NCBI RefSeq assembly: GCF_002797715.1
Contig: NZ_PGFF01000001.1
Location: forward strand, 2,379,304 to 2,443,303
DNA length: 64,000 nucleotides
Direction of reading: 5' to 3'
Origin: Diaminobutyricimonas aerilata
GTDB lineage: Bacteria; Actinomycetota; Actinomycetes; Actinomycetales; Microbacteriaceae
The notes beneath the pieces are model-generated. The model saw only the letters and a program-made list of their open reading frames with translations. It searched no databases and was not told the origin of the DNA. Of this stretch, positions 1 through 64,000 are shown piece after piece (position 1 is the first letter of the stretch; each line of letters opens with the position of its first letter). The translations under genes were made by a program, and so were the position numbers.

Positions 1-1573
1 CCTTCACCGTGCGCTGCATGTCGGTGACCTCTTCGGGCCGCTCGTCGACGAGCACGACCATGAGGTGGGCCTCGGGGTTGTTCTTCGCGATCGCGTTCGC
101 GATGGCCTGCAGCACGACCGTCTTGCCGGCCTTCGGCGGCGACACGATGAGACCGCGCTGCCCCTTGCCGATCGGCGACACGAGGTCGATGATGCGGGTC
201 GAGATCTTCGCCGGCTCGGTCTCGAGGCGCAGTCGCTCCTGCGGGTAGAGCGGCGTGAGCTTGCCGAATTCCACGCGCTCGGCGAGCTCGTCGTGGGGCA
301 GCCCGTTCACGCTGTCGATCTTGACGATCGCGTTGTACTTCTGGCGGCCCTGGCCCTGCTCGCCCTCGCGGGGCTGGCGGATGGCGCCGACGACGGCGTC
401 GCCCTTGCGCAGGTTGTACTTCTTGACCTGCCCGAGCGAGACGTAGACGTCGTTCGCCCCCGGCAGGTAGCCGCTCGTGCGCACGAAGGCGTAGTTGTCG
501 AGCACGTCGAGGATGCCCGCGATCGGGATGAGCACGTCGTCGTCGGAGATCTCCGGCTCGAACTCGTCGTTCTGCGCGCCGCGTCCACGCTTGCGGTCGC
601 GGTAACGGCCCCGGCCGCCGCGTCCGTCGTCCTGGGCGTCGCGCTGCTGCTGGGTCTGCTGCTGGCCACCCTCGGTGCGGCCGCTCTCGCCCTGCTGCTG
701 ACGGTCACCGCGCTGGCGGTCACCCTGCTGCTGACGGTCGCCCTGCTGACGGTCACCCTGCTGCTGACGGTCGCCCTGCTGCTGACGGTCGCCCTGCTGA
801 CGGTCACCCTGCTGCTGACGGTCGCCCTGCTGACGGTCGCCCTGCTCCTGGCGGTCGCCTCCGCGGTTGCGGTTGCGGCGCCGGCCCTGACGCTGCTCGC
901 CCGAGTCGGAGGACGACTCGACGTCACCGTCGGCGGACTCCTGGGCGTCGTCCGACGAGACCTCGGCGGCGTCCTGCTGCGGCTGCTCGCCGCGGCCGCG
1001 TCCGCGGCGGCGCGGCGACTCGGTCGACGGTGCCTGCTCGGCGGCGGGCTGATCGGCCGGACCGGCCTCGGTGGCCTGCTCGGTGGCTTGCTGGTCGGTG
1101 GGCTGCTGGGCGGTGGTCGGCTGGTCGGCGGCCGGCGCGACGTCGGCGAGCGGCACGAGACCCGTGTCGGCCGAGTTCACGTGCGAGACGGCGGCGACGG
1201 GCGCCTCGCCCGGAGCGGCGGTGACCCGTCGGCTGCCGCGACGTCGCGGAGTGGCGGTTGCGGTCGGGGCGGGGGCCTGCGGCGCCTCCACCGGGGCGGC
1301 GGCGGGAGCCGTCTCCACCGGAGCGACGTCCGCCGGCGCGGCGTCGGCAGCGGGGGCCTCGACCTCGACCGGCAGGTCGAGCTGCGGGGCGTCGGCGGCG
1401 ACGGTCTCGCCGCCCTGGCTGTCGGAGATCAGGTCCACGAGTTCTCCTTTACGAAGTTTCGAGGCAGCGGGGAGGCCGAGCCGAGCCGCGAGTGCCTGCA
1501 GCTCGGGCAGCCTCAGCTTCGCGAGATCGGTGCGGGACTCCACGACGGGAGGGTGCGAGGGCGCGTCAGTCAA
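1..1573 (-). CDS. rho: Transcription termination factor Rho (3' end outside window)
   Basis: Rho is a hexameric RNA-dependent ATPase that terminates transcription. About 524 codons are visible and the C-terminus lies beyond the left edge. I start it at a TTG (1573-1571) because this opens the conserved N-terminal helical segment (TDLAKLRLPELQALAARLG) and AAGGAA sits 7 bases upstream; a GTG ten codons further in is the alternative. Residues ~50-240 are Ala/Pro-rich and then acidic low complexity. Residues ~242-295 are Arg/Gln/Gly-rich, with QGDRQQ repeated in tandem. The RNA-binding domain follows (~340-415), then Walker A PPKAGKT (~480) and VVLVDERPEEVTDMQR, which fix the identity. Actinobacterial Rho proteins commonly carry such an arm, but the glutamine-rich repeat is unusual. 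It is the last gene of the argS-lysA-hom-thrC-thrB-rho order. Confidence 0.97.
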   Translation of the reverse strand, partial: MTDAPSHPPVVESRTDLAKLRLPELQALAARLGLPAASKLRKGELVDLISDSQGGETVAADAPQLDLPVEVEAPAADAAPADVAPVETAPAAAPVEAPQAPAPTATATPRRRGSRRVTAAPGEAPVAAVSHVNSADTGLVPLADVAPAADQPTTAQQPTDQQATEQATEAGPADQPAAEQAPSTESPRRRGRGRGEQPQQDAAEVSSDDAQESADGDVESSSDSGEQRQGRRRNRNRGGDRQEQGDRQQGDRQQQGDRQQGDRQQQGDRQQQGDRQQGDRQQQGDRQRGDRQQQGESGRTEGGQQQTQQQRDAQDDGRGGRGRYRDRKRGRGAQNDEFEPEISDDDVLIPIAGILDVLDNYAFVRTSGYLPGANDVYVSLGQVKKYNLRKGDAVVGAIRQPREGEQGQGRQKYNAIVKIDSVNGLPHDELAERVEFGKLTPLYPQERLRLETEPAKISTRIIDLVSPIGKGQRGLIVSPPKAGKTVVLQAIANAIAKNNPEAHLMVVLVDERPEEVTDMQRTVK

Positions 1574-1616
1574 GGGGTGATTCCTTATCTCCCGAGCAGA
1601 GAACGTTCTCGGGCTT

Positions 1617-1649
1617 CAGCATCGGCCGGATCGCCGGCGTGTGATGCTG
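1617..1649. other. Stem-loop in the thrB-rho spacer
   Basis: The arms CAGCATC and GATGCTG (7 bp) enclose an inner CCGG/CCGG pair. The structure sits in the 120-bp gap between the thrB stop and the rho start, next to a 12-bp palindrome GAGAACGTTCTC (1599-1610). There is no T-tract, so it could be a weak thrB terminator or part of a structured rho leader. rho leaders are autoregulated in other bacteria; a role here is inference. Confidence 0.35.
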
Positions 1650-1693
1650 CGGTAAGCGAGTGCTTGAAATGGATGCTGTCCGGGGCCGCTGCG

Positions 1694-2635
1694 TCAAACC
1701 AGCGCGTCAACCGAATGCGGCACCACTGTAGCACCTTTGAAGTCGACGGCCAGCATGAGCGCCTGCCACGCCGTGTCGGCGTTCGCGTCGACGAGGGCGG
1801 CGGCGACCTGCCGTTCGGCAGGGCTGCTGCCGAGCACGAGGATGGACGGACCGGCACCCGAGACGACGGCCGCGAGACCGTTCGCGCGCAGCACGGTGAT
1901 GAGCCGATCGGTCTCGGGCATCGCGCTCGCGCGGTAGCTCTGGTGCAGCTTGTCCTCGGTCGCCGCGTGCAGCAGCTCGGGGCTCTGGATGAGCGCGGCG
2001 ATGAGCAGGGCGGAGCGTGAGACGTTGAAGATCGCGTCCTCGTGCGGCACCGATGCGGGCTGCAGGCTGCGGGCGAGCTTCGTCGACATGGTGGCCTCGG
2101 GCACGAGGATGAGCGGCGAGACGCCGCGGTGCACGGTGAGCTTCTTGTGCTGCGGGCCGTCCGGCGTCATCCACGCGATCGTGAGGCCGCCGAAGATCGC
2201 CGGGGCGACGTTGTCGGGGTGGCCCTCGAGGTCGGTGGCCAACGTCAGCACGTCTTGCGCGTCGAGTTCGACGATGCCCTCGAGCAGCCCCTTCGCCGCC
2301 ATGATGCCCGCGACGATCGCCGCGCCGGAGCTGCCCATGCCGCGGCCGTGCGGGATCGAGTTGTGCGCGACGAGGTCGAGGCCCGGCATCGGGACTCCCG
2401 CGCGCGCGAAGGCGTGGCCGATCGAGCGCACGACGAGGTTCGACTCGTCCGTCGGCACCTCGCCCTCGCCGACACCGCGCACGTCCACCGTGGCGCCGGG
2501 CTGCTCGCGCACGGTCACCTCGAGCTCGTCGTAGAGGGCGACCGCGAGTCCCAGGGTGTCGAACCCCGGTCCGAGGTTGGCGCTCGTCGCCGGGACCTTG
2601 ACGTGGACCGACCGGCCCACCGGGACGGCGGTCAT
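1694..2635 (-). CDS. thrB: Homoserine kinase
   Basis: ThrB phosphorylates homoserine to O-phosphohomoserine with ATP, the step before threonine synthase. The protein is 313 residues, normal for the family. It shows the three GHMP-kinase motifs: [12 protein letters not shown] (~15-26), the ATP loop [15 protein letters not shown] (~96-110) and [10 protein letters not shown] near the C-terminus. A longer reading frame extends upstream with a basic, non-homologous leader. I take the ATG at 2635, which overlaps the thrC stop as ATGA and points to translational coupling with thrC. rho follows 120 bp downstream. Confidence 0.96.
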
Positions 2636-3708
2636 GACCGCCCGAGTCCGAGCACGCCGGCGATCTCGTCGACGTCGACCGGCACGACCGTCGGGCTCGC
2701 CTCGACGCCGTCCGGTCCGCGGAGGGCCCACTGCGGGTCCTTGAGTCCGTGCCCGGTCACCGTGAGCACGACGGTCGCGCCGCGCGGCACCGCGCCCGCT
2801 TCCGAGCGCTCGAGCAGCCCGGCGACGCTGATGGCGGAGGCGGGTTCGACGAAGATGCCGACCTCACGGGAGAGGATGCGGTGAGCGGCGAGGATCGCGT
2901 CGTCGTCGATGGCCCCGAAGTACCCGTCGGTGGCTTCGCGCGCCTCGAGGGCGAGCTTCCACGAGGCGGGATTCCCGATGCGGATCGCGCTCGCGATCGT
3001 GTCGGGATGGCTGACCACCTCGCCGCGGACGATCGGGGCGCTGCCTGCGGCCTGGAAGCCGAACATGCGCGGCAGCTTGGTGCTGATGCCCCGCTCGAGC
3101 TCCTCGCGGTATCCGCGGGTGTACGCGGTGTAGTTGCCCGCGTTGCCGACGGGGATGAAGTGGAAGTCGGGGGCGTCTTCGAGCACCTCGACGACCTCGA
3201 ACGCGGCGGTCTTCTGCCCCTCGATGCGGTCGTTGTTGACCGAGTTGACGAGGTGCACCGGGTAGTTCGCGGCGAGATCGCGGGCGATGTCGAGGCAGTC
3301 GTCGAAGTTGCCCTGCACCTGCAGCAGCTCGGCGTTGTGCGCGATGGCCTGGCTCAGCTTGCCCATGGCGATCTTGCCCTCGGGCACGAGCACCGCGGCG
3401 GTGATGCCGGCGTGGGTCGCGTACGCGGCGGCCGAGGCGGAGGTGTTGCCGGTCGAGGCGCAGATCACGGCCTTCGCGCCGTGCTCCACGGCCTTCGAGA
3501 TCGCCATCGTCATGCCGCGGTCCTTGAACGACCCGGTCGGGTTCATGCCCTCGTACTTGACGAACACCCGCGCGCCCGTGCGCTCGCTGAGCGCGGGCGC
3601 CGGCAGGAGCGGAGTGCCGCCCTCGCCGAGGGTCACGACCGGGGTCGCGTCGGTGACGTCGAGGCGGTCGGCGTATTCGCGGAGCACGCCGCGCCACTGA
3701 TGAGCCAT
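2632..3708 (-). CDS. thrC: Threonine synthase
   Basis: ThrC converts O-phosphohomoserine to threonine using pyridoxal phosphate. The 358-residue length matches the short (class II-fold, actinobacterial/Bacillus-type) enzyme. Near the N-terminus are [13 protein letters not shown] and the PLP-lysine segment [10 protein letters not shown] (Lys ~62). The phosphate-binding glycine-rich stretch [14 protein letters not shown] is also present. It begins 4 bp after the hom stop and overlaps thrB by 4 bases, so hom, thrC and thrB are probably one transcript and one translationally coupled unit. Confidence 0.97.
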
Positions 3709-3712
3709 CGCT

Positions 3713-5032
3713 CTATAGTCCTTCTACTCGCAGAACGGATTCGACCGAGTCGACGACGTTCCGGGATTCGAGCGCATCGACGGTCGCGGCCAGAGCGGCC
3801 TCGCTCGCCTCGTGGGTGCCGATCACCAGGGTAGCGGTGGCCGGTCCACTCTCCTGACCATCGCCGACATGCTGCTCGACCGCTTCGACCGACACGCCGT
3901 TGTCGCTGAACACCCCCGCGATGGCGGCGAGCACACCCGGCTGGTCGAGCACGCGCAACGTGATCTGGTACCGCGTGGTGACGGCGGTGATGGGCAGCGC
4001 GGGCAGGTCGGCGTGGGTCGATTCCGCGACGCCGGGGCCGCCGACGACGTGCCGGCGTGCGGCGGAGACGAGGTCGCCCAGCACCGCCGACGCCGTCTCG
4101 AGCCCACCCGCGCCGGCGCCGTAGAACATCAGGCTGCCCGCGGCCTCGGCCTCGAGGAAGACCGCGTTGTTGGCTCCGTGCACCGCGGCGAGCGGGTGCG
4201 CGAGCGGCACGAGGGCCGGGTGCACGCGGGCGCTCACGCCGTGCACGCCGGTCGCGGGGTCGGTCGCGCGTTCGCAGATCGCGAGGAGCTTGACGACGTA
4301 GCCGGCCTTGCGGGCGGCCACGACCTGGTCGTGCGTGATCGAGGTGATGCCCTCGCGGTAGACCGCCTCGAGCGGCACGCTCGTGTGGAAGGCGAGACTC
4401 GCGAGGATCGCCGCCTTCTGCGCCGCGTCGTAACCCTCGATGTCGGCGGTGGGGTCGGCCTCGGCGTAGCCGAGCTCGGTCGCGACGGCGAGCGCGTCGT
4501 GCAGGCTCTCCCCCGTCGAGTCCATGCGGTCGAGGATGAAGTTGGTCGTGCCGTTCACGATGCCGAGGATGCGCTCGACCCGGTCGCCGGCGAGGCTGTC
4601 GCGCAGCGGGCGGATGATCGGGATCGCCCCGCCGACGGCGGCCTCGTAGTAGAGCTGGGCACCGACCTGCTCGGCGGCCTCGAACAGCTCCGGCCCGTGC
4701 GTGGCGAGCAGCGCCTTGTTGCCGGTGATGACGTCGGCGCCCGAGTTGATCGCGGTGAGGATGTGGGTGCGGGCGGGCTCGAGGCCGCCGATGAGCTCGA
4801 CGACGATGTCGGCGCCGAGGATGAGCGACTCGGCGTCGGTCGTCAGCAGCTCGCGCGGGATGTCGGCACGACGGGGGGCGTCGAGGTCGCGCACGGCGAC
4901 GCCGACGAGCTCGAGCCCGGCGCCGACGCGCTGCGCGAGCTCCTCCCGGTGCTCGAGCAGCAGTTTGGCGACCTGCGAGCCCACCGACCCCGCTCCGAGG
5001 ATGGCGATGCGCAGGTTGCGGTACTCGATCAT
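3713..5032 (-). CDS. hom: Homoserine dehydrogenase with C-terminal ACT domain
   Basis: Hom reduces aspartate semialdehyde to homoserine, the branch point for threonine and methionine. The Rossmann motif [11 protein letters not shown] is at residues ~11-21. The catalytic domain holds [17 protein letters not shown] and the [11 protein letters not shown] segment. Residues ~355-435 form an ACT domain ([20 protein letters not shown]), consistent with feedback inhibition by threonine as known for this class. The length of 439 residues is typical. The start overlaps the lysA stop by 4 bases. The metX and metY genes that use its product lie 30 kb away in this window. Confidence 0.97.
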
Positions 5033-6516
5033 GCTCGATCTCCGGTGTCGGTTCGGGTGGCGGGGGCGGTGGCCGTGGTGAGGCCCATGTCGCGGGCGAG
5101 GAGGTCGTCCTCCGTCTCGCCGCGGACGATCAGGCGGGCGTCGCCGTCGCGCACCGCGACGACGGGTGGACGCCCGAGGTAGTTGTAGTTGCTCGCGAGC
5201 GACCAGCAGTACGCGCCGGTCGCCGGCACGCCGAGCAGGTCGCCGGGGCGGATGTCGCCCGGCAGGTACTCCGCGTGCACGACGATGTCGCCGCTCTCGC
5301 AGTGCTTGCCGACGACCCGCGAGAGCACCGGCTCGGCGTCGGAGGCGCGGGAGAGCACGCGGGCGGAGTACTCGGCTCCGTACAGCGCCGGTCGGATGTT
5401 GTCGCCCATGCCGCCGTCGACGCTCACGTAGAGCCGGGTCGCCGAACCCGTCGGCGCCACGCGCTCGACCGGCTCCCCCGCCTGCACGGGGTCGGGCACG
5501 GGGAGGGAGACCTCGACGGGCTTGATCGTGCCCACTTCATACACCGTGACGGTCGACGGACCGATGATCGCGCGGCCCGGCTCGACGGCGACGGCCGGCA
5601 CGGGGATGCCGAGCTCGGCGCACGCGTCGGCGACGATGTCGGCGAGGGCGGCGGCGATGCCGGCCACATCCGGTGCCTCGTCGACCTCGGTGTAGGCGAT
5701 GCCGAATCCGCCGCCGAGATTGAGCTCGGGCACCGGCCCGCCGGCGAGCAGTCGCGCGTGCACGGGCAGCAGCCGGTTCGCGGCCTCGGCGAAGCCCTGG
5801 GTCTCGAAGATCTGCGACCCGATGTGCGAGTGGAGCCCGAGGAACTCGAGCGAGTCCTCGGCGCGGATGGCCGCGACGAGCCGCTCGACCTCGGTGAGGG
5901 GTACGCCGAACTTCTGGTCCTCGCGGGCGGTGGCGAGGAACTCGTGGGTGTGGGCGTGCACGCCGGAGTTGACCCGCAAGCGGACCGCCTGGCGCCGGCC
6001 GTGACGGCGGGCGGTCTCGGCGACCCGGCCGATCTCGGCCTCGCTGTCGAGCACGATCGCGCCGAGCCCGACGCTCACCGCACGATCGAGTTCGCGGTCG
6101 GACTTGTTGTTGCCGTGCAGTCCGAGGGCGGCGGGCTCCACCCCCGCGGCGAGCGCCACGGCGAGTTCACCGCCGCTCGCGACGTCGATGCGCAGTCCGG
6201 CCTCGCGGACCCAGCGTGCGACCTCTGTGCTGAGGAACGCCTTACCCGCGTAGTACACCGCCGCGCGGGAGCCGACGCGCGCGAACTCACGATCGAATGC
6301 CGCCCGCACGTGCTCCGCACGCCCACGCACATCAGCCTCGTCGACGACGTAGACGGGGGTGCCGAAGCGCTCGCGGATCTCGTCCACGCCGACGCCCCCG
6401 ATGCGCACGACCCCGTCGGCGCCGCGTTCCACCGCCGACGACCAGACGCGGTCGGGCAGGGCGTTCACATCACGCGGCTCACGCAGCCACTCGGGAGCGA
6501 GCGGATTGACGGGCAC
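5029..6516 (-). CDS. lysA: Diaminopimelate decarboxylase
   Basis: LysA decarboxylates meso-diaminopimelate to lysine, the last lysine step. It is a fold III PLP enzyme. The PLP lysine lies in AVYYAGKAFLSTEVARWV (Lys ~92), followed by HSHIGSQI and the glycine loop LNLGGGFGIAY. The catalytic cysteine motif is CESGDIV, and GAYCWSLASNYN lies near the end. The length of 495 residues is slightly longer than usual, from an N-terminal extension (MPVNPLAPEWLREP) typical of actinobacterial homologues. A TACTAT -10-like box lies about 70 bp upstream, so the gene may have its own promoter downstream of the 23-bp repeat array as well as reading from argS. Confidence 0.97.
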   Translation of the reverse strand: MPVNPLAPEWLREPRDVNALPDRVWSSAVERGADGVVRIGGVGVDEIRERFGTPVYVVDEADVRGRAEHVRAAFDREFARVGSRAAVYYAGKAFLSTEVARWVREAGLRIDVASGGELAVALAAGVEPAALGLHGNNKSDRELDRAVSVGLGAIVLDSEAEIGRVAETARRHGRRQAVRLRVNSGVHAHTHEFLATAREDQKFGVPLTEVERLVAAIRAEDSLEFLGLHSHIGSQIFETQGFAEAANRLLPVHARLLAGGPVPELNLGGGFGIAYTEVDEAPDVAGIAAALADIVADACAELGIPVPAVAVEPGRAIIGPSTVTVYEVGTIKPVEVSLPVPDPVQAGEPVERVAPTGSATRLYVSVDGGMGDNIRPALYGAEYSARVLSRASDAEPVLSRVVGKHCESGDIVVHAEYLPGDIRPGDLLGVPATGAYCWSLASNYNYLGRPPVVAVRDGDARLIVRGETEDDLLARDMGLTTATAPATRTDTGDRA

Positions 6517-6588
6517 GAGACCTCACAGGGGATCGGGTTCATCGACGGTGAGGCGAGCGGACCCGGCTTGGTCCCTGAAGCCACACGC

Positions 6589-6594
6589 ATAGTA
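6589..6594 (-). promoter_or_regulatory. Possible lysA -10 box
   Basis: TACTAT on the minus strand, with a predicted leader of about 65 bases to the lysA ATG. No good -35 match is visible at the right distance. It sits just downstream of the repeat array, where an internal promoter would decouple lysA-hom-thrCB from argS. Confidence 0.35.
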
Positions 6595-6617
6595 CCGAAC
6601 CCGGCACCCGCCTCAGT

Positions 6618-6732
6618 GCTTCGACGAGCTCAGCAGGACCGCTTCGACGAGCTCAGCACAAGCGCTTCGACGGGCTCAGCACGAGCGCTTCGACGAGCTC
6701 AGCACGAGCGCTTCGACGAGCTCAGCACGAGC
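6618..6732. repeat. Five exact-period 23-bp tandem repeats
   Basis: Units start at 6618, 6641, 6664, 6687 and 6710, exactly 23 bp apart. Each begins GCTTCGACGAGCTCAGCA with a variable 5-base tail; units 3-5 end CGAGC and unit 3 has GGGCTC for GAGCTC. The core resembles the TCGACAGGCTCAG palindromes at 47.2 and 49.8 kb. The last unit overlaps the 3' end of the lmeA-like gene and supplies its stop codon. The rest of the 205-bp spacer between that gene and lysA holds only the possible lysA promoter. Confidence 0.9.
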
Positions 6733-7495
6733 CCCGGTCGGAGAGGGTGTCGCTCGAGAGCACGAGGTCGCGCGCGCTCACGGTGATGACCAGCGCGTCG
6801 GCCTGGATGATCGCGTCCTCCAGCACGACGCCGCGCGGCAGTAGCTCGGCGGCGCAGAAGGGCACCTCGAGGCGGGAGATGTCGGGGAAGATCTGGTCGA
6901 GCCGCAACGACGCTCCCCCACCGGTGAGCGTCACCTCGGCGGGCGTGAGGAGGATGCGGCCGTCGTCCACGGACGGGGCGAGATCGGCGAGGAAGCTGAT
7001 GTCGAGCCCGAGGAACTCGGTGGCGCCTTCGTAGCGCACCACCCCGTCGACCAGCTGGAAACCGCCCACCGCGTCGACCGGGGTCACGACCTCGTTGAGC
7101 GCCTCGGAGTCGATCACGAGCCGGCCCGTGCCGCTGCGCACCGGCGTCGTGCGATCCGTGGGCACCCCGTTCGCGACGATGCTCGCCGACGCGGTCGTGC
7201 CCTCGACGGCGATGCTCGGGGCGTCGAGGATCACCTGGTCGAACGAGCCGGCCAGGTACTGGGCGAGGAACGAGAAGCCGCCGATGTGCACGTCGACCGC
7301 GCCCGAGCCCTCCGGTAACCGCGAGGCGATCTCCGCCTCGAGGCGCTGCTGGGCGTAGTGCCGGCCGAGGGAGTCCGCCGCGACGAGGCCGCCGACGATC
7401 AGCACGAGCAGCACCGACAGCACGATCGGCCACCGCTTGCGCCGCGGGCGCGGCGTGGCCGGCTCGAGCACCACGGTCTGCTGCTCGCCGCTCAT
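6722..7495 (-). CDS. LmeA-like (DUF2993) membrane-anchored lipid-binding protein
   Basis: The 257-residue protein has a basic N-terminus (PRPRRKRW) and one membrane anchor (~22-41), then an extracytoplasmic domain with the DUF2993 pattern: HYAQQRLEAEIASRL, then VDVHIGGFSFLAQYLAGSF. In mycobacteria this family (LmeA) binds phospholipid and supports lipomannan elongation; the same role here is inference. The start lies 1 base after the argS stop, so it is probably co-transcribed with argS. Its last codons and TGA stop (6724-6722) are inside the fifth copy of a 23-bp repeat, so repeat insertion or expansion has probably remodelled the C-terminus. Confidence 0.8.
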   Translation of the reverse strand: MSGEQQTVVLEPATPRPRRKRWPIVLSVLLVLIVGGLVAADSLGRHYAQQRLEAEIASRLPEGSGAVDVHIGGFSFLAQYLAGSFDQVILDAPSIAVEGTTASASIVANGVPTDRTTPVRSGTGRLVIDSEALNEVVTPVDAVGGFQLVDGVVRYEGATEFLGLDISFLADLAPSVDDGRILLTPAEVTLTGGGASLRLDQIFPDISRLEVPFCAAELLPRGVVLEDAIIQADALVITVSARDLVLSSDTLSDRGSC

Positions 7496-7496
7496 G

Positions 7497-9152
7497 TCAC
7501 ATCCGGTCCGGGGCGCTCACGCCGAGCAGATGCAAGGCGTTGCGCAGCACCTGACCCGTCGCGTCGTTGAGCCACAGCCGCGTGCGGTGCAGATCGCCGA
7601 CGGGCTCGTCGCCGAGCGGGATGATGCGGCAGTTGTCGTACCACTTGTGGTACGAAGCGGCCAGTTGCTCGGCGTAACGCGCGATGCGGTGCGGCTCACG
7701 AAGCTGCGCGGCCTGGGCGACGATGCGCGGGAACTCGGCGAGCGCCCCGAGCAGCACGCTCTCGGTCTCGTGCTCGAGCAGCCCCGCGTCGAATCCGGAA
7801 CGATCCACTCCCGAGTCGATCGCGTTCCGCGCCACCGAGCGGGTGCGGGCGTGCGCGTACTGCACGTAGAAGACGGGGTTGTCGTTCGTGCGCTTCTGCA
7901 GCAGCTCGGGGTCGAGGGTGAGCGGCGAGTCGGCCGGGTAGCGAGCGAGGGAGTACCGCAGCGCATCCGTGCCGAGCCACGCCTGCAGGTCGTTGAGCTC
8001 GATGACATTGCCGGCACGCTTCGACAGTCGCGCCCCGTTGATGCTGACGAGCTGTCCGATGAGCACCTCGATGTCGCGGTCCGGATCGTCGCCGGCCGCC
8101 CCCGCGAGCGCCTTCAGCCGGTGCACGTAGCCGTGGTGGTCGGCGCCCAGCAGGTAGATCTTGTGCGCGAAGCCGCGGTCGCTCTTGCTCAGGTAGTAGG
8201 CGGCGTCGGCGGCGAAGTAGGTGTACACGCCGTTGCCGCGCCGGATGACCCGGTCCTTGTCGTCGCCGAAGTCGGTCGTGCGCACCCACACGGCGTCGTC
8301 CTCGTCGAAGACGTGGCCCTGCGCGCGCAAGCGGTCGACGGCCTGGTCGATCGCGCTCGGCACGCCGCCGTCGCCGGGAGCGTGGAGCTGCCGCTCGCTG
8401 AACCACACGTCGAAGTGCACGTTGAAACGCTCGAGCGATTCCCGGATCTCCGCGAGCTGCAGCTCGTACCCGAGCTCACGGGCGACGGCGAGGGCCTCGT
8501 CGGCGGGCAGCTCGAGCAGGTCGGGACGCCGCTCGAGTGCCTGCTGGGCGAGCTCGCCGATGTAGGCGCCCGGGTACCCGTTCTCCGGCGTCGGCTCGCC
8601 CTTCGCCGCGGCGAGCACCGACGCCCCGAAGTTGTCCATCTGGTTGCCGGCGTCGTTGATGTAGAACTCGCTGGCGAGAGCGGCGCCGGACGCCTTGAGC
8701 ACCCGGGCGAGGGAGTCGCCGAGGGCGGCCCACCGCGTGTGCCCGATGTGCAGGGGTCCGGTCGGGTTGGCCGACACGAACTCGAGGTTGATGCTCTGCC
8801 CCGCGAGGGAGTCGTTGCGCCCGTACTCGTCGCCGGATTCGACGATCGTGCGTGCCACCTCGCCCGCCGCGGCGGCGTCGAGGGTCAGGTTGATGAACCC
8901 GGGTCCGGCCACCTCGACCGACGCGATGCCCGGCAGGGCGCGGAAGCCCTCGGCGAGCTCGGCCGCGAGATCGCGCGGCGGCACGCCGAGCGGCTTCGCG
9001 AGCCGCATGGCGATGTTGGTCGCCCAGTCCCCGTGATCCCGGTTGCGAGGCCGCTCGAGCGGCACCTCGGACACGTCCGCTCCCCCGCCTCGTCGCTCGA
9101 CGACGTCCGTGACGACGGTGAGCAGGAGGGCGGAGAGGTCGGCGGGATTCAC
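7497..9152 (-). CDS. argS: Arginyl-tRNA synthetase
   Basis: ArgS charges tRNA-Arg with arginine; it is a class I enzyme acting as a monomer. The HIGH motif is in NPTGPLHIGHTRW (~129-141) and the KMSKS equivalent is INGARLSKRAGNV. The C-terminal end LGVSAPDRM is typical. An open frame continues 84 codons upstream but is basic and non-homologous. The GTG at 9152 gives MNPADLSALL and the expected 551 residues, and a TAGGAT box lies 8 bases upstream of it. A tRNA-Arg(CCG) gene, a likely substrate, lies 2 kb away. It heads the argS-to-rho gene order. Confidence 0.97.
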   Translation of the reverse strand: MNPADLSALLLTVVTDVVERRGGGADVSEVPLERPRNRDHGDWATNIAMRLAKPLGVPPRDLAAELAEGFRALPGIASVEVAGPGFINLTLDAAAAGEVARTIVESGDEYGRNDSLAGQSINLEFVSANPTGPLHIGHTRWAALGDSLARVLKASGAALASEFYINDAGNQMDNFGASVLAAAKGEPTPENGYPGAYIGELAQQALERRPDLLELPADEALAVARELGYELQLAEIRESLERFNVHFDVWFSERQLHAPGDGGVPSAIDQAVDRLRAQGHVFDEDDAVWVRTTDFGDDKDRVIRRGNGVYTYFAADAAYYLSKSDRGFAHKIYLLGADHHGYVHRLKALAGAAGDDPDRDIEVLIGQLVSINGARLSKRAGNVIELNDLQAWLGTDALRYSLARYPADSPLTLDPELLQKRTNDNPVFYVQYAHARTRSVARNAIDSGVDRSGFDAGLLEHETESVLLGALAEFPRIVAQAAQLREPHRIARYAEQLAASYHKWYDNCRIIPLGDEPVGDLHRTRLWLNDATGQVLRNALHLLGVSAPDRM

Positions 9153-9160
9153 GGTGCCCG

Positions 9161-9166
9161 ATCCTA
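9161..9166 (-). promoter_or_regulatory. -10 box for leaderless argS
   Basis: TAGGAT on the minus strand, 8 bases before the argS GTG. The position fits a transcript that starts at or next to the start codon. Confidence 0.6.
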
Positions 9167-9259
9167 CCGGCCCCCGTCGCGGGGGCGGCCGGGTCATCCT
9201 GCAGACGGATTTCCCGGGCCGGGGCGATTCCCGTTCGTGTCGGCGCGGCACTGGCACGC

Positions 9260-9874
9260 ATGATGGGGGGCATGGGTCAGGTCGTCGTCCGTCCGTTCGC
9301 TGCGCTCGCCGTCGTCGGCGCGCTCGCCGCCGCGCTCGCGGCGTGCACCCCCACCGGAGAGGGAGCGGAGCCCGATCCGACCTCGACACCGCGACCGAGC
9401 GCATCCGGGTCCGCCTCGGCGACGCCCGAGCCGACTCCGACCGAAGACCCGATCGTCGGGGAGCCGGTCGGGGTGGACTGCGATCAGCTGGTCACGCCGG
9501 ATGTCATGTACGCCTACAACCCGAACTTCGCGCTGCTGCCCGAGCCGACGATCGACGAGGGCTCGGATGCCGCGATCGCGCAGGAGCAGAAGGGGCTCGT
9601 CTGCCAGTGGCAGAACCTGACGAGCAACGAACTGCTCACCGTCGCGGTCGCGAAACTGCCCGACGAGGCCTTGACGCTGCAGAAGAACCGCGCGTTCGGC
9701 GAGAGCACGATGGTGCCCACCTACGGTGTGGAGGGATACTTCACCGTCGCAGACGGGGTCGGCGAGGCCGACGCGTTCGATCGCGACTACTGGGTCTCGA
9801 CGCGGTCGAGCTTCTACCTCGAGCCGGGCGACGCCATCGACATCGTCGCGGCTTCGCTCGCCGCCCTTCCCTGA
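9260..9874 (+). CDS. Putative lipoprotein of unknown function
   Basis: The 204-residue product has a lipoprotein signal (hydrophobic run ending LAAC, then TPTGEGAEPDPTSTPRPS) and a Thr/Pro/Ser-rich tether to about residue 60. A globular domain with two cysteines (VDCDQL, VCQWQN) follows. Length, tether and Cys-x-Trp arrangement resemble the lipoprotein at 26945-27562, so the two may be distant paralogues. The actual start may be 9260, 9263 or 9272; I keep the first ATG. It points away from argS and ends 9 bp from the convergent transglutaminase gene. Function unknown; it faces the outside of the membrane. Confidence 0.8.
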   Translation: MMGGMGQVVVRPFAALAVVGALAAALAACTPTGEGAEPDPTSTPRPSASGSASATPEPTPTEDPIVGEPVGVDCDQLVTPDVMYAYNPNFALLPEPTIDEGSDAAIAQEQKGLVCQWQNLTSNELLTVAVAKLPDEALTLQKNRAFGESTMVPTYGVEGYFTVADGVGEADAFDRDYWVSTRSSFYLEPGDAIDIVAASLAALP

Positions 9875-9883
9875 TCGGCGTGC

Positions 9884-10675
9884 TCAGCCGAGCTGCACGG
9901 GCGCGGTGTGGTCGTCGCCGGGCAGTTCGTCGACGGTCGCGCTGACCTCGAGCCGGGTGAGCTCGAGGTCGGCGAGCGTGTTCGTGAGGAACGCCGTGTC
10001 GGCCGCGTCGCGCCCGGTGGAGATGCGCAGGAGCGACTGCCGCGGGGCGAGACCCGTCGCGTCGAGCACGAACCAGCGACCATCGACCGCCGCCTCGACG
10101 ACGGCGTGGAAGTCCATCGGGGCGAGGCCCGGCGCGTACACCGCCACGAGGCGCGCGGGCACGTCGAGGGCGCGGAGCATCGCGATCACCAGGTGTGCGA
10201 AGTCGCGGCACACCCCCCGCCGGGACAGCAGCGTCTCCATCGCACTGTCGGTCGGTGAACTCGATCCCGACACGTACGCCGTGCGCCCGTTCACCCAGTC
10301 GCGCACCGCCCGCAGGAGGTCGTGCCCGGCGAGTCCGGCGAAGAGTTCGCGCGCGGTCGGCGTGAGCGCGTCCGAGGGGCAGTAACGGCTCGGCCGGGCG
10401 TAGACGATCGCGTCGAGCGGTGTGACGGACGGCGGTTCCGCCTGCCCGCTCACGACCGCGCGGTACCGCAGCGCCAGCCGGCCGGGGCCCGCGCGGAGGG
10501 CGTGCAGCCGTGTGTCGTGCAGGTCGGCGAGCTCGGTCGCCTCGACGGGGCGTCCGTCGAGGGACAGCTCGAGCTCCTCGTCCCGTTCCACCCCGTCGGC
10601 GACGGCGACCGCGAACGCGAGTGCGGTGGAATCGCCGAGAAGAGCCTCGATGTCGGCGGTGACGACGCGTCTCAC
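9884..10675 (-). CDS. Transglutaminase-like protein
   Basis: A 263-residue cytosolic protein with an N-terminal beta domain and a C-terminal transglutaminase core. The catalytic cysteine lies in LLSRRGVCRDFAHLVIAML, the histidine in APMDFHAVVEAAVDGRW and the aspartate in FVLDATGLAPRQ. Proteins of this class act as cysteine proteases or amidases, and the substrate is unknown. I start at the GTG (10675) because it overlaps the pdxH stop as GTGA; a second in-frame GTG lies two codons upstream. It is co-directional with pdxH and probably translationally coupled to it. Confidence 0.9.
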   Translation of the reverse strand: MRRVVTADIEALLGDSTALAFAVAVADGVERDEELELSLDGRPVEATELADLHDTRLHALRAGPGRLALRYRAVVSGQAEPPSVTPLDAIVYARPSRYCPSDALTPTARELFAGLAGHDLLRAVRDWVNGRTAYVSGSSSPTDSAMETLLSRRGVCRDFAHLVIAMLRALDVPARLVAVYAPGLAPMDFHAVVEAAVDGRWFVLDATGLAPRQSLLRISTGRDAADTAFLTNTLADLELTRLEVSATVDELPGDDHTAPVQLG

Positions 10676-11328
10676 GGCCACAGCCTGTCGCGACGCCAGC
10701 CGACTCCGAACCGGCGGTAGCGCACCCGCATCTGGTCGCGATCCGGCGTCGCCTGCCAGAACTCGACGGTCTCCGGTTCCACGTAGTACGCCGTCCAGTC
10801 CTCGGGCACGAAGTCGGGCTGCTCCGCGACCAACCGCTGGGCGTCGGCGAGCTGCTGCTCGGCGTCGTCCGGCATCTCGCTGCTCTGGCGGCCGGCGATC
10901 GCGCCGGCGCGGGCGATCGGATGCCGCGAGAGGAAGTCGCGCTCGGCGATCTCGCGTTCGGCGACCCGCACGGTGCCGGTCACCCGCAGCTGGCGACCCT
11001 GCTCCCGCCAGTAGAGCACGAGCGCGGCACGGGGGTTGCCCTCGAGCTCGAGGCCCTTGGGTCCGGAGTTCACCGACGCGAACCAGAGACCGCGCTCGTC
11101 GACGTCTTTCAGCAGCAGCGTGCGCGCGTTCGGCACCCCGTCCTCGGTCGCCGTGGCGAGCGTCATGGCGTGCGGCACGGCCACGCCGGCGTCGATGGCC
11201 TGCTGCACCCACTCGATGACGGCCGGCAGCGGCTCCTCCGGCAGCGCGTCCGGGTCGAAGAGGGGCAGCCGAGCCTCGAAGGGCTTCAGGGAACGCAGCC
11301 GGGAGCGCAGGTCGTCGGGGGTGGCCAT
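10672..11328 (-). CDS. pdxH: Pyridoxamine/pyridoxine 5'-phosphate oxidase
   Basis: PdxH oxidises PNP or PMP to pyridoxal phosphate with FMN, feeding the PLP enzymes ThrC, LysA and MetY encoded in this window. The 218-residue length is normal. Family motifs are PHAMTLATATEDGVPNARTLLLK, split here as a TLATATEDG beta hairpin, SVNSGPKGLELEGNPRAAL, YWREQGRQLRVTG for FMN binding, and the C-terminal FWQATPDRDQMRVRYRR. A TAGGTT box sits 6 bases before the ATG. The stop overlaps the transglutaminase start. Confidence 0.95.
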   Translation of the reverse strand: MATPDDLRSRLRSLKPFEARLPLFDPDALPEEPLPAVIEWVQQAIDAGVAVPHAMTLATATEDGVPNARTLLLKDVDERGLWFASVNSGPKGLELEGNPRAALVLYWREQGRQLRVTGTVRVAEREIAERDFLSRHPIARAGAIAGRQSSEMPDDAEQQLADAQRLVAEQPDFVPEDWTAYYVEPETVEFWQATPDRDQMRVRYRRFGVGWRRDRLWP

Positions 11329-11334
11329 GGTCTC

Positions 11335-11340
11335 AACCTA
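11335..11340 (-). promoter_or_regulatory. -10 box for leaderless pdxH
   Basis: TAGGTT on the minus strand with exactly 6 bases (GAGACC) before the pdxH ATG at 11328. Confidence 0.6.
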
Positions 11341-11390
11341 GGCGGCCCACACCCCCGCCGACAGCCCGGCACGGCGACCACGGAGGCGCG

Positions 11391-11418
11391 GTCGAGGGCA
11401 CCGCGGATGGTCTAGGGT
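11391..11418 (+). promoter_or_regulatory. Promoter of tRNA-Arg
   Basis: TAGGGT (11413-11418) lies 10 bases before the mature tRNA 5' end, with a weak -35 GTCGAG (11391-11396) 16 bases upstream. Confidence 0.45.
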
Positions 11419-11428
11419 TGGAGCGCAC

Positions 11429-11504
11429 GCCTCCGTAGCTCAGGGGATAGAGCGCCGGTTTCCGGTACCGAAGGTCGGGGGTTCGAATCCCTCCGGGGGC
11501 ACCA
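11429..11504 (+). tRNA. tRNA-Arg (anticodon CCG)
   Basis: A 76-base cloverleaf with the CCA encoded (11502-11504). The acceptor GCCTCCG pairs with CGGGGGC, using one T-G pair. The D arm is GCTC/GAGC, the anticodon loop TTCCGGT gives CCG, and the T arm GGGGG-TTCGAAT-CCCTC is canonical. The outermost anticodon-stem pair is a C-A mismatch. The anticodon reads the common arginine codon CGG. Confidence 0.95.
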
Positions 11505-11506
11505 AT

Positions 11507-11536
11507 GCCCCAGCGCCCATGGCGCTGGGGCTTTTT
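11507..11536 (+). terminator. Intrinsic terminator after tRNA-Arg
   Basis: GCCCCAGCGCC and GGCGCTGGGGC form an 11-bp stem with a CAT loop, followed directly by five Ts. It is the only classic U-tract terminator I found in the window. It separates the tRNA from the glycerate kinase gene. Confidence 0.9.
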
Positions 11537-11567
11537 CTCTGCGGCACGACGGTGCGGGCCTCGGCGG

Positions 11568-11573
11568 TACCCT
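11568..11573 (+). promoter_or_regulatory. -10 box for glycerate kinase gene
   Basis: TACCCT, 8 bases before the GTG at 11582. It supports this start over the in-frame ATG at 11519, which lies inside the tRNA terminator. Confidence 0.5.
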
Positions 11574-11581
11574 TGGCCCTC

Positions 11582-12661
11582 GTGCGTGTCGTCATCGCCC
11601 CGGACTCCTTCAAAGGCTCGCTGACCGCTCGCGAGGTCGCCGCGGCGATCGCCGCGGGATGGCGCGAGCAGCGCCCCGACGACGAGCTCGTGCTCGTGCC
11701 GCTCGCGGACGGAGGCGAGGGCACCCTCGACGCGATGGAGCAGGCGATGCCGGATGCCGCGCGTCGCTCCGCGGGCACGGTCACCGGACCGGACGGGCGG
11801 CCCGTCGCCGGCGAGTACCTGGCACTGCCCGGCGGCGTCGCGGTGGTCGAACTCGCGCAGTCGTCGGGGCTGCCGCTCATGGGCGGCCTCGACCCGCTCC
11901 ACGCGACCACGCGCGGGCTCGGTGAGGTGATCGGGCGCGCGCTCGACGACGGCGCGACCTCGATCGTCGTGGGACTCGGCGGGTCGGCCTCGACCGACGG
12001 GGGCGCGGGCGCCCTCCGCGCGCTCGGACTGCGGCTGCTCGACGAGCACGGCGCCGACGTGTCCGACGGAGGGGCGGCACTCCTCGAGGTGCGCACCGTC
12101 GACCGGTCGGGCCTCCGTCCCATCCCCGGGGGCGTGACCCTTCTGAGCGACGTCACCGCCCCGCTGCTCGGCCCGACGGGCGCCGCGGCGGTGTTCGGGC
12201 CGCAGAAGGGCGCCGCCGAGCACGACGTCGCACTGCTCGACCGTGCCCTCGCGCACTTCGCCTCCCTGCTCGGCGGCGATCCGTCCGTGGCGGGCACGGG
12301 CGCCGCGGGTGGCACCGGGTTCGGTCTCCTCGCCGCCTACGACGCCCGCATCGTCTCGGGCGCCGACCATCTCGCGGCGCTCGTCGGCCTGCCCGAGCGC
12401 ATCGCCGCATCCGATCTCGTCCTCTCCGGCGAAGGACGCTTCGACGAGCAGTCGCTCGGCGGCAAGATCGTCGGCCGCACGCTCGCCACGGCCCGTGCCG
12501 CGGGGGTGCCCGCCGGGGTGATCGCGGGACAGATCACCACGGCCCCGCCGCAGTGGGGCGTCGCGCTGACCGCGATCGCCGGCTCGGTGGAGCAGGCGAT
12601 CGCCGAGCCGGCGAAGTGGCTCGAGGCCGCCGGGCGCATGGCCGCCCGCGAACTCGGCTGA
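11582..12661 (+). CDS. glxK: Glycerate kinase
   Basis: The enzyme phosphorylates glycerate with ATP, linking glycerate or glyoxylate use to glycolysis. The 359-residue protein opens with MRVVIAPDSFKGSLTAREVA, the family's N-terminal signature. It also carries VPLADGGEGTLDAM, VVGLGGSASTDGGAGALRALG and DLVLSGEGRFDEQSLGGK. I chose the GTG at 11582 because it opens the signature and has a -10-like box just upstream. It appears to be a single-gene unit. Confidence 0.95.
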   Translation: MRVVIAPDSFKGSLTAREVAAAIAAGWREQRPDDELVLVPLADGGEGTLDAMEQAMPDAARRSAGTVTGPDGRPVAGEYLALPGGVAVVELAQSSGLPLMGGLDPLHATTRGLGEVIGRALDDGATSIVVGLGGSASTDGGAGALRALGLRLLDEHGADVSDGGAALLEVRTVDRSGLRPIPGGVTLLSDVTAPLLGPTGAAAVFGPQKGAAEHDVALLDRALAHFASLLGGDPSVAGTGAAGGTGFGLLAAYDARIVSGADHLAALVGLPERIAASDLVLSGEGRFDEQSLGGKIVGRTLATARAAGVPAGVIAGQITTAPPQWGVALTAIAGSVEQAIAEPAKWLEAAGRMAARELG

Positions 12662-12719
12662 GCACTCCCCCAACGGAACGTCCTCCCCGCCCGTCTCAGT
12701 AAGGGAAGGGAGGATCGCC

Positions 12720-13361
12720 GTGAGCACGACACTGCTGCCCGCCGGCGTCCACGGCAGAATGGCGTCGACACCGAGGAGCACCGTGCCGCACGACCGCGAG
12801 GCAGCCGGGCCGGACGAGCCCTCCGCCGTGCGCCGTGAGGAGCCCTGGGAGGCCGTCGTGGCGCGGCTCGTCGCCGACCGCGGCGACGCGTTGCTGCGCT
12901 ACGCGCAACTGCTGTGCGGCAGCCCCGATGACGCCGCCGACCTGGTGCAGGACGCGCTCGTGAAGACCTTCGGCCGGCTGCGGGCCGGACTCACGGTGCA
13001 GAGCGCCGAGGCGTACGTGCGCCGCAGCATCCTGACCACCCACGTGGACCGGGCGCGACGACGGCAACGCTGGAGGCGCATCGCCCACCTCGCGTACCGG
13101 CCCGACGAGGTGCCTGCAGCGACCGACGCGCTCCAGGAGCGCATGGATCTCACCGAGCAGTTGCAGCGACTGTCCCCGCGCGAGCGGGCCTGCGTCGTGC
13201 TGCGCTACTACGAGGACCTCAAGGTCGACGACATCGCCGAGTGGCTCGGGATCAGCCCCGGGACGGTCAAGCGCTACCTCAGCGACGCGCTCGCGAAGCT
13301 CGCGATCGCGCTCGATCCGGCGCACGACGCGGGAAGCGGAGGGGGGCACCATGGCCGATGA
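12720..13361 (+). CDS. ECF (SigE-like) RNA polymerase sigma factor
   Basis: A 213-residue group 4 sigma factor. Region 2 spans ~45-110 (LLRYAQLLCGSPDDAADLVQDALVKTF). Region 4 spans ~140-195 (QRLSPRERACVVLRYYEDL, then a helix-turn-helix WLGISPGTVKRYLSDAL). It has no region 3, as expected for ECF sigmas, and it resembles the actinobacterial SigE-like/SigM subfamily. The GTG start has GGGAGG 6 bases upstream. It overlaps the next gene by 11 bp, the usual layout for a sigma factor and its membrane-bound regulator. An upstream GGAAC (12676) hints at ECF control, but no convincing -10 partner follows. Confidence 0.92.
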   Translation: MSTTLLPAGVHGRMASTPRSTVPHDREAAGPDEPSAVRREEPWEAVVARLVADRGDALLRYAQLLCGSPDDAADLVQDALVKTFGRLRAGLTVQSAEAYVRRSILTTHVDRARRRQRWRRIAHLAYRPDEVPAATDALQERMDLTEQLQRLSPRERACVVLRYYEDLKVDDIAEWLGISPGTVKRYLSDALAKLAIALDPAHDAGSGGGHHGR

Positions 13362-14112
13362 ACGCGGACTCCGCGACGCCTTGGATGGGCACCGGAACGA
13401 CCCGACGCCGACGATCGACGTGGGATCGGTCGTGCGTCGAGCGCGCGGACGGCGCCGCGTGCGAAAGTTCGCCGCCGGCGCGGGTGTCGTGGCGTCGGCG
13501 GCCGCGGTCGTGACGGCGGTCGTCGTGACGCTCCCGCCCCAGGCGACGGTCACCTCCGGAGGCGCCGAGTCGGGCGCCGCGGATGGCGCACCGGGAACCG
13601 GCGCCCCCGACTCGGCGGAGGAGTCGACCGACTCGTTCTCGACGACCGACCTGGCCCCGGCCTACAAGGTGAACGGATGCGAGGGCGCCGTCGCCCTCCC
13701 CGTCGCCGTGGACGGCCTCACGGTCGACGTCGAGTTCCCCGCGGACGCCCCGGTCGGCACTCCCCTCGCGGGCGTCGTCGTGCTGACCAACGACGGCGTG
13801 GCAGCGGTGCGGGGCACGGCCTCGGCGCCTCCGGCCACGACCCTCGGCGAGGAGGGGATCGTGCGGTGGCACTCGAGCGACCTCGGAGCCGTCGCCGTCA
13901 TCGACCTCGCGCCCGGCGCATCCGTGCGTCTCGACGCGACCGTGCAGCCGGTCCGGTGCACGGCCGACGACGAGGCGCTCCCGAGCCTGCCCGACGATCT
14001 CCCCGCCGTCCCCGCCGGCGAGTACACCGTGTCGGCGGCCCTCGACGTGACGCTGAGCGACGGACGGGTCGTGCAGCTCGTGAGCGCGCCGGAACCGGTC
14101 ACCCTGCGCTGA
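13351..14112 (+). CDS. Single-pass membrane protein, possible anti-sigma partner
   Basis: The 253-residue protein has a short cytoplasmic N-terminus (~1-44, DPTPTIDVGSVVRRARGRRR), one membrane helix (~46-66) and an extracytoplasmic domain with two cysteines (NGCEGAV, PVRCTADD). Starting inside the end of the ECF sigma gene with a strong GGAGGGGGG ribosome site suggests tight co-expression. Position and topology suggest an anti-sigma regulator, but I see no ZAS or RskA motif. The functional call is inference from context. Confidence 0.7.
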   Translation: MADERGLRDALDGHRNDPTPTIDVGSVVRRARGRRRVRKFAAGAGVVASAAAVVTAVVVTLPPQATVTSGGAESGAADGAPGTGAPDSAEESTDSFSTTDLAPAYKVNGCEGAVALPVAVDGLTVDVEFPADAPVGTPLAGVVVLTNDGVAAVRGTASAPPATTLGEEGIVRWHSSDLGAVAVIDLAPGASVRLDATVQPVRCTADDEALPSLPDDLPAVPAGEYTVSAALDVTLSDGRVVQLVSAPEPVTLR

Positions 14113-14134
14113 GGATGCCGACATCCGGCGTCGC

Positions 14135-14140
14135 TAGACT
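14135..14140 (+). promoter_or_regulatory. Possible -10 box of the TPM-pspA operon
   Basis: TAGACT about 38 bases before the ATG at 14178, leaving a ~30-base leader with GGAGGGAG as ribosome site. No clear -35. Confidence 0.4.
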
Positions 14141-14177
14141 CCGAGCCACGTTCCGTCGGTGGAGGGAGATCCGGACG

Positions 14178-16235
14178 ATGCGGTCGGTGCGCACCCTGGC
14201 GGTCGCCGCCCTCGCGGCGGTGCTCATCGCGGCGCCGACGGCGGCGCAGGCCGCCGCCCCCATCGACCTCGGCGGCGAGTACGTCGTCGACCAGGTCGGT
14301 GCCCTCGAGGACCGTGGACCCGAAGTGCTCGACGCCCTCGACCGGCTCTACGACCAGTCGGGGCTGCAGTTGTTCGTGGTCTACGTCGACCGCTTCGACG
14401 GGGCCGAGGACGGCTGGGCCGACGCGACCGCCGAACGCAACGGCCTCGGACGCAACGACGTGCTTCTCGCGGTCGCGACCGACGACCGCAACTACGAGCT
14501 CTCGACCGACCTCGACATCCCGCTCACCGAGGCGCAACTCGACGACGTCGAGGCGATCGCCCTCGAGCCGAGTCTGCGCGAGAACGACTGGGCCGGAGCC
14601 GCCGTGGCCACCGCCGACGGGCTCGCCGCGGTCGCGCAGGGGCTGCCGGTGCCGGAGCCCGACATCACGCCGGGCGAGCCCGACCCGGGCCAGCGGAACG
14701 CCTTCCCCTGGGGAACGGTGCTGCTCATCGGCCTCGGCGTGCTCGCGGCGGCCATCGTCGTCTTCCTCGTCGCCGCCGCCGTCGCACGCCGACGTCGTGC
14801 CGCCGAACTCTCGCGCGCCGCCGCCGACCGGGAACGTGAGCTCGAGACGCGCGCCGGCGGCATGCTCGTGGCGCTCGACGACGCGCTCACCACCAGCCGC
14901 CAGGAGCTCGGATTCGCGATCGCCGAATTCGGCGAGCAGGCCACCCGCGACTTCGCGGTCGCGATCGACGAGGCGGCGGCGCAGGTCGGCGAGGCGTTCC
15001 AGCTGCGCCAGCAGCTCGACGACACGACGCAGGAGACGCCCGAGCAGCGGGCCGCCATCTCCCGGCGCATCATCCAGCTCTGCGAAGGCGCGGATGCGGT
15101 GCTCGACGCCCAGCTCGACGCGTTCGAGGCGCTGCGCGACCTCGAGAAGGCGGCCCCCACCCTCGTGCCGGAGCTCGGGGCGCGGCTCACCCCGCTCCGC
15201 GAGCGGATCGCCACGACGGCGGCCACCCTGACGGCGGCCGGGCAGCGCTTCGACGAGGCCGCGCTCGCCGCGGTGGCGGGGAACGCCGAGCAAGCCGACG
15301 AGGTGCTCCGCATCGCCGACACCTCGCTCACCGAGGCCCGTGCCCGGCTCGCGGCGGGCACCTCCGCCGCCGGCCCCGCTCGCGCCGCGCAGGTCGCGCT
15401 CGCCCAGGCCGACGCGCTGCTCGACGCGGTGGGCACGCACCTGCGCAACCTCGATGAAGCGGCGCAGCGCCTCGACGCCGCGATCGCCGACACCGAATCC
15501 GATCTCACCGCCGCCGGGTCGGCGCCGACCGAGGAGGTGACCCGCGCCATCGGCGACGCACGTGCCGCCCTCGACCGGGCGCGTGCCGGACGCCGCTCCC
15601 CCGTCGAGGCCGCTCAAGAGCTGCTGAGCGCGAACGCGCAGCTCGACGCGGTGCTCACGGCCGTGCGAACCGAGCAGGAGAACCGGGCACGGGCGACGAC
15701 CGCACTCGTCACGGCGGTGCAGGCCGCGCGCACCCGCGTCGCCGCGGCGGCGCAGTTCATCGACACCCGACGCGGGGCCGTCGGCGCCGGCCCGCGCACC
15801 CGCCTCTCCGAGGCCCAGCGTCAGCTGCTCGACGCCGAGACCCTCGGTCAGACCGACCCCGTGGCCGCCCTCGGTCGCGCCCAGCATGCCTCCGCGCTCG
15901 CCGACTCGGCACTCGGACTCGCTCGCGCCGACCGCGACAGGTGGTCGGCCGCGCCGCACCCGGCGCAATCGGGTGCCGCCGAACTCGGCGGACTGCTCGG
16001 CTACCTGCTCGGCGGAGACGACGACGGATACGGCTACGACGGAGGCGGATGGTCCTCGGGCCGTCGCAGCGGCGGTTGGTCGGGCGGTTCCTCCGGAGGC
16101 CTGTTCGGCGGGTCCTCGGGCGGCTGGTCCTCCGGTCGGTCCTCGAGCAGCGGATCCCGACGCTCCTCCGGCGGCAGCCGACGCAGTTCCCGGAGCAGCG
16201 GCGGATCGCGCAGCAGCCGGCGCGGCAGATTCTGA
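14178..16235 (+). CDS. TPM-domain membrane protein with coiled-coil and Gly/Ser tail
   Basis: The 685-residue protein has a signal peptide (~1-24, ending AQAAAP), then a TPM/YgcG domain (~27-155: YVVDQVGAL, LQLFVVYVDRF, GRNDVLLAVATDDRNYEL). A membrane helix (~176-200) and a long Ala/Glu/Arg-rich coiled-coil region (~205-610) follow. The last 75 residues are a Gly/Ser/Arg tail (YGYDGGGWSSGRRSGGW, then SSRRGRF). TPM domains occur in membrane-quality and photosystem repair proteins. Start: ATG 14178, 9 bases after GGAGGGAG. It heads an operon with pspA, 46 bp downstream. The pairing suggests the cytosolic coiled coil or tail contacts PspA at the membrane (inference). Confidence 0.88.
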   Translation: MRSVRTLAVAALAAVLIAAPTAAQAAAPIDLGGEYVVDQVGALEDRGPEVLDALDRLYDQSGLQLFVVYVDRFDGAEDGWADATAERNGLGRNDVLLAVATDDRNYELSTDLDIPLTEAQLDDVEAIALEPSLRENDWAGAAVATADGLAAVAQGLPVPEPDITPGEPDPGQRNAFPWGTVLLIGLGVLAAAIVVFLVAAAVARRRRAAELSRAAADRERELETRAGGMLVALDDALTTSRQELGFAIAEFGEQATRDFAVAIDEAAAQVGEAFQLRQQLDDTTQETPEQRAAISRRIIQLCEGADAVLDAQLDAFEALRDLEKAAPTLVPELGARLTPLRERIATTAATLTAAGQRFDEAALAAVAGNAEQADEVLRIADTSLTEARARLAAGTSAAGPARAAQVALAQADALLDAVGTHLRNLDEAAQRLDAAIADTESDLTAAGSAPTEEVTRAIGDARAALDRARAGRRSPVEAAQELLSANAQLDAVLTAVRTEQENRARATTALVTAVQAARTRVAAAAQFIDTRRGAVGAGPRTRLSEAQRQLLDAETLGQTDPVAALGRAQHASALADSALGLARADRDRWSAAPHPAQSGAAELGGLLGYLLGGDDDGYGYDGGGWSSGRRSGGWSGGSSGGLFGGSSGGWSSGRSSSSGSRRSSGGSRRSSRSSGGSRSSRRGRF

Positions 16236-16281
16236 CTCGAACCCACCCGAACGACACCACGACAGGAAAGGACGCCAGCAC

Positions 16282-17019
16282 ATGGCCAAGCAATCGATCC
16301 TCGGGCGCATCGCCCAGCTCGCGAAGGCGAACATCAACGCGCTGCTCGACCAGGCCGAGGACCCGCAGCTCATGCTCGACCAGATGGTCCGCGACTACAC
16401 GAACAGCATCGCGGAGGCCGAGAGCGCCGTCGCCGACACCATCGGCAACCTGCGGATGCTCGAGCAGGACCACCGCGAAGACGTCGCCGCCGCGCAGGAC
16501 TGGGGCCGCAAGGCGCTCGCCGCGAGCGCGAAGGCCGACGAGCTGCGTGCGGCAGGCAACCCCACCGACGCCGACAAGTTCGACCGGCTCGCCAAGGTCG
16601 CGATCGGCAAGCAGCTCGCCGCCGAGAACGAGGCGAAGCAGGCCGAGCCGACGATCGCCTCGCAGAACGAGGTCGTCGAGAAGCTCAAGACCGGTCTCGG
16701 CACGATGCGCGACAAGCTCGAGCAGCTGAAGACCAAGCGCAGCGAGCTCATCGCGCGCCAGAAGACAGCGGAGGCGCAGTCCCGCGTGATCGACGCGGTC
16801 AAGAGCATCGACATCCTCGACCCCACGAGCGAGATCGGACGCTTCGAAGACAAGATCCGCCGCGAAGAGGCCCGCGTGATGGGGCAGCAGGAACTCGCCG
16901 CCTCGACGCTCGACTCCCAGTTCGAGAGCCTCGAAGACCTCGATCGGGAGACCGAGATCGAGGCGCGGCTCGCCGCCCTCAAGAGCGGCGGCGCGAAAGC
17001 GGTGACCGCTGGCGAGTGA
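16282..17019 (+). CDS. pspA: PspA/IM30 family membrane-stress protein
   Basis: The 245-residue protein is helical almost throughout. It opens MAKQSILGRIAQLAKANINALLDQAEDP, the amphipathic first helix and conserved DxAEDP-type segment of PspA/Vipp1 (ESCRT-III-like) proteins. Long charged coiled coils follow, including MLDQMVRDY and IGRFEDKIRREEARVMGQQEL. Members polymerise on damaged inner membrane and protect it. The RBS AGGAAAGGA lies 10-18 bases upstream of the ATG. It sits between the TPM gene (46 bp upstream) and a polytopic membrane protein gene (4 bp downstream). Confidence 0.92.
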   Translation: MAKQSILGRIAQLAKANINALLDQAEDPQLMLDQMVRDYTNSIAEAESAVADTIGNLRMLEQDHREDVAAAQDWGRKALAASAKADELRAAGNPTDADKFDRLAKVAIGKQLAAENEAKQAEPTIASQNEVVEKLKTGLGTMRDKLEQLKTKRSELIARQKTAEAQSRVIDAVKSIDILDPTSEIGRFEDKIRREEARVMGQQELAASTLDSQFESLEDLDRETEIEARLAALKSGGAKAVTAGE

Positions 17020-17023
17020 CGCG

Positions 17024-18058
17024 GTGCGGTCGGGGCGGTTCCGCGCCGCCCCGACCACCTTCGGACCCGATCGCCTCCCGGGTCTCGACATCGCTCGTGC
17101 CCTCGCGGTGCTCGGCATGTTCGCCGCGCACACGATCGCACGTGACGGCGCCGAGAGCCTCGTCAACGGGCGCTCCTCCGTGCTGTTCGCGACGCTCGCG
17201 GGGGTGTCGCTCGGCCTCATGACCGGCGGTCCGACGCCCTCGCGCGGGACCGCCCGGTTCGCCGGGGCCGCCTCCATCGCGATGCGGGGTCTCCTGCTGC
17301 TCGCGCTCGGCCTGCTGTTGTGGGGCCTCCGCACCGACATCGCCGTGATCCTCGACTACTACGGCGTGATGTTCCTCCTGCTGCTTCCGGTGCTCTTCGC
17401 GCCGCGCTGGGTGGTCGCGATCGTGGGCGCCGCGGCGGCCGTGGTCGGCCCGGTCGCGAAGGAGGCCGCCCTCGGCGCTGTGCCGGAGGGCGGCTCGCTC
17501 GTGCTCGATCGCCTGCTCACCGGCTACTACCCCGCCCTCATCTGGCTCGCCTACCTCGCCGCCGGGCTCATCGCCGCCCGCAGCGACCTGCGCCGTGCGC
17601 GCACCCAGACCGTCGTCGCGGTCACCGGACTGCTCGGCATGGTGCTCGGCTACGGCGGTGCCGCCCTGCTGCCGGGAGTCGACGCCGAGGCGCACTCGGA
17701 CTCGACCGCCGAGGTGCTCGGTTCCGGCGGACTCGCTCTCGTCGTGATCGCGATTCTCGTCTGGCTCACCTCGCCCGAGCGGCGAGCCCTCGGGCGCGCA
17801 GCCCGGATCGTCACGTGGCCCCTCGCCGCGACGGGGTCGATGGCCCTGACGGTGTACGTGGCCCAGCTGCTCGTGCTCGCCGCGTGGATCGACACCCGAC
17901 CCGACCGCTTCGACGTCGACTACCCGCCGACGTTGTTCGCCGCGCTCGCGGTCGGCTCGATCCTTTTCGGCACGGTGTGGCGCGCCACCCTCGGCGCGGG
18001 GCCGCTCGAGCGACTGTTCCGCGCGCTGACGATCACCCCCTTCCGGCGCACCCGCTGA
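17024..18058 (+). CDS. Polytopic membrane protein, DUF418/DUF1624 (HGSNAT-like)
   Basis: The 344-residue protein has about 8-10 membrane helices. It opens with DRLPGLDIARALAVLGMFAAH, whose Arg, Asp and terminal His pattern is typical of the DUF1624/HGSNAT-type acyltransferase-like family. The C-terminal GSMALTVYVAQLLVL resembles DUF418. A transported or acylated substrate cannot be inferred. The GTG start lies 4 bp after the pspA stop, so it is the third gene of the TPM-PspA operon. Confidence 0.8.
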   Translation: MRSGRFRAAPTTFGPDRLPGLDIARALAVLGMFAAHTIARDGAESLVNGRSSVLFATLAGVSLGLMTGGPTPSRGTARFAGAASIAMRGLLLLALGLLLWGLRTDIAVILDYYGVMFLLLLPVLFAPRWVVAIVGAAAAVVGPVAKEAALGAVPEGGSLVLDRLLTGYYPALIWLAYLAAGLIAARSDLRRARTQTVVAVTGLLGMVLGYGGAALLPGVDAEAHSDSTAEVLGSGGLALVVIAILVWLTSPERRALGRAARIVTWPLAATGSMALTVYVAQLLVLAAWIDTRPDRFDVDYPPTLFAALAVGSILFGTVWRATLGAGPLERLFRALTITPFRRTR

Positions 18059-18084
18059 CCGCACGTCCCGCTCCCGCCGGCGCG

Positions 18085-18143
18085 GTTTCCCGTCAGTAGA
18101 TGCCCTTTCGCCGCGCCGATGAGGGCATCTACTGACGGGAAAC
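18085..18143. repeat. Perfect 22-bp inverted repeat (hairpin)
   Basis: The arm 18085-18106 (GTTTCCCGTCAGTAGATGCC plus CT) is the exact reverse complement of 18122-18143, around a 15-base loop that can itself pair TCG/CGA. There is no T-tract on either side. It lies after the DUF418 gene and 39 bp upstream of the SigR-type promoter at 18182. It could be a factor-independent transcription barrier, a dispersed palindromic element, or an operator. Confidence 0.9.
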
Positions 18144-18181
18144 GGACCAAACCGGTGATCCGCTGGGTGCGCGGAGCAGCG

Positions 18182-18207
18182 GGAATCCCCGCGGGGGCGG
18201 AGCAGTT
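18182..18207 (+). promoter_or_regulatory. SigR/SigH-type promoter, GGAAT-N18-GTT
   Basis: GGAAT (18182-18186) and GTT (18205-18207) are separated by exactly 18 bases. This matches the known consensus for actinobacterial SigR (SigH) thiol-stress promoters. GTT ends 9 bases before the ATG at 18217, so the transcript would be leaderless or nearly so. The same exact arrangement precedes the sigR-like gene at 60.4 kb. Confidence 0.7.
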
Positions 18208-18216
18208 GGGGCGGAC

Positions 18217-18864
18217 ATGACGACCATCGGATTCATCGGTTCAGGACACATCGGCAGCCAGCTCGCGCGCCTCGCGGTCGCGCAGGGCCACGACGTGGTG
18301 CTCAGCAACTCGCGCGGCCCGGAGACCCTCGGCGACCTCGTCGCCGAGCTCGGCGACCAGGCGCGAGCGGGCACCGTGCAGGGAGCGGCCGAGGCGGCCG
18401 ACATCGCCGTCGTCACCATCCCGCTGCGCGCGATCGACAGCGTGCCCGCCGAGCCGCTCGCCGGCAAGGTCGTCATCGACACGAACAACTACTACCCGCA
18501 GCGCGACGGCCACATCGCCGAGCTGGACGCCGAGACCACGACGAGCGCGGAGCTGCTGCAAGCGCGCCTGCCCCAGTCGCACGTGGTGAAGGCGTTCAAC
18601 CACATCTACTCGAGCGCGCTCACGCAGGAGGGGCAGCCCGCCGGCACCGAGGACCGGCGTGCCCTCGTCGTGGCCGGCGACGACGAGGACGCCAAGCGCG
18701 TCGTCGGCGAGCTCATCGACTCCTTCGGATTCGACGTCGTCGATGCCGGTCCGCTGAGCGAAGGCTGGCGCATCCAGCGCGACACACCCGGATACGGCCC
18801 GCGGCGCACCGCGGACGAGCTGCGCGCCGACCTCGCAGCCGCGAAGCGGTACCGCGACATGTGA
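18217..18864 (+). CDS. NAD(P)-binding oxidoreductase, NADPH-dependent F420 reductase-like
   Basis: The 215-residue protein begins MTTIGFIGSGHIGSQLARLA, a Rossmann GxGxxG that binds the cofactor, followed by SNSRGPETL, which suits NADP phosphate binding. The fold matches the F420:NADPH oxidoreductase/ProC N-terminal family: VVTIPLRAI, VVIDTNNYYP, VVKAFNHIYS. True F420 reductase activity is not proven by sequence. A perfect SigR-type promoter predicts induction by thiol or redox stress, where an NADPH-linked reductase would fit. Confidence 0.87.
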   Translation: MTTIGFIGSGHIGSQLARLAVAQGHDVVLSNSRGPETLGDLVAELGDQARAGTVQGAAEAADIAVVTIPLRAIDSVPAEPLAGKVVIDTNNYYPQRDGHIAELDAETTTSAELLQARLPQSHVVKAFNHIYSSALTQEGQPAGTEDRRALVVAGDDEDAKRVVGELIDSFGFDVVDAGPLSEGWRIQRDTPGYGPRRTADELRADLAAAKRYRDM

Positions 18865-18899
18865 ACCGTCGAGGGTGGGGGCGGTGCCACACTGAAGGC

Positions 18900-19706
18900 A
18901 TGGCCCTCACCTTCGTCGTCGTTCCGCAGTGGCAGGGATCGGGCTCGTCCCGCGCGATGCAGCTCGTCGACGGGGCGGAGGCGATCCGCGGAGACCTGCC
19001 GAGCACCGCGACGCGCGTCGTCGAGGTCCCCCTCGAGGCCGGCGACGGCGAAGGCTCCGGCATCGAGCGGTGGAGCTCCGTGCGCGTCGTGCGCGAGCGG
19101 CTCACCGACCAGCTCGCGCGCCTCGACGGCCCGGCCCTGACCGTCGGAGGCGACTGCGGCGTGGAGTGGGCCGCCGTCGAGCACGTCGCCCACCGCGACA
19201 TCGCGCTCGTCTGGTTCGACGCGCATCCCGACCTCAACTCCCCCGCCGAATCGACGAGCGGCGCCTTCCACGGCATGGTGCTGCGCACGCTGATCGAACG
19301 CGGCCTGCCCGCCGACCGCGTGGTGCTCGCGGGCACCCGCTCGTTCGACGATGCCGAATCGGAGTACGTCGCGACCTCGGGCATCCGACACGTGCCCGTC
19401 TCCGATCTCACGACGCCGGATGCGCTGGTCGCCGCGGTCGAGGCGACGGGCGCGCGAGAGGTGTACGTGCACGTCGACCTCGACGTGCTCGATCCCGAGG
19501 AGATCACCGGCCTCAGTCATCCGGAGCCGTTCGGCCTCGACGGGTCCACCCTCGCCACGCTCATCGGAGCCCTGCGCGACCGCTGGCCCCTCGCCGGTGC
19601 GGGACTCATGGAGTTCGCGCCCGCGTCGCCCGCGGCGGCGAACGACGACCTGCCGGTCATCCTGCGGGTCATCGGCGCCCTGACGGCCCCGCGTCCCGCC
19701 CCGTAG
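18900..19706 (+). CDS. Arginase/agmatinase-family ureohydrolase
   Basis: The 268-residue protein carries the metal-binding motifs of the ureohydrolase family: VGGDCGVEW (GGDH with Cys for His), WFDAHPDLNSP (DAHxD) and VHVDLDVLDPEE (DxDxxDP). The His-to-Cys change in the first motif removes one usual manganese ligand, although the DAHxD and DxDxxDP ligands are intact. The substrate could be arginine, agmatine, formiminoglutamate or another guanidine compound. Start: ATG 18900, with CACACT (one mismatch to TAnnnT) 6 bases upstream; an earlier in-frame ATG (18861) overlaps the previous gene. Confidence 0.85.
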   Translation: MALTFVVVPQWQGSGSSRAMQLVDGAEAIRGDLPSTATRVVEVPLEAGDGEGSGIERWSSVRVVRERLTDQLARLDGPALTVGGDCGVEWAAVEHVAHRDIALVWFDAHPDLNSPAESTSGAFHGMVLRTLIERGLPADRVVLAGTRSFDDAESEYVATSGIRHVPVSDLTTPDALVAAVEATGAREVYVHVDLDVLDPEEITGLSHPEPFGLDGSTLATLIGALRDRWPLAGAGLMEFAPASPAAANDDLPVILRVIGALTAPRPAP

Positions 19707-19709
19707 CAT
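19704..19709 (+). promoter_or_regulatory. -10 box for leaderless crotonase gene
   Basis: TAGCAT, exactly 6 bases before the ATG at 19716. It overlaps the stop codon region of the arginase-family gene. Confidence 0.6.
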
Positions 19710-19715
19710 CGGCAG

Positions 19716-20495
19716 ATGGAGTCCCGGATCACCGTCGACCGCGACGGACACGTTCTGCTCATCGGCCTGAACCGCACCGACAAGCGCAACGCCGCCGACC
19801 TGCCGATGCTGCAGGAGCTCGCACTCGCCTACGGCGAGCTCGAACGCGATCCCGAGCTGCGGGCCGGTCTCGTCTACGCGCACGGCGACCACTTCACGGC
19901 CGGTCTCGACCTCGCCGACATCGCGCCCCGCATCGGCCCCGACGGCATCGACACGGTTCCCGACGGTGGGCTCGACCCGTGGCAGGTCACGGGCGCGCGA
20001 CGCAGCAAACCCGTGGTGCTGGCCGTGCAGGGCATCTGCTTCACCCTCGGCATCGAGCTCGCGCTCGCGAGCGACATCGTCGTCGCCGCGGACTCGACCC
20101 GGTTCGCGCAGCTCGAGGTGAGTCGCGGCATCCTCCCCTTCGGTGGCGCGACGCTACGGTTCCCGGCCGCGGTCGGCTGGGGAGCGGCCATGCGGTGGAT
20201 GCTCACCGGTGACGAGTTCGACGCCGCCGAGGCGCACCGCATCGGCCTCGTGCAGGAGGTCGTGCCGCACGGCGGGCAGTACGACCGCGGGCTCGCGCTG
20301 GCTCGACGCATCGCCGCGCAGGCGCCGCTCGCCGTGCAGGCCACCCTCGAGAACGCCCGTCGTGCCCTGCACGACCGCGCCGGCGCGGCGGAGGCCCTGC
20401 AACCCGCTCTCGTGCGTCTCGCCGCGAGCGACGACGCCCGCATCGGCATGGAGGCGTTCCTCGCCCGCACCCCCGCGGAATTCACCGGCCGCTGA
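19716..20495 (+). CDS. Enoyl-CoA hydratase/isomerase family protein
   Basis: A 259-residue crotonase-fold protein. The oxyanion-hole segments are HGDHFTAGLDLADI (~65-78) and VQGICFTLGIELALASDIVVAA (~105-126), and SRGILPFGGATLRFP follows. The usual catalytic glutamates are not both obvious: the position after LGIE keeps one Glu, while the second region has RGILPFGG. It may therefore be a hydratase, isomerase or other CoA-thioester enzyme. It is probably transcribed separately from the arginase-like gene. Confidence 0.9.
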   Translation: MESRITVDRDGHVLLIGLNRTDKRNAADLPMLQELALAYGELERDPELRAGLVYAHGDHFTAGLDLADIAPRIGPDGIDTVPDGGLDPWQVTGARRSKPVVLAVQGICFTLGIELALASDIVVAADSTRFAQLEVSRGILPFGGATLRFPAAVGWGAAMRWMLTGDEFDAAEAHRIGLVQEVVPHGGQYDRGLALARRIAAQAPLAVQATLENARRALHDRAGAAEALQPALVRLAASDDARIGMEAFLARTPAEFTGR

Positions 20496-20509
20496 CCCGA
20501 TCGCGGCGC

Positions 20510-20515
20510 TAGCCT
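20510..20515 (+). promoter_or_regulatory. -10 box for leaderless flavoprotein gene
   Basis: TAGCCT, exactly 6 bases before the ATG at 20522. Confidence 0.6.
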
Positions 20516-20521
20516 CGAGCC

Positions 20522-21958
20522 ATGACTGAATACGACCTGATCGTCATCGGTGCCGGCGCAGTGGGAGAGAACGTCGCGGACCGCGCCGTTCAGGGCGGAT
20601 TGTCCGCCGTTCTCGTCGAAGCCGAACTCGTGGGCGGCGAGTGCTCCTACTGGGCCTGCATGCCCTCCAAGGCGCTGCTGCGCAGCGGCTCGGCGCTGCG
20701 CGCCGCGCGCCGCGTCGCCGGAGCCCGTGAGGCGGTGACCGGAGACCTCGACGTGCGCGCGGTACTCGACCGACGCAACGCGTTCACCAGCAACTGGTCC
20801 GATGCGGGACAGGTCGACTGGGTGCGCGGCGCCGGCATCGACCTCGTGCGCGGACACGCCCGCTTCACCGGCCCGAAGCGCATCGAGGTGACGGGTGAGG
20901 ATGGCACGGTCACCGAGCTCGTGGCCCGCCACGCGGTCTGCGTGAGCGTCGGCACCGACCCGAAGATCCCCGACATCCCCGGTCTCGCCGAGGCGAACCC
21001 GTGGGGCAGCCGCGAGGCCACGAGCGCCCAGGAGGTGCCCGCGAGCCTCGCGATCCTCGGCGGCGGTGTCGTCGCCTCCGAGATGGCCACCGCGTGGGCG
21101 ACCCTCGGCAGCAGGGTCACCCTCATCGCCCGCAGCGGCCTGCTCGAGGGCATGGAGCCGTTCGCCGGCGAGGCGGTCGAGCGGTCGCTGCGCGAACTCG
21201 GCGTCGACGTGCGCCTGCACACCGCGACGGAACGCGTGACGCGCTCGGAGGACGGCGTGCACATCGAACTCGGCACCGGCGAGTCGGTGACGGCGAGCGA
21301 GGTGCTCGTGGCCACGGGCCGCACGCCGCGCACCGGCGACCTGGGCCTCGAGACGATCGGACTCACCCCCGGGGACTGGCTGCGCGTCGACGACACGCTG
21401 CAGGTCGAGGGTTTCGACTGGCTGTACGCCACCGGCGACGTGAACCACCGCGCCCTGCTCACCCACCAGGGCAAGTACCAGGCCCGTGCGGCCGGCGACG
21501 TCATCGCCGCGCGCGCCCGCGGACTCGCGGTGTCCGACGCGCCGTGGGGCACCCATGTCGCCACGGCCGATCACGCGACCGTGCCCCAGGTGACGTTCAC
21601 CGACCCGGAGGTCGCCTCCGTCGGGCTCACCGCGCGCCAGGCCGAGGAGGCCGGCTACGACACCCGCGTCGTCGACTACGAGATCGGCTGGGTCGCCGGG
21701 GCGAGCGTGCACGCCGACGACTACGCGGGAACGGCTCGGATGGTCGTCGACGAGAGCCGCGGCGTGCTGCTCGGCGTCACCTTCGTCGGGCCGGACGTGA
21801 GCGAGATGCTGCAGGCCGCGACCATCGCGATCGTCGGCGAGGTGCCGATCGAGCGGCTCTGGCACGCGGTGCCCGCCTATCCCACGGTGAACGAGGTCTG
21901 GCTGCGGCTGCTCGAGGCCTACGGTCGCCCGGGGGCGGAGGCGCGCACGCCGGCGTAG
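20522..21958 (+). CDS. FAD-dependent pyridine nucleotide-disulfide oxidoreductase
   Basis: A 478-residue class I flavoprotein disulfide reductase. The FAD site is YDLIVIGAGAVGENVADRA and the redox pair lies in GGECSYWACMPSKALLRSG, with Cys-x4-Cys spacing as in lipoamide dehydrogenase but a diverged loop. The NAD(P) site is LAILGGGVVASEMATAWATLG and the second FAD motif is YATGDVNHRALLTH. The C-terminal dimer domain ends HAVPAYPTVNEVWLRLLE and does not keep the strict HPTxSE pattern, so it is probably not a standard lipoamide dehydrogenase or mercuric reductase. Its 3' end overlaps the convergent glycosyltransferase gene by 40 bp. Confidence 0.9.
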   Translation: MTEYDLIVIGAGAVGENVADRAVQGGLSAVLVEAELVGGECSYWACMPSKALLRSGSALRAARRVAGAREAVTGDLDVRAVLDRRNAFTSNWSDAGQVDWVRGAGIDLVRGHARFTGPKRIEVTGEDGTVTELVARHAVCVSVGTDPKIPDIPGLAEANPWGSREATSAQEVPASLAILGGGVVASEMATAWATLGSRVTLIARSGLLEGMEPFAGEAVERSLRELGVDVRLHTATERVTRSEDGVHIELGTGESVTASEVLVATGRTPRTGDLGLETIGLTPGDWLRVDDTLQVEGFDWLYATGDVNHRALLTHQGKYQARAAGDVIAARARGLAVSDAPWGTHVATADHATVPQVTFTDPEVASVGLTARQAEEAGYDTRVVDYEIGWVAGASVHADDYAGTARMVVDESRGVLLGVTFVGPDVSEMLQAATIAIVGEVPIERLWHAVPAYPTVNEVWLRLLEAYGRPGAEARTPA

Positions 21959-23103
21959 ACGCCGAGCAGCGAGGTCGCCGTCGTCGCCCAGCCGAAGCGG
22001 GCGGCATGCTCGAGCGCGGCAGGGCGGGCGCCGGATCGATCGGCCGCCAGCACGCGGTCGAGTACGGCCGCCCACGCGCGCGGATCGCGACCGTCGACGA
22101 GTTCGCCGGACGCGCCGTCGGCGACGGCCTCGCGAAGTCCGCCGCTGCGTGCGGCGACCACGGGCACCCCCACGGCGGCGGCCTCGAGCGCGGAGGCCCC
22201 GAAGAGCTCGCCCCACGAGGGCACGAGAACCACGGAGGCGGCCGCCATCAGGCGGGCCCGCGCGCGGTCCCCGAGGGGACTCACGCGGCGCACGTCGGCG
22301 CCGACGCCCAGTCGGCGCGCCAGCTCGAGCATCCCGGTCGCGTCCCCCGCGCCCGGGGCCACGAGCACCGGTACCCACCCGCGCAACGCGTGTAGTTCGG
22401 CGAGCGCGAGCACGGCGAGCTCGTGCCCGCTCCACGGGGTGACCGCTCCGGGGATGACGATGAGGGGCCGTGACGGGTCGATGCCGAGGTCGAGGCGCAC
22501 CGCCTCGGCCTCCGCCTCGTCCGCCGTGCGGAACAGCTCGGTGTCGACGCCGGGCGGCACGACCCACACCCGGTCGGCCGGGGCCCCCACCTGGTCGAGG
22601 AGCGCGGTCGCCTCCGCCGACGAGGACGCGACGACGGCGTCGGCCTGGTTGACGAGGAAGGTCTCGGATCGCCGGCGCCGTTCGGAGGGCGACGGCACCC
22701 CGGGCGGGCGGTCGGCGTCGAGTACGGCGGCGAGGCTCGCGAACGAGACCACGAGCGGCAGCCCCAGCTCGATCGCGACCGGCAGGGCGGCGAGCCCGCT
22801 CGTCCAGGAGTGGGCGTGCAGCACGTCGTAGCGCGGGGACCCGGCGCGGGCGAACACCGCGATCGCCTCGCCGAACTCGTCGACGGCGGTCGACGGGTCG
22901 TCGCCGAGGGCGACGGGCAGGTCGCGCAGGGTGACGCCGTCGACGGTGCGCACCCCGCCGGACCCGGGTGACACGACCTCGACCGGCACGTCGAGCCGTG
23001 CGAGAGCGCGCGCCGTACCGAGCAGGATCGGATCCGGTGCGGTGACCTCCGGGGCGTCCGGATGCGGCATCGACACGAGAGCCACTCTCGGCAGCACGCT
23101 CAT
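21919..23103 (-). CDS. GT4-type glycosyltransferase
   Basis: A 394-residue two-domain GT-B protein. The N-terminal half has VALVSMPHPD and DVLHAHSWTSGLAALPVA. The C-terminal half has WVVPPGVDTELF, PLIVIPGAVTPWSGHELAVLAL and the donor-site segment VLVPSWGELFGASALEAAAVGVPVVAAR, whose ExxxxxxxE-like glutamates are typical of GT4 retaining enzymes. The donor is a nucleotide sugar; the acceptor is unknown. The ATG at 23103 has TACAGT 6 bases upstream, and this box overlaps the divergent promoter of the next gene. Confidence 0.9.
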   Translation of the reverse strand: MSVLPRVALVSMPHPDAPEVTAPDPILLGTARALARLDVPVEVVSPGSGGVRTVDGVTLRDLPVALGDDPSTAVDEFGEAIAVFARAGSPRYDVLHAHSWTSGLAALPVAIELGLPLVVSFASLAAVLDADRPPGVPSPSERRRRSETFLVNQADAVVASSSAEATALLDQVGAPADRVWVVPPGVDTELFRTADEAEAEAVRLDLGIDPSRPLIVIPGAVTPWSGHELAVLALAELHALRGWVPVLVAPGAGDATGMLELARRLGVGADVRRVSPLGDRARARLMAAASVVLVPSWGELFGASALEAAAVGVPVVAARSGGLREAVADGASGELVDGRDPRAWAAVLDRVLAADRSGARPAALEHAARFGWATTATSLLGVYAGVRASAPGRP

Positions 23104-23109
23104 GCCGTC

Positions 23110-23119
23110 ACTGTAATGT
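23110..23119. promoter_or_regulatory. Two overlapping divergent -10 boxes
   Basis: On the minus strand TACAGT (23115-23110) ends 6 bases before the glycosyltransferase ATG. On the plus strand TAATGT (23114-23119) ends 7 bases before the ATG at 23127. The hexamers share two bases, so polymerase can occupy only one at a time. Confidence 0.55.
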
Positions 23120-23126
23120 GCGCAGC

Positions 23127-23549
23127 ATGGCGGCTCCTGGGGTTCCGATCGCCCTGCGCGGCGCCGTGGCCTGGGCGTCGCGGCGGCGTCCGCTGCGCGC
23201 GGTGCTGCTGCACCCCGCGGTCGCACGACCGGGGTACTGGCTCGCCAGCGCGTGCGGAGCCCTCTGGGGCGGGCTGCTCGGCGGTTTCCGCTACCGGCGG
23301 CGCGGCGGGGTGGTCGTCTGCGCCGGCCTGCCGCGATGGGCCTTCGGCCGCGGGGGCACCACGATCGGCGCGGTGTACCTGACGCGCGACACGGTCTCGG
23401 ATGCGGTGCTGCGTCACGAGGCGGTGCACCGGGCGCAGTGGCGGCGATACGGCCTCGTGTTCCCGGTGCTGTACTTCGCGGCCGGCGTCGATCCGCACAC
23501 CAACCGCTTCGAGGTCGAGGCAGGCTTGCGAGAGGGAGGGTACCGATGA
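23127..23549 (+). CDS. Small protein with an HExxH zinc-site motif
   Basis: A 140-residue protein of unknown function. The N-terminal part is basic with one hydrophobic stretch (GYWLASACGALWGGLLGGF, ~38-56). The C-terminal part holds VLRHEAVHRAQWRRYG, an HExxH zinc-peptidase-type motif, ending in VDPHTNRFEVEAGLREGG, where a downstream Glu could be a third ligand. It could be a minimal membrane-associated metalloprotein. The ATG at 23127 is favoured by TAATGT 7 bases upstream; a GTG three codons earlier lies over that box. It overlaps the SDR gene as ATGA. Confidence 0.7.
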   Translation: MAAPGVPIALRGAVAWASRRRPLRAVLLHPAVARPGYWLASACGALWGGLLGGFRYRRRGGVVVCAGLPRWAFGRGGTTIGAVYLTRDTVSDAVLRHEAVHRAQWRRYGLVFPVLYFAAGVDPHTNRFEVEAGLREGGYR

Positions 23550-24355
23550 GCACCATCGTCATCACCGGGGGCAGCTCCGGTATCGGCGCCGCCGCCGCCC
23601 GCGAGCTCGCGCGGCGCGGCCACGACCTCATCGTCGTCGGCCGTGACGCCGGGCGCACCCGGTCGGTCGCCGCGGAATGCGGCGGCACCGCCCTGCTCGC
23701 GGATTTCTCTCGACTCGACGAGGTGCGCGGGCTCGCCGACGAACTCGCCCGCCTGCCGCGCATCGACGTGCTCGCGAACAATGCGGGCGGTCTCATGCAC
23801 CGGCGCGAGCTCACGGTCGACGGGTTCGAGCGCACGCTGCAGCTGAACCACCTCGCCCCGTACCTGCTGACCCGGCTGCTGCAGCCGCGCCTCACCGCAT
23901 CCGGCGCGCGGGTGCTCCACACGGCGAGCGTGGCGAACCTCGTCGCGTGGCGCCGGTTCGAGACCCTCGACTGGAGCGACCGCCGCTGGGGCGGGGGCTG
24001 GCGGGCGTACGGCACGAGCAAGCTCGTCACGATCCTCTTCGCCCGCGAGCTCGCGCGGCGCACCGGGCTCGAGAGCTACTCGTTCCATCCGGGCTACGTG
24101 CGCACGTCGTTCGGCGCCGAGTCCCCGATCCTGCGCCGCTTCACGAACCTCGTGGAGTCGGCGCAGATCTCGCCGGAGTCTGGCGCGGCGCCGCTCGTGC
24201 AGCTCGCGACAGCGGACGAGGTGCCCGGCGAGAACGGCGGCTACTTCTCGCAATTGCAGCCGGAAGGGCGCGCGCAGCGTCGGGCGAAGGACCCGGAGCT
24301 CGCGGCGCGCATCTGGGCGCGCAGTGCCGAGCTGCTGCACCTGCCCGTCGATTGA
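23546..24355 (+). CDS. Short-chain dehydrogenase/reductase
   Basis: A 269-residue SDR with the cofactor motif TGGSSGIGAAAARELA and LANNAGG. The substrate region contains the active-site YGTSK (YxxxK) and FHPGYVRTSFG, like retinol-dehydrogenase/WW-domain-type SDRs. An NAD(P)-dependent alcohol or carbonyl reaction is expected; the substrate is unknown. The start overlaps the preceding small HExxH gene by 4 bases and has GGAGGG upstream, so the two are translationally coupled. Confidence 0.92.
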   Translation: MSTIVITGGSSGIGAAAARELARRGHDLIVVGRDAGRTRSVAAECGGTALLADFSRLDEVRGLADELARLPRIDVLANNAGGLMHRRELTVDGFERTLQLNHLAPYLLTRLLQPRLTASGARVLHTASVANLVAWRRFETLDWSDRRWGGGWRAYGTSKLVTILFARELARRTGLESYSFHPGYVRTSFGAESPILRRFTNLVESAQISPESGAAPLVQLATADEVPGENGGYFSQLQPEGRAQRRAKDPELAARIWARSAELLHLPVD

Positions 24356-24376
24356 CGAGCGACGGTACAGGCGGGT

Positions 24377-25315
24377 TCAGCCGAGCTCGGACCGGCCGCG
24401 GCGCCAGTACCCCATGAACGCGACGTCGGAGCGGTGCAGTCCTACCTCGCGCACGAGGTGCCGACGCAGCCCGGCGATGCAGCCGGCCTCGCCGGCGAGC
24501 CAGGCGTAGAGCTCGCGCGACGGGGTTGCAGCGGGCACCTCCCACAGCGCGTCGGCGTCGACGTCGATCTCGTCGAGGCCCTCGCCCCCGTCGTCCGTGA
24601 CGACCATCTCGCTCACGTAGGCGCGCACGGCCCGGTCGAGGGCGACGCCGTGCTCCAGTTCCGGCCGGCTCTCACGGGCGAGCCAGGTGACCGTCACTCC
24701 CCCGGGTGCGGCCACGGGCTGCACGTCGGCTTCGCTCGGCACCTCGATGAACGCGCGACCGCGGGCCTTGCGCGGAAGGGATTCGAGGATGCTGCAGATC
24801 GCGGGCGCGGCCGACTCGTCGCCGGCGAGCAGCACGCGGGCGGCGTCGCCGGGGTTCCATTCGACGCCGGGGGCCGGAGCGTCGGCGGCGACGGGTCCGA
24901 TCGCCTCGGGCGCGACGAGGTGGATGATCTCGCCGACGCGGGCGCGACGCACCCAACGCGTCGCAGGACCCTCGTCGCCGTGGACGACGAAGTCGACGTC
25001 GAGTTCGCCCACCTCGGGTCGGGCGGCGCGGATCGTGTAGGTGCGCAGCACGCAGCGTTCCTGTTCGGGCATCGCCCGCCACGCGGCGAACCAGTCCGTG
25101 GCCCGGGGGATATGGCGCGACCCGGTGACCGGATGCGGGACCGCGATCTTGATGCGCTGGTCGAAGCCCGCCGCGTGCACGGAGCGCAGCTCGTCGCCGC
25201 GGAAGGTCACGCGCACGAGGTGTCGTCCCACCGGCGTCACCGCGGCGACCTCGGCCGCGAGCACGGCGTACTCGACGCGCGTGGGCAGCGTGATCGGGGT
25301 GGTGGGGAGCGACAT
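24377..25315 (-). CDS. Siderophore-interacting protein (FAD ferric-siderophore reductase)
   Basis: A 312-residue ViuB/SIP-family flavoprotein that releases iron from imported ferric siderophores by reduction. The FAD-binding beta barrel has LRTYTIRAARPEVGELDVDFVVHG with the RxYT motif, and DEGPATRWVRRA. The NAD(P)H-binding C-terminal domain has LLAGDESAAPAICSILESLP, then YAWLAGEAGCIAGLRRHLV and VAFMGYWRRGRSE. I prefer the ATG at 25315; a GTG lies one codon upstream. An IdeR/DtxR box overlaps the promoter directly, so iron repression is predicted. No transporter gene is adjacent. Confidence 0.93.
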   Translation of the reverse strand: MSLPTTPITLPTRVEYAVLAAEVAAVTPVGRHLVRVTFRGDELRSVHAAGFDQRIKIAVPHPVTGSRHIPRATDWFAAWRAMPEQERCVLRTYTIRAARPEVGELDVDFVVHGDEGPATRWVRRARVGEIIHLVAPEAIGPVAADAPAPGVEWNPGDAARVLLAGDESAAPAICSILESLPRKARGRAFIEVPSEADVQPVAAPGGVTVTWLARESRPELEHGVALDRAVRAYVSEMVVTDDGGEGLDEIDVDADALWEVPAATPSRELYAWLAGEAGCIAGLRRHLVREVGLHRSDVAFMGYWRRGRSELG

Positions 25316-25324
25316 CACGCCAAG

Positions 25325-25343
25325 TATGGCATGCCTAACCTAA
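25325..25343 (-). promoter_or_regulatory. IdeR/DtxR iron box
   Basis: TTAGGTTAGGCATGCCATA on the minus strand matches 16 of 19 positions of the DtxR/IdeR consensus TWAGGTWAGSCTWACCTWA. It overlaps a CATACT -10-like box (25328-25323) that ends 7 bases before the ATG of the siderophore-interacting protein, so bound repressor would block polymerase. Confidence 0.8.
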
Positions 25344-25374
25344 GCCGTCACGGTCAGGAGGTCGGCTCGCAGCT

Positions 25375-26787
25375 TCACCACATCGACGGATGCCGTCGCT
25401 GCCACCGCAGCCGGCGCTCGAGCTGGGCGCCGATCGCGAGCAGCACGTCCTCCCGGCCCGGGCGACCGATGAGCTGCACACCCATCGGCAGGCCGGCCGA
25501 GGTCTCACCGACCGGCAGGGTGATCGCGGGCAGCCCGCTCACGTTCACGAAGCTCGTGAACGGGGTGTACTGCACCTGCTGCGCGAAGTTCCGCTCGCCG
25601 TCCTCCGCATCCCACCATCCGATCGGTCGCGGCGTCTGCGCGAGCGCGGGGGTGATGACGGCGTCGAACGGGGCGAACGAGCGGATGACCCGCCGCTCGA
25701 ACCCGGTCAGCACGGCGAGCGCCTCCGCGAGCTCCCGGGCGGAGAGGGCACGTCCGCGCTCGACGAGCCAGCGGGTGAGGGGCTCGAGCAGGTCGAGCTG
25801 CTCGCCCTCGGCGGGGATTCCCGCGGCGCCGGCCTGCCAGATCGTGCGGAAGGCGGGCGCGTATTCGGGTGACGGACCGAAGTCGAGCTCCTCGATGCCG
25901 TGCCCGAGGGCGTCCAGTTCGCGCAGCGCGGTGTCGAGCACGTCGCGCGCGGCGGGATCGAGCGCGATCTCGTACGCCTCGTCCCACGGGCTCGAGGTCA
26001 TGACGGCGAGCTGGAAGCGACCCTCGCCGCGAACGGCGGCGTTGAGCAGCGCACCCCCGTCCCATGCGGGAGCGCGGGTGGAGAACTCCCACGCTCCCTC
26101 GCTCATGGCGTCGAGCAGGAGCGCGGCGTCGGCGACCGTGCGGGCGAGCGGGCCCGGGACCACGAGCCCGGCCAGCCGGTCGAGGCCGCTCCCCGCGGGG
26201 ATGCGACCGCGCGACGGTTTGAGTCCCACGAGGCCGGTCGCCGCGGCGGGGATGCGCACGGATCCGCCCCCGTCGCTGCCCGGCGCGACCGGCAGCAGAC
26301 CGGCGCTCACCGCGACGGCGGCGCCGCCGCTCGACCCACCGGGTCCGAGGGCCGTGTTCCACGGGTTGCGGGCGGGAGGCGCGGCGAGCCCCTCCGTGTA
26401 GCTGGGCAGTCCGAACTCGGGCGCGGCGGTCGCGCCGAGGCTCACGGCGCCCGCCGCATCGAGCACGTGCACGAGCTCGTCGGATTCCGCCGGCACGAAA
26501 TCGCGGAACAACCGCGAACCGAAGGTCGTGCGGGCACCGGCACGACGGGTCAGGTCCTTCTCGGCGAGCGGCAGCCCCCACAGCGTGGCCGCGCGGGAGG
26601 CCGAGCGGGCGATCGCGTCCGCCCGGTCGAGCGCGCCCTCCGCCGAGACCGTCGTGAACGCCCCGAGCACGGGATTGAGGCGCGCGATGCGTTCCAGATA
26701 GTGCTCGGCGAGCTCCCGCGGCGACACCTCCCCCCGGCGCAACCATTCGACTTGCTCCTGGGCGGTGAGGTGGTGCAGCTCGAACAC
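25375..26787 (-). CDS. Amidase (amidase-signature family)
   Basis: A 470-residue amidase-signature hydrolase. The catalytic Ser-cisSer-Lys triad is visible: Lys in LPLAEKDLTRRAG (~75), the cis-Ser in LGPGGSSGGAAVAVSAGL, and the nucleophile serine in PGSDGGGSVRIPAAATGLVG. It lacks any signal peptide, so it acts in the cytosol on an unknown carboxamide. GatA is less likely because no gatB/gatC neighbours exist. The GTG start has TAGGCT exactly 6 bases upstream. Nothing obvious links it to neighbouring genes. Confidence 0.9.
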   Translation of the reverse strand: MFELHHLTAQEQVEWLRRGEVSPRELAEHYLERIARLNPVLGAFTTVSAEGALDRADAIARSASRAATLWGLPLAEKDLTRRAGARTTFGSRLFRDFVPAESDELVHVLDAAGAVSLGATAAPEFGLPSYTEGLAAPPARNPWNTALGPGGSSGGAAVAVSAGLLPVAPGSDGGGSVRIPAAATGLVGLKPSRGRIPAGSGLDRLAGLVVPGPLARTVADAALLLDAMSEGAWEFSTRAPAWDGGALLNAAVRGEGRFQLAVMTSSPWDEAYEIALDPAARDVLDTALRELDALGHGIEELDFGPSPEYAPAFRTIWQAGAAGIPAEGEQLDLLEPLTRWLVERGRALSARELAEALAVLTGFERRVIRSFAPFDAVITPALAQTPRPIGWWDAEDGERNFAQQVQYTPFTSFVNVSGLPAITLPVGETSAGLPMGVQLIGRPGREDVLLAIGAQLERRLRWQRRHPSMW

Positions 26788-26793
26788 GCGTCG

Positions 26794-26799
26794 AGCCTA
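26794..26799 (-). promoter_or_regulatory. -10 box for leaderless amidase gene
   Basis: TAGGCT on the minus strand, exactly 6 bases before the GTG at 26787. Confidence 0.6.
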
Positions 26800-26919
26800 G
26801 ATCGCTCCGGGCGGCGCCTCGAACGGCCGGCGCGCTCCCGCGGCCCGCATCGCGCGCCTCGCGGAGGCGAGCGGCTCGTCGTCCTCCCAGCGGCGGATTC
26901 CGATCGTCGCGAGGGGTGT

Positions 26920-26925
26920 TAGATT
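26920..26925 (+). promoter_or_regulatory. Possible -10 box of the 26945 lipoprotein
   Basis: TAGATT about 19 bases before the ATG, with AAAGGGG as ribosome site in the short leader. Confidence 0.4.
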
Positions 26926-26944
26926 CCCCCGGGAAAGGGGCGAC

Positions 26945-27562
26945 ATGCGGGGACGTGCGACGGCACTGGCCGGGATGGCGGTGCTCGTGGCGGTGGTGAG
27001 CGGTTGCTCCGCGGAAGCCGCCCCGGATGACGACGCCCCCGCGCACAGCGCCCCGCCCGAGACCGGTCAGACGCCGGAACCGGCCGCCACCTCCGAACCC
27101 GCCCGCTTCGAGCAGCCGGAGTCGTGCGAGGAGCTCGTGCCGGAGAGCCGCCTGACCACGTTCGAGAAGACGGGGTTGACGCTGCTCGGCGGCCCCGGCG
27201 GCGTCTACGGCACCGACTACTTCGCCGACCCGACCCCGGAGGAGCAGTCCGGCGGGATCACCTGCATCTGGGGTGTCGACGGCAACGACGGCACGACGAT
27301 GGTGTTGTCGGTGGCACCGATGTCGCCCGCGAATCGCGCCCAGGTGGTCGGCGACCTCGTCGCGCAGGGTCTCAACGAACGCAAGGCGGGCGACGCCGTC
27401 GTCTACGAGGTCATCGGCGACACGGAGGGCTTCCCCGCGATCGTCAACGTGCTGCGCAGCGACAGCTGGATGTCGGTGCTGAGCGCGACCGGCGGCCAGG
27501 CCGCCTACGACGACGCGATCGCGATCTGCGACGAGATGACGGAACTGGCCTACTCGTCCTGA
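26945..27562 (+). CDS. Putative lipoprotein of unknown function
   Basis: The 205-residue product has a lipoprotein signal ending VSGCSAEA, a Pro/Thr/Glu-rich tether (~25-55) and a globular domain with cysteines in ESCEELVP, ITCIWGVDG and AICDEMTE. It resembles the 9260-9874 lipoprotein in size, tether and the Cys-x-Trp step, suggesting a small paralogous family of secreted sensor- or substrate-type proteins. Function unknown. Its 3' end overlaps the convergent VOC gene by 13 bp. Confidence 0.82.
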   Translation: MRGRATALAGMAVLVAVVSGCSAEAAPDDDAPAHSAPPETGQTPEPAATSEPARFEQPESCEELVPESRLTTFEKTGLTLLGGPGGVYGTDYFADPTPEEQSGGITCIWGVDGNDGTTMVLSVAPMSPANRAQVVGDLVAQGLNERKAGDAVVYEVIGDTEGFPAIVNVLRSDSWMSVLSATGGQAAYDDAIAICDEMTELAYSS

Positions 27563-27972
27563 CCGGGATCGTCGAGCTCCTGGAACGCGGTGATCTGCAG
27601 CCCACCGGGTGCCTCGAGGCGCGCGTTGAGCGAGCGCCACGGCGTCTCGACCGGCTCGGCGACGACCTCCGCTCCCCCGTCGGCGAGGCGCCGCGTGGTC
27701 TCGGCGGCGTCATCGACCTCGAATGCGACCCGGATGCTCAACGCATATGGTCGCGCGGTCGGTCGGCCCACCTCCACATCGTCGATGTAGCGAATCTGGG
27801 CAGGATTGGCGATCTCGAGGGTCGCAGCGGGCACCTCGAGGATCGTGACGTGCGCGCCGCCGCCGGCGGCGAACGCGCCCTGTTCGCGCAAGCCGAGCAC
27901 GTCGCGGTAGAAGGCGACGGCGGCGTCGTAGTCCTCGGTCTCGACGACGAGGCGGAGTTGTCGTGCGGTCAT
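27550..27972 (-). CDS. VOC-family (glyoxalase/bleomycin-resistance-like) protein
   Basis: A 140-residue protein built of two beta-alpha-beta-beta-beta units: QLRLVVETEDYDAAVAFYRDVLGL, then RVAFEVDDAAETTRRLADGG and APGGLQITAFQEL. This is the vicinal oxygen chelate fold, used by metal-dependent lyases, isomerases, dioxygenases and drug-binding proteins. The exact activity cannot be told. CAGGCT, one mismatch to TAnnnT, lies 6 bases before the ATG. Confidence 0.9.
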   Translation of the reverse strand: MTARQLRLVVETEDYDAAVAFYRDVLGLREQGAFAAGGGAHVTILEVPAATLEIANPAQIRYIDDVEVGRPTARPYALSIRVAFEVDDAAETTRRLADGGAEVVAEPVETPWRSLNARLEAPGGLQITAFQELDDPGQDE

Positions 27973-28033
27973 GATCCGAGCCTGGCAGTCCGCACCGACA
28001 CAGGCCAGTCCCGAACAGGACGGAGAGGGGTCG

Positions 28034-28618
28034 TCAGCGCTTCTTCAGCGACTTCTGCATGAGCACCGTGCCCAGCCAGCGGTCGAACTTGTAGCCGACC
28101 TTGCCCATGTGCCCGATCTGCTCGAAACCGAAGCGCTGGTGCATGGCGATCGACGCCTCCGCCCCGCGATCCGCGATCACGGCGATGATCTCGCGCACGC
28201 CGGCCTCCCGGCTCGTCTCGATGAGTTCGGCGAGCAGCGCCGTGCCGAGCCCCTTGCCCGTCGAAGCGGCGCGCAGGTAGATCGAGTTCTCCACCGTGTA
28301 CCGGTAGGCCGCCTTCTCCTTCCATGGGTACACGTACGCGTAGCCGAGGATCTGCCCGCTGGGGCTCTGCGCGACCAGCCACGGGAAGCCCAGCTTGCGC
28401 ACGTGCGCGAACTTCGAGCGCAACGCGCGGAGGGTCGTCGGCTTCTCGTCGAAGGTCACCGTCGAGTTCGCGACGTAGTGGTTGTAGATCTCGCGGATGT
28501 CGGGCAGGTCCGCCTCGGTGGCCGGCCGGATGCTGAAGGCGAAGGGCGCCTCCGGCTCGGGCTTCTTCCGCAGGTGAGGAGGCAGTTGCCGTCGCGGGGA
28601 GTATTCCTCTTCGAGCAC
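28034..28618 (-). CDS. GNAT N-acetyltransferase, phosphinothricin acetyltransferase-like
   Basis: The 194-residue protein has an N-terminal extension (PPHLRKKPEPEAP) and then a GNAT domain: FSIRPATEADLPDIREIYNHYV, PWKEKAAYRYTVENSIYL, and the acetyl-CoA loop STGKGLGTALLAELIE. The AYRYTVENSIYL and GFEQIGHMGKVGYKFDRW segments resemble the Pat/YncA group, which acetylates small amines such as methionine sulfone or phosphinothricin. The real substrate is unknown. The GTG start has AGGAGGGG at good spacing. Confidence 0.9.
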   Translation of the reverse strand: MLEEEYSPRRQLPPHLRKKPEPEAPFAFSIRPATEADLPDIREIYNHYVANSTVTFDEKPTTLRALRSKFAHVRKLGFPWLVAQSPSGQILGYAYVYPWKEKAAYRYTVENSIYLRAASTGKGLGTALLAELIETSREAGVREIIAVIADRGAEASIAMHQRFGFEQIGHMGKVGYKFDRWLGTVLMQKSLKKR

Positions 28619-28666
28619 CGAGCCCCTCCTGTCGTCGCGTGCGATTCTAGGCGGCCGGCGCGGCGC

Positions 28667-29356
28667 TCACGCGCCGAGCGACCAGTCCACGGGAGCCGAT
28701 CCCTGCTCGGCGAGCAGCGCGTTGACCCGGCTGAACGGTCGTGAGCCGAAGAACCCCTTCGACGCGGACAGCGGGCTCGGATGCACCGATTGCACGACCG
28801 GCACGTCGCCGAGCATCGGCCGCAGTGTCGCCGCATCCCGGCCCCACAGCACGGCGACGAGCGGGGTGTCGCGCGCGACGAGCGTGCGGATGGCGTGCTC
28901 GGTCACCTCTTCCCACCCGCGGCCGCGGTGGGAGCCGCTCGCGCCCGGCCGCACGGTGAGCACGCGGTTGAGCAGCATGACACCGGAGCGCGCCCACGGG
29001 GTGAGGTCGCCGTGCTCGGGCGGGGTGATGCCGAGGTCATCGCGCAGCTCGCGGTAGATGTTCTGCAGGCTGCGCGGGATCGGGCGCACGTGCGCGTCGA
29101 CGGCGAACGACAGGCCGATGGGATGCCCGGGCGTCGGATACGGATCCTGCCCGACGATGAGCACCCGCACCTCGGCGAGGGGGAAGGTGAACGCCCGCAG
29201 CACGTTCTCGCCCGCGGGGAGGTATCCGTGGCCCGCGGCCGTCTCGCCGCGCAGGAAGTCCCCGAGCTCCGCGATGCGGCCCGCGACCGGTTCGAGGGCG
29301 GTGGCCCAGTCCGGGTCGACGAGCTCCGCGAGCGGACGACGCGTCCCCGTCGTCAT
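28667..29356 (-). CDS. ung: Uracil-DNA glycosylase
   Basis: Ung removes uracil from DNA, starting base-excision repair. The 229-residue protein matches family 1: [20 protein letters not shown] holds the catalytic Asp (PYP instead of the common PYH), [16 protein letters not shown] is the base-binding segment, and [21 protein letters not shown] is the His-containing HPSPLS leucine loop. It is followed upstream on the same strand by the S51 peptidase-like gene, with 10 bp between them. Confidence 0.96.
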
Positions 29357-29366
29357 GCGGACCCGG

Positions 29367-30098
29367 TCACTCGGCGCCGAGCGTCGCCACGAGCACGCCC
29401 GTTCCGTCGTCGGAGACCTGCCACACGCTCCCCCGGCCGGCGACGTGGAAGCCTCCGTCGCTCACGACGAGCACGGTGCTCTCGTCGATCGCGACACCGC
29501 CGTCGACGAGACCGGCCTCGGTCGCGGCGATGAGCCGCCCGAGGGTCCCCCACTGGGCGGCGTGGGCGTCGACCGCGATGTCGACGAGGGCGAGCCCCTC
29601 GAGAACGGTCACCTCGTCGAGGTCCTCGCCGGCCTCCTCGGGGCACACCGGCACGCCCGCGATCCGCCAGCCGCCGACGATCGCCCGGTCGGCGGCGATC
29701 GCCGCGCCGGCGGAGAACCCGAGGTATGGCAGCCCGTCGGCGACGAGCAGTCGGATCTCGTCGATCCGCGGCGCGATCGCGGTGAGGTAGGCGGGGGTGA
29801 GTCCGCCGCCCACGAGCAGGGCGTCCACGGCGGTGAACGCCGACGAGGGCAGCTCCTCGCCGGGGTGGAGCACGGTCGCGACAGGATCGCAGCTCGCGGT
29901 CGAGCGCAACAGGCCGGTCCAGCGTTCCAGCTGTTCCGCGCCGTCGTCGAGCGGGCCGTCGGTGACGATGACGACCCGGATGCGCGGGACCACGCGCCCC
30001 GCGCCGGCGGCGCGCGCTTCGGCCTCGGCGATGAACGGACGGTACAGGTCGTCGGCGACCGAGGCATCCCATCCACCGCCGACCAGGTGAATGCTCAT
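29367..30098 (-). CDS. Peptidase S51 / type 1 glutamine amidotransferase-like protein
   Basis: A 243-residue protein with [15 protein letters not shown] and the nucleophile elbow [21 protein letters not shown]. Serine takes the nucleophile position as in dipeptidase E and cyanophycinase (family S51). A peptidase or related hydrolase acting on acidic peptides is possible. It is 10 bp upstream of ung and likely co-transcribed. A TAGGCT box lies exactly 6 bases before the ATG. Confidence 0.85.
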
Positions 30099-30104
30099 TC
30101 CGAA

Positions 30105-30123
30105 AGCCTAGATGCCCTAGCAT
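30105..30123. promoter_or_regulatory. Back-to-back leaderless promoters
   Basis: On the minus strand TAGGCT (30110-30105) ends 6 bases before the S51-like ATG (30098). On the plus strand TAGCAT (30118-30123) ends 6 bases before the MFS ATG (30130). Only 31 bp separate the two start codons, so each promoter's -35 region falls in the other gene's start. Confidence 0.6.
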
Positions 30124-30129
30124 CGCGGC

Positions 30130-31599
30130 ATGACGTCGGCGTCGGCCCGCACGCGCGCCGGCGCGGTCACGTTCCGGCTGGTCGGCTACCTCTTCCTCGT
30201 CGAGATCGTCAGCGGCGTGCTACAGGGCTATTACGTGCCCCTCATCCCCGACCTCGTCGAGCATCTCGGCATCCGCGATGCGGACTTCAACTGGTTCGAG
30301 GCGGCGCAGCTGCTGCTCTCGGCGATCGTCGTGCCGGTGCTCGCGAAGCTCGGCGACATGTTCGGTCACAAGCGCATCCTGCTGGCCTCCACCGCGCTGA
30401 CGGCCGGGGCGAGCTGGTGGCTCGCCTTCACGGGCGACTTCACCTCCTTCCTGCTCGCGTGGGCGCTGCAGGGCTTCTACGTCGTGTGGCTGCCGCTCGA
30501 GGTCGCCCTCATCTTCGACCGCGGTCGCGCGACGGGCACGGCGGCGAGCGCCACGCGGCGCGCGGCCGGGCTGCTCGTCGTCGCACTCGAGGCGGGGGCG
30601 ATCATCGGAGCACTCGGCGGCGGACGCATCTTCCGCGCCCTCGGCGAGCAGGTGACACCCACCCTCGCGGTGCCCGCCGTCGCCGTCACGCTCGTGTTCT
30701 TCGCCGTGTTGTTCGGGGTGCCCGAGTCGACCCCGGTGCCCGGCCGGCGGCTCGACACGGGCGGATTCGTGCTCCTGACCCTGGCGCTGCTGACGATCAC
30801 GAGCGGGCTGACGTTCCTGCGGCTCTCCGGTCCGGAGTCGTGGTGGGTGTACCTGCTGATGGCGGGCGGGGTCGCGCTCGTCGTGCCCTTCGTGCGGCGG
30901 GAGCTGCGGCACCCCGATCCGGCGATCGACGTGCGCGTGCTGCGGCAGCCGTCGATGTGGCCGATCCAGCTCACCGCGGGCCTCGTGGGCATCAGCATCC
31001 TCGGCGCGCAGGCGCCGCTCAGCACGTTCGCCGGCACCGACCCCGTCAACGGCTACGGGCTGGGGCTGGCCGCCGACGAGATCTCGAACGTCATCGGCGC
31101 CTACCTCGTGGCCATGATCGTCGGCGCGCTGCTGTTCCCACTCGTGTCGACCCGCTTCTCGCCCCGGGTCGCCCTCATCGCCGCGGCCTTCCTCGTCGCC
31201 GGCGGCTACCTCGCGTTCGTGCCCTTCCACGACTCGGTGCTGCACGTGACGGTCAACATGATCGTCGCGGGCATGGGCTCGGGAGCGCTCGTCGGCGCCC
31301 TGCCGGCGGCCGCGGCGGCCGCCGCCCCGCGTGGGCAGACGGGAGTGGCGACCGCGCTCACGAACACGACGAAGACGATCGGCGGGTCGTTCGCCTCGGC
31401 CGTGTTCGCGGTGCTGCTCGTCGCCGCGGGTGCCGAGGCGGTGACCGCGACCGCGTCGAGCCTCGCCGGCTACCTCGCGGTGTTCGCGATCTGCGGCGTC
31501 GGCGCGCTCATCGCGGCGGTGCTGCTGTTCCTCGTGCCGCGGCTCGCCTTCGCCGACCCGGCCCCCGATGCGCCCGACCCCGGTCGGGTCACTGCTTGA
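30130..31599 (+). CDS. MFS transporter, DHA2-like drug/metabolite exporter
   Basis: The 489-residue protein has about 14 hydrophobic segments, as in the EmrB/QacA (DHA2) group. It carries a motif A-like loop KLGDMFGHKRILLASTAL (~70-88) and a motif C-like glycine/proline region. Proton-driven export of drugs or metabolites is likely; no substrate can be assigned. The 3' end overlaps the convergent SDR gene by 11 bp. Confidence 0.9.
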   Translation: MTSASARTRAGAVTFRLVGYLFLVEIVSGVLQGYYVPLIPDLVEHLGIRDADFNWFEAAQLLLSAIVVPVLAKLGDMFGHKRILLASTALTAGASWWLAFTGDFTSFLLAWALQGFYVVWLPLEVALIFDRGRATGTAASATRRAAGLLVVALEAGAIIGALGGGRIFRALGEQVTPTLAVPAVAVTLVFFAVLFGVPESTPVPGRRLDTGGFVLLTLALLTITSGLTFLRLSGPESWWVYLLMAGGVALVVPFVRRELRHPDPAIDVRVLRQPSMWPIQLTAGLVGISILGAQAPLSTFAGTDPVNGYGLGLAADEISNVIGAYLVAMIVGALLFPLVSTRFSPRVALIAAAFLVAGGYLAFVPFHDSVLHVTVNMIVAGMGSGALVGALPAAAAAAAPRGQTGVATALTNTTKTIGGSFASAVFAVLLVAAGAEAVTATASSLAGYLAVFAICGVGALIAAVLLFLVPRLAFADPAPDAPDPGRVTA

Positions 31600-32362
31600 C
31601 GCGGAGCTCGCCCTTCATGACCTTGTGCGGTGCGGCCTGCGCCACCGGCTTGATCGTGAGGGAGTCGATGTTCACGTGCGCCGGCAGGTCGAGCGCGTGG
31701 GCGATCGCCTCGGCGACGTCCTCGGCGACGAGGGGTCCGGGCACGTTCGCGTACACCGAGTCGGCGCGCTCCCTGTCGCCGCCGAAGCGCACGAGCGAGA
31801 ACTCCTCGGTGCGCACCATGCCCGGGGCGATCTCGACCACCCGCAGCGGCTCCCCCGCGAGTTCGAGCCGCAGCGCCTCGACGAGTGCACGTTCGGCGAA
31901 CTTCGCCGCGTTGTAGCCGGAGCCGCCCTCGTAGACCACGTGGGCCGCGATCGAGGTGACCGTGAGGATGTCGGCGACCCCCGCATCCGTCGCGCCGCGT
32001 CGCAACTGGGGCAGCAGGGCAGCCGTCACCCGCTGGGTGGCGAGCACGTTCACCTCGTACATGCGCCGCCAGTCCTCCGGGTCGGAGTCCTCAACCGAGG
32101 CGAGACCGAACGCGCCGCCGGCGTTGTTGACGAGCGCGTGCAGCGGCGCCCCGCCCGCGATCGTGTCGCGCAACCGCGCGACGTCGGCGGCGGAAGTCAG
32201 GTCGGCGACCACGAACTCGGCGCCGATCTCGTCGGCGAGCGCCTCGAGCCGGTCCGCGCGTCGCGCGACGGCGACGACCTCCCAGCCCCGTCGACGCAGT
32301 TCCCGGGCGGTCGCCGCCCCGATCCCCGAACTCGCCCCGGTCACCACAGCCCGCCGCGTCAT
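31589..32362 (-). CDS. Short-chain dehydrogenase/reductase
   Basis: A 257-residue classical SDR. The cofactor motif is VVTGASSGIGAATARELRRRG, with basic ARRADRLEAL after it suggesting NADP preference. It also has LVNNAGGAFGL, the catalytic Ser in TSIAAHV, YNAAKFAERALVEAL (YxxxK) and APGMVRTEEF. It resembles YdfG/serine-3-dehydrogenase-type enzymes. The ATG at 32362 has AAGGGAG upstream; a longer frame to 32449 has no supporting signals. Confidence 0.93.
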   Translation of the reverse strand: MTRRAVVTGASSGIGAATARELRRRGWEVVAVARRADRLEALADEIGAEFVVADLTSAADVARLRDTIAGGAPLHALVNNAGGAFGLASVEDSDPEDWRRMYEVNVLATQRVTAALLPQLRRGATDAGVADILTVTSIAAHVVYEGGSGYNAAKFAERALVEALRLELAGEPLRVVEIAPGMVRTEEFSLVRFGGDRERADSVYANVPGPLVAEDVAEAIAHALDLPAHVNIDSLTIKPVAQAAPHKVMKGELRVKQ

Positions 32363-32426
32363 CCGCGCTCCCTTCCGATCCGTCGGCACCACGCTAGCGG
32401 CGCCGGGAGCACGGCCCGGCCGTCGG

Positions 32427-32432
32427 TAGGCT
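32427..32432 (+). promoter_or_regulatory. -10 box for leaderless acyltransferase gene
   Basis: TAGGCT, exactly 6 bases before the ATG at 32439. Confidence 0.6.
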
Positions 32433-32438
32433 GACCGG

Positions 32439-33545
32439 ATGACGACCACGCTGCCGGAGGGGGCGGCCGCCGCCGCTCAGCGCCGGGTTCCGCTGTGGGA
32501 CAACGCCCGGTTCGTGTGCGTGACCCTCGTCGTCATCGGGCACGCGATCCAGCGGCAGATCAGCGACAGCGACAACGCCCTCATCGTCTACCTGTTCGTC
32601 TACGCGTGGCACATGCCCGCGTTCGCGATCATCAGCGGCTACTTCTCGAAGTCGGGCGCGCCGAACGGGCGGCAGATGAAGAAGGTGCTCACCGACATCC
32701 TGCTGCCCTACCTGATCATGGAGACCATCTGGACCTCCGTGCAGTTCCTCGTGGAAGGCAAACGCGAGTTCAACCCCACCCAGCCGTCGTGGACGCTCTG
32801 GTTCCTGCTCGCGCTCGGCATCTTCCGGCTGATCCTGCCCTACCTCGCCCTCATCCGCTGGCCGTTGTTCTGGGCCGTCGCCCTGTCGATCGGCGCCGGA
32901 TACTTCGACAACATCGACACGACGTTCTCGCTCTCGCGGGCGATCGGCATCCTGCCGTTCTTCGTGCTCGGCTGGAAGGTCCGCGAGTGGGGTCTCGTCG
33001 AGAAGTACCGGCTGATGGACGCCCAGGCGTGGTGGCTGCGTCTCGCCGCGGTCGTCGTCGGTGCGGCGTGGCTCGTCGTCGTGGTCGCGTACCTGCCCTT
33101 CTGGCGGCAGATCGAGTTGCGGTACTGGTTCTTCTACGACCGCTCCTACGTCGGCATCGGTGAGGACCAGTGGTGGGGCGGCATCGTCCGCCTCGCGGTC
33201 ATCGCCCTCGCCGTGCTGCTCTCGGCGTGCTTCCTCGTGCTCATTCCCCGCGGTGAGACGTGGATGACCGGGTTCGGTCAGGCGACGATGTACATCTACC
33301 TGCTGCACTCTTTCGTGCTCTACCCCATCCGCGAGACCGGGCTGTTGAAGGACGCGCACGCGACGAACGTGTGGCTGCTGTCGATGGTGTTCGCGAGCAT
33401 CGCCATCTCGATCGCCCTCGCGAGTCCGCTCGTGCGGCGCGTATTCCGGCCGATCATCGAGCCGAAGCCGGACTGGTTGTTCGTCGACAGGGACGCCGGG
33501 CGCACCAGCAAGGTCGATCCGACCGGGTCGCGGCGCCGGGGCTGA
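32439..33545 (+). CDS. Membrane acyltransferase (acyltransferase 3 / OafA-like)
   Basis: The 368-residue protein has about 10 membrane helices. Near the N-terminus WDNARFVCVTLVVIGHAIQ carries the conserved Arg and His of the acyltransferase 3 family. HMPAFAIISGYFSK and the late FGQATMYIYLLHSFVLYP are also typical of fucose-4-O-acetylase-like members. It probably O-acetylates a cell-envelope sugar or lipid; the target is unknown. Confidence 0.88.
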   Translation: MTTTLPEGAAAAAQRRVPLWDNARFVCVTLVVIGHAIQRQISDSDNALIVYLFVYAWHMPAFAIISGYFSKSGAPNGRQMKKVLTDILLPYLIMETIWTSVQFLVEGKREFNPTQPSWTLWFLLALGIFRLILPYLALIRWPLFWAVALSIGAGYFDNIDTTFSLSRAIGILPFFVLGWKVREWGLVEKYRLMDAQAWWLRLAAVVVGAAWLVVVVAYLPFWRQIELRYWFFYDRSYVGIGEDQWWGGIVRLAVIALAVLLSACFLVLIPRGETWMTGFGQATMYIYLLHSFVLYPIRETGLLKDAHATNVWLLSMVFASIAISIALASPLVRRVFRPIIEPKPDWLFVDRDAGRTSKVDPTGSRRRG

Positions 33546-33573
33546 CCCGCGTTACGGCGTGTGTCACCCGGCG

Positions 33574-33602
33574 TTGACCGCGACGGGCGCGATGCCTAGC
33601 GT
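33574..33602 (+). promoter_or_regulatory. Promoter of metY
   Basis: TTGACC (33574-33579) and TAGCGT (33597-33602) with a 17-base spacer. This is the best -35/-10 pair I saw. It leaves a ~45-base leader with GGAGGAA before the metY ATG. Confidence 0.6.
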
Positions 33603-33655
33603 GGCCCGGTGACGGTGCGACGACGGCGCCGCGACGACAGCCCCGGAGGAACCCG

Positions 33656-34972
33656 ATGACCGACTGGAAGTTCGAGACCAAGCAGATCCACTCGGGCGCC
33701 GCGCCCGACCCGGTGACGAACGCCCGCGCCACCCCGATCTACAAGACGACCTCGTACGTCTTCAACAACGCCGACCACGCGAAGAACCTCTTCGCCCTCG
33801 CGGAGTTCGGCAACATCTACACCCGCATCATGAACCCGACGCAGGACGTCGTCGAGAAGCGCGTCGCCGCGCTCGAGGGCGGCACCGCCGCTCTCGCGGT
33901 CGCCTCCGGCTCGGCCGCCATCACCTACGCGGTGCTCAACATCGCCCAGGCCGGCGACCACATCGTCTCGTCGAGCTCGATCTACGGCGGCACCTACAAC
34001 CTCTTCAAGTACACGCTGCAGAAGCTCGGCATCGAGGTCACCTTCGTCGAGAACCAGGACGACGCCGAGGAGTGGCGTCGCGCGGTGCGTCCGAACACGA
34101 AGCTGCTGTTCGCCGAGACGATCGGCAACCCGCGCATCAACGTGCTCGACATCGAGCTCGTCGCGGAGGTCGCCCACTCGAACGACCTGCCGCTCATCGT
34201 GGACAACACGATCGCGACGCCGTACCTGATCCGTCCGTTCGAGCATGGTGCCGACATCGTCGTGCACTCGGCCACGAAGTTCCTCGGCGGGCACGGCACG
34301 GTCATCGGCGGCGTCCTCGTCGACGGCGGCAAGTTCCCGTGGTCGCAGCACGTCGACAAGTTCCCGGGGCTGACCGAGCCCGACCCCTCGTATCACGGGG
34401 CGAGCTACACCGGTGTGCTCGGCGACGCGATCGCCTACGTCATCAAGGCGCGCGTGCAGCTGCTGCGCGACACGGGCGCGGCGCTCGCCCCCGACAGCGC
34501 GTTCACGCTGCTGCAGGGCATCGAGACGCTCAGCCTGCGCATCGAGCGTCACGTGCAGAACACCCAGGCGATCGCCGAGTGGCTCGAGGGCCACGACGAC
34601 GTCGCGTCGGTGAACTACTCGGGCCTTCCCTCGAGCCCCTGGTACGAGACGGCGAACAAGTACGCTCCCCTCGGCGTCGGCGCGGTGCTGTCGTTCGAGC
34701 TCAAGGGCGGCGTGGATGCGGGTCGCGCGCTCGTCGAGAGCGTCACCCTGTTCAGCCACCTGGCGAACATCGGCGACGTGCGCAGCCTGATCATCCACCC
34801 CGCGTCGACGACCCACTCGCAGCTCACCCCGGAGCAGCAGCTCACGGCCGGCGTCACGCCGGGCCTCGTGCGCCTGTCGGTGGGACTGGAGAACGTCGAG
34901 GACCTCAAGGCCGACCTCGAGGCGGGCTTCACCGCGGCGCGCAACGTGTCGCGCGCGGCCGCCTCGGCCTGA
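33656..34972 (+). CDS. metY: O-acetylhomoserine sulfhydrylase
   Basis: MetY makes homocysteine from O-acetylhomoserine and sulfide (or methanethiol to methionine) with PLP. The 438-residue length fits the long MetY subgroup of the Cys/Met metabolism family. [26 protein letters not shown] opens the active site and the PLP lysine lies in [13 protein letters not shown] (Lys ~208). Another family signature is [18 protein letters not shown]. It is followed by metX in the same direction, 109 bp downstream, with a strong hairpin between them. Confidence 0.96.
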
Positions 34973-34980
34973 TCCGCTCC

Positions 34981-35020
34981 CAGGGCCCCGACCCCGCGTC
35001 CGCGCGGGGTCGGGGCCCTG
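34981..35020. terminator. 18-bp hairpin between metY and metX
   Basis: Bases 34981-34998 pair perfectly with 35003-35020 around TCCG (GC-rich stem GGGCCCCGACCCCGCG plus flanks). There is no T-tract, so it may work as a GC-hairpin terminator or stabilise the metY mRNA 3' end. A second, shorter hairpin (GCCGGGC/GCCCGGC, 35044-35062) lies just before metX. Confidence 0.7.
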
Positions 35021-35081
35021 TGCCGTTCCGCACGTAACACTGCGCCGGGCTTCCCGCCCGGCCCGACATACTGGCTGCACC

Positions 35082-36287
35082 ATGGATTGGCAGACCCCCG
35101 AGGACGCCGTGCCGTCGGCGTTCGTCACCGAGGCGAACGTGCGCTCCCTGCTCGGCAAGCCCCCGGCGACCGGCGCCTGGCGCGAAGGCGATCCCGTCGG
35201 CGACCGCCGCTTCGCCGCGCTCGGTCCGCTCGCCCTCGAGGGCGGCGGCCGGCTCCCCGCCGTGCGCCTCGCATACGAGACGTGGGGCGAGCTCGACGCG
35301 GACGCCGGCAATGCAGTGCTCGTGCTGCACGCGCTGACCGGCGACAGTCATGTCACGGGTGCGCCCGGTCCGGGGCATGCGACCGGCGGCTGGTGGCCGG
35401 ACCTCGTCGGACCGGGTCGCGCGATCGACACCGACCGCTTCTTCGTCGTGGCGCCCAACATGCTGGGCGGGTGCCAGGGCTCGACCGGTCCCGCGTCGTT
35501 CGCCCCCGACGGCCGGGAGTGGGCCGCCCGGTTCCCGTACCTGACCATCCGCGACCAGGTGGCGGCGCAAGCCGCGCTCGCCGACGCGCTCGGCATCGAG
35601 CGGTGGGCGGCGGTCGTCGGCGGTTCGATGGGCGGCATGCAGGCGCTCGAGTGGGCGGCGGGGCTCCCCGACCGCGTGGAGCGGCTCGCCGTGCTCTCCG
35701 CCCCGCCGTCGTCGACGGCGGACCAGATCGCGCTCAACTCGGTGCAGCTCGAGGCGATCCGGATGGACCCGACGTTCCGCGACGGCGACTACTACGACGC
35801 CCCCGACGGGGAGGGACCGCACCGCGGACTCGCGCTCGCCCGCCGGATGGCGCTGCTCAACTACCGCGCGCCGGCGGAGCTCAACGACCGGTTCGGCACG
35901 TCGTGGCAGAGCGGGCTCAGTCCGCTCGGCGGCGGTGGTCGGTTCGCCGTCGAGAGCTACCTCGACTTCCACGGCAACAAGTTCACCCGCCGGTTCGATG
36001 CGAACAGCTACATCACCCTCGTCGACGCCATGAGTTCGCACGACGTCGGTCGGGGTCGCGGCGGCGTGGAGGCCGCGCTGCGTTCCGTGACCGCCCGCAC
36101 GCTCGTGGTCGGGATCGACTCGGACCGGCTGTTCCCCGTCTCGGGGCAGCACCGCATCGCCCGCGCCATCCCGGGCACCGTGCATGGGGACGAGGCGGTC
36201 GTCATCGAATCGCCGTTCGGGCACGACGGGTTCCTCATCGAGCACGCGGCGGTCGGCACGCGCCTGTCGGAGCTGCTCGCCTACTGA
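35082..36287 (+). CDS. metX: Homoserine O-acetyltransferase
   Basis: MetX acetylates homoserine with acetyl-CoA, supplying MetY. The 401-residue alpha/beta hydrolase has the nucleophile serine in VVGGSMGGMQALEWA (Ser ~182) and VLHALTGDSHVTG. NMLGGCQGSTGP follows, and a His-containing SPFGHDGFLIEH lies near the C-terminus. Serine succinyltransferase activity cannot be excluded by eye, but the MetX-MetY pair favours acetyl transfer. The CATACT sequence 10 bases before the ATG could be a -10 box. Confidence 0.95.
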   Translation: MDWQTPEDAVPSAFVTEANVRSLLGKPPATGAWREGDPVGDRRFAALGPLALEGGGRLPAVRLAYETWGELDADAGNAVLVLHALTGDSHVTGAPGPGHATGGWWPDLVGPGRAIDTDRFFVVAPNMLGGCQGSTGPASFAPDGREWAARFPYLTIRDQVAAQAALADALGIERWAAVVGGSMGGMQALEWAAGLPDRVERLAVLSAPPSSTADQIALNSVQLEAIRMDPTFRDGDYYDAPDGEGPHRGLALARRMALLNYRAPAELNDRFGTSWQSGLSPLGGGGRFAVESYLDFHGNKFTRRFDANSYITLVDAMSSHDVGRGRGGVEAALRSVTARTLVVGIDSDRLFPVSGQHRIARAIPGTVHGDEAVVIESPFGHDGFLIEHAAVGTRLSELLAY

Positions 36288-36326
36288 CCCCCGAATCGGG
36301 ACAATCGAGTGTTGTTCAGGAGTCTG

Positions 36327-36332
36327 TACACT
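36327..36332 (+). promoter_or_regulatory. Possible -10 box of the orphan response regulator
   Basis: TACACT, 20 bases before the ATG at 36352. The leader GGGGGTGATC can serve as a ribosome site. No -35 match is clear. Confidence 0.35.
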
Positions 36333-36351
36333 CGTCAGCGGGGGTGATCAG

Positions 36352-37026
36352 ATGGGGAACCCGAACCCATCGGTCGCTGACCGGGAACACATCAGAGTGA
36401 GCCTCGTCGACGACCACCGGCTCGTGCTCGACGGCCTCGAGGCGCGATTGCGCGACGCCGATGGCATCGAGCTCGTCGCGGTCGAGACGACGTGGTCGCA
36501 GCTCGTCGCGCACTCGCGCTTTCCCGGTGACGTGACCGTGCTCGACCTGTATCTCGACGACCACATCCCGGTGACCGCGAAGCTCGGCACCATCGCCGCG
36601 GCGGGGGGCCGCGCCGTGGTGATCAGCAGGCACGCGGATCCGGGCGCGGTCGCCACGGCCCTGCGCGCCGGAGCGAAGGCGTTCGTGCCGAAGACCGCCG
36701 GAGTCGACGACCTCCTGGCCGCGATCCGCTCGGTCGCCGACGGCGGCGAGTATCTCGCGCCGGAGCTCTCGGAGCGCGTGCAGGCCGCCGGCAGCACCGC
36801 CGACCCGAACCTCGGACGCCGAGAGCAGCGCGCGCTGGTGCTCTACGCCCGCGGACACAACGTGCGCGAAGTGGCGGCCGAGATGGGCACCACCGAGGAG
36901 ACGGTGAAGTCGTACATCAAGCGTGCCCGACGCAAGTACCGAGAGGTCGGCGTCGACATCGGCACCCGCATCCTGCTGCGCCGGCACGCCGTGCGCGAGG
37001 GATGGCTCGCTCCCGACTCGCGCTGA
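36352..37026 (+). CDS. NarL/FixJ-type response regulator (orphan)
   Basis: The 224-residue protein has a receiver domain (~13-130) with acidic pair DD (~20-21), phosphoacceptor Asp in TVLDLYLDD (~65) and conserved Lys in FVPKTAG (~114). A LuxR-type HTH (~152-200, LYARGHNVREVAAEMGTTEETVKSYIKRARRKY) follows. It is a clear paralogue of the regulator at 40691-41359, sharing the LVDDHR start and the VG-DIGT-ILLR-HAVREGWL tail pattern. No kinase gene is adjacent; the nearest is the kinase at 38.2 kb. The start is ATG 36352; a longer frame upstream overlaps metX. Confidence 0.92.
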   Translation: MGNPNPSVADREHIRVSLVDDHRLVLDGLEARLRDADGIELVAVETTWSQLVAHSRFPGDVTVLDLYLDDHIPVTAKLGTIAAAGGRAVVISRHADPGAVATALRAGAKAFVPKTAGVDDLLAAIRSVADGGEYLAPELSERVQAAGSTADPNLGRREQRALVLYARGHNVREVAAEMGTTEETVKSYIKRARRKYREVGVDIGTRILLRRHAVREGWLAPDSR

Positions 37027-37054
37027 GCGCGCCCGGCGCCCAGCCGGGCCGCTC

Positions 37055-37060
37055 TACGAT
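37055..37060 (+). promoter_or_regulatory. -10 box for leaderless 37067 lipoprotein gene
   Basis: TACGAT, exactly 6 bases before the ATG at 37067. Confidence 0.6.
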
Positions 37061-37066
37061 GACGGG

Positions 37067-37960
37067 ATGCGCGCACGACCGGTCTCCCTGACGGGCGCGA
37101 TCGCCGTGACCGTCCTCGGGCTGCTCACGGGGTGCGGCGCGCCTGCCGAGGTCGTGCCGCCGCTCGACGGGCTTCCCGACGGCGTGAGTGTCGAGGTCGT
37201 GCAGAACCGCAGTGACGTCGTGCCCCGACGACTGCAGATCAAGGTCGTCAACGACCTCGACGTGCCGCTCGAGGTCAACTCGGTCACCTTCGATTCCGCC
37301 GCGTTCGTCGAGCCGGCGGTGTGGGAGCGCGGCACGACGGTGCCCGCCGGCACCGCGCGGGATCTGCCGGTGGAGCTGCCGGAGGCGAGTTGCGCGACCG
37401 AGGAGGCCCGCGCCTCCGTCGCCATCTCGTTCGAGGTCGAGGGGCGCCGTGCCGTCGCGACCGTCGAGCCGGCGGACCCGCTCGACCAGTTGCCGGAACT
37501 CACCCTCGCCGACTGCGTGCGCGCCGACGTGGAGCGCGCCACCGAGGTCGAGCTCGGACCCCTCGTGGGAGGCGGCCCCGGCGTGCCCGCCCTGCTCGAG
37601 GTGAGCGCCCGCCCGACCGGAGACACCGAGGCGACCCTCGAACGCATCCGTTCGACCGTGCTGTTCACCGTGCTCGACGCGAGCGGGGCACGCGCGACCG
37701 ATGTGGCGCTCGCCGACCTGCCTCAGCCCACGCCGGCGGAGGGATCGACGGAGGATGACGCCACGCGACGCTGGGCCGTGCCGATCGCGCCTTCGCGGTG
37801 CGACGCGCACGCGCTCGCCGAGGACAAACAGGGCACGCTGTTCGGCTTCGACGTGACGACGACCCGCGGAAGCGCGGTCTACGAACGGGCGGCCTCGGAG
37901 GAACTGCGTCACGACCTCTACGCGTTCTACGCCCAGTACTGCGGCCTGACGGGCCCTTAA
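37067..37960 (+). CDS. Putative lipoprotein between the two response regulators
   Basis: The 297-residue product has a lipoprotein signal ending LLTGCGAP, then a beta-rich extracytoplasmic domain (VVNDLDVPLEVNSVTFDSAAF, an Ig/CARDB-like pattern) with cysteines in EASCATEE, LADCVRAD, PSRCDAH and YCGLTGP. No family recognised. Its place between an orphan regulator and a kinase cluster could make it a sensory accessory, but this is inference. A GC-rich hairpin follows the stop. Confidence 0.8.
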   Translation: MRARPVSLTGAIAVTVLGLLTGCGAPAEVVPPLDGLPDGVSVEVVQNRSDVVPRRLQIKVVNDLDVPLEVNSVTFDSAAFVEPAVWERGTTVPAGTARDLPVELPEASCATEEARASVAISFEVEGRRAVATVEPADPLDQLPELTLADCVRADVERATEVELGPLVGGGPGVPALLEVSARPTGDTEATLERIRSTVLFTVLDASGARATDVALADLPQPTPAEGSTEDDATRRWAVPIAPSRCDAHALAEDKQGTLFGFDVTTTRGSAVYERAASEELRHDLYAFYAQYCGLTGP

Positions 37961-37968
37961 ACGGAGCC

Positions 37969-37992
37969 GGGGCCGCGCGATCACGCGGCCCC
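37969..37992. terminator. GC hairpin after the 37067 lipoprotein gene
   Basis: GGGGCCGCG (37969-37977) pairs with CGCGGCCCC (37984-37992) around a 6-base loop, 8 bp after the stop codon. No T-tract. Confidence 0.55.
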
Positions 37993-38093
37993 TGGCCGAT
38001 CCCCCGATACGGGTCGCGTCGAGACGCTTCCCCCAGTGCCGTGTCCGGGTTCCGGCACCGTTCCGGTCCTCCCCGCTAGGTCGGTGAGGCCCG

Positions 38094-38142
38094 GAACATG
38101 ATTCTGTGTGGCTCCACCGTGGTGGATCGCCCCTCTTGTTCC
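38094..38142. promoter_or_regulatory. Inverted repeats upstream of the two-component operon
   Basis: GGAACA (38094-38099) and TGTTCC (38137-38142) are inverted copies. Between them CCACC-GT-GGTGG (38114-38125) is a near-perfect palindrome. They lie in the ~255-bp gap before the histidine kinase gene and are plausible operator sites, for example for the regulators encoded nearby. A hexamer GATAAC (38203-38208) lies nearer the kinase start. Confidence 0.4.
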
Positions 38143-38254
38143 GAGTAGAACTGTACCGGCCGTTCCACCCCGCGGGGAGCCGGGGTTACCCCCACTTCTG
38201 GTGATAACTGTCAGAATGGGTGCGGCGTTGCGGACAGGGGGATCCTCGAACGGC

Positions 38255-39418
38255 ATGGAACTGATCACCAGAGAGCGTGACCGACTGCTCCACCGCACCT
38301 CACGGGTGTACGGGTTGAGCTTCGCGGTGGTGTCGTTGCTGTGCCTGGTGATCCCCGGCGCGGTCGACACCACGGCGCTCGTGCTCGCCGCCCCCTTCTA
38401 CGTCCTGCTCGGCGTCGCGTTCTGGCGGATCGGCGCGGCGACCTCCTCCGCCTGGATCCTCACGGCCGCCGCCTCCGGCCTGATCGCCGTCGTGCTCACG
38501 ACCCTGCTCTCGGCGACGCCTCCGGAGGCCAACGGCATCACGGCCGTCATGCAGCTCGCCGCCGGGTCGCTCGGCGCGCTCGCGGCCCCGCTCACCGTCA
38601 GCCCGCGCCGCATCGTCGTGCTCGTCGGACTGTTCGTGCTCATCGCCGGAACGACCCTCATCGCGACGTGGGACCTGCAGGACCCGCTGCGCACCGCCGC
38701 TCTGCTCGCCCTCGGCTGGGGCCTGCCGACGGTCATCGGCCTGTGGGTGTGCGCGGCCGTGCCGCGGGCGGCGAAGCGCATCGGCAGTATCGGACGCGCA
38801 CACCGCGCGGAGCGGCAGGCGAGCGAGCTCGAGGCGCAACGCCGTCAGGGCGCACGGCTGCTGCACGACACGGTGCTCGCGACCCTCACGCTGCTCGCCC
38901 ACTCCGGCGTCGGCGTCTCCCCCGAGGCGCTGCAGCAGCAGGCGGGCGACGACGCCCGACTGCTGCGCCAGCTGCGGCTCGGGGGCACGCCCGTGCCGCC
39001 GCCGACGAGTCCCGTGTCGACCGAGCCCGTCGAAGAGACCGTGCTCGGCACGACCCTCGAGTCGGTGAAGCAGCGATTCGGGCGGATGGGCCTCGAGGTC
39101 AGTTGGCACGGCACCGGGCAGGTGCTGCTGCCGAGCGACGTGCTCGACGCATTCCTGCTGTCGCTCGCCGAGTGCCTCGAGAACGTGCGCCGCCACTCCG
39201 GGGTGACGCAGGCGCACGTGACGATCACCGACGACGAGACCACGGTGCGCGCGCTCGTGACCGACTCCGGCGTCGGATTCAGCCTCGACGGGGTCGAGGA
39301 GCACAAGCTGGGCTTCAAGGAGTCGGTCGTCGGCCGGTTGCGCGAGGTCGGCGGCAACGCCCGCCTGTTCTCGGCGCCGGGCCAGGGCACCACCGTCGTG
39401 CTGGAGGTACCGCGATGA
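38255..39418 (+). CDS. Sensor histidine kinase (six-TM, NarL-type)
   Basis: The 387-residue protein has six predicted membrane helices (~20-168) and then a cytoplasmic kinase core. The phosphoacceptor His is in GARLLHDTVLATLTLLAHSG (His ~204), as in HisKA_3 kinases. The N box is LAECLENVRRHSG, the G1 box VTDSGVGFSL and the C-terminal G box PGQGTTVVLEVPR. It lacks a large extracellular domain, so it probably senses the membrane or a partner. The ATG at 38255 is chosen; 38216 (13 codons longer) is possible. It overlaps the next gene as ATGA and forms an operon with it and the 40691 regulator. Confidence 0.92.
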   Translation: MELITRERDRLLHRTSRVYGLSFAVVSLLCLVIPGAVDTTALVLAAPFYVLLGVAFWRIGAATSSAWILTAAASGLIAVVLTTLLSATPPEANGITAVMQLAAGSLGALAAPLTVSPRRIVVLVGLFVLIAGTTLIATWDLQDPLRTAALLALGWGLPTVIGLWVCAAVPRAAKRIGSIGRAHRAERQASELEAQRRQGARLLHDTVLATLTLLAHSGVGVSPEALQQQAGDDARLLRQLRLGGTPVPPPTSPVSTEPVEETVLGTTLESVKQRFGRMGLEVSWHGTGQVLLPSDVLDAFLLSLAECLENVRRHSGVTQAHVTITDDETTVRALVTDSGVGFSLDGVEEHKLGFKESVVGRLREVGGNARLFSAPGQGTTVVLEVPR

Positions 39419-40686
39419 GCTTCTCCCGCCCCGACGAGAACACCCTCGGCGCGCCCATCACGCGCAGCGGCCGCCGCGCCACGGAGGTCGCCCGCCGGTT
39501 CGCCCGCCCGGGCACCGCGCACCGCGGCAGCCTCGGCACCACCTTCCTCGCCGCGGGCGCCGCGATCGTCGTCGCGATCCGCCTGCTCTACGGCTTCGCC
39601 TGGTTCGTCGTCTACTGGGACGAGTACCCCGTGCCCCTCGCGGCCCTCTCGGCGTGGGCGGTGCTGCTCGCCGTGAGCATCGCCGCGGTCGTGCTCTTCC
39701 GGGTGACCGGCGAGCGGATGGCCGACTGGATGTTCGGGCTCTTCCTCGCCGCACTCGGCGGAGCGGTCGCCCTCGACCTCATCGCCATCTGGGGACTGCA
39801 CGACGTCGGACGCTACGCGACCGCCGCCGTGAGCGCCGGGATGGTGCTGCTGCTCGTGCTCACCCTCCGCTCCTCGGGCGAGATCATCGCCGCCGCGGGC
39901 GCCATCGGGCTCGCCCTCGCCGTCGCCATGGCGGTGAACACGCGGCCGCTCGTCGAGCACCTGGCCCAGCAGATCAGCACCCTCGCGTTCGCGGTGCTGC
40001 CCGCCGTGATCGGCGTCGTCGTCGTCCGCGGGTTCCGCCGCATGGTGCGCATCGAACTCGACCGCGTGCTCGTGCAGAGCACCGTCTCCGCCCCGCGCTT
40101 CGCGGTCGGCATGCTCGCGTCGGAGGAGCTCGCCCGGCTCGACCTCGACGCCGAGAAGCTGCTCGACTCCGTCGCGAACGGCGAGGTGGCGCTCCCCCTC
40201 GACCCGCGCACCGCATCCGTGGCCGCGTCGCTCGCGACCGAGCTGCGCCTGCACCTCATCGAGGGCCGCCGGGAGACCTGGCTCTACCACGCCATCACCG
40301 AGTCGGGAATGCTCGGCCAGTCGGTGACCCTCACCGACCCGTCGAGCCTCGCCGGACTGCTCGATCCGTCGCAGCGCGACGGTCTGCTCTCCGCCGTCTG
40401 GCTCGTCATCAGCGACGGCGCGACGACGAACCCCAACCGCTCCGTGCACATCACCCTCGGCCCGGTGCGGCCGACCGGTCGCCCCGACCGCCGCATCCTC
40501 GTGCCGATCGTCATGAAGACGACGGGACTCCCCCGCAATCGTGTCGATCCGGCGGTCTGGGATGCGCTGGGTAAGGTGGGGCCATACGACGACTCGACCG
40601 AGGATGCGAGCCTCCGCGTGCAGATCGACTGCGCCGTGGACAGCCCCGCCGAGGTGGCCTCGACCCACAGCTCCCAGGGAAGGTAA
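39415..40686 (+). CDS. Six-TM kinase-like protein, probably a degenerate histidine kinase
   Basis: The 423-residue protein has about six membrane helices (~45-230) like the preceding kinase, then a cytoplasmic region. A helical pair (EKLLDSVANGEVAL, then ASVAASLATELRLHLIEGRRE) looks like a dimerisation domain without an obvious phosphoacceptor His-Asp. DGLLSAVWLVISDGATTNPN occupies the place of the ATP-binding N box, but the Glu and Asn residues that bind Mg-ATP are not in register, and no G1/G2 boxes follow. I infer a pseudokinase or sensor subunit. It is coupled by ATGA to the kinase gene and lies 4 bp before the regulator gene. Confidence 0.75.
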   Translation: MSFSRPDENTLGAPITRSGRRATEVARRFARPGTAHRGSLGTTFLAAGAAIVVAIRLLYGFAWFVVYWDEYPVPLAALSAWAVLLAVSIAAVVLFRVTGERMADWMFGLFLAALGGAVALDLIAIWGLHDVGRYATAAVSAGMVLLLVLTLRSSGEIIAAAGAIGLALAVAMAVNTRPLVEHLAQQISTLAFAVLPAVIGVVVVRGFRRMVRIELDRVLVQSTVSAPRFAVGMLASEELARLDLDAEKLLDSVANGEVALPLDPRTASVAASLATELRLHLIEGRRETWLYHAITESGMLGQSVTLTDPSSLAGLLDPSQRDGLLSAVWLVISDGATTNPNRSVHITLGPVRPTGRPDRRILVPIVMKTTGLPRNRVDPAVWDALGKVGPYDDSTEDASLRVQIDCAVDSPAEVASTHSSQGR

Positions 40687-40690
40687 GCAC

Positions 40691-41359
40691 ATGGCAGATC
40701 AGCCGCGCATCCGTCTGGCCCTCGTCGACGACCACCGCATGCTGCTCGGCGCGCTCACGGAGTGGATCCGCGGCGCGGCCGACGACATCTCGATGGTCGC
40801 CGCCGTGGCGACGTGGCCCGAGCTGCTGACCCATCCCGAGTTCCCGGTCGACGTCGTGCTGCTCGACCTCGACCTCAAGGACAACATCCCGGTCGCCCTC
40901 AAGATCTCGACGCTCAAGACGACGGGCGTGAAGGTCGTGCTCATGAGCACCTACTCGGAGCCGAACGTGGTGCGCGAGGCGCTCGCCGCCGGCGCACTCG
41001 GCTACCTCGTCAAGAGCGAGGACGCGAGCATGATCGTCGAGGCCATCCGCGCCGCCTACGCGGGCGAGTCGTTCGTGTCGGCCGAGCTCGACCTCGCCCT
41101 CAACGCGAACGACGTCGGCGGCTCGCCGAAGCTCAGCGCGCAGGAGCGACGCGTCATGGCGCTCTACGGCGGCGGCGAGCCCGTGAAGGCGGTCGCCTAC
41201 CAGCTCGGGATCTCCGAGGAGACGGCGAAGAGCTACCTCAAGCGCATCCGCGAGAAGTACCGGGTCGCCGGCTTCGACGTCGGCACGAAGGTCGCGCTGC
41301 GCAAGCGCGCCATCCAGGACGGCATCCTGCTCGAGACCGGCCAGCCGCGCGACTTCTGA
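40691..41359 (+). CDS. NarL/FixJ-type response regulator
   Basis: The 222-residue protein has a receiver with DD (~13-14), phosphoacceptor Asp in VVLLDLDLKDNIP (~59) and Lys in YLVKSED (~108), then a LuxR HTH (VKAVAYQLGISEETAKSYLKRIREKY). As third gene of the kinase operon it is the likely partner of that kinase. The tail VGTKVALRKRAIQDGILLE aligns with that of the orphan regulator at 36352. Start ATG 40691, preceded by GGGAAGGTAAG. Convergent with an MFS gene 15 bp away. Confidence 0.94.
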   Translation: MADQPRIRLALVDDHRMLLGALTEWIRGAADDISMVAAVATWPELLTHPEFPVDVVLLDLDLKDNIPVALKISTLKTTGVKVVLMSTYSEPNVVREALAAGALGYLVKSEDASMIVEAIRAAYAGESFVSAELDLALNANDVGGSPKLSAQERRVMALYGGGEPVKAVAYQLGISEETAKSYLKRIREKYRVAGFDVGTKVALRKRAIQDGILLETGQPRDF

Positions 41360-41374
41360 TCCGCGTCCGGCCGC

Positions 41375-42610
41375 CTAGGGCAGCGGGATGGAGTCGGTCG
41401 CCGGATGGGTGTGCGGCACGCGCCGTGAGCTCACCGCGCTGATGACGGCGACGATCACGCCGAGACCGCAGAGCACGAGCCCCACCCACGCCGGGGCGAT
41501 GTAGCCCCAGCCGGCGGCGATGACGATGCCGCCGAGCCACGCGCCGAGGCTGTTGCCGATGTTGAGCGCGGAGTGGTTGACGGCCGCCGCGAGGGTCTGA
41601 CTGTCGCCGGCGACATCCATCAGCCGGGTCTGCACCGCGGGCGACAGGGCGGATGCGGTCGCGCCGATCGCGAACAGGAACACGAAGAGCGTCGCAGCCC
41701 ATTGGGCGGTGAGCGCGAAGCCGAGCAGCGAGACGGCGAAGAGCGCGAAGAACACGAACATCGAGCGCAGCACGTCGCGGTCGGCGAGCCAGCCGCCAGC
41801 GAAGTTGCCGATCGTCATGCCCAGGCCGAGGGCGATGAGCGCCACCGGCACGAGCGTCTTGTCGAGCCCGGTGACCTCGGTGACGACGGGCGAGACGTAG
41901 CTGTAGACGGCGAAGAACCCGCCGAAGCCGATCGCCCCGACCGCGAGGGCGAGCCACACCTGCGGGCGACGGAATGCGCCGAGTTCGCGCTTCATCGTCG
42001 CACCGGGGTCGCCCGCCTGCCACGGCACGAACGCGAGCACCGCGACGAAGGTGAGGGCGAAGATCGCGGCGACCGCGAGGTAGGCGATCCGCCAGCCGGC
42101 GACCTGCCCGAGCAGGGTGATCGACGGCACGCCGATCACGTTGGCGACGGTGAGTCCGGAGAGCACGAGGGCGACACCCTGAGCGCGCTTGCCGGGGCCC
42201 ATCAGTTCGGCGGCGACGAGGGATGCGATGCCGAAGTAGGCGCCGTGCGGCAGCGCCGCGGCGAAGCGCGCCGCGAGCACCCATCCGAAACTCGGCAGCA
42301 GCGCGGAGGCGATCGTGCCGACGGTGAAGGCGGCGAGCAGCGTGAGCAGCAGCGTGCGGCGCGGGAATCGGGCCGACGTCGCGGCGATCGTCGGGGCGCC
42401 GACGACGACCCCGAGGGCGTAGGCGGAGATGAGGAGCCCCGCCTGGGCGATCGCGTGCTCGGGAGAGGCGTCGTACTGCTGCGGCAGCAGGTCCGCGGCG
42501 AGGTCGGGCAGCAGACCCATGGCGACGAACTCGGTCGCGCCGATGCCGAATCCGCCGAGGGCGAGCGACAGCAGGGCCAGGCGCACCCGGCCGGGGGTGA
42601 GAGTCTCCAC
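41375..42610 (-). CDS. MFS transporter, DHA1-like (AraJ/CmlR type)
   Basis: The 411-residue protein has 12 hydrophobic segments. It shows ALGGFGIGATEFVAMGLLPDLA at the N-terminus, the DHA1 hallmark of AraJ/YdhP/Cmr proteins, plus motif C-like GVVVGAPTIAATSARFPRRTLL. It also has the GVALVLSGLTVANVIGVP helix. Export of a sugar or drug is likely. Start is a GTG (METLTPGR). A leader of ~60 bp runs upstream to a TAGGCT box near 42663. Confidence 0.92.
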   Translation of the reverse strand: METLTPGRVRLALLSLALGGFGIGATEFVAMGLLPDLAADLLPQQYDASPEHAIAQAGLLISAYALGVVVGAPTIAATSARFPRRTLLLTLLAAFTVGTIASALLPSFGWVLAARFAAALPHGAYFGIASLVAAELMGPGKRAQGVALVLSGLTVANVIGVPSITLLGQVAGWRIAYLAVAAIFALTFVAVLAFVPWQAGDPGATMKRELGAFRRPQVWLALAVGAIGFGGFFAVYSYVSPVVTEVTGLDKTLVPVALIALGLGMTIGNFAGGWLADRDVLRSMFVFFALFAVSLLGFALTAQWAATLFVFLFAIGATASALSPAVQTRLMDVAGDSQTLAAAVNHSALNIGNSLGAWLGGIVIAAGWGYIAPAWVGLVLCGLGVIVAVISAVSSRRVPHTHPATDSIPLP

Positions 42611-42743
42611 GAGCGGACCGTTCTTCGAAGGGTGGATGGGACTCGCCGTCGAGCGTCGTCAGCCTACCCGCGTCGCACGCCCCTCCCCGCTGGTCGAGGT
42701 GGCTCCGGCCGACCGGCGATCCGCAGTCACGGAGTTCCTCGCC

Positions 42744-42782
42744 GGTCGAGTAGGCGCGGCGAAGCCCGCCGTATCGAGACCT
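42744..42782. repeat. Palindromic GGTCGAG...GAGACC intergenic element
   Basis: GGTCGAGTA and TATCGAGACC flank a bulged hairpin (GGCGCGGC-GAA-GCCCGCC) in the 211-bp gap between the MFS and thiamine-binding genes. It differs from the TCGACAGGCTCAG family and resembles dispersed palindromes I recall from related actinobacteria. A degenerate partner GGTCGAGGTGG lies ~50 bp upstream (42692). Confidence 0.7.
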
Positions 42783-42821
42783 CCCCGATCGGACCCGGCT
42801 CGCCCCAGCCGAGACGCGCGA

Positions 42822-43130
42822 TCAGTCGTTCCGACGTTCGAGTGCCGCTTCGAGGCGCTCGAGCTTGCCGTCGAGCTCTCCCGTGCGGCCGGGGCGGATG
42901 TCGGCCTTCAGCACGAGCGAGACCCGCGTGCCGTAGGCGGCGACCGCATCCGTGGCCCGTTTGACGACGTCGAACACCTCGTCCCACTCCCCCTCGATCT
43001 CGGTGAACATCGAGGAGGTGCGGTTCGGCAGGCCGGACTCGCGCACCACCCGCACGGCGGCCGCGACCGCGTCGTGCACCGAGTCGGATCCGGAGCCGCC
43101 GCTGGGGGCCACCGAGAAGGCCACGATCAT
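42822..43130 (-). CDS. Thiamine-binding protein, UPF0045/MTH1187 family
   Basis: The 102-residue protein starts MIVAFSVAPSGGSGSDSVHDAV. It carries GLPNRTSSMFTEIEGEWDEVFDVVKRA and VSLVLKADIRPG, the ferredoxin-like fold pattern of the MTH1187/YkoF-type family, whose members bind thiamine or thiamine derivatives. The start has GGGAGCAGGA upstream. No thiamine biosynthesis gene is adjacent. Confidence 0.88.
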   Translation of the reverse strand: MIVAFSVAPSGGSGSDSVHDAVAAAVRVVRESGLPNRTSSMFTEIEGEWDEVFDVVKRATDAVAAYGTRVSLVLKADIRPGRTGELDGKLERLEAALERRND

Positions 43131-43300
43131 GTCCTGCTCCCGTCGTCGAGGTCGTCTCCAGGGTACGGCGGAACGGATCCCGGGGCCCCTGTCGATCCGG
43201 GCCTCGGGCGGCGGCGGCCCCCTGTCGGCGGCAGCGGGAGCGGAACTCCTCCGCGACACACCGGTGCAAGCGGCACGACGCGCGGCCGCGGCCGCGGTCC

Positions 43301-43413
43301 ATCCGCGCTCAGTGCCACAACGGATCCATGTGCATCCGCGCTCAGTGAGGCGGTCGCACCCGCGCGCAGCCGCGCTCAGTGCCGCGGTCGCACCCGCGCG
43401 AGCCGCGCCACCG
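43301..43413. repeat. Degenerate 33-34 bp tandem repeat at the 3' end of the GT87 gene
   Basis: ATCCGCGCTCAGTG occurs at 43301 and 43334, and AGCCGCGCTCAGTG at 43368. GCGGTCGCACCCGCGCG follows the second copy and, with one change, the third. The third copy covers the stop codon (43376) and last codons of the GT87-family gene, so the gene's tail has been duplicated downstream. The rest of 43131-43300 holds nothing else recognised. Confidence 0.75.
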
Positions 43414-44608
43414 CCCACCCGAGCAGCACGACGAGCAGCGCGTTCCGCAGGGTGAGCATGGCGAGCATGAGCGGCTCGAGCGCGAGCAGGTGCCCGTACA
43501 GGTACGGGTACACGACGTGCGTGAGCGCCGCGATGGCGAGCACGAGCACGACCGGCACGCGTGCGCCGCGGCATCCGGTCACGAGCCACAGCACGACCGG
43601 CACGGCGAGCCACGACGCGAACTGGGGCGAGCCGACCTTGTTGACGACGATGAGTGCCGTCACGAGCGCGAGCGACAGCGGCGCGAGGAGGTCGGCGAGT
43701 GCGGCGCCGCGGGCGGCGGCGCGGATGCCCAGCACGACGATGCCCGCGACGACGACGAGCATGAGCGGGGTGGTGAGCGCGCTCGCGATGTCGACACCGG
43801 GACCGCGGATCTGGAACGTCAGGATGTCGCGGTCGTAGTACAGCAGCGACGGATCGACCGCCCACGCCCGCCACATCCACCACGTGCTGACGGGCGCCTC
43901 GATCTGCAGCCCGCGACCGGTCTGGGTCGTGATGAAGCTGAACAGCTCCGTTCCGGCGCCGTAGAGCGCGGGCACGAGCACCACGAGCGAGCTCGTGACG
44001 ACGGCGACGCCGAGCAGCGGCGCACGGTGCCGGGCGGCGACCAGCAACGCGGCGAAGAGCGCCGCGGGCCACACCTTGACCCACGCGCCGAGCACGAAGA
44101 GCGCGCCGGCGACCCGCGGATGCCGCAGCACGAGCGTCGCCGCGACGATGCCGAGCGGCACGGTGACGGCGTCGATGCGCGACAGCGCGATCGGTCCGAG
44201 CAGCGCGAGGAACGCCAGCCACCACCACGCCGCGCGGCCGTGCCGCAGCGGCCCGTGCAGACCGAGCAGCGCGGCGAGCGCCACCGCGTCGAGCAGCAGC
44301 ACGATCGTGAGCCACGTGCTCGCGTACAGCGCCGGCCCGAAGGCGTGCGCGACGAGCATCGGCGCGAGGGCGCCGATCGGGTACACCCACGGGCCGTCGA
44401 CGCCGACCCAGAAGTCGTTCGTGAACGCCTGCTCGACCCAGTACTTGTAGACGAGGGTCACATCCCCCATCGGCAGGCTCGGGTGGAACAGCGCCACGAG
44501 CCCGTAGCCCAGATGCAGCACGCAGAATGCCGCCCACGCGGCGGCCCGCTGGCCAACGAGCGGCGCGAGGGGGTGACGGATGCGCTCGGCGGCGGGCGCG
44601 TGCGTCAT
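43376..44608 (-). CDS. Polytopic GT87-like mannosyltransferase family protein
   Basis: The 410-residue protein has about 10-12 membrane helices. MGDVTLVYKYWVEQAF and the early loop GPWVYPIGALAPMLVAH carry the periplasmic acidic residue pattern of GT-C glycosyltransferases. VWPAALFAALLVA and KVGSPQFASWLAVPVVLWL resemble the DUF2029/GT87 family, which uses polyprenyl-phosphate mannose. Acceptor unknown. The ATG at 44608 has TACGCT 7 bases upstream; a longer frame to 44686 is not supported. Confidence 0.82.
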   Translation of the reverse strand: MTHAPAAERIRHPLAPLVGQRAAAWAAFCVLHLGYGLVALFHPSLPMGDVTLVYKYWVEQAFTNDFWVGVDGPWVYPIGALAPMLVAHAFGPALYASTWLTIVLLLDAVALAALLGLHGPLRHGRAAWWWLAFLALLGPIALSRIDAVTVPLGIVAATLVLRHPRVAGALFVLGAWVKVWPAALFAALLVAARHRAPLLGVAVVTSSLVVLVPALYGAGTELFSFITTQTGRGLQIEAPVSTWWMWRAWAVDPSLLYYDRDILTFQIRGPGVDIASALTTPLMLVVVAGIVVLGIRAAARGAALADLLAPLSLALVTALIVVNKVGSPQFASWLAVPVVLWLVTGCRGARVPVVLVLAIAALTHVVYPYLYGHLLALEPLMLAMLTLRNALLVVLLGWAVARLARVRPRH

Positions 44609-44615
44609 GCCGTTC

Positions 44616-44621
44616 AGCGTA
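44616..44621 (-). promoter_or_regulatory. -10 box for leaderless GT87-like gene
   Basis: TACGCT on the minus strand, 7 bases before the ATG at 44608. A TTGA-containing -35-like sequence (GGTTGA) lies 16 bases further upstream. Confidence 0.55.
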
Positions 44622-44706
44622 CCGACGTAACAATCCGTCAACCGTCGCCCGCACGACGCGCGCCGCGCCCCACAATGGACGGACACCGCACCCGAGGAGT
44701 CCCGTC

Positions 44707-45552
44707 ATGCCCTTCCGCCGCTCCCGCGCCCTCGTCGGCCTCACCGCCGCCGCGGCGACGCTCACCCTCGCCGCCTGCACCGCCGGCGGCGACACGGATG
44801 CGGGCGGGTCCGGGGATTCGGAGTGGGTCACCGAGGGCAAGTTCACGGTCGCGACGGGCGAGCCGGCCTACGGTCCGTGGGTCGTCGACGACGCGCCCGA
44901 GACCGGCGAGGGGTTCGAGGCGGCCGTCGCGTACGCCGTGGCCGAGCAGCTCGGGTTCGACGAGGGTGACGTGCAGTGGGTGCGCACGGGGTTCGAGGAG
45001 GCGATCCAGCCCGGCCCAAAGGACTTCGACGTGAACCTGCAGCAGTTCTCGATCACCGACGAGCGCCGTCAGGCGGTCGACTTCAGCTCGCCGTACTACG
45101 AGACGACCCAGGTCGTCATCGCGACGGGGTCCTCTCCCGCGGCCGAGGCCACCTCGCTCGCCGACCTCAAGCCGCTGCTGATCGGCGCGCAGACCGGCAC
45201 GACGAGTTTCACCGCGATCGAGACCTCGATCGCGCCCGACCAGCCCGCGCAGGCCTTCACCACGAACGACGACGCGAAGGCGGCGCTCGAGGCCGGCCAG
45301 GTCGACGCGATCGTCGTCGACCTGCCGACCGCGTTCTACCTGACGTCGGCCGAGCTCACCGACGGGGTCATCGTCGGCCAGCTGCCGCAAGAGGAAGGCA
45401 CGGGCGACGAGTTCGGTTTCGTGCTCGAGAAGGACAGCCCGCTCACCGAGCGCGTCACCGAGGCGGTCGACGCGCTCCGAGAGGACGGCACGCTGCAGGA
45501 GCTCGCGGACCAGTGGCTCACCGAGGCGGGCGACGCGCCCGTGCTCCAGTAG
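44707..45552 (+). CDS. Amino-acid ABC transporter substrate-binding lipoprotein
   Basis: The 281-residue protein has a lipoprotein signal ending TLAACTAGG and then a family 3 solute-binding fold: KFTVATGEPAYGPWVVDDAP, QQFSITDERRQAVDFSSPYYE and VGQLPQEEGTGDEFGFVLEKDSPL. This is the polar amino-acid (His/Gln/Glu-type) group. It probably captures an amino acid outside the membrane for the permease and ATPase encoded next. Start: ATG 44707; GAGGAG is upstream. The ligand cannot be read from the sequence. Confidence 0.93.
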   Translation: MPFRRSRALVGLTAAAATLTLAACTAGGDTDAGGSGDSEWVTEGKFTVATGEPAYGPWVVDDAPETGEGFEAAVAYAVAEQLGFDEGDVQWVRTGFEEAIQPGPKDFDVNLQQFSITDERRQAVDFSSPYYETTQVVIATGSSPAAEATSLADLKPLLIGAQTGTTSFTAIETSIAPDQPAQAFTTNDDAKAALEAGQVDAIVVDLPTAFYLTSAELTDGVIVGQLPQEEGTGDEFGFVLEKDSPLTERVTEAVDALREDGTLQELADQWLTEAGDAPVLQ

Positions 45553-45565
45553 TACCGTTCTCGGG

Positions 45566-46426
45566 GTGACCGCACCCGCATCCCGCACGCTGAGCGAGCT
45601 GGAGCTCGAACGGCGCACGTACCGCCGCAGGCAGGGCGTGCGTTCCGTGCTGGTCAGCGCCGCCTCCACCATCGTGTTCGCGGTCGTCGTGTATCTCGCG
45701 ATCATCAACACGCCCGGCTGGGCCCGCGTGCAGCAGACCTTCTTCGACCCCGTCGTGCTGGCGGATGCGTGGCCGCGGGTGATCGAGGGTTTCCTGCTCA
45801 ACGTGCGGGTGCTCGTCGTCGCCGCCCTCGGCGTGCTCGTCGTCTCGTTGCTCGTCGCGACGCTGCGCACCCTGCGCGGACCCGTGTTCTTCCCGCTGCG
45901 GGCCCTCGCGGCCGGCTACACCGACCTATTCCGCGGCATGCCGCTCATCATCGTGCTCTACCTCGTCGGCTTCGGCATCCCCGGCCTGCGCTTCACCGAC
46001 TCGCGCATCCCCGCCGAGGTGCTCGGCACGATCGCCCTCGTGCTCGTGTACTCGGCGTACGTGTCGGAGGTGTTCCGCGCGGGCATCGAGTCGGTGCATC
46101 CGTCGCAACGTCTCGCCGCGCGGTCGCTCGGGCTCAGCCACGCGAAGACGATGCGGCTCGTGGTCGTTCCGCAGGCGGTGCGGAAGGTGACGCCCGCCCT
46201 CATGAACGATTTCGTCGCGATGCAGAAGGACGTCGGGCTGATCTCGGTGCTCGGGGCGGTGGATGCGGTGCGCGCGGCGCAGATCGAGACGGCGCAGGCG
46301 TTCAACTTCACCCCCTACGTGCTCGCCGGTCTGTTGTTCGTCGCCCTCGCTCTGCCGATGATCCGCTTCACCGACTGGTACACGGCGCGCCTGCGCGCCC
46401 GCGAGCAGATCGGGTCGCTCGTATGA
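45566..46426 (+). CDS. Amino-acid ABC transporter permease
   Basis: The 286-residue protein has about 5-6 membrane helices, with the ATPase-contact EAA loop VFRAGIESVHPSQRLAARSLGLSHAKTMRLVVVPQAVR, typical of the HisM/GlnP family. It probably forms a homodimeric channel, since only one permease is encoded. The GTG start comes 13 bp after the substrate-binding gene. TACCGT 7 bases before this GTG could allow separate leaderless expression. Confidence 0.95.
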   Translation: MTAPASRTLSELELERRTYRRRQGVRSVLVSAASTIVFAVVVYLAIINTPGWARVQQTFFDPVVLADAWPRVIEGFLLNVRVLVVAALGVLVVSLLVATLRTLRGPVFFPLRALAAGYTDLFRGMPLIIVLYLVGFGIPGLRFTDSRIPAEVLGTIALVLVYSAYVSEVFRAGIESVHPSQRLAARSLGLSHAKTMRLVVVPQAVRKVTPALMNDFVAMQKDVGLISVLGAVDAVRAAQIETAQAFNFTPYVLAGLLFVALALPMIRFTDWYTARLRAREQIGSLV

Positions 46427-47157
46427 CCGCCGTGCTGCGCCTCGAGGGCGTGTACAAGGCGTTCGGCGACACCGAGGTGCTGCGCGGCATCGACCTCGCG
46501 GTGGCCGAGCACGAGGTCGTCGCCCTCATCGGAGCGAGCGGCTCGGGCAAGTCGACGCTGTTGCGCACCGTGAACCTGCTCGAGCGCATCGATGACGGAC
46601 GCATCCTGTTGCGCGACGACGACATCAGCGACCCGAGGGTGAGGGCGGATGCGGTGCGTTCGCGCATCGGGGTCGTGTTCCAGCACTACAACCTCTTCCC
46701 GCATCTCTCGGTCCTCGACAACGTGACGCTCGCCGCGCGGCACGTGCAGGGTGTTCCCCGCGTCGAGGCGGAAGGCCGGGGTCGTGAACTGCTTGCCCGC
46801 ATCGGACTCGCCGACAAGGCGAAGGACTACCCCGACCGGCTCTCCGGTGGTCAGCAGCAGCGGGTCGCGATCGTGCGCGCGATTGCGACGCGACCGGAGC
46901 TGCTGCTGCTCGACGAGATCACGAGCGCCCTCGATCCGGAGCTCGTCGGCGAAGTGCTCGACCTCGTACGCGACCTCAAGAACGAGGGCACCACGATCGT
47001 CATGGCGACGCACGAGATGGCGTTCGCGCGCGACGTGGCCGACCGGGTGGTGTTCCTCGACCGGGGCGTGATCGTCGAGCAGGGCCCGCCCGAGCGCATC
47101 CTCGTCGATCCGGTCGAGCCCCGCACCCGCGAGTTCCTCGCCCGCTTCACCGCCTGA
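46423..47157 (+). CDS. Amino-acid ABC transporter ATP-binding protein
   Basis: The 244-residue ATPase has Walker A GASGSGKSTLLRTVNLLE, Q-loop VFQHYNLFPHLSVLDNV, signature LSGGQQQRVAIVRAIA, Walker B LLLLDEITSALDPELVGEV and the H-loop MATHEMAFARDVADRVVFLD, as in HisP/GlnQ. The ITSALDPE variant of TSALDPE is typical for this subfamily. ATGA overlap with the permease gene indicates translational coupling; the three genes form one uptake system. Confidence 0.97.
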   Translation: MTAVLRLEGVYKAFGDTEVLRGIDLAVAEHEVVALIGASGSGKSTLLRTVNLLERIDDGRILLRDDDISDPRVRADAVRSRIGVVFQHYNLFPHLSVLDNVTLAARHVQGVPRVEAEGRGRELLARIGLADKAKDYPDRLSGGQQQRVAIVRAIATRPELLLLDEITSALDPELVGEVLDLVRDLKNEGTTIVMATHEMAFARDVADRVVFLDRGVIVEQGPPERILVDPVEPRTREFLARFTA

Positions 47158-47171
47158 CGCGCCGCCCGTCA

Positions 47172-47225
47172 GCTCCCTTCGACAGGCTCAGGGAGCGTGC
47201 GGCTCCCTTCGGCAGGCTCAGGGGC
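47172..47225. repeat. REP-like elements, two copies
   Basis: GCTCCCTTCGACAGGCTCAG followed by GGAGC (47172-47196) is a palindrome with a 7-bp GCTCCCT/AGGGAGC stem. A second copy (CGGCAGGCTCAGGG) lies 30 bp on, at about 47202-47225. They fill the gap between the convergent ABC ATPase and nnrD genes and share the GACAGGCTCAG core with the 49.8-kb elements. Confidence 0.85.
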
Positions 47226-47231
47226 GGTTGG

Positions 47232-48047
47232 TCAGCGTTCGGCGAGCAGCTCGGCGATCGTCGCCGGCAACGCCGCGATGAGACCGAGCACGGTGACCGG
47301 TCCCCCGCCGGATGCACGCTCGCCGGCGAGTCCGTGCAGCACCGCGGCGGTCGCGGCGAGGCGGGCCGGGAGCGTCGGGTCGTCGGCGACGCCGTCGGCG
47401 TGCGTCGCGAGCAGGGCCCCGAGGATGCCGCCCAGCGCATCGCCGGACCCGGCTGTCGCAAGCCAGGCGGGCGCGCTGCGCGCCGTGAGTCGCACCCCGC
47501 CCCCGACGACGTGCGTCGTGTGTCCCTTCAGCAGCACCGTCACACCGAAACGGTCGGCGGCGCGCTCCGCCCAGTCCGCCGGATCCGACTCGATGTCCGC
47601 GCGATCGGCGCCGAGCATCCGGGCCAGCTCCCCCGCGTGCGGAGTGATCACGGCGACACCGCCCGCCCGTTCGGCGAGGTCGAGCGCGCCGGCGTCGAAC
47701 ACCGTGGGCAGCCCCTGCTCGATCGCCTCGTCGAGCCGCCGTGCCGCCTCCGGTTCCCGGTCCGCCGCATCCATGCCGCTGCCGAGCAGCCACGCCTGCA
47801 CGCGGCCCGGTGCGGTGACCGCCTCGGGCCGCCGCTGCAGCACGAAGTCGGCGGCGCGTTCGGGCCCGAGGTAGCGCAGCATCCCGACGCCGGTGTGCAG
47901 CGCCGCCTCGACGCCCAGCACCGCCGCCCCGGGGTAGCGGGTCGAGCCGGTCAGCACCCCGAGCACGCCGCGCCGGTACTTGTCGTCGTCCTCGCGCGGC
48001 ACCGCGATGTGGCGTGCCGCGTCGTCCCGCCCGAACAGTTCGGTCAT
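47232..48047 (-). CDS. nnrD: ADP-dependent NAD(P)H-hydrate dehydratase
   Basis: NnrD repairs hydrated NAD(P)H using ADP (ATP in eukaryotes). The 271-residue protein has the CARKD/ribokinase-like core: RGVLGVLTGSTRYPGAAVLGV, ITPHAGELARMLGA, VLLKGHTTHVVGG and the catalytic TAGSGDALGGILGALLA. It lacks the NnrE epimerase domain that is fused in many bacteria. The ATG at 48047 has TATCGT 6 bases upstream. Confidence 0.93.
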   Translation of the reverse strand: MTELFGRDDAARHIAVPREDDDKYRRGVLGVLTGSTRYPGAAVLGVEAALHTGVGMLRYLGPERAADFVLQRRPEAVTAPGRVQAWLLGSGMDAADREPEAARRLDEAIEQGLPTVFDAGALDLAERAGGVAVITPHAGELARMLGADRADIESDPADWAERAADRFGVTVLLKGHTTHVVGGGVRLTARSAPAWLATAGSGDALGGILGALLATHADGVADDPTLPARLAATAAVLHGLAGERASGGGPVTVLGLIAALPATIAELLAER

Positions 48048-48053
48048 CCGGCC

Positions 48054-48063
48054 ACGATAGTTT
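48054..48063. promoter_or_regulatory. Overlapping divergent -10 boxes, nnrD and HAD genes
   Basis: The minus-strand TATCGT (48059-48054) is 6 bases from the nnrD ATG. The plus-strand TAGTTT (48058-48063) is 6 bases from the HAD GTG at 48070. They share two bases in a 22-bp gap. Confidence 0.55.
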
Positions 48064-48069
48064 GGGCGG

Positions 48070-48687
48070 GTGAGTCTGAGCATCCCCGGTCGTGTCGTCG
48101 TCTTCGATTACGGGGAGGTCATCTCCGTCACCCCGTCCGATGCGGATCGGGCCGAGATCCTCGCGCTCGCCGGCGTCGACGAGGAGCCCTTCTGGGCCGC
48201 CTACTGGGCCCACCGCGACGGCCTCGATCAGGGCACGGTCACGATCGAGCAGTACTGGCGCGCCGTCGCGGCCGAGACCGGCGCCGACTGGAGCACCTCT
48301 CGCATCCAGCAGCTCTGGTCCGCCGACTTCCGCGGTTGGATCAGCGTCGACCCGGCCGTGATCGACCTCATCGAACGGCTGCACGCCGGCGGCACCCGCA
48401 TCGCGCTGCTGTCGAACGCCGGTTTCGACTACTCGAGCCCTTTCCGGTACTCGCCGATGGGTCGATTCTTCGAGCGGATGTTCGTGAGCGCCGAGATGGA
48501 CGCGATCAAGCCGGACCCCGCCATCTACTCCGAGGTCGCCGCCGAGCTCGGCATCCGACCCGACGAGATGGTGTTCATCGACAACAAGCTCGTCAACGTC
48601 GAGGGCGCCCGTGCTCTGGGCGTCGTGGCGCACCACTTCGAGGGCGTCGAGGGCCTCCGCGGCTTCCTCGAGGGTCTCGCCGCGTGA
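48070..48687 (+). CDS. HAD-superfamily hydrolase (YihX-like)
   Basis: A 205-residue haloacid dehalogenase-fold phosphatase. Motif I VVFDYGEVIS (Asp with Gly in the second Asp place, as in YihX/HAD-like members), motif II LLSNAGFDYS, motif III SAEMDAIKPDPAIY and motif IV MVFIDNKLVNVEGA (usual DD replaced by DN). A helical cap (~25-80) suggests a small sugar-phosphate-type substrate. The GTG start overlaps the divergent promoter. It is coupled to the next gene by GTGA. Confidence 0.9.
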   Translation: MSLSIPGRVVVFDYGEVISVTPSDADRAEILALAGVDEEPFWAAYWAHRDGLDQGTVTIEQYWRAVAAETGADWSTSRIQQLWSADFRGWISVDPAVIDLIERLHAGGTRIALLSNAGFDYSSPFRYSPMGRFFERMFVSAEMDAIKPDPAIYSEVAAELGIRPDEMVFIDNKLVNVEGARALGVVAHHFEGVEGLRGFLEGLAA

Positions 48688-49766
48688 GCGCGCTCTTCAC
48701 GCCGTTCGAGGTGCGCGGCACGCGCATCCGCAACCGCGTCTGGGTCTCGCCCATGTGCCAGTACACCGTCACTGCACGCGACGGGGTGCCGACCGACTGG
48801 CACCTCGTACACCTCGGTTCGATGGCCCGCGGCGGCGCCGGCCTCGTGATGGCCGAAGCCTCGGCGGTCGTGCCCGAGGGGCGCATCAGCCCGGAGGACA
48901 CGGGCATCTGGAACGACGCGCAAGCGGCCGCCTGGGCCCCGGTGGCGCGTTTCATCGCCGATCAGGGCGCGGTGCCCGCCATCCAGCTCGCACACGCCGG
49001 ACGCAAGGCGTCCGTGGTGCGCGAATGGGGCGAGGGCGGCCGGCGCGGCACCCTGCCCGCCGAAGAGGGCGGCTGGTCGACGGTGTCGGCGAGCGCGGAA
49101 CCGTTCCCCCGCTTCGCCGCGCCGCGCGCTCTCGAGTCCGACGAACTGCCCGGCATCGTGGAGGCCTTCGCCGCGGCCGCACGCCGCGCGGTGGAGGCCG
49201 GGTTCGAGGTCGTCGAGGTTCACGCGGCACACGGCTATCTGCTGCACCAGTTCCTCTCCCCGCTCAGCAACTTCCGCGACGACGCCTACGGCGGGTCGCT
49301 CGAGAACCGCGCCCGACTGGTGCTCGAGGTCGTGCGCGCCGTGCGCGCGGCCGTCGGTGACGACGTGCCGGTGTTCGTGCGATTCTCCGCGACGGACTGG
49401 ACGGAGGGCGGCTGGGACGTCGAGCAGACCTCCACCGTCGCCGGCTGGGCGTGCGACGCCGGCGCCGACCTCGTCGACGTGTCCACCGGCGGACTCGTCC
49501 TCGCGAAGATCCCGACCGGCCCCGGTTACCAGGTGCCGTTCGCGGAGGAGGTCGCAGCCACGTCGGGCGTGCCCGTCAACGCCGTCGGGCTCATCGACGA
49601 CGCCGAGCATGCGGAACGGATCGTCGCCGCCGGGCAGGCGGACGCGGTGATGGTCGGGCGCGGATTCCTGCGCGACCCTCACCTCGCGATGCGCTGGGCG
49701 CAGGAGCTCGGCGAGACCCTCGAATACTGGCCCGGCCAGTACGCCCGGGCGCTGCCGTTCGCCTGA
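48684..49766 (+). CDS. NADH:flavin oxidoreductase, Old Yellow Enzyme family (YqjM-like)
   Basis: The 360-residue FMN barrel enzyme has NRVWVSPMCQYTVTARDG, whose Cys is a YqjM-group redox modulator. VPAIQLAHAGRKAS supplies substrate-binding residues, with VVEVHAAHGYLLHQFLSPLSN and GSLENRARLVLEV following. These enzymes reduce activated alkenes with NAD(P)H. The physiological substrate is unknown; other members act in oxidative stress. The GTG start overlaps the HAD gene stop by 4 bases. Confidence 0.95.
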   Translation: MSALFTPFEVRGTRIRNRVWVSPMCQYTVTARDGVPTDWHLVHLGSMARGGAGLVMAEASAVVPEGRISPEDTGIWNDAQAAAWAPVARFIADQGAVPAIQLAHAGRKASVVREWGEGGRRGTLPAEEGGWSTVSASAEPFPRFAAPRALESDELPGIVEAFAAAARRAVEAGFEVVEVHAAHGYLLHQFLSPLSNFRDDAYGGSLENRARLVLEVVRAVRAAVGDDVPVFVRFSATDWTEGGWDVEQTSTVAGWACDAGADLVDVSTGGLVLAKIPTGPGYQVPFAEEVAATSGVPVNAVGLIDDAEHAERIVAAGQADAVMVGRGFLRDPHLAMRWAQELGETLEYWPGQYARALPFA

Positions 49767-49786
49767 CGGTCGCACGGCGGTCCCCC

Positions 49787-49888
49787 TCGACAGGCTCAGG
49801 GAACGAACGGTCACTGAGCCTGTCGATGCGGTCAGCGCGGCGGTCCCCCTCGACAGGCTCAGGATCGAACGGTCGCTGAGCCTGTCGA
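49787..49888. repeat. Paired REP/BIME-like palindromes, two copies
   Basis: TCGACAGGCTCAG and CTGAGCCTGTCGA form perfect 13-bp inverted arms around loops of 14 and 13 bases: 49787-49799/49814-49826 and 49850-49862/49876-49888. The two units are a direct repeat with a 63-bp period and share GGCGGTCCCCC upstream. They fill the gap between the convergent Old Yellow Enzyme and CNNM/CorC genes and end 5 bp before the latter's stop codon. Confidence 0.9.
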
Positions 49889-49893
49889 AGCGA

Positions 49894-50934
49894 TCAGTTG
49901 CGCCTGGTCGCGTCCTGCACTTCGCCGACGAGCTCTTCGATGATGTCCTCGAGGAACAGCACCCCGCGGGTCGCCCCCTGCTCGTCGAACACGCGCGCCA
50001 CATGCGCACCCGTGCGACGGAGCGTCGCGAGGGCGTCCTCGAGCTCCATGTCGCGGAACACCGACACGAGCTGACGGATCCGCTTCGGCGGCACCGGGTC
50101 GGTGAACTCGTCCTCGGGCAGGTCGATGACGTCCTTCAGGTGCAGGTACCCGGTCGGCTCCCCCCGCTCGTCGACGAGCACGTACCGGCTGAAGCCGCGC
50201 TGTGCGACCGCGCGTTCCACCTCCGCCGGCGTCGCATCCTCCCCCAGCGTGACGATCTTCTCCAGACCGATCGCCACATCCCGCACCCGCTTGCTCGTGA
50301 ACTCGAAGGTCGCCGACAGCGTGCCGCTCGCATCCGTCAGCACGCCCTCGCGGGTGGACTGCGCCACGATCGTCGCGACCTCGTCGAGGGTGAAGGCGCT
50401 CGTCGCCTCATCCTTCGGCTCCACCCGGAACAATCGCACGGCGCCGTTCGCGATGGCGTTGAGCGCGCGGATGATCGGGCCGAACACCCGCCCGATCGTC
50501 ACGAGCGGCGGCGCGAGCAGCAGCACCGCGCGATCCGGGATCGAGAACGAGAGGTTCTTCGGCACCATCTCGCCGAGCACGACGTGCAGGAACGAGACGA
50601 TGACCAGCGCGATGAGGAACGAGACCGTGCTGATGACCTCCTCCGACCAGCCGGTGAGGGCGATCGGCGCCTCCAGCAAGTGGTGGAGCGCCGGCTCGGA
50701 CACGTTCAGGATGAGCAGCGAGCACACGGTGATGCCCAGCTGACTCGTTGCGAGCATGAGCGTCGCGTGCTCCATCGCCCACAGCGCCGTCTTCGCGGCG
50801 CGGGATCCGGATTCGGCGAGCGGCTCGATCTGCGACCGGCGTGCGGAGATCACCGCGAACTCGGCGCCGACGAAGAACGCGTTGGCGGCGAGCAGACCGA
50901 ACAACCAGATGATGCCCCAGACGTCGTCGCTCAT
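49894..50934 (-). CDS. CNNM/CorC-like membrane protein with CBS pair (short form)
   Basis: The 346-residue protein has an N-terminal CNNM (DUF21) domain with about four helices (LFGLLAANAFFVGAEFAVISARR, LGEMVPKNLSFSIPDRAV). A CBS pair follows (~200-335, VRDVAIGLEKIVTLGEDAT, RYVLVDERGEPTGYLHLKDVIDL, GVLFLEDIIEELVGEVQDA). It ends there and lacks the C-terminal CorC_HlyC domain present in its upstream neighbour. Family members affect Mg2+/Co2+ handling. It overlaps the neighbour by 4 bases; the two probably form a hetero-complex. Confidence 0.92.
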   Translation of the reverse strand: MSDDVWGIIWLFGLLAANAFFVGAEFAVISARRSQIEPLAESGSRAAKTALWAMEHATLMLATSQLGITVCSLLILNVSEPALHHLLEAPIALTGWSEEVISTVSFLIALVIVSFLHVVLGEMVPKNLSFSIPDRAVLLLAPPLVTIGRVFGPIIRALNAIANGAVRLFRVEPKDEATSAFTLDEVATIVAQSTREGVLTDASGTLSATFEFTSKRVRDVAIGLEKIVTLGEDATPAEVERAVAQRGFSRYVLVDERGEPTGYLHLKDVIDLPEDEFTDPVPPKRIRQLVSVFRDMELEDALATLRRTGAHVARVFDEQGATRGVLFLEDIIEELVGEVQDATRRN

Positions 50935-52250
50935 CGGGCGGCCTCCGTGCTCTCGTCCTCACGGCGCGGGGTGAACCGCACGCGGTCCACGCGGCGGCCG
51001 TCGAGCCGTTCGACGCGGAACGTGCCCGCGGCGACCTCGACGGTGTCCCCGACGACGGGAAGGCGGCCCAGTTCGCTCATGATCCAGCCGCCGACGGTCT
51101 CGTACGGACCCTCTTCGGGAACGCTGACACCGGCGCGTTCGCGCAGTTCGTCGGGGCGCAGCATGCCGGGGAAGGTGAGCCAGTCGCGGCTGCGCACGAC
51201 GTCGACGCGGCGCCGGTCGTGTTCATCCGACACCTCGCCGACGAGTTCCTCGACGAGGTCCTCGAGCGTCGCGACGCCGGCCGTGCCGCCGTACTCGTCG
51301 AGCACGACGGCCATCTGGTATCCGCGGCCGCGCAGCTCGCCGAGGAGCGTGTCGAGCGGCATCGTGTCGGGCACGCGCAGGGCATCCGTCTGCAGAGCCG
51401 ACACGGGCACATCCGCCCGACGCTCGCGCGGCACGGCGACCGCCTGCTTGACGTGCACGAGACCCACGACGTCGTCGATGCCGTCGTCGGTCACCGGGAA
51501 CCGCGAGTAGCCGGTGCGGCGGGCCTGGTCGATGACGCTCTCCGCGCTGTCGGTGCGGGCGACGGCGACGACGCGCGGGCGGGGAGTCATCACGTCCTGG
51601 GCGCTGTGATCGCTGAAGGCGAGGCTGCGCGCGAGGAGCGTCGCCGTGTCGGCCTCGAGGCTGCCCTCCATGGCGGACCGGCGCACGAGGGAGCTCAGCT
51701 CCTCCGCCGTGCGCGCGCCGGAGAGCTCCTCCTTCGGCTCGATGCCGACGGCACGCAGGAGGAGGTTCGCCGTGTTGTTCAGCAGGCTCACCGCAGGGCG
51801 GAACACGATCGTGAACGCCCACTGTGCGGGCATCACGAGCTTGGCGGTGTGACGCGGCAGCGCGAGCGCGAAGTTCTTCGGTACGAGCTCGCCGACGATC
51901 ATCGACAGCAGGGTCGCGAGGGCCACCGCGACGACGGTCGCGATCGGTTCGACGGCCCCCTCGGGAACGCCGGCGGCCCCGAACGGACCCGACAGCAGCG
52001 CGGTGAGCGCCGGCTCCATCGTGTATCCGGTGAGCAGCGTGGTCAGGGTGATGCCGAGCTGCGCACTCGAGAGGTGGGTGCTCGTGATCTTGAGCGCGCT
52101 GATGGTGGGGCCGAGGTTGCTCTCGCCCCGCTCCTGCCGCGCTTCGAGGTCGGAGCGGTCGAGATTGACGAGCGCGAACTCGCTCGCGACGAAGATCCCG
52201 GTGCCGATGGTCAGGAGCAGCCCGACGCCCAGCATGATCAGCTCATACAC
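50931..52250 (-). CDS. CNNM/CorC-like membrane protein with CBS pair and CorC_HlyC domain
   Basis: The 439-residue protein has CNNM helices (GLLLTIGTGIFVASEFALVNLDRSDLE, LVPKNFALALPRHTAKLV), a CBS pair (~215-345, DVMTPRPRVVAVARTD, YSRFPVTDDGIDDVVGLVHVKQ). A C-terminal CorC_HlyC module (~360-430, YETVGGWIMSELGRLPVVGD) follows. It heads a two-gene unit with the short form downstream. A TATACT hexamer (52336-52331) 80 bp upstream could be its -10. Confidence 0.93.
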   Translation of the reverse strand: MYELIMLGVGLLLTIGTGIFVASEFALVNLDRSDLEARQERGESNLGPTISALKITSTHLSSAQLGITLTTLLTGYTMEPALTALLSGPFGAAGVPEGAVEPIATVVAVALATLLSMIVGELVPKNFALALPRHTAKLVMPAQWAFTIVFRPAVSLLNNTANLLLRAVGIEPKEELSGARTAEELSSLVRRSAMEGSLEADTATLLARSLAFSDHSAQDVMTPRPRVVAVARTDSAESVIDQARRTGYSRFPVTDDGIDDVVGLVHVKQAVAVPRERRADVPVSALQTDALRVPDTMPLDTLLGELRGRGYQMAVVLDEYGGTAGVATLEDLVEELVGEVSDEHDRRRVDVVRSRDWLTFPGMLRPDELRERAGVSVPEEGPYETVGGWIMSELGRLPVVGDTVEVAAGTFRVERLDGRRVDRVRFTPRREDESTEAAR

Positions 52251-52695
52251 GACGAGGGCCCCCGATCACCGGCGAGGGTCTATGGGAGGGCGCTGACGTA
52301 CTAGACGGAGGGTCATCCATTGTGGCGTCGAGTATACGGGTGCCCCGCCCGCCCGCGGCTGGACGCCCGCCGCATCCGCCCCGACTGCTCGCCGCCGCCC
52401 GCCGGGGACGCACTCCCGAACGCCGTTCTACAGAAGCGCGCCTTCGCCCCCCGCGGAGAGCACTCTGACCAGCCGTCCACGCCCCGTCGCGCCACAACAA
52501 CGCGCTCCCGCTACAGCCGACCCTTCGTCACGCTACTGAAACGCGCTCCCGCCATCGTTTCTTCTGCTGCGCTAGCGCGGAAGTGGCGCGCGAGCCGCGC
52601 CGCCGCGACTCCTCCACATTGGCCTTGGCCACGCCGCTGCGCGCATCCTCGCCTCGCGACGGGCACGCGGGAAGGCGCGCGGCGCAGGCTGATGC
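52251..52695. other. 445-bp intergenic region, no gene recognised
   Basis: Divergent spacer between the CNNM/CorC operon and the AbiEi-like gene. It holds a possible minus-strand -10 box TATACT (52336-52331) and a 12-bp direct repeat ACGCGCTCCCGC at 52500 and 52541 (41-bp spacing). Frames here look like shadows or random sequence; I could not find a supported gene. Confidence 0.5.
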
Positions 52696-53715
52696 GTGTC
52701 CGAACATCCCGCACTCATCACAAGCCAGGACTTCGAGTCCATGGGAGCACATCCCGGGTATCTCCGGACCCAGGCGAAGCGGGGACGGCTCGTGCGAGTC
52801 GTCCCCGGTTCGTTCCTGGACGCGGAGCTGTGGCGAAGGCTCGATGATCGGCAGCGACATCGGCTCCGCGTGGCGGCGATCGCAGAGCGAACGCACGTCG
52901 GGTACGTCTACTCGCATCACGCGGCGGCCGCGGTGCACGGCATGGAGCTGCTGCGTGACTGGCCGACGACGGTCGACGTGACGGTCGATCGGGCTTCGGG
53001 CGGACGGAGCACCGGATGGCTGCGGCGGCGCGCACTCGGCATCCCGCCGGCGGAGCACCTCGCCGAGAGGGACGGACTCGTGGTCACCTCCGCGGCACGC
53101 ACCGCAGTGGATCTGGCGCGGGTGCTGCCGTTCGGTGACGCGGTCGTCGCGATGGACTCGGCGCTCCGACACCGCGAGGGCGGGCCACTCGCGACCGCGG
53201 AGGAAATCGGCGCCGTTGTCACCGACCTGGCGGCGGAACGGCGTATTGCCCGCGCCCATGCCGCGCTGGGCTCGGCGGCCGTCGGCGCGGAATCGGTCGC
53301 GGAGTCGGTCAGCCGACTGGTGATCAGGGAACTCGGCTTCCCCGCGCCGACGCTGCAGCACGAAGTCAGCACCGCGGAGGGCGAGCGCTTCCGTCTCGAC
53401 TTCTACTGGGCCGGAGTCGGTGTCGGCGGCGAATGCGACGGGCGCGCGAAGTACCGCGATCCCATGATGTTGAGCGGGCGGCATCCCGCCGACGTGGTCA
53501 TCGCGGAGAAGAATCGCGAGAACCGCCTCCGCCGGGTGCTCCGCGGTCTCGCCCGATGGGAACCGGTCGACGTGCTGCGGCCGGCGTCGCTCTTCGACAT
53601 CCTGTCCGACGTGGGCCTACCGAGTACCCAAGCCCGGCCGTCGCGCGACACTTCCGCGTTCCAGCTGCAGTGTTTCCGGTGGCCGAGGCGCGAAACCGTA
53701 GCGCGACCGCTCTGA
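52696..53715 (+). CDS. AbiEi-like antitoxin domain plus DUF559-type nuclease-like domain
   Basis: The 339-residue protein has an N-terminal winged-helix-like region (LITSQDFESMGAHPGYLRTQAKRGRLVRVVPG, ~8-40), as in AbiEi-type proteins, then a middle domain. The C-terminal core RFRLDFYWAGVGVGGECDGRAKY (~232-255) has the Asp, Glu, Lys spacing of DUF559/Vsr-like PD-(D/E)xK nuclease folds. Such fusions are common in actinobacteria, and a defence role is proposed but not proven. No AbiEii toxin gene is adjacent. The last ~35 residues are non-homologous-looking. GTG start 52696. Confidence 0.75.
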   Translation: MSEHPALITSQDFESMGAHPGYLRTQAKRGRLVRVVPGSFLDAELWRRLDDRQRHRLRVAAIAERTHVGYVYSHHAAAAVHGMELLRDWPTTVDVTVDRASGGRSTGWLRRRALGIPPAEHLAERDGLVVTSAARTAVDLARVLPFGDAVVAMDSALRHREGGPLATAEEIGAVVTDLAAERRIARAHAALGSAAVGAESVAESVSRLVIRELGFPAPTLQHEVSTAEGERFRLDFYWAGVGVGGECDGRAKYRDPMMLSGRHPADVVIAEKNRENRLRRVLRGLARWEPVDVLRPASLFDILSDVGLPSTQARPSRDTSAFQLQCFRWPRRETVARPL

Positions 53716-53756
53716 GGGGTGCCCCGGCCGACCGCGGCCCGGTTGCGGGGCATGAG

Positions 53757-53813
53757 CCCGTGCCGCCCGGGTGCCCGGGCCCGGCCGCGATGAGGAACCC
53801 GTGCCGCCCGGGT
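53757..53813. repeat. 16-bp direct repeat downstream of the AbiEi-like gene
   Basis: CCCGTGCCGCCCGGGT occurs at 53757-53772 and 53798-53813, each preceded by ATGAG a few bases earlier, 41 bp apart, in the 116-bp gap before the guaB1 stop. Each copy contains the palindrome CCCGGG. Confidence 0.7.
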
Positions 53814-53831
53814 ACCTCGCCTGTGTCGCCG

Positions 53832-55271
53832 CTACCAGGAGACGGGGAGCGCCTTGCCCTCCTCGTACCCGGCGGCGCTCTGCAGGCCAACCACGGCGCG
53901 CTCGCGGAACTCGGGCACCGTGCGGGCGCCCGCGTAGGTGAAGGAGCTGCGCAGGCCCGAGGTGATCATGTCGAGCAGATCCTCGATCGAGGGGCGCAGC
54001 GGGTCGAGGTAGATCTTCGAGCTCGAGATGCCCTCGGCGAAGAGCTCCTTGCGCGCGAGCTCGTAGGGGCTGAGCCGGCCGAACCGCGCCTGCACCGCCT
54101 TCGTCGACGCCATGCCCCAGCTCTGCTTGTACACGCGGCCGTCGTCATCCGTCTCGAGAGTGCCGGGCGCCTCGATCGTGCCGGCGAACCACGAGCCGAT
54201 CATGACGGATGCGGCGCCTGCGGCGAGCGCGAGGGCGACGTCGCGCGGGTAGCGCACGCCCCCGTCGGCCCACACGTGGGCGCCGAGCTCGTGCGCGGCC
54301 TGCGCCGTCTCGAGCACGGCGGAGAACTGGGGACGACCGACGGCCGTCATCATGCGCGTCGTGCACATCGCGCCGGGGCCCACCCCGACCTTGAGGATGT
54401 CCGCCCCCGCCTCGACAAGGTCGCGCGCACCCTCCGCGGTGACGATGTTGCCCGCGACGATGGGCACACCGAGGCCGAGGTCGGCGACGATGCGGATGGC
54501 GCGGAGCATCGACTCCTGGTGACCGTGCGCGGTGTCGATGACGAGGGTGTCGACGCCGGCTTCGACGAGCGCGCGCGCCTTGCGCTCGACGTCGCCGTTG
54601 ATGCCGAGCGCCGCCGCGACGCGGAGGCGTCCGGATGCGTCGACGGCGGGCTGGTAGATCGTCGAACGCAGGGCGCTGCGGCGACTGAGCGTTCCGACGA
54701 CCTGTCCGTGGTGCAGCACGGGCGCGAACTGCAGGTCCGCGGCGACGAGGAGGTCGAACGCCGCGCGGGGGGTCTCGATGTCGTCGACGTCGATGGAGGT
54801 GAGCGGACCGTGCAGCAGGTCGCCGAGTCGCGCATCCGGCAGCGCCGTGCCGAGCCGGGTCGCGGCGATGCAGCCGAGGTACTCGCCGTCGGCGCCGATG
54901 AGCACGACGCCGTGCCCGTCGAGGGCGGGGATGAGGGTGCGCGCGTGCGACACGGTGTCGTCCGCGGCGAGGGTGAGCGGCGTGTCGAACCAGGTGGGCT
55001 GGCGCTTGACCCACCGGATCGCCTCATCCAGCTGCTGCAGCGGCATGTCCTGCGGCAGCACCCCGAGTCCACCCCGCCGGGCGAGGGCGGCGGCGAGCGT
55101 CGGACCCGTGACCGAGTTCATGTTGGCCGACACGATGGGGATGCGCGCACCCGTCCCGTCGTCGGGTGCGAGGTCGACGTCGAGACGGCTCGTGACGTCC
55201 GATCTGCTGGGCACGAGGAAGACGTCGGAGTAGGTGAGGTCGTGAGGGGCGGACCCGCCGGTGAAGCGCAT
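53832..55271 (-). CDS. guaB1: GuaB1-type IMPDH/GMP reductase-like protein
   Basis: The 479-residue (beta/alpha)8 enzyme has the IMPDH/GMPR core. It starts DLTYSDVFLVPSRSDVTSRLDVDL, carries a CBS pair at ~95-215 and the active-site loop VGVGPGAMCTTRMMTAVG, whose Cys is catalytic. Actinobacterial GuaB1 proteins were shown in mycobacteria to act as GMP reductases (GMP to IMP) rather than IMP dehydrogenases; the same role is likely here. TACCGT lies 6 bases before the ATG. It diverges from kgd. Confidence 0.9.
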   Translation of the reverse strand: MRFTGGSAPHDLTYSDVFLVPSRSDVTSRLDVDLAPDDGTGARIPIVSANMNSVTGPTLAAALARRGGLGVLPQDMPLQQLDEAIRWVKRQPTWFDTPLTLAADDTVSHARTLIPALDGHGVVLIGADGEYLGCIAATRLGTALPDARLGDLLHGPLTSIDVDDIETPRAAFDLLVAADLQFAPVLHHGQVVGTLSRRSALRSTIYQPAVDASGRLRVAAALGINGDVERKARALVEAGVDTLVIDTAHGHQESMLRAIRIVADLGLGVPIVAGNIVTAEGARDLVEAGADILKVGVGPGAMCTTRMMTAVGRPQFSAVLETAQAAHELGAHVWADGGVRYPRDVALALAAGAASVMIGSWFAGTIEAPGTLETDDDGRVYKQSWGMASTKAVQARFGRLSPYELARKELFAEGISSSKIYLDPLRPSIEDLLDMITSGLRSSFTYAGARTVPEFRERAVVGLQSAAGYEEGKALPVSW

Positions 55272-55277
55272 GGGTCA

Positions 55278-55283
55278 ACGGTA
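55278..55283 (-). promoter_or_regulatory. -10 box for leaderless guaB1
   Basis: TACCGT on the minus strand, exactly 6 bases before the ATG at 55271. Confidence 0.6.
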
Positions 55284-55318
55284 ACCGGGCATGCCCAGCG
55301 GGAGCCGAGCGAAGTGCT

Positions 55319-55324
55319 TAAGAT
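55319..55324 (+). promoter_or_regulatory. Possible -10 box of kgd
   Basis: TAAGAT about 65 bases before the GTG at 55390. No clear -35. Confidence 0.35.
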
Positions 55325-55389
55325 TGACAGGGCGTCCGACGGTGGATGCCGTGTGTGCACGAGCGAGAGACGAGAGTGGGCGGTCGGCT

Positions 55390-58300
55390 GTGTCGAGCCA
55401 AGTGACCGGAACAACCCCTGGCGACGAGTCGTCGGCGGAATTCGGCGCGAACGAGTGGCTGGTGGACGAGATGTACGAGAAGTACATCAACGACAAGGAC
55501 TCGGTGGACCGCTCCTGGTGGCCGATCCTCGAGGAGTACCACCGCGCTGCGGATCCCACTCCCACCACCAGCATCCCGGTCGTCTCCGCCGATGGCGAGG
55601 GCGCGAGCCCCCGGCGAGACGCGCCGAGCGCCCCGCAGCAGGAGGCGCCGCAGAGCGCGCCGCCGCAGAGCGCGCCGAGTGCTCCCCAGGCCACCGCGCC
55701 GGCGCCCCAGCCGCCGCAGCCCCAGCCGGCCGAGTCGACGGATGTGCAGGCGCAGCCGGGCGCGGAGCAGCAGGCGACCGGCGGCGAGCCGCAGATCCCG
55801 ACCGAGGTCGCTCCGGCGCAGGACGTCGCTCCCGCCGCGCAGGCCGACGGCGCCGCGGCACCCGCCCCCGCGAAGTCGGACGAGGGCCCCACGACCGGCA
55901 GCCAGCCGGTGGCGCGCACCACGTCGGTGCAGCCGAAGCCCCAGCCGATCCCCGCCGACGCCCCCGTCACCGCCCCCGTCGCGGTGCAGGAGCCCGAGCA
56001 GGACAAGGTCACCCCGCTGCGCGGCGTGAGCAAGACCATCGCGGCGAACATGGACGCGAGCCTCACCGTGCCGACCGCGACGAGCGTGCGCACCGTGCCG
56101 GCGAAGCTCATGATCGACAACCGCATCGTGATCAACAACCACCTGAAGAGGGCGCGCGGCGGCAAGGTCTCGTTCACGCACCTCATCGCGTGGGCGATGG
56201 TGCAGGCAATCAAGGAGTTCCCGAGCCAGAACGTCTACTACGACGAGGTCGACGGCAAGCCCTCGGTCGTCACCCCGGCGCACACCAACCTCGGAATCGC
56301 GATCGACCTCCCCCGCCCCGACGGCACGCGCACCCTCGTGGTGCCCGGCATCAAGCGGGCGGACACGATGGGCTTCGGCGAGTTCCTCACCGCCTACGAG
56401 GACGTCGTCAAGCGCGCCCGCGACAACAAGCTCACCGCGTCGGACTTCCAGGGCAACACGATCTCGCTCACCAACCCGGGCGGCATCGGCACGGTGCACT
56501 CGGTCCCGCGCCTCATGCGCGGGCAGGGCTGCATCATCGGCGCGGGCGCCCTCGAGTACCCGGCCGAGTTCCAGGGCTCCTCCCCGAAGACGCTCGTCGA
56601 GCTCGGCATCGGCAAGACGATCACGCTCACGAGCACCTACGACCACCGCGTCATCCAGGGCGCAGGTTCCGGCGAGTTCCTCAAGAAGGTGCACGAGCTG
56701 CTCATCGGCCAGCGCGGCTTCTACGAGGCGATCTTCGCGGCGCTGCGCATCCCGTACTCCCCCATCCACTGGAACCCCGACATCAACGTCGACCTGTCGG
56801 AGCGGGTGAGCAAGACCTCCCGCGTGCAGGAGCTCATCAACTCCTACCGCGTGCGCGGCCACCTGATGGCCGACATCGACCCGCTCGAGTACCGGCAGCG
56901 TTCGCACCCCGACCTCGAGATCGAGAGCCACGGGCTGACCTTCTGGGACCTGGACCGCGAGTTCGTCACCGGCGGATTCGGCGGCAAGCGCGCCGCCCTG
57001 CTGCGCGACATCCTCGGCGTGCTGCGCGACTCCTACTGCCGCACCGTCGGCATCGAGTACATGCACATCCAGGATCCGGCCCAGCGCGCCTGGTTCCAGG
57101 AGCACCTCGAGCGGCCCTACACGAAGCCGACCCACGACGAGCAGATGCGCATCCTCGGCAAGCTCAACGAGGCCGAGGCGTTCGAGACGTTCCTGCAGAC
57201 CAAGTACGTCGGCCAGAAGCGCTTCAGCCTCGAGGGCGGCGAGTCGACCATCGCGCTGCTGGATGCGATCCTGCGCGGCGCGGCCGAGCACGAGATGGAG
57301 GAGGTCGCCATCGGCATGGCGCACCGCGGCCGTCTCAACGTGCTCACCAACATCGCCGGCAAGACCTACGGACAGATCTTCCGCGAGTTCGAGGGCACCC
57401 AGGACCCGCGCACGGTGCAGGGTTCCGGCGACGTGAAGTACCACCTCGGCACCGAGGGCACCTTCACGAGCACCTCCGGCAAGGAGATCCCGGTCTACCT
57501 CGCGGCGAACCCCTCGCACCTCGAGGCCGTCGACGGCGTGCTCGAGGGCATCGTGCGGGCCAAGCAGGACCGCCGCCCGCCGGGCACCTTCAACGTGCTG
57601 CCGATCCTCATCCACGGCGACGCGGCGATGGCCGGCCAGGGCGTCGTGGCGGAGACGCTGCAGTTCTCGCAGCTGCGCGGCTACCGCACCGGCGGCACGA
57701 TCCACCTCGTGGTGAACAACCAGGTCGGGTTCACGACCCCGCCGGAGGAGAGCCGCAGCTCGGTGTACTCCACCGACGTCGCGAAGACCATTCAGGCGCC
57801 GGTGTTCCATGTGAACGGCGACGACCCGGAGGCCGTCGTGCGCGTCGCGGAGCTCGCGTTCGCCTACCGGCAGCAGTTCAAGCGCGACGTCGTGATCGAC
57901 CTCGTCTGCTACCGCCGCCGCGGCCACAACGAGGGCGACGACCCGTCGATGACGCAGCCGCTCATGTACAACCTCATCGAGGCCAAGCGCAGCGTGCGCA
58001 CGCTGTACACGGAGGCCCTCGTCGGCCGCGGTGACATCACCAAGGAGGAGTACGAGGCCGCGCACCGCGACTTCCAGGACCGCCTGGAGCGCGCCTTCGC
58101 GGAGACCCACGCCGCGCAGACCGGCTCGATGCCCGTCATCTCGAGCGACGAGAACGCCGTCTCCGACCTGGAGCGCCCGGACTCGCAGCAGGACGACCGC
58201 ACCGGCGAGCCCGCGTCGACCGGCATCGACAAGTCGGTCGTCGACCTCATCGGTGACGCGCACGACAACCCGCCCGCCGGGTTCACCATCCACCCGAAGC

Positions 58301-59370
58301 TGCAGGCCCTGCTCAGGAAGCGCGTCGACATGACCCGCAACGGCGGCATCGACTGGGCGTTCGCCGAGCTGCTCGCCCTCGGCTCCCTCCTCGTCGAGGG
58401 CACCCCGGTGCGTCTTGCCGGGCAGGACAGCCGTCGCGGCACGTTCGTGCAGCGTCACGCGGTGCTGCACGACCGCGAGAACGGTCAGGAGTGGATCCCG
58501 CTCAACAACCTCACCGACAACCAGGCGCGCTTCTGGATCTACGACTCGCTGCTGAGCGAGTACGCGGCGATGGCGTTCGAGTACGGCTACTCGGTCGAGC
58601 GGGCGGATGCGTTGGTGCTGTGGGAGGCCCAGTTCGGCGATTTCGCGAACGGCGCCCAGATCGTGATCGACGAGTTCATCTCGAGCGCGGAGCAGAAGTG
58701 GGGCCAGCGTTCGAGCGTCGTGCTGCTGCTGCCGCACGGCTACGAGGGACAGGGTCCCGACCACTCGTCGGCCCGCATCGAGCGGTACCTGCAGCTCGCG
58801 GCGGAGGACAACATGACGATCGCGCGTCCCTCGACGCCGGCGTCGTACTTCCACCTGCTGCGCCGCCAGGCGTACGCCCGCCCGCGCCGTCCGCTCATCG
58901 TGTTCACCCCGAAGGCGATGCTGCGGCTGCGCGGCGCGACGAGCGACGTGTCCGCGCTGACCGAGGGCCGGTTCCTGCCGGTGCTCGACCAGCCGCACGA
59001 GAACCCGTCGACCGTGCGGCGCGTGCTGCTGCACTCCGGCAAGCTTCACTACGACCTCAAGAACGAGATCGACAAGCGCGGCGTCGCCGACCAGTTCGCG
59101 CTCGTGCGACTCGAGCAGCTGCATCCGCTGCCGGTGGCCGACCTGCAGCAGGTGCTCGACCGCTACCCGAACGCCGACCTCATGTGGGTGCAGGAGGAGC
59201 CGGAGAACCAGGGCGCGTGGCCGTTCCTGTGCCTCGAGCTCAACCGGCACCTCGGCGACCGTCGCCTCACGCTGTCGTCGCGTCCCGCGGCGGCGTCTCC
59301 GGCGACCGGATCGACGAAGCGCAGCGCCAAGGAGCAGGTCGACCTGATCGAACGCGCGCTCGCGCTCTAG
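55390..59370 (+). CDS. kgd: Multifunctional 2-oxoglutarate decarboxylase/dehydrogenase E1-E2 fusion
   Basis: The 1326-residue protein joins E2- and E1-type parts, as in mycobacterial Kgd and corynebacterial OdhA. Residues ~14-40 carry the conserved [20 protein letters not shown] Pro/Ala/Gln linker runs to ~200, and an acyltransferase domain follows with [16 protein letters not shown] (His and Asp of the E2 active site). The thiamine diphosphate E1 domain (~480-1310) includes [28 protein letters not shown] and [12 protein letters not shown]. It feeds the TCA cycle. The GTG 55390 starts the family's N-terminus; an ATG upstream (55291) is not supported. FHA proteins regulate this family; none is encoded here. 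Confidence 0.95.
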
Positions 59371-59381
59371 CGAGCCACGGT

Positions 59382-59423
59382 ACGACGAAGGGCGCCGGGA
59401 GGGATCCCGGCGCCCTTCGTCGT
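59382..59423. terminator. 19-bp hairpin after kgd
   Basis: ACGACGAAGGGCGCCGGGA (59382-59400) pairs perfectly with 59405-59423 around GGGA. It lies 11 bp after the kgd stop and is symmetrical, so it can end transcripts from both sides (kgd and the rsrA-like operon). No T-tract. Confidence 0.75.
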
Positions 59424-59476
59424 CGTGCGGCGTCGTCGCCGGTGTCCCGGCGGTCGCGCCGGGGATGCGTCGGGGT

Positions 59477-59710
59477 CTACGCGGGGGTGCTCAGCCGGGC
59501 GAGCACCGCGTCGCGCAGGTGCGCGGGGGCGGTCTCCTGGCACGCCTTGCGCACCTTCTCGGTGAGGGTGAGGCCCACGAGGTGCTCGGCGCTGCAGTCG
59601 GTGCAGTGCGCGAGGTGCTCCTCGATGTCCTGCACGTCCTGCGAGCTCAGCTCGCGGTGCAGGTACTCCTCGAGTTCGGCCTTCGCCTTGTCGCAGCCGC
59701 AGTCGGTCAT
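59477..59710 (-). CDS. rsrA: Zinc-binding anti-sigma factor, RsrA-like
   Basis: The 77-residue protein has the ZAS motif HLAHCTDC (H-x3-C-x2-C) at ~38-45, with a second CGC near the start ([16 protein letters not shown]). RsrA-type anti-sigmas bind Zn2+, form a disulfide on thiol oxidation and then release their sigma factor. It is coupled by ATGA to the sigR-like gene. Short size and cysteine pattern suit the actinobacterial mycothiol-linked anti-sigma family. Confidence 0.9.
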
Positions 59711-60357
59711 TTCGTTCTCCCAGTGGCGGGCACGGTGATCCCCCGATCCCGTGCGTAGTCGGTCAGCAGCGTGCGCAGCAGTCGTCGGCCGCGGTGCAGA
59801 CGACTCATCACGGTGCCGACCGGCGTCTTCATGATGTCGGCGATCTCCTGGTACGAGAACCCCTCCACGTCGGCCAGGTAGACGGCCAACCGGAAGTCCT
59901 CGGGCACCTGCTGCAGCGCATCCTTCACCGCGCTGTCGGGCAGATGGTCGATGGCCTCCGCTTCGGCCGAACGCGTCGCCGACGAGGTGGCCGACTCGGC
60001 GCTGCCGAGCTGCCAGTCCTCGAGGTCGTCGATCGTGCCCTGGTACGGGTTCCGCTGGTTCTTGCGGTACCCGTTGATGAAGGTGTTGGTGAGGATGCGG
60101 TAGAGCCAGGCCTTCAGATTGGTGCCCTGCTGGAACTGGCCGAACGCGGCGAACGCCTTCACGAACGTCTCCTGCACGAGGTCGCCCGCGTCGCTCGGAT
60201 TCCGCGTCATCCGCATGGCGGCGGCGTACAGCTGGTCCATGTACGGCAGGGCCTGCTCTTCGAACAGGCTGCGCACATCCGGCTGCTCGCGCTCGGTGTC
60301 GTCCGGTGTCTCGTCCATCGCGGTCGAGTCTAGAACGGGTGCCTCCATGACGAGCAT
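59707..60357 (-). CDS. sigR: ECF sigma factor, SigR/SigH-like (thiol-oxidative stress)
   Basis: The 216-residue ECF sigma has region 2 ([41 protein letters not shown]) and region 4 ([44 protein letters not shown]). It is very close to actinobacterial SigR/SigH, which controls thioredoxin, mycothiol and protein quality genes. ATG 60357 (MLVMEAPV) is chosen for GGAGG 7 bases upstream; ATGs at 60348 and 60318 are alternatives, and SigR proteins in streptomycetes also have two isoforms. An exact SigR promoter lies 42 bases upstream. Confidence 0.95.
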
Positions 60358-60389
60358 GCGCACCCCTCCGTTCCTCGTTCCCGTGCCGA

Positions 60390-60395
60390 TACTCT
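60390..60395 (+). promoter_or_regulatory. -10 box of aroA
   Basis: TACTCT, 8 bases before the aroA ATG. The divergent SigR promoter overlaps this region (its -10 GTT is 4 bases away). Confidence 0.5.
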
Positions 60396-60398
60396 GGT

Positions 60399-60424
60399 AA
60401 CCGATGCAGATCACCAGGTATTCC
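60399..60424 (-). promoter_or_regulatory. SigR autoregulatory promoter, GGAAT-N18-GTT
   Basis: On the minus strand GGAAT (60424-60420) and GTT (60401-60399) have exactly 18 bases between them, the SigR/SigH consensus. The -35 lies inside the first codons of aroA on the opposite strand, so a SigR-driven transcript begins over the aroA start. It predicts positive autoregulation of sigR-rsrA. Confidence 0.8.
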
Positions 60425-61807
60425 GCTCCCGAGTTCGATCCGTACGGCGACAATCGTCCGGTCGACGATCCGGATGCCTCCGGCTGGATCGCGCCGACGG
60501 CGACGGGGCCCCTGGATGCCCGGCTGCGACTGCCCGGATCGAAGAGCCTGACCAACCGCGAGCTCGTGCTCGCCGCCCTCGCCGACGGCCCGTCGACGTT
60601 GCGCGCCCCGCTGCACTCGCGCGACACATCCCTCATGGTCGAGGCGCTGCGCGCCCTCGGTGTCGGCGTCGAGGAGGTCGGCGACGACCGCGGGTTCGGT
60701 CGCGATCTGCTCGTGACCCCGGCGGAGCTGTTCGGCGGGTCGACGATCGACTGCGGGCTCGCCGGCACGGTCATGCGCTTCCTGCCCCCCGTCGCCGCGC
60801 TCGCGCTCGGTCCCGTCGCGTTCGACGGCGACGAGGCGGCGCGACGCCGCCCGATGCGCACGACGATCGACGCCTTGCGTCAGCTCGGGGTCGACGTCAA
60901 CGACGACGGCCGCGGCGCCCTGCCCTTCAGCCTGTACGGCACCGGCTCCGTGCGCGGCGGCGAGGTCGCGATCGACGCCTCCGCGTCGAGCCAGTTCGTC
61001 TCCGGACTGCTTCTCGCGGCCCCGCGGTTCGAGCTCGGGCTCACGCTGCGCCACACCGGCGAGCGCCTCCCGAGCATGCCGCACATCGAGATGACGATCG
61101 CCGCCCTCGCCGCCCGCGGGGTGGGTGTCGAGACGCCGGAACCGGGCGTGTGGATCGTGCCGGCCGCCCCCATCCGCGCCCTCGACGTCGACATCGAACC
61201 CGACCTCTCGAACGCGGCACCGTTCCTCGTCGCCGCGCTCGTCGCCGGCGGCACGGTGCGCATCGAGGGCTGGCCGGAGGCGACCACCCAGGTCGGCGCG
61301 GAACTCGAGCGGCTGCTCCCCCTCTTCGGTGCCCGCGTCGAGCGCGACGGCGACGACCTCATCGTCGACGGCGGACGCGGCGTGATCGGCGGGGACGCAC
61401 CGAGGGCCGTCGATCTCGACCTCTCGATCGGCGGGGAGCTCACCCCCGCCCTCGCGGCCCTCGCCGCGTTCGCCGACGGTCCCAGCCGCATCACCGGCGT
61501 CGAGCACCTCCGCGGACATGAGACCGACCGCCTGGCGGCCCTCGCGGCCGAGATCACCGCCCTCGGCGGCGAGGTCTCCGAGCTCGACGACGGGCTCGCG
61601 ATCACCCCGCGCCCGCTGCACGGCGGCGCCTGGCGCGCCTACGAAGACCACCGGATGGCCCACGCGGGTGCGATCGTGGGTCTCGCCGTGCCCGAGGTCG
61701 CCATCGACGACATCGCCACGACGTCGAAGACCCTCCCGCAGTTCCCCGAGCTGTGGACGCAGGGGCTGTTGCGACGCGGGCTCGCGGCGTCCGCCGACGC
61801 GGTGTGA
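60404..61807 (+). CDS. aroA: 5-enolpyruvylshikimate-3-phosphate synthase
   Basis: AroA joins shikimate-3-phosphate and PEP in aromatic amino-acid synthesis. The 467-residue protein has [53 protein letters not shown] and [16 protein letters not shown], the family's substrate-contact segments. It has a ~35-residue N-terminal extension ahead of [12 protein letters not shown], as seen in actinobacteria. aroA next to a sigR/sigH-type operon is a conserved actinobacterial neighbourhood. rsgA follows 4 bp downstream. Confidence 0.95.
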
Positions 61808-61811
61808 GTCG

Positions 61812-62858
61812 ATGAGCTGGCTCACCGACGTCGAGGATGACGACGAGTACTCCGACTACGACGAGTCGAGCGCGCGTGTGCGCCCCAACCCGAAGGGCAA
61901 CCGGCCGCGCACGAAGACCCGCCCCGGCCACGAGGACGCGATCCCCGGCCGGGTGCTCACGGTCGACCGGGGGCGGTTCACCGTGCTGGTCGGCGAGGAC
62001 ACCGCCGAGGAGCGCACCGTGCTCGCCGCTCGTGCTCGCGAACTCGGCCGCACGGCGATCGTCGCCAACGACACCGTCGAGCTCGTCGGCGACACCACGG
62101 GCACGGTCGGCTCCCTCGCCCGCGTCGTGCGCGTCGCCGAGCGCAGCACGCTGCTGCGCCGCAGCGCCGACGACACGGATGCGGTCGAGCGCGTCATCGT
62201 CGCCAACGCGGAGCAGATGCTCATCGTGATCGCCGCGGCGAATCCCGAGCCGCGGCCGCGACTCGTCGACCGCTACCTCGTCGCCGCGTTCGACGCCGGT
62301 GTCCGTCCGATCATCTGCGTCACCAAGACCGATCTCGCCGATCCCGAGCCGTTCCTGGCCAACTTCGCGGGACTGGACCTCGAGGTGTTCCGACGCGGCC
62401 AGGACGACGATGTCACGGAGCTCGCCGCCGCCCTCCGCGGCCGCGTGACGGTCGCCGTAGGGCATTCGGGGGTCGGCAAGTCCACGCTCGTCAACGCCCT
62501 CGTGCCGGGCGCGCACCGCGCTATCGGTCGGGTCAACGCGGTCACCGGCCGCGGACGGCACACGTCGTCGTCGACCGTGCTGCTGCGCCTGTCCGGAGGC
62601 GGCTGGGTCATCGACACTCCCGGCGTGCGGTCGTTCGGCCTCGGGCACGTCAACACCGACAACATCCTGCGCGGCTTCGACGACCTGGCGCGGGTCGCGG
62701 CGGAATGTCCGCGTGGATGCACGCACCTGCCGGATGCGCCGGACTGCGAACTCAACGAGGCCGTCGCCCGGGGCGAATTGAGTGCGGATCGCGTCGATTC
62801 GCTGCAGCGACTGCTGACGACCCTCGTGCCCGAGCACGGGGCTACGCTGAACCGGTGA
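61812..62858 (+). CDS. rsgA: Ribosome small-subunit-dependent GTPase
   Basis: RsgA helps mature the 30S subunit using GTP. The 348-residue protein has an N-terminal OB fold (~45-120, GRVLTVDRGRFTVLVGEDTAEE), and a circularly permuted GTPase: CVTKTDLAD (G4) precedes GHSGVGKSTLVNALVPGA (G1) and VIDTPGVRSFGLGH (G3). The zinc motif is ECPRGCTHLPDAPDCELNEAV. ATG 61812 is 4 bp after the aroA stop. It overlaps hisN by GTGA. Confidence 0.95.
   Translation: MSWLTDVEDDDEYSDYDESSARVRPNPKGNRPRTKTRPGHEDAIPGRVLTVDRGRFTVLVGEDTAEERTVLAARARELGRTAIVANDTVELVGDTTGTVGSLARVVRVAERSTLLRRSADDTDAVERVIVANAEQMLIVIAAANPEPRPRLVDRYLVAAFDAGVRPIICVTKTDLADPEPFLANFAGLDLEVFRRGQDDDVTELAAALRGRVTVAVGHSGVGKSTLVNALVPGAHRAIGRVNAVTGRGRHTSSSTVLLRLSGGGWVIDTPGVRSFGLGHVNTDNILRGFDDLARVAAECPRGCTHLPDAPDCELNEAVARGELSADRVDSLQRLLTTLVPEHGATLNR
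62843..62848 (+). promoter_or_regulatory. Possible -10 box for hisN inside rsgA
   Basis: TACGCT, 6 bases before the hisN GTG, inside the last codons of rsgA. It fits the leaderless pattern but may be coincidence, because rsgA and hisN also overlap as an operon. Confidence 0.35.
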
Positions 62859-63643
62859 CCGACTTCTCGCTCGCCGACGACCTCGCTCTCGCCCTCACGC
62901 TCGCCGCCGACGCCGATCTCATCTCGTACGACCGGTACCGCGCCCGCGACCTGGATGTGACGCTCAAGCCGGACAGCAGCTTCGTCACCGACGCGGACAC
63001 CGCGGTCGAACGCGCCATCCGTGCCGGCATCGAGGCGGCCCGCCCGGGCGACGGCATCTACGGCGAGGAGTACGGCGTCCAGGGCGACTCCACCCGGCAG
63101 TGGATCATCGACCCGATCGACGGCACGGCGAACTTCTTGCGCGGCCTGCCGATCTGGGGCACGCTCATCGCGCTCGCGGTCGACGGGGTGCCGGTGGTGG
63201 GCGCCGTCAGCTCCCCCGCGCTGCAGCGACGGTGGTGGGCCGCCCGCGGGCACGGCGCCTGGGTGTCGGAACAGCACGGCGAGCCGCACCCGTTGCGGGT
63301 CAGCAGCGTCGGCGACCTCGCCGAGGCGAACATCAGCTACAACCGCATCCAGGGCTGGGATGAGAAGGGCCGCCTGGACGCGGTGCTCGAGTTGACCCGC
63401 GCCGCCTGGCGTTCCCGCGCCATCGGCGACATGTGGTCGTACATGCTGCTCGCCGAGGGCGCCCTCGACGTCGTGACCGAACCGGAGCTGCAGCCCTACG
63501 ACATGGCCGCGCTCATCCCGATCATCGAGGAGGCCGGGGGCCGGTTCACCGACCTCGACGGCACGCCCGGCCCGTGGGGCGGCAGCGCGCTCGCCACCAA
63601 CGGCGCATTGCATACCGCCGCGCTGGCGATCGTCAAGGGGTGA
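62855..63643 (+). CDS. hisN: Histidinol-phosphate phosphatase (inositol monophosphatase family)
   Basis: HisN removes phosphate from histidinol phosphate, a late histidine step. The 262-residue protein shows the IMPase metal motifs: IYGEEYGVQGD (Glu), IIDPIDGTANFLRGLPIWGTLIALA (DPIDGT) and the C-terminal LQPYDMAALIPIIEEAGGRFTDLDG (WD-type replaced by YD). Inositol monophosphatase activity is a possible alternative, but the HisN subgroup fits the length and the actinobacterial neighbourhood. GTG start overlaps the rsgA stop by 4 bases. Confidence 0.88.
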   Translation: MTDFSLADDLALALTLAADADLISYDRYRARDLDVTLKPDSSFVTDADTAVERAIRAGIEAARPGDGIYGEEYGVQGDSTRQWIIDPIDGTANFLRGLPIWGTLIALAVDGVPVVGAVSSPALQRRWWAARGHGAWVSEQHGEPHPLRVSSVGDLAEANISYNRIQGWDEKGRLDAVLELTRAAWRSRAIGDMWSYMLLAEGALDVVTEPELQPYDMAALIPIIEEAGGRFTDLDGTPGPWGGSALATNGALHTAALAIVKG

Positions 63644-63720
63644 CCGGAGCGAATCCGTTTCGCTAGGCTCGCAGCGGCGTGATCGCGCCGCTCAGCACCC
63701 GCACAGCACCCGGAGCCGTC

Positions 63721-64000
63721 ATGTCGTCCTCTCCCCTTGCCCGCACCCTCGCGGTGGCCGCCATCGCCCTCGCGGGCGTCACGCTGAGCGGCTGCAGCCT
63801 GCTGAGCCAGTTCGGCGGCGCGGGTTCCGCTCCGCAGCGCGACGAGCAGAACCAGGTGACCGAGGCGCAGGATGACGCCGACGTCTTCGCCATCATGGTC
63901 GGCGACTGTCTGAACGACGGCGAGCAGACCGACACCGAGGTGATGACCCTGCCGATCGTGCCGTGCGACGAGGAGCACGACAGCGAGGCCTTCCACTCGG
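63721..64000 (+). CDS. Putative lipoprotein, septum-formation-like family (3' end outside window)
   Basis: The first 93 codons are present. A lipoprotein signal ends LAGVTLSGCSLLSQFGG. A tether follows, and then VGDCLNDGEQTDTEVM and VPCDEEHDSEAF, with the Cys/His spacing of the actinobacterial septum formation (DUF4190-associated) protein family. GGAG lies ~6 bases before the ATG. A TAGGCT box (63664-63669) upstream could start its transcript. The partial length limits the call. Confidence 0.65.
   Translation, partial: MSSSPLARTLAVAAIALAGVTLSGCSLLSQFGGAGSAPQRDEQNQVTEAQDDADVFAIMVGDCLNDGEQTDTEVMTLPIVPCDEEHDSEAFHS

Follow-up and report, generated by a model that had tools for sequence, protein, structure and literature searches.

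For bacteria that have no PspB or PspC, the way in which PspA reaches damaged membranes is understood in few models. In Bacillus subtilis, according to the available portions of PMC8581546, deletion of ydjH abolishes the membrane foci of PspA, and two-hybrid signals are obtained for YdjH with PspA and for YdjH with itself. Factors of the ECF class are involved in control: σW controls B. subtilis pspA and σE controls S. coelicolor sco2168 (PMC8581546, PMC6767563, available portions); we do not equate S. coelicolor sco2168-2167 with the operon described below. The pairing of TPM with PspA, including proteins in which TPM is combined with a long coiled coil, has already been published, together with the proposal of a chaperone-like role for the TPM module (PMC11237479; Ravi et al. 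2024); phosphatase activity of TPM is doubted in the available text of PMC12419801 and PMC11237479. Because the pairing has been published and retention of PspA at the membrane has been demonstrated for YdjH, the core idea set out below is not new. What is added here is a conserved helical domain tied to PspA, DUF418 as a minor accessory, and a -10-like hexamer before the TPM gene. (In its available portions, PMC11237479 gives the helical domain no special place as the PspA-linked part and mentions neither TPM-less paralogs nor a DUF418 neighbor.)

In the window, a stretch of 64,000 nucleotides of Diaminobutyricimonas aerilata DNA, a TPM membrane protein is co-encoded with PspA, as it is in B. 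subtilis pspA-ydjGHI. PMC8581546 prints a reverse primer for ydjH, from which the end of YdjH reads ...SRGSF; this resembles the GxF end of the protein encoded here. Unlike in pspA-ydjGHI, the TPM gene precedes pspA and its product carries a helical domain of ~390 residues. No SPFH gene of the YdjI type is detected by Pfam beside the pair (the two Band_7 matches of the host genome lie ~0.6 and ~0.3 Mb away), and for this reason the locus is called YdjH-like rather than a ydj operon. It also differs from the classical Psp system (PspABC), in which PspC is encoded with PspA; here no PspC adjoins PspA, and the one PspC match of the genome is ~0.69 Mb distant. The solved TPM domain of C. glutamicum cg2496 (2kpt) is related to the TPM domain here with a phmmer E of 2.5e-7. 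Genomes of another family (f22, represented by L120 and L121), apparently of mycobacterial type, have TPM fused to the same helical domain, but PspA is not the next gene; by gene order, we take these fused genes to be Rv2345 orthologs. The envelope-stress role given to the operon in the earlier note would hold by analogy with homologues.

Composition of the locus

The three genes (Table 1) are intact open reading frames, all on the + strand and separated by 46 and 4 bp, just as the earlier note had described them; in Pfam they match TPM, PspA and DUF418. The host genome has a single TPM domain and a single PspA_IM30 gene. The match of PspA to PspA_IM30 (PF04012) scores 114.9 bits against a cut-off of 33.9 and extends over residues 5-235 (model positions 1-216 of 220); the PDB sequence matches of this protein are Vipp1/PspA relatives, down to E 5e-16.

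Table 1. Features of the locus, in window coordinates
Feature	Position	Strand	Remarks
ECF sigma factor gene	12783..13361	+	upstream neighbor
Single-TM protein gene	13351..14112	+	overlaps ECF gene by 11 bp; no Pfam match
Candidate -10 hexamer, TAGACT	14135..14140	+	starts 43 bp before TPM start codon
TPM-helical membrane protein gene (gene 1)	14178..16235	+	685 aa, ATG start
TPM domain	14283..14630	+	residues 36-151; predicted extracytoplasmic; Pfam PF04536
Predicted transmembrane helix	14709..14783	+	residues ~178-202; RRRR directly after; from sequence and hydropathy
Helical domain	14796..15971	+	residues 207-598; predicted cytoplasmic
Gly/Ser/Arg tail	15969..16232	+	residues 598-685
pspA (gene 2)	16282..17019	+	245 aa, ATG start
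DUF418 gene (gene 3)	17024..18058	+	344 aa, GTG start
Perfect inverted repeat, 21-bp arms	18086..18142	.	shortly 3' of DUF418 stop; candidate operon end

The product of gene 1 consists, in order, of a signal peptide, the TPM domain, one transmembrane helix, ~390 helical residues and the Gly/Ser/Arg tail. Its TPM domain scores 64.5 bits in Pfam (TPM_phosphatase; cut-off 22.1), and the predicted structure of this domain matches TPM folds: 5anp (Z 16.2), 2kpt (Z 14.8), TLP18.3 (3pvh), Psb32 (8c7i) and a subunit of the mycobacterial bcc:aa3 supercomplex (6adq chain J, Z 11.6; 8hcr chain J, Z 11.9). The signal peptide and the arginines on the C-terminal side of the transmembrane helix (Kyte-Doolittle maximum 3.06) point to a topology with the TPM domain outside and the helical domain in the cytoplasm.

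The helical domain is predicted to comprise ~nine main helices (block pLDDT mostly >90) and aligns nearly without gaps across 53 sequences, with invariant residues that include D234, F246, G252, F274, R320 and R540. Thus, the ~400-residue coiled coil proposed previously is retained as a long helical stretch, but a folded domain is predicted rather than a plain coiled coil. The domain has no Pfam match and no PDB sequence match. Kinship with a solved structure was rejected (the best profile match, at E 0.02, is a coiled-coil lipoprotein), as were fold matches to EzrA, vinculin and talin, which occur only at the level usual for helical bundles. EzrA is a transmembrane-anchored cytoplasmic helical rod; the likeness of its cytoplasmic domain to the helical domain is weak (4uxv, Z 10.7, rmsd 20.1; 4uy3, Z 10.3, rmsd 9.8), both matches lying below the ~Z 13 at which the tool separates helical bundles from common arrangements. 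PspA and ESCRT-III folds are absent among the best-listed fold matches of the domain, which excludes nothing.

(Gene calls outside the window are those of a simple gene caller and are uncurated. The 53 gene pairs that were used are the 56 TPM-PspA pairs, 55 of them fetched and one that of the window, minus L071, L077 and L106, for which the gene caller yielded no gene pair. Alignments A1-A3 were built on chosen subsets of 49, 22 and 59 sequences.)

Linkage of the helical domain to PspA

PspA lies downstream on the same strand for 56 of the 63 TPM matches found in 119 relatives, at a distance of 1.4-1.94 kb in 53 cases. This is well beyond chance, and the TPM-PspA linkage previously put forward for a gene-neighbor check is real and conserved. 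Among the named loci, 79 in all from Microbacteriaceae, Streptomyces, Sanguibacter, Oerskovia and others, 66 have PspA as the next gene; in the remaining 13, a contig end follows the TPM-helical gene directly in 8 cases.

The linkage follows the helical domain. In a sample of 296 genomes of the phylum, with PspA places drawn from genomes having a TPM or a helical match, PspA is found within 4 kb downstream of 13/24 TPM genes that include a fused helical domain vs 0/54 that lack one; 8 of the 11 fused genes that are not adjacent to PspA belong to family f22. Co-occurrence, here and below uncorrected for phylogeny, was analyzed in the same sample: PspA is present in all 27 genomes whose helical-domain match is clear (27/29 when two marginal matches are counted), in 18 of the 39 in which TPM occurs without the helical domain, and in 131/296 overall. 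Among the relatives, 61 of the 62 that have the helical domain also have PspA. Conversely, the helical domain is missing from 9 of 70 PspA genomes, and in the 7 of these that were inspected PspA stands in a different context (with a PspAA-like neighbor, for instance). One genome (G069) has kept TPM and the transmembrane helix but has neither the helical domain nor the tail nor PspA; in three others (G022, G043, G052) PspA stays while the TPM-helical gene is gone from the site, with just a TPM-less paralog elsewhere.

Such TPM-less paralogs of the helical domain constitute a single clade (18/18 sequences, support 0.999, in a tree of 81) and are mostly far from PspA (0/16 within 6 kb in the phylum sample, where several are partial or marginal). 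In G015, which belongs to another genus, a TPM-less helical paralog is encoded divergently from PspA at a distance of 53 bp; its interpretation as a broken TPM gene was rejected, the protein falling inside the TPM-less clade. The pattern of neighborhoods suggests that the helical domain, and not the TPM domain or the tail, is the PspA-linked part of the anchor. If the helical domain docks PspA, then it is a marker for PspA-linked anchors, which, on the phylum-sample counts, TPM alone is not.

The third gene and signals for transcription

The polytopic product of gene 3 matches DUF418 (PF04235) at 36.7 bits, over the cut-off of 23.6. Its match to HGSNAT_cat (PF07786), which we take to be the former DUF1624, is sub-threshold (19.8 vs 22). 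The predicted fold of the protein is like that of HGSNAT, the human lysosomal membrane acetyltransferase (best Foldseek match at E 1.2e-4, with a query-based TM-score of 0.61; Z 24.4 in VIA over 304 residues, rmsd 5.1, 14% identity), and H36, R40 and E44 are invariant in 8/8 DUF418 sequences. The protein is probably an acyltransferase that uses acyl-CoA and has an envelope molecule as its substrate. The DUF418 gene adjoins PspA in 7 of 70 PspA-bearing relatives (a count based on 61 DUF418 places from >100 match rows, those left aside being second pieces or lower-scoring, with none near PspA by eye), and it is present without TPM or PspA in G001, the only same-genus genome searched (85% complete). 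The supposition that the three genes are one conserved unit is consequently not supported, and on its genomic distribution the DUF418 gene is a lineage-specific, minor accessory or passenger.

A -10-like hexamer precedes the TPM gene in 67/130 loci vs 15.3 expected from shuffling; before pspA there is no enrichment (2/50 vs 4.4 expected). A scan of 13900-18250 with the sigma-70 consensus yields no site. The single-TM protein encoded next to the ECF gene may, by its position only, be anti-sigma-like. An ECF gene lies directly upstream in just part of the TPM-helical family, and GGAAC-N15-18-CGT is found in 3/128 upstream regions vs 1.7 expected from shuffling (15/584 for other genes); because of these counts, the motif is rejected as evidence for ECF control of the operon.

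Docking of PspA and alternative readings

The observed gene content, co-conservation and domain make-up would be accommodated by a Psp-type membrane-protection module of TPM-helical protein and PspA, with the DUF418 protein as an accessory; it is to this reading that we lean slightly. The TPM-helical protein would span the membrane once, with its TPM domain outside; the rod-like helical domain would reach into the cytoplasm and dock PspA, and docking would position polymers of PspA on the membrane at sites of envelope disturbance. (Both the contact between rod and PspA and the triggering by stress are inferred.) As for the DUF418 protein, it would be an accessory or passenger confined to certain lineages, with an envelope molecule as its probable substrate. 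The scaffold for recruiting PspA that the earlier note envisaged fits what is reported of YdjH (PMC8581546, available portions) as to recruiting or anchoring; it does not fit as to the tail, since the neighborhood data favor the helical domain. Alternatively, TPM might be the working part of a module that helps, chaperone-like, to assemble membrane or respiratory complexes, with the helical domain a mere spacer. The fold matches to Psb32, TLP18.3 and the supercomplex subunit, as well as the role already proposed for TPM (PMC11237479, available portions), speak for this, but TPM genes without the helical domain never precede PspA (54/54), and near-gapless alignment with invariant residues is unexpected of a spacer; we consider it unlikely. 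A single stress-regulon unit of all three genes, possibly joined by the upstream ECF pair, with an acyltransferase that modifies lipids or wall polymers alongside membrane patching by PspA, would be in keeping with the 4-bp gap and the hairpin after gene 3 in the window, with PspA-DUF418 spacings of -4 to 28 bp in six loci with both genes called (window included), and with the σW and σE precedents. The rarity of DUF418 adjacency, the patchy occurrence of the ECF gene, the unenriched motif and the TPM gene's own -10-like hexamer make it highly improbable.

Two further readings turn on the tail, which holds a conserved GG-hydrophobic segment near residues 602-613 and, at 678-684, a predicted beta strand (block pLDDT 93). 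The helical domain could by itself be a module for docking PspA, common to TPM-fused and TPM-less actinobacterial membrane proteins and deciding where PspA acts, with TPM an interchangeable outer sensor clasped by the C-terminal GRF strand of the same protein. The strand is indeed predicted to pair with the TPM sheet, a pairing at odds with the topology and so far unexplained: for clasping, the glycine-rich hydrophobic segment must re-cross the membrane. The hydropathy of this segment reaches 1.6 in 44/126 proteins, whereas in the protein of the window it stops at 0.78, and self-clasping by way of a second transmembrane segment is therefore weak; the reading as a whole seems to us distinctly improbable. 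It is very doubtful that the Gly-rich, basic, GRF-ending tail itself recruits PspA, by condensing or binding it. Its final residues are strongly conserved (F in 121 and GRF in 108 of 129 proteins, a set that leaves out L101, with its frame-shifted tail; 51 of the first 53 proteins have a final F, the frequency of F in the tail being 0.058), but the ending tracks TPM and not PspA: GRW is the C-terminus of E. coli YgcG, which has a TPM domain, lacks the helical domain and, over the stretch examined, has no pspA beside its gene, and the PspA-adjacent protein of G015 does not have the GRF ending. (GARF is the end of one TPM-less protein, L204, which has no Gly tail.) Moreover, in the same 129 proteins the net charge of the tail is uncorrelated with that of PspA (0.02); its correlation with the net charge of TPM is -0.30 (p 0.0006, kinship uncorrected), which is suggestive only.

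The three-gene locus

The earlier note on this DNA had described genes for a TPM protein, PspA and a DUF418/DUF1624 protein as one envelope-stress operon, and the three genes, their coordinates and their spacing (46 bp between genes 1 and 2, 4 bp between genes 2 and 3) were recovered as it gave them. A genome-wide search finds a single PspA and a single TPM domain in this genome (one contig, 3.49 Mb).

Features of the locus and of a paralog elsewhere in the same genome
Feature	Coordinates	Strand	Remarks
ECF sigma gene and overlapping single-TM protein gene	12783-14112		directly 5' of gene 1
Candidate -10 hexamer TAGACT	14135-14140		before gene 1; TASNMT match
Gene 1, TPM-helical protein	14178-16235	+	intact; 685 residues
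C-terminal strand, residues 678-684 of gene 1 product	16209-16232		predicted
Gene 2, pspA	16282-17019	+	intact; full-length PspA
Gene 3, DUF418 match	17024-18058	+	intact
Perfect inverted repeat, 21-bp arms	18086-18142		after gene 3 stop codon
TPM-less helical paralog	L201:5944-7200 = G000:C1:2558843-2560099		418 aa

The gene 1 product starts with a signal peptide and a TPM domain (PF04536) at residues 36-151. Next come a transmembrane helix at about 178-202, four arginines and a stretch of ~390 helical residues, and the protein closes with a G/S/R-rich tail some 85 residues long. From the TPM domain onward this is the architecture previously proposed, except that the helical stretch does not appear to be a single coiled coil. 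AlphaFold2 predicts nine main helices (189-251, 288-357, 398-446 and 475-530 among them), with 10-residue block mean pLDDT mostly >90 in the helical domain (84.7 for the whole product, pTM 0.54), and a rod or bundle of several helices describes the domain better. Residues 207-598 are nearly gap-free in an alignment of 53 proteins, with several invariant residues; the domain has no match in Pfam and no significant match among PDB sequences.

Association of the helical domain with PspA

In the parts of the published work considered here, the TPM protein that is the conserved PspA partner in these systems is YdjH, which carries a low-complexity segment or a long coiled coil and for which a chaperone-like role is proposed (PMC11237479); YdjH interacts with PspA and is needed for PspA membrane foci (PMC8581546). 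The core finding has thus been published; those parts contain neither the domain-level result nor an identification of gene 3.

Gene-neighbour analysis, one of the checks suggested in the earlier note, bears out the pairing. Among 119 relatives, 62 genomes have TPM, 70 have PspA and 58 have both; PspA lies downstream on the same strand for 56 of 63 TPM matches, 1.4-1.94 kb from the end of the match in 53 of those pairs. It is the next gene in 66 of 79 named loci (Streptomyces, Cryobacterium, Clavibacter, Rathayibacter, Sanguibacter and Oerskovia included).

A sample of 296 phylum-wide genomes bears on which domain accompanies PspA. Its 78 TPM matches comprise 24 fused to the helical domain, 13 of which have PspA ≤4 kb downstream on the same strand, vs none of 54 unfused (for one unfused TPM, PspA is arranged differently but lies within 6 kb). 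PspA is present in 27/27 genomes with a clear helical-domain match (27/29 counting marginal matches in G133 and G263, both without PspA), in 18/39 with TPM but no helical domain and in 131/296 overall; among the 119 relatives it is present in 61/62 helical-domain genomes. (All these adjacency and co-occurrence counts ignore shared ancestry.) One genome (G069) retains signal peptide, TPM and transmembrane helix and lacks both helical domain and PspA; in another (G015), a TPM-less helical protein starts 53 bp from PspA on the opposite strand. Against a strict association, G022, G043 and G052 keep PspA with the TPM-helical gene gone from the site and only a TPM-less paralog elsewhere, and genomes of family f22 (presumably mycobacterial) carry the fused gene away from PspA.

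All 18 TPM-less helical proteins fall in one clade (support 0.999). The one in the present genome, ~0.12 Mb downstream of the window's end, has an N-terminal transmembrane helix; next to it is a large divergent gene with a match to DUF4011 and weak ones of helicase type.

Transcription signals and gene 3

A -10-like hexamer, TASNMT, occurs within 100 bp 5' of the TPM gene in 67/130 loci vs 15.3 expected from mononucleotide shuffling, and before pspA in 2/50 vs 4.4, the pattern expected if a single transcript begins ahead of TPM. The ECF/single-TM pair also precedes TPM in a minority of other loci (e.g. L052, L079, L095-L097); in L239 and L240, which lack the TPM gene, it directly precedes PspA. 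The inverted repeat after gene 3 (hairpin folding at -48.4 kcal/mol, z -8.6, no T run) is a candidate operon end. It has no second copy in the window at ≤3 mismatches, and its 14-base core is found in none of the loci examined besides those of this site.

Gene 3 is not a constant member of the proposed operon: a DUF418 gene adjoins PspA in only 7/70 PspA-bearing relatives (7/79 named loci), and in G001, of the same genus, it keeps the same neighbourhood though TPM and PspA are absent. No paper among those searched contained both DUF418 and PspA. Two structures stand out among the matches to the gene 3 model (pLDDT 82.8, pTM 0.83, from eight sequences): human HGSNAT, with Foldseek E 1.2e-4 and VIA Z 24.4 (304 residues), and GWT1, with Z 16.2; the others reach only about Z 6.

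Protein ends and other PspA contexts

The last residue of TPM-helical proteins is F in 121/129 (51 of the first 53, with a tail F frequency of 0.058), and 108/129 end in GRF. E. coli YgcG, which has TPM and no helical domain, terminates in GRW, and YdjH in GSF (deduced from a printed primer). The Gly-rich GRF ending occurs in none of the 18 TPM-less proteins, six of which have a terminal Gly-rich stretch whose end is acidic or rich in Phe, the remainder being tail-less. In the AlphaFold2 model residues 678-684 form a beta strand (block pLDDT 93). The remaining strands are all in TPM, so this one should pair with that domain. Such pairing conflicts with the expected location of TPM and tail across the membrane from each other, and the strand may be a modelling artefact. 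In E. coli K-12 (L221:6558-7584), ygcG has a short distance before it yqcG, whose product carries the annotation cell envelope stress response protein.

In L225 and L232-L235 a second kind of PspA is followed, mostly with 1-4 bp overlap, by a 204-212 aa protein that has one transmembrane helix and a helical part and might be a further membrane anchor for PspA. A 92-100 aa protein after PspA in L226, L228, L231 and L238 resembles the published PspAA partner; L226 and L228 also have a WXG100-like gene upstream.

Follow-up and report, generated by a model that had tools for sequence, protein, structure and literature searches.

A predicted histidine kinase-pseudokinase pair inherited with a NarL-type response regulator in Microbacteriaceae

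The window analyzed here (the whole stretch of 64,000 nucleotides from Diaminobutyricimonas aerilata) encodes, side by side, a membrane histidine kinase (HK), a kinase-derived membrane protein without catalytic residues (PK) and a NarL-type response regulator (RR2), which are inherited as a block. From sequence and structure prediction, we estimate with a probability of roughly 0.7 that HK is the sole catalyst of this system and PK its non-catalytic sensing and allosteric subunit within one membrane complex. Block inheritance, the recurrence of such cassettes and two natural fusions of a live with a dead kinase make PK very probably a built-in partner of HK; other possibilities are that PK binds RR2, or that it senses and reports alone.

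Five genes follow metY and metX on the + strand. Gene starts were chosen by hand, HK being taken from the ATG at 38255, and the features in window coordinates are the following:

36352..37026, + strand: RR1, orphan NarL-type response regulator and RR2 paralogue, with all five receiver key residues present
37067..37960, + strand: lipoprotein of unknown family with an LLTGC lipobox, an optional neighbor outside the core
38176..38209 (core 38185-38203), + strand: upstream element, candidate operator or promoter element of the HK-PK-RR2 operon
38255..39418, + strand: HK, six-TM sensor histidine kinase of the HisKA_3/DesK type
38864-38866, + strand: H204 codon, phosphoacceptor position of HK
39182-39184, + strand: N310 codon, N box residue of HK
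39415..40686, + strand: PK, predicted six-TM pseudo-histidine kinase, with an ATGA overlap with HK
40027..40272, + strand: PK residues 205-286, predicted cytosolic helices in place of the DHp hairpin, within the most conserved stretch (207-333) and without a conserved His
40276..40644, + strand: PK residues 288-410, predicted degenerate CA domain without N, D or G boxes or ATP lid
40691..41359, + strand: RR2, NarL-type response regulator with 73-93% identity in the family and invariant receiver key residues

The HK and PK genes share four bases, as seen in 119/140 loci, and the NarL-type regulator which a sequence-only reading of this DNA had placed after them is RR2 (40691-41359). Upstream of the trio, metY and metX (33656-36287 in the window) are found in almost all family loci, and HK begins just 12-30 bp past metX in several of them, so that in some species these genes may be co-transcribed. 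The lipoprotein gene was found in some relatives only and evolves fast (dN/dS 0.3-0.76).

HK carries a HATPase_c domain (Pfam search) and six TM helices, the last of which is long and continues into the DHp. The H, N, D and G boxes which define a HisKA_3/DesK-type kinase occur together in this protein, with H204, D337, G339, G341 and G378 present in 129/129 homologues and N310 in 128/129, which bears out the earlier description of a six-TM kinase with all catalytic boxes. The closest named relative is MacS of MacRS (NCBIfam NF047322, E 4e-22); the identification of HK as MacS was ruled out, its score being 78.9 bits against an NCBIfam cut-off of 300. Phosphatase-competent HisKA_3 kinases of the NarX type usually have a Gln at H+5 (HDxxxQ). 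At this position HK has Ala209 (window 38864-38881 for H204-A209), at least 90% conserved among homologues, and the enzyme may thus be without ordinary phosphatase activity.

PK had likewise been described from the sequence as a six-TM protein with traces of a kinase fold and no phosphoacceptor His, a description with which the structural model and 131 homologues agree. The AlphaFold2 model, run with 59 natural sequences (mean pLDDT 90.3), predicts six TM helices, also visible in the hydropathy profile, followed by two cytosolic helices (233-254 and 264-286) and an alpha/beta domain. In VIA-align, residues 288-410 aligned almost all to histidine-kinase CA domains at Z 8-9.8 (HprS 9.8, PhoQ 9.0, VanS 8.9, DosS 8.9, DesK 8.5), a middling range (8-10), although kinases account for almost every row in this region; the superpositions had an rmsd of about 3 across about 110 residues. 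Designed helical proteins among the other top rows were set aside, as they cover the TM part. A Foldseek search of the PDB had no match below E 0.001, with kinases among the top ranks, while PDB sequence searches returned no match to PK and the Pfam and NCBIfam searches no significant model match. Profile-profile comparison of PK with HK gave a probability of 86.5 (E 4.6e-6), and of 74.9 (E 2.6e-5) with profiles from larger alignments, values that are helped by the hydrophobic composition of such membrane proteins. Together, the profile match and the structural alignments indicate that the kinase ancestry of PK is more than chance.

The catalytic residues have gone. No His is conserved between residues 205 and 256 (at most 5/131 homologues at any column), the N box has disappeared (Asn in at most 10/131 at any column of 326-340), the DxGxG motif of the D box occurs in 0/131 homologues and the G2 box is also lost. 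An intact ATP-binding lid and a phosphoacceptor His were looked for in the protein starting at 39415 and are absent across all 131 homologues, and the structure prediction that had been suggested for this protein keeps the kinase CA fold (pLDDT 90) with its catalytic residues lost. With neither phosphoacceptor His nor ATP-binding boxes, PK does not qualify as a functional histidine kinase; with kinase fold and ancestry retained, it is, as judged from sequence and model, a kinase-derived pseudo-histidine kinase which has lost every catalytic part. Its conserved stretch 207-333 includes FRRmVQ.ELDRVLVQSTVSAPR, ASEELARLDL and ATELR.hLIEGRRETWL.HA.

Derivation from a kinase through loss of catalytic residues would also fit a decaying HK duplicate with little function, an explanation which is scarcely tenable. 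Among 150 family genomes, PK occurs in 105 and RR2 in 106, the single genome with RR2 but no PK having an assembly that is 77% complete and in which RR2 lies where a contig ends; PK is thus never lost where RR2 persists in adequately assembled genomes. In the same species pairs, dN/dS is 0.04-0.37 for PK and 0.03-0.25 for HK, so that purifying selection is equally strong on PK and HK in the pairs compared. High conservation of the cytosolic stretch and the recurrence of homologous pseudokinases in other cassettes also argue against decay, and PK as a decaying pseudogene was ruled out by dN/dS and co-retention with RR2. The family genome contigs were obtained with a profile query built on a 17-row alignment. 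The synteny check proposed for other Microbacteriaceae showed the HK-PK-RR2 trio intact and linked to metYX in nearly all loci examined, and the whole block is missing from small-genome relatives. The great majority of named relatives are Microbacteriaceae (Salinibacterium, Rhodoglobus, Glaciihabitans, Frigoribacterium, Microcella, Cryobacterium), and the few metagenome bins titled otherwise (e.g. Acidobacteria) are probably mislabelled. PK of the window type (PK1) was not found outside the family by single-protein queries in the order, which for that reason are weak evidence of absence. Some relatives have second cassette copies whose regulator is divergent from HK-PK (L085, L088, L089 and L091), and in one 86% complete genome HK and PK are in pieces (L093:6812-9274), probably through assembly frameshifts.

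The same genome as PK1 contains two more cassettes of a kinase, a pseudokinase and a regulator. The first, HK2-PK2-RR, lies at about 665-668 kb (L235:4699-7971; PK model match E 5.7e-30) and the second, RR3-HK3-PK3, at about 751-754.5 kb (L236:2964-5984), again with an ATGA overlap. PK2-type proteins occur in 78/150 family genomes, some of them without PK1, and the gene order HK-PK2-RR was found in 20/20 loci examined. The PK3 type extends further, to 41/149 order genomes, 15/65 genera and two further families of the class; HK lies directly upstream of PK3 in 30/30 order-level loci, in most of which the regulator is ahead of HK, and is adjacent or fused to it in the class-level loci. PK3 and PK1 are related by their profiles (probability 96, E 1.6e-9) and share an E..[LI]R..I.GRR helix before the CA remnant, and in a tree the regulators of all three cassettes form one branch among the NarL-type regulators of the genome. 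Duplication of an ancestral cassette of a live and a dead kinase is the simplest reading of these data, although independent origins are possible.

Two natural fusions bear directly on the relation between the partners. One uninterrupted reading frame in a single-contig genome of another genus of Microbacteriaceae (L279) joins a kinase (59-427) to a pseudokinase (445-743), and another in a different family of the class (L274) joins a kinase (64-423) to a pseudokinase (455-745), each frame having about 700 residues. These two independent events are a strong, if indirect, indication that live and dead kinase work within a single complex. Both fall in the PK3 subfamily, and it is by extension from there that we infer a complex for PK1. 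Such pairs, several to a genome, probably represent a large and unnamed class of two-component systems of Actinomycetes, in which obligate pairs of a live and a dead kinase would let two membrane sensors feed one catalytic center; on this same reading, the class has been missed so far because no domain model recognizes the dead partner.

The fusions and the strict adjacency to HK in every cassette type also make it very unlikely that PK is an independent sensor signaling to an unlinked kinase, with the operon a mere convenient grouping, even though a role as orphan regulator toward its kinase has been described for RocA, a pseudokinase of similar architecture (PMC7028121, PMC6635533). Another explanation is that PK is mainly an RR2-binding subunit, acting as phosphatase, buffer or scaffold, with HK contact secondary. 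Ala209 of HK, in place of Gln, would leave room for another protein to supply the phosphatase, and the extreme conservation of RR2 would suit a protein with more than one partner. This role is nonetheless unlikely, as the HDxxxQ motif is absent from the PK hairpin, the fusions link PK with HK and not with a regulator, and a survey of HisKA_3 pseudokinases speaks against phosphatase activity as their general role (PMC12632262).

Upstream of the trio and beyond the lipoprotein gene, a close paralogue of the regulator had been noticed from the sequence; RR1 is indeed 41% identical to RR2, comes nearest to it among the 17 other response regulators that an RR2 query detects in the genome, and belongs to a clade sister to RR2 (97/99; joint node 96/93), for which the bootstrap is not fully settled. 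In the 150-genome sample, all RR1 genes found (26/26) sit 3-6 kb from RR2 and none was found elsewhere. It had been suggested that receivers sharing sequence and tails might be served by one kinase. The C-terminal DNA-binding domains are indeed alike, and the part of this suggestion that concerns the receivers did not hold. Receiver residues in alpha-1 and beta5-alpha5 set kinase specificity, and these differ consistently between RR2 (DDHxMLLGALTEWIR, VKSEDA..IVEAI) and RR1 (DDHrLvlDGl, pKtes..L..AI), so that a finding which had been named as counting against a shared kinase is largely borne out and such sharing is unsupported by sequence.

A branched system, in which HK would serve both RR1 and RR2, is compatible with a PK complex and is encouraged by the close paralogy and constant linkage of the two regulators and by the window RR1, which keeps the five receiver key residues, hence is no pseudo-receiver, and could possibly be phosphorylated. 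We regard it as possible, though doubtful: besides the specificity residues, the RR1 receiver diverges fast (mean identity of 54% in matched species, versus 88% for RR2; 75% and 96%, respectively, for the DNA-binding domains), and key receiver residues are lost in 6/39 distinct RR1 sequences, with no such loss in RR2 (n=122; one copy truncated). The divergence, the losses and the differing specificity together favor for RR1 a role as partner at the DNA level, similar to BldM-WhiI, over shared phosphorylation. One RR1 copy (L051:5951-6604) has its phosphoacceptor Asp replaced by Gly and the conserved Lys by Arg, and is a pseudo-receiver regulator.

A conserved element precedes HK. A motif search of width 20 in 93 non-redundant metX-HK regions found it in 60/93 upstream regions (log-likelihood 428, versus 67 for shuffled regions), mostly in one orientation and 40-120 bp ahead of HK, with the family consensus GGTGtgGCACCCCCA.TTg.GGTGcCA (short form GCACCCCCA-TT-GGTG). 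The copy in the window (38176-38209, core GTTACCCCCACTTCTGGTG at 38185-38203) is the sole strong match there (12.8; next 3.6), and the element may be a response regulator site or a promoter element. In a genome scan covering 1.2 of 3.49 Mb, 7 of the 8 best sites fall outside the interior of coding regions, versus a mean of 3.1 (maximum 6) for permuted matrices; for the top 12 sites the contrast (8, with up to 9 for permuted matrices) fails to convince, and permuted versions of the wide matrix scored as high as real matches. The scan yields candidate targets, and no regulon is claimed from it. In the 1.2 Mb scanned, further weak sites precede whiB-like (L340:907-925), cardiolipin-synthase-like, secreted GH76, DUF4190 and DUF6459 genes, and another (L358:115-133) precedes a small gene which we take to be DUF3117-like; regulation shared with the HK operon is possible for the DUF3117-like and whiB-like genes. 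A motif upstream of RR1 was dropped, as it is possibly metX coding sequence.

The model proposed here starts from the observed gene block, degeneration, conservation and constraint, paralogous cassettes, natural fusions and upstream element, and adds to them a putative binding, complex geometry, phosphotransfer, direction of control, role of RR1 and signal or ligand. HK and PK would be two subunits of one membrane sensor complex, in which HK would autophosphorylate H204 and from there phosphorylate its cognate regulator, RR2, at D59. PK, which is predicted neither to bind ATP in the usual way nor to carry phosphate, would contribute a second six-TM sensory domain and, with its conserved cytosolic helices, act by packing on HK as a heterodimer or as (HK)2(PK)2 and switching the kinase on or off, so that two membrane inputs would give one output. 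The conserved upstream element probably also lets RR2 regulate the operon that encodes it, and RR1, a second and locus-bound regulator, would join at the DNA through similar sites or mixed dimers with RR2 and not as a competitor for HK. Should such pairs turn out to be obligate complexes, a whole set of actinobacterial systems would depart from the homodimeric kinase of the textbooks, with the natural fusions offering single-chain material for structural and phosphotransfer work on a kinase with its pseudokinase.

The architecture had not been recognized as a described system; this holds for the family in the literature searched, and the principle itself is known from FasBCA and RocA-CovS. In a search that covered mostly the open literature, no description of such live-dead kinase pairs in Actinobacteria was found. 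In Caulobacter, DivL is a pseudokinase controlling a partner kinase, CckA, as proposed here for PK; we know of no kinase-pseudokinase-regulator gene cassette of the HK-PK-RR2 kind in that system. His-less HisKA_3 domains have been counted at 0.3% (56 of 16,025) in a survey (PMC12632262), and PK-type proteins, which match no Pfam model, would be missed by such counts. In Corynebacterium glutamicum, a ChrS pseudokinase variant without CA domain alters signaling through the paralogous HrrS system; this allele arose by frameshift in laboratory evolution and does not represent a conserved gene found in nature (PMC9491836). BldM and WhiI of Streptomyces, two orphan atypical response regulators forming homo- and heterodimers, are a model for RR1 and RR2, although no kinase or pseudokinase locus is involved (PMC4125116).

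The closest parallels come from streptococci. FasBCA of group A Streptococcus, like HK-PK-RR2, consists of two adjacent membrane histidine kinase-like genes and one response regulator; FasB and FasC form a heterodimer, their interaction having been detected by two-hybrid, and FasC has been proposed to be a pseudokinase (PMC12675982). FasC, however, needs its His H246 (PMC12675982), and PK has none, while FasA is ComE-like and RR2 of the NarL type, a comparison made by description and not by sequence. RocA, with six putative TM helices, a degenerate kinase region and a dispensable His, binds and modulates CovS/CsrS (PMC7028121, PMC6635533), and PK resembles it in its six TM helices and degenerate kinase region. 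RocA is, however, described as an orphan regulator (PMC7028121, PMC6635533), whereas PK is locked in an operon with its kinase and recurs in several paralogous cassettes. Without the His required by FasC, and operon-locked where RocA is not, PK is filed with neither; by analogy, HK-PK-RR2 would work like FasBCA or RocA-CovS while being neither of them.
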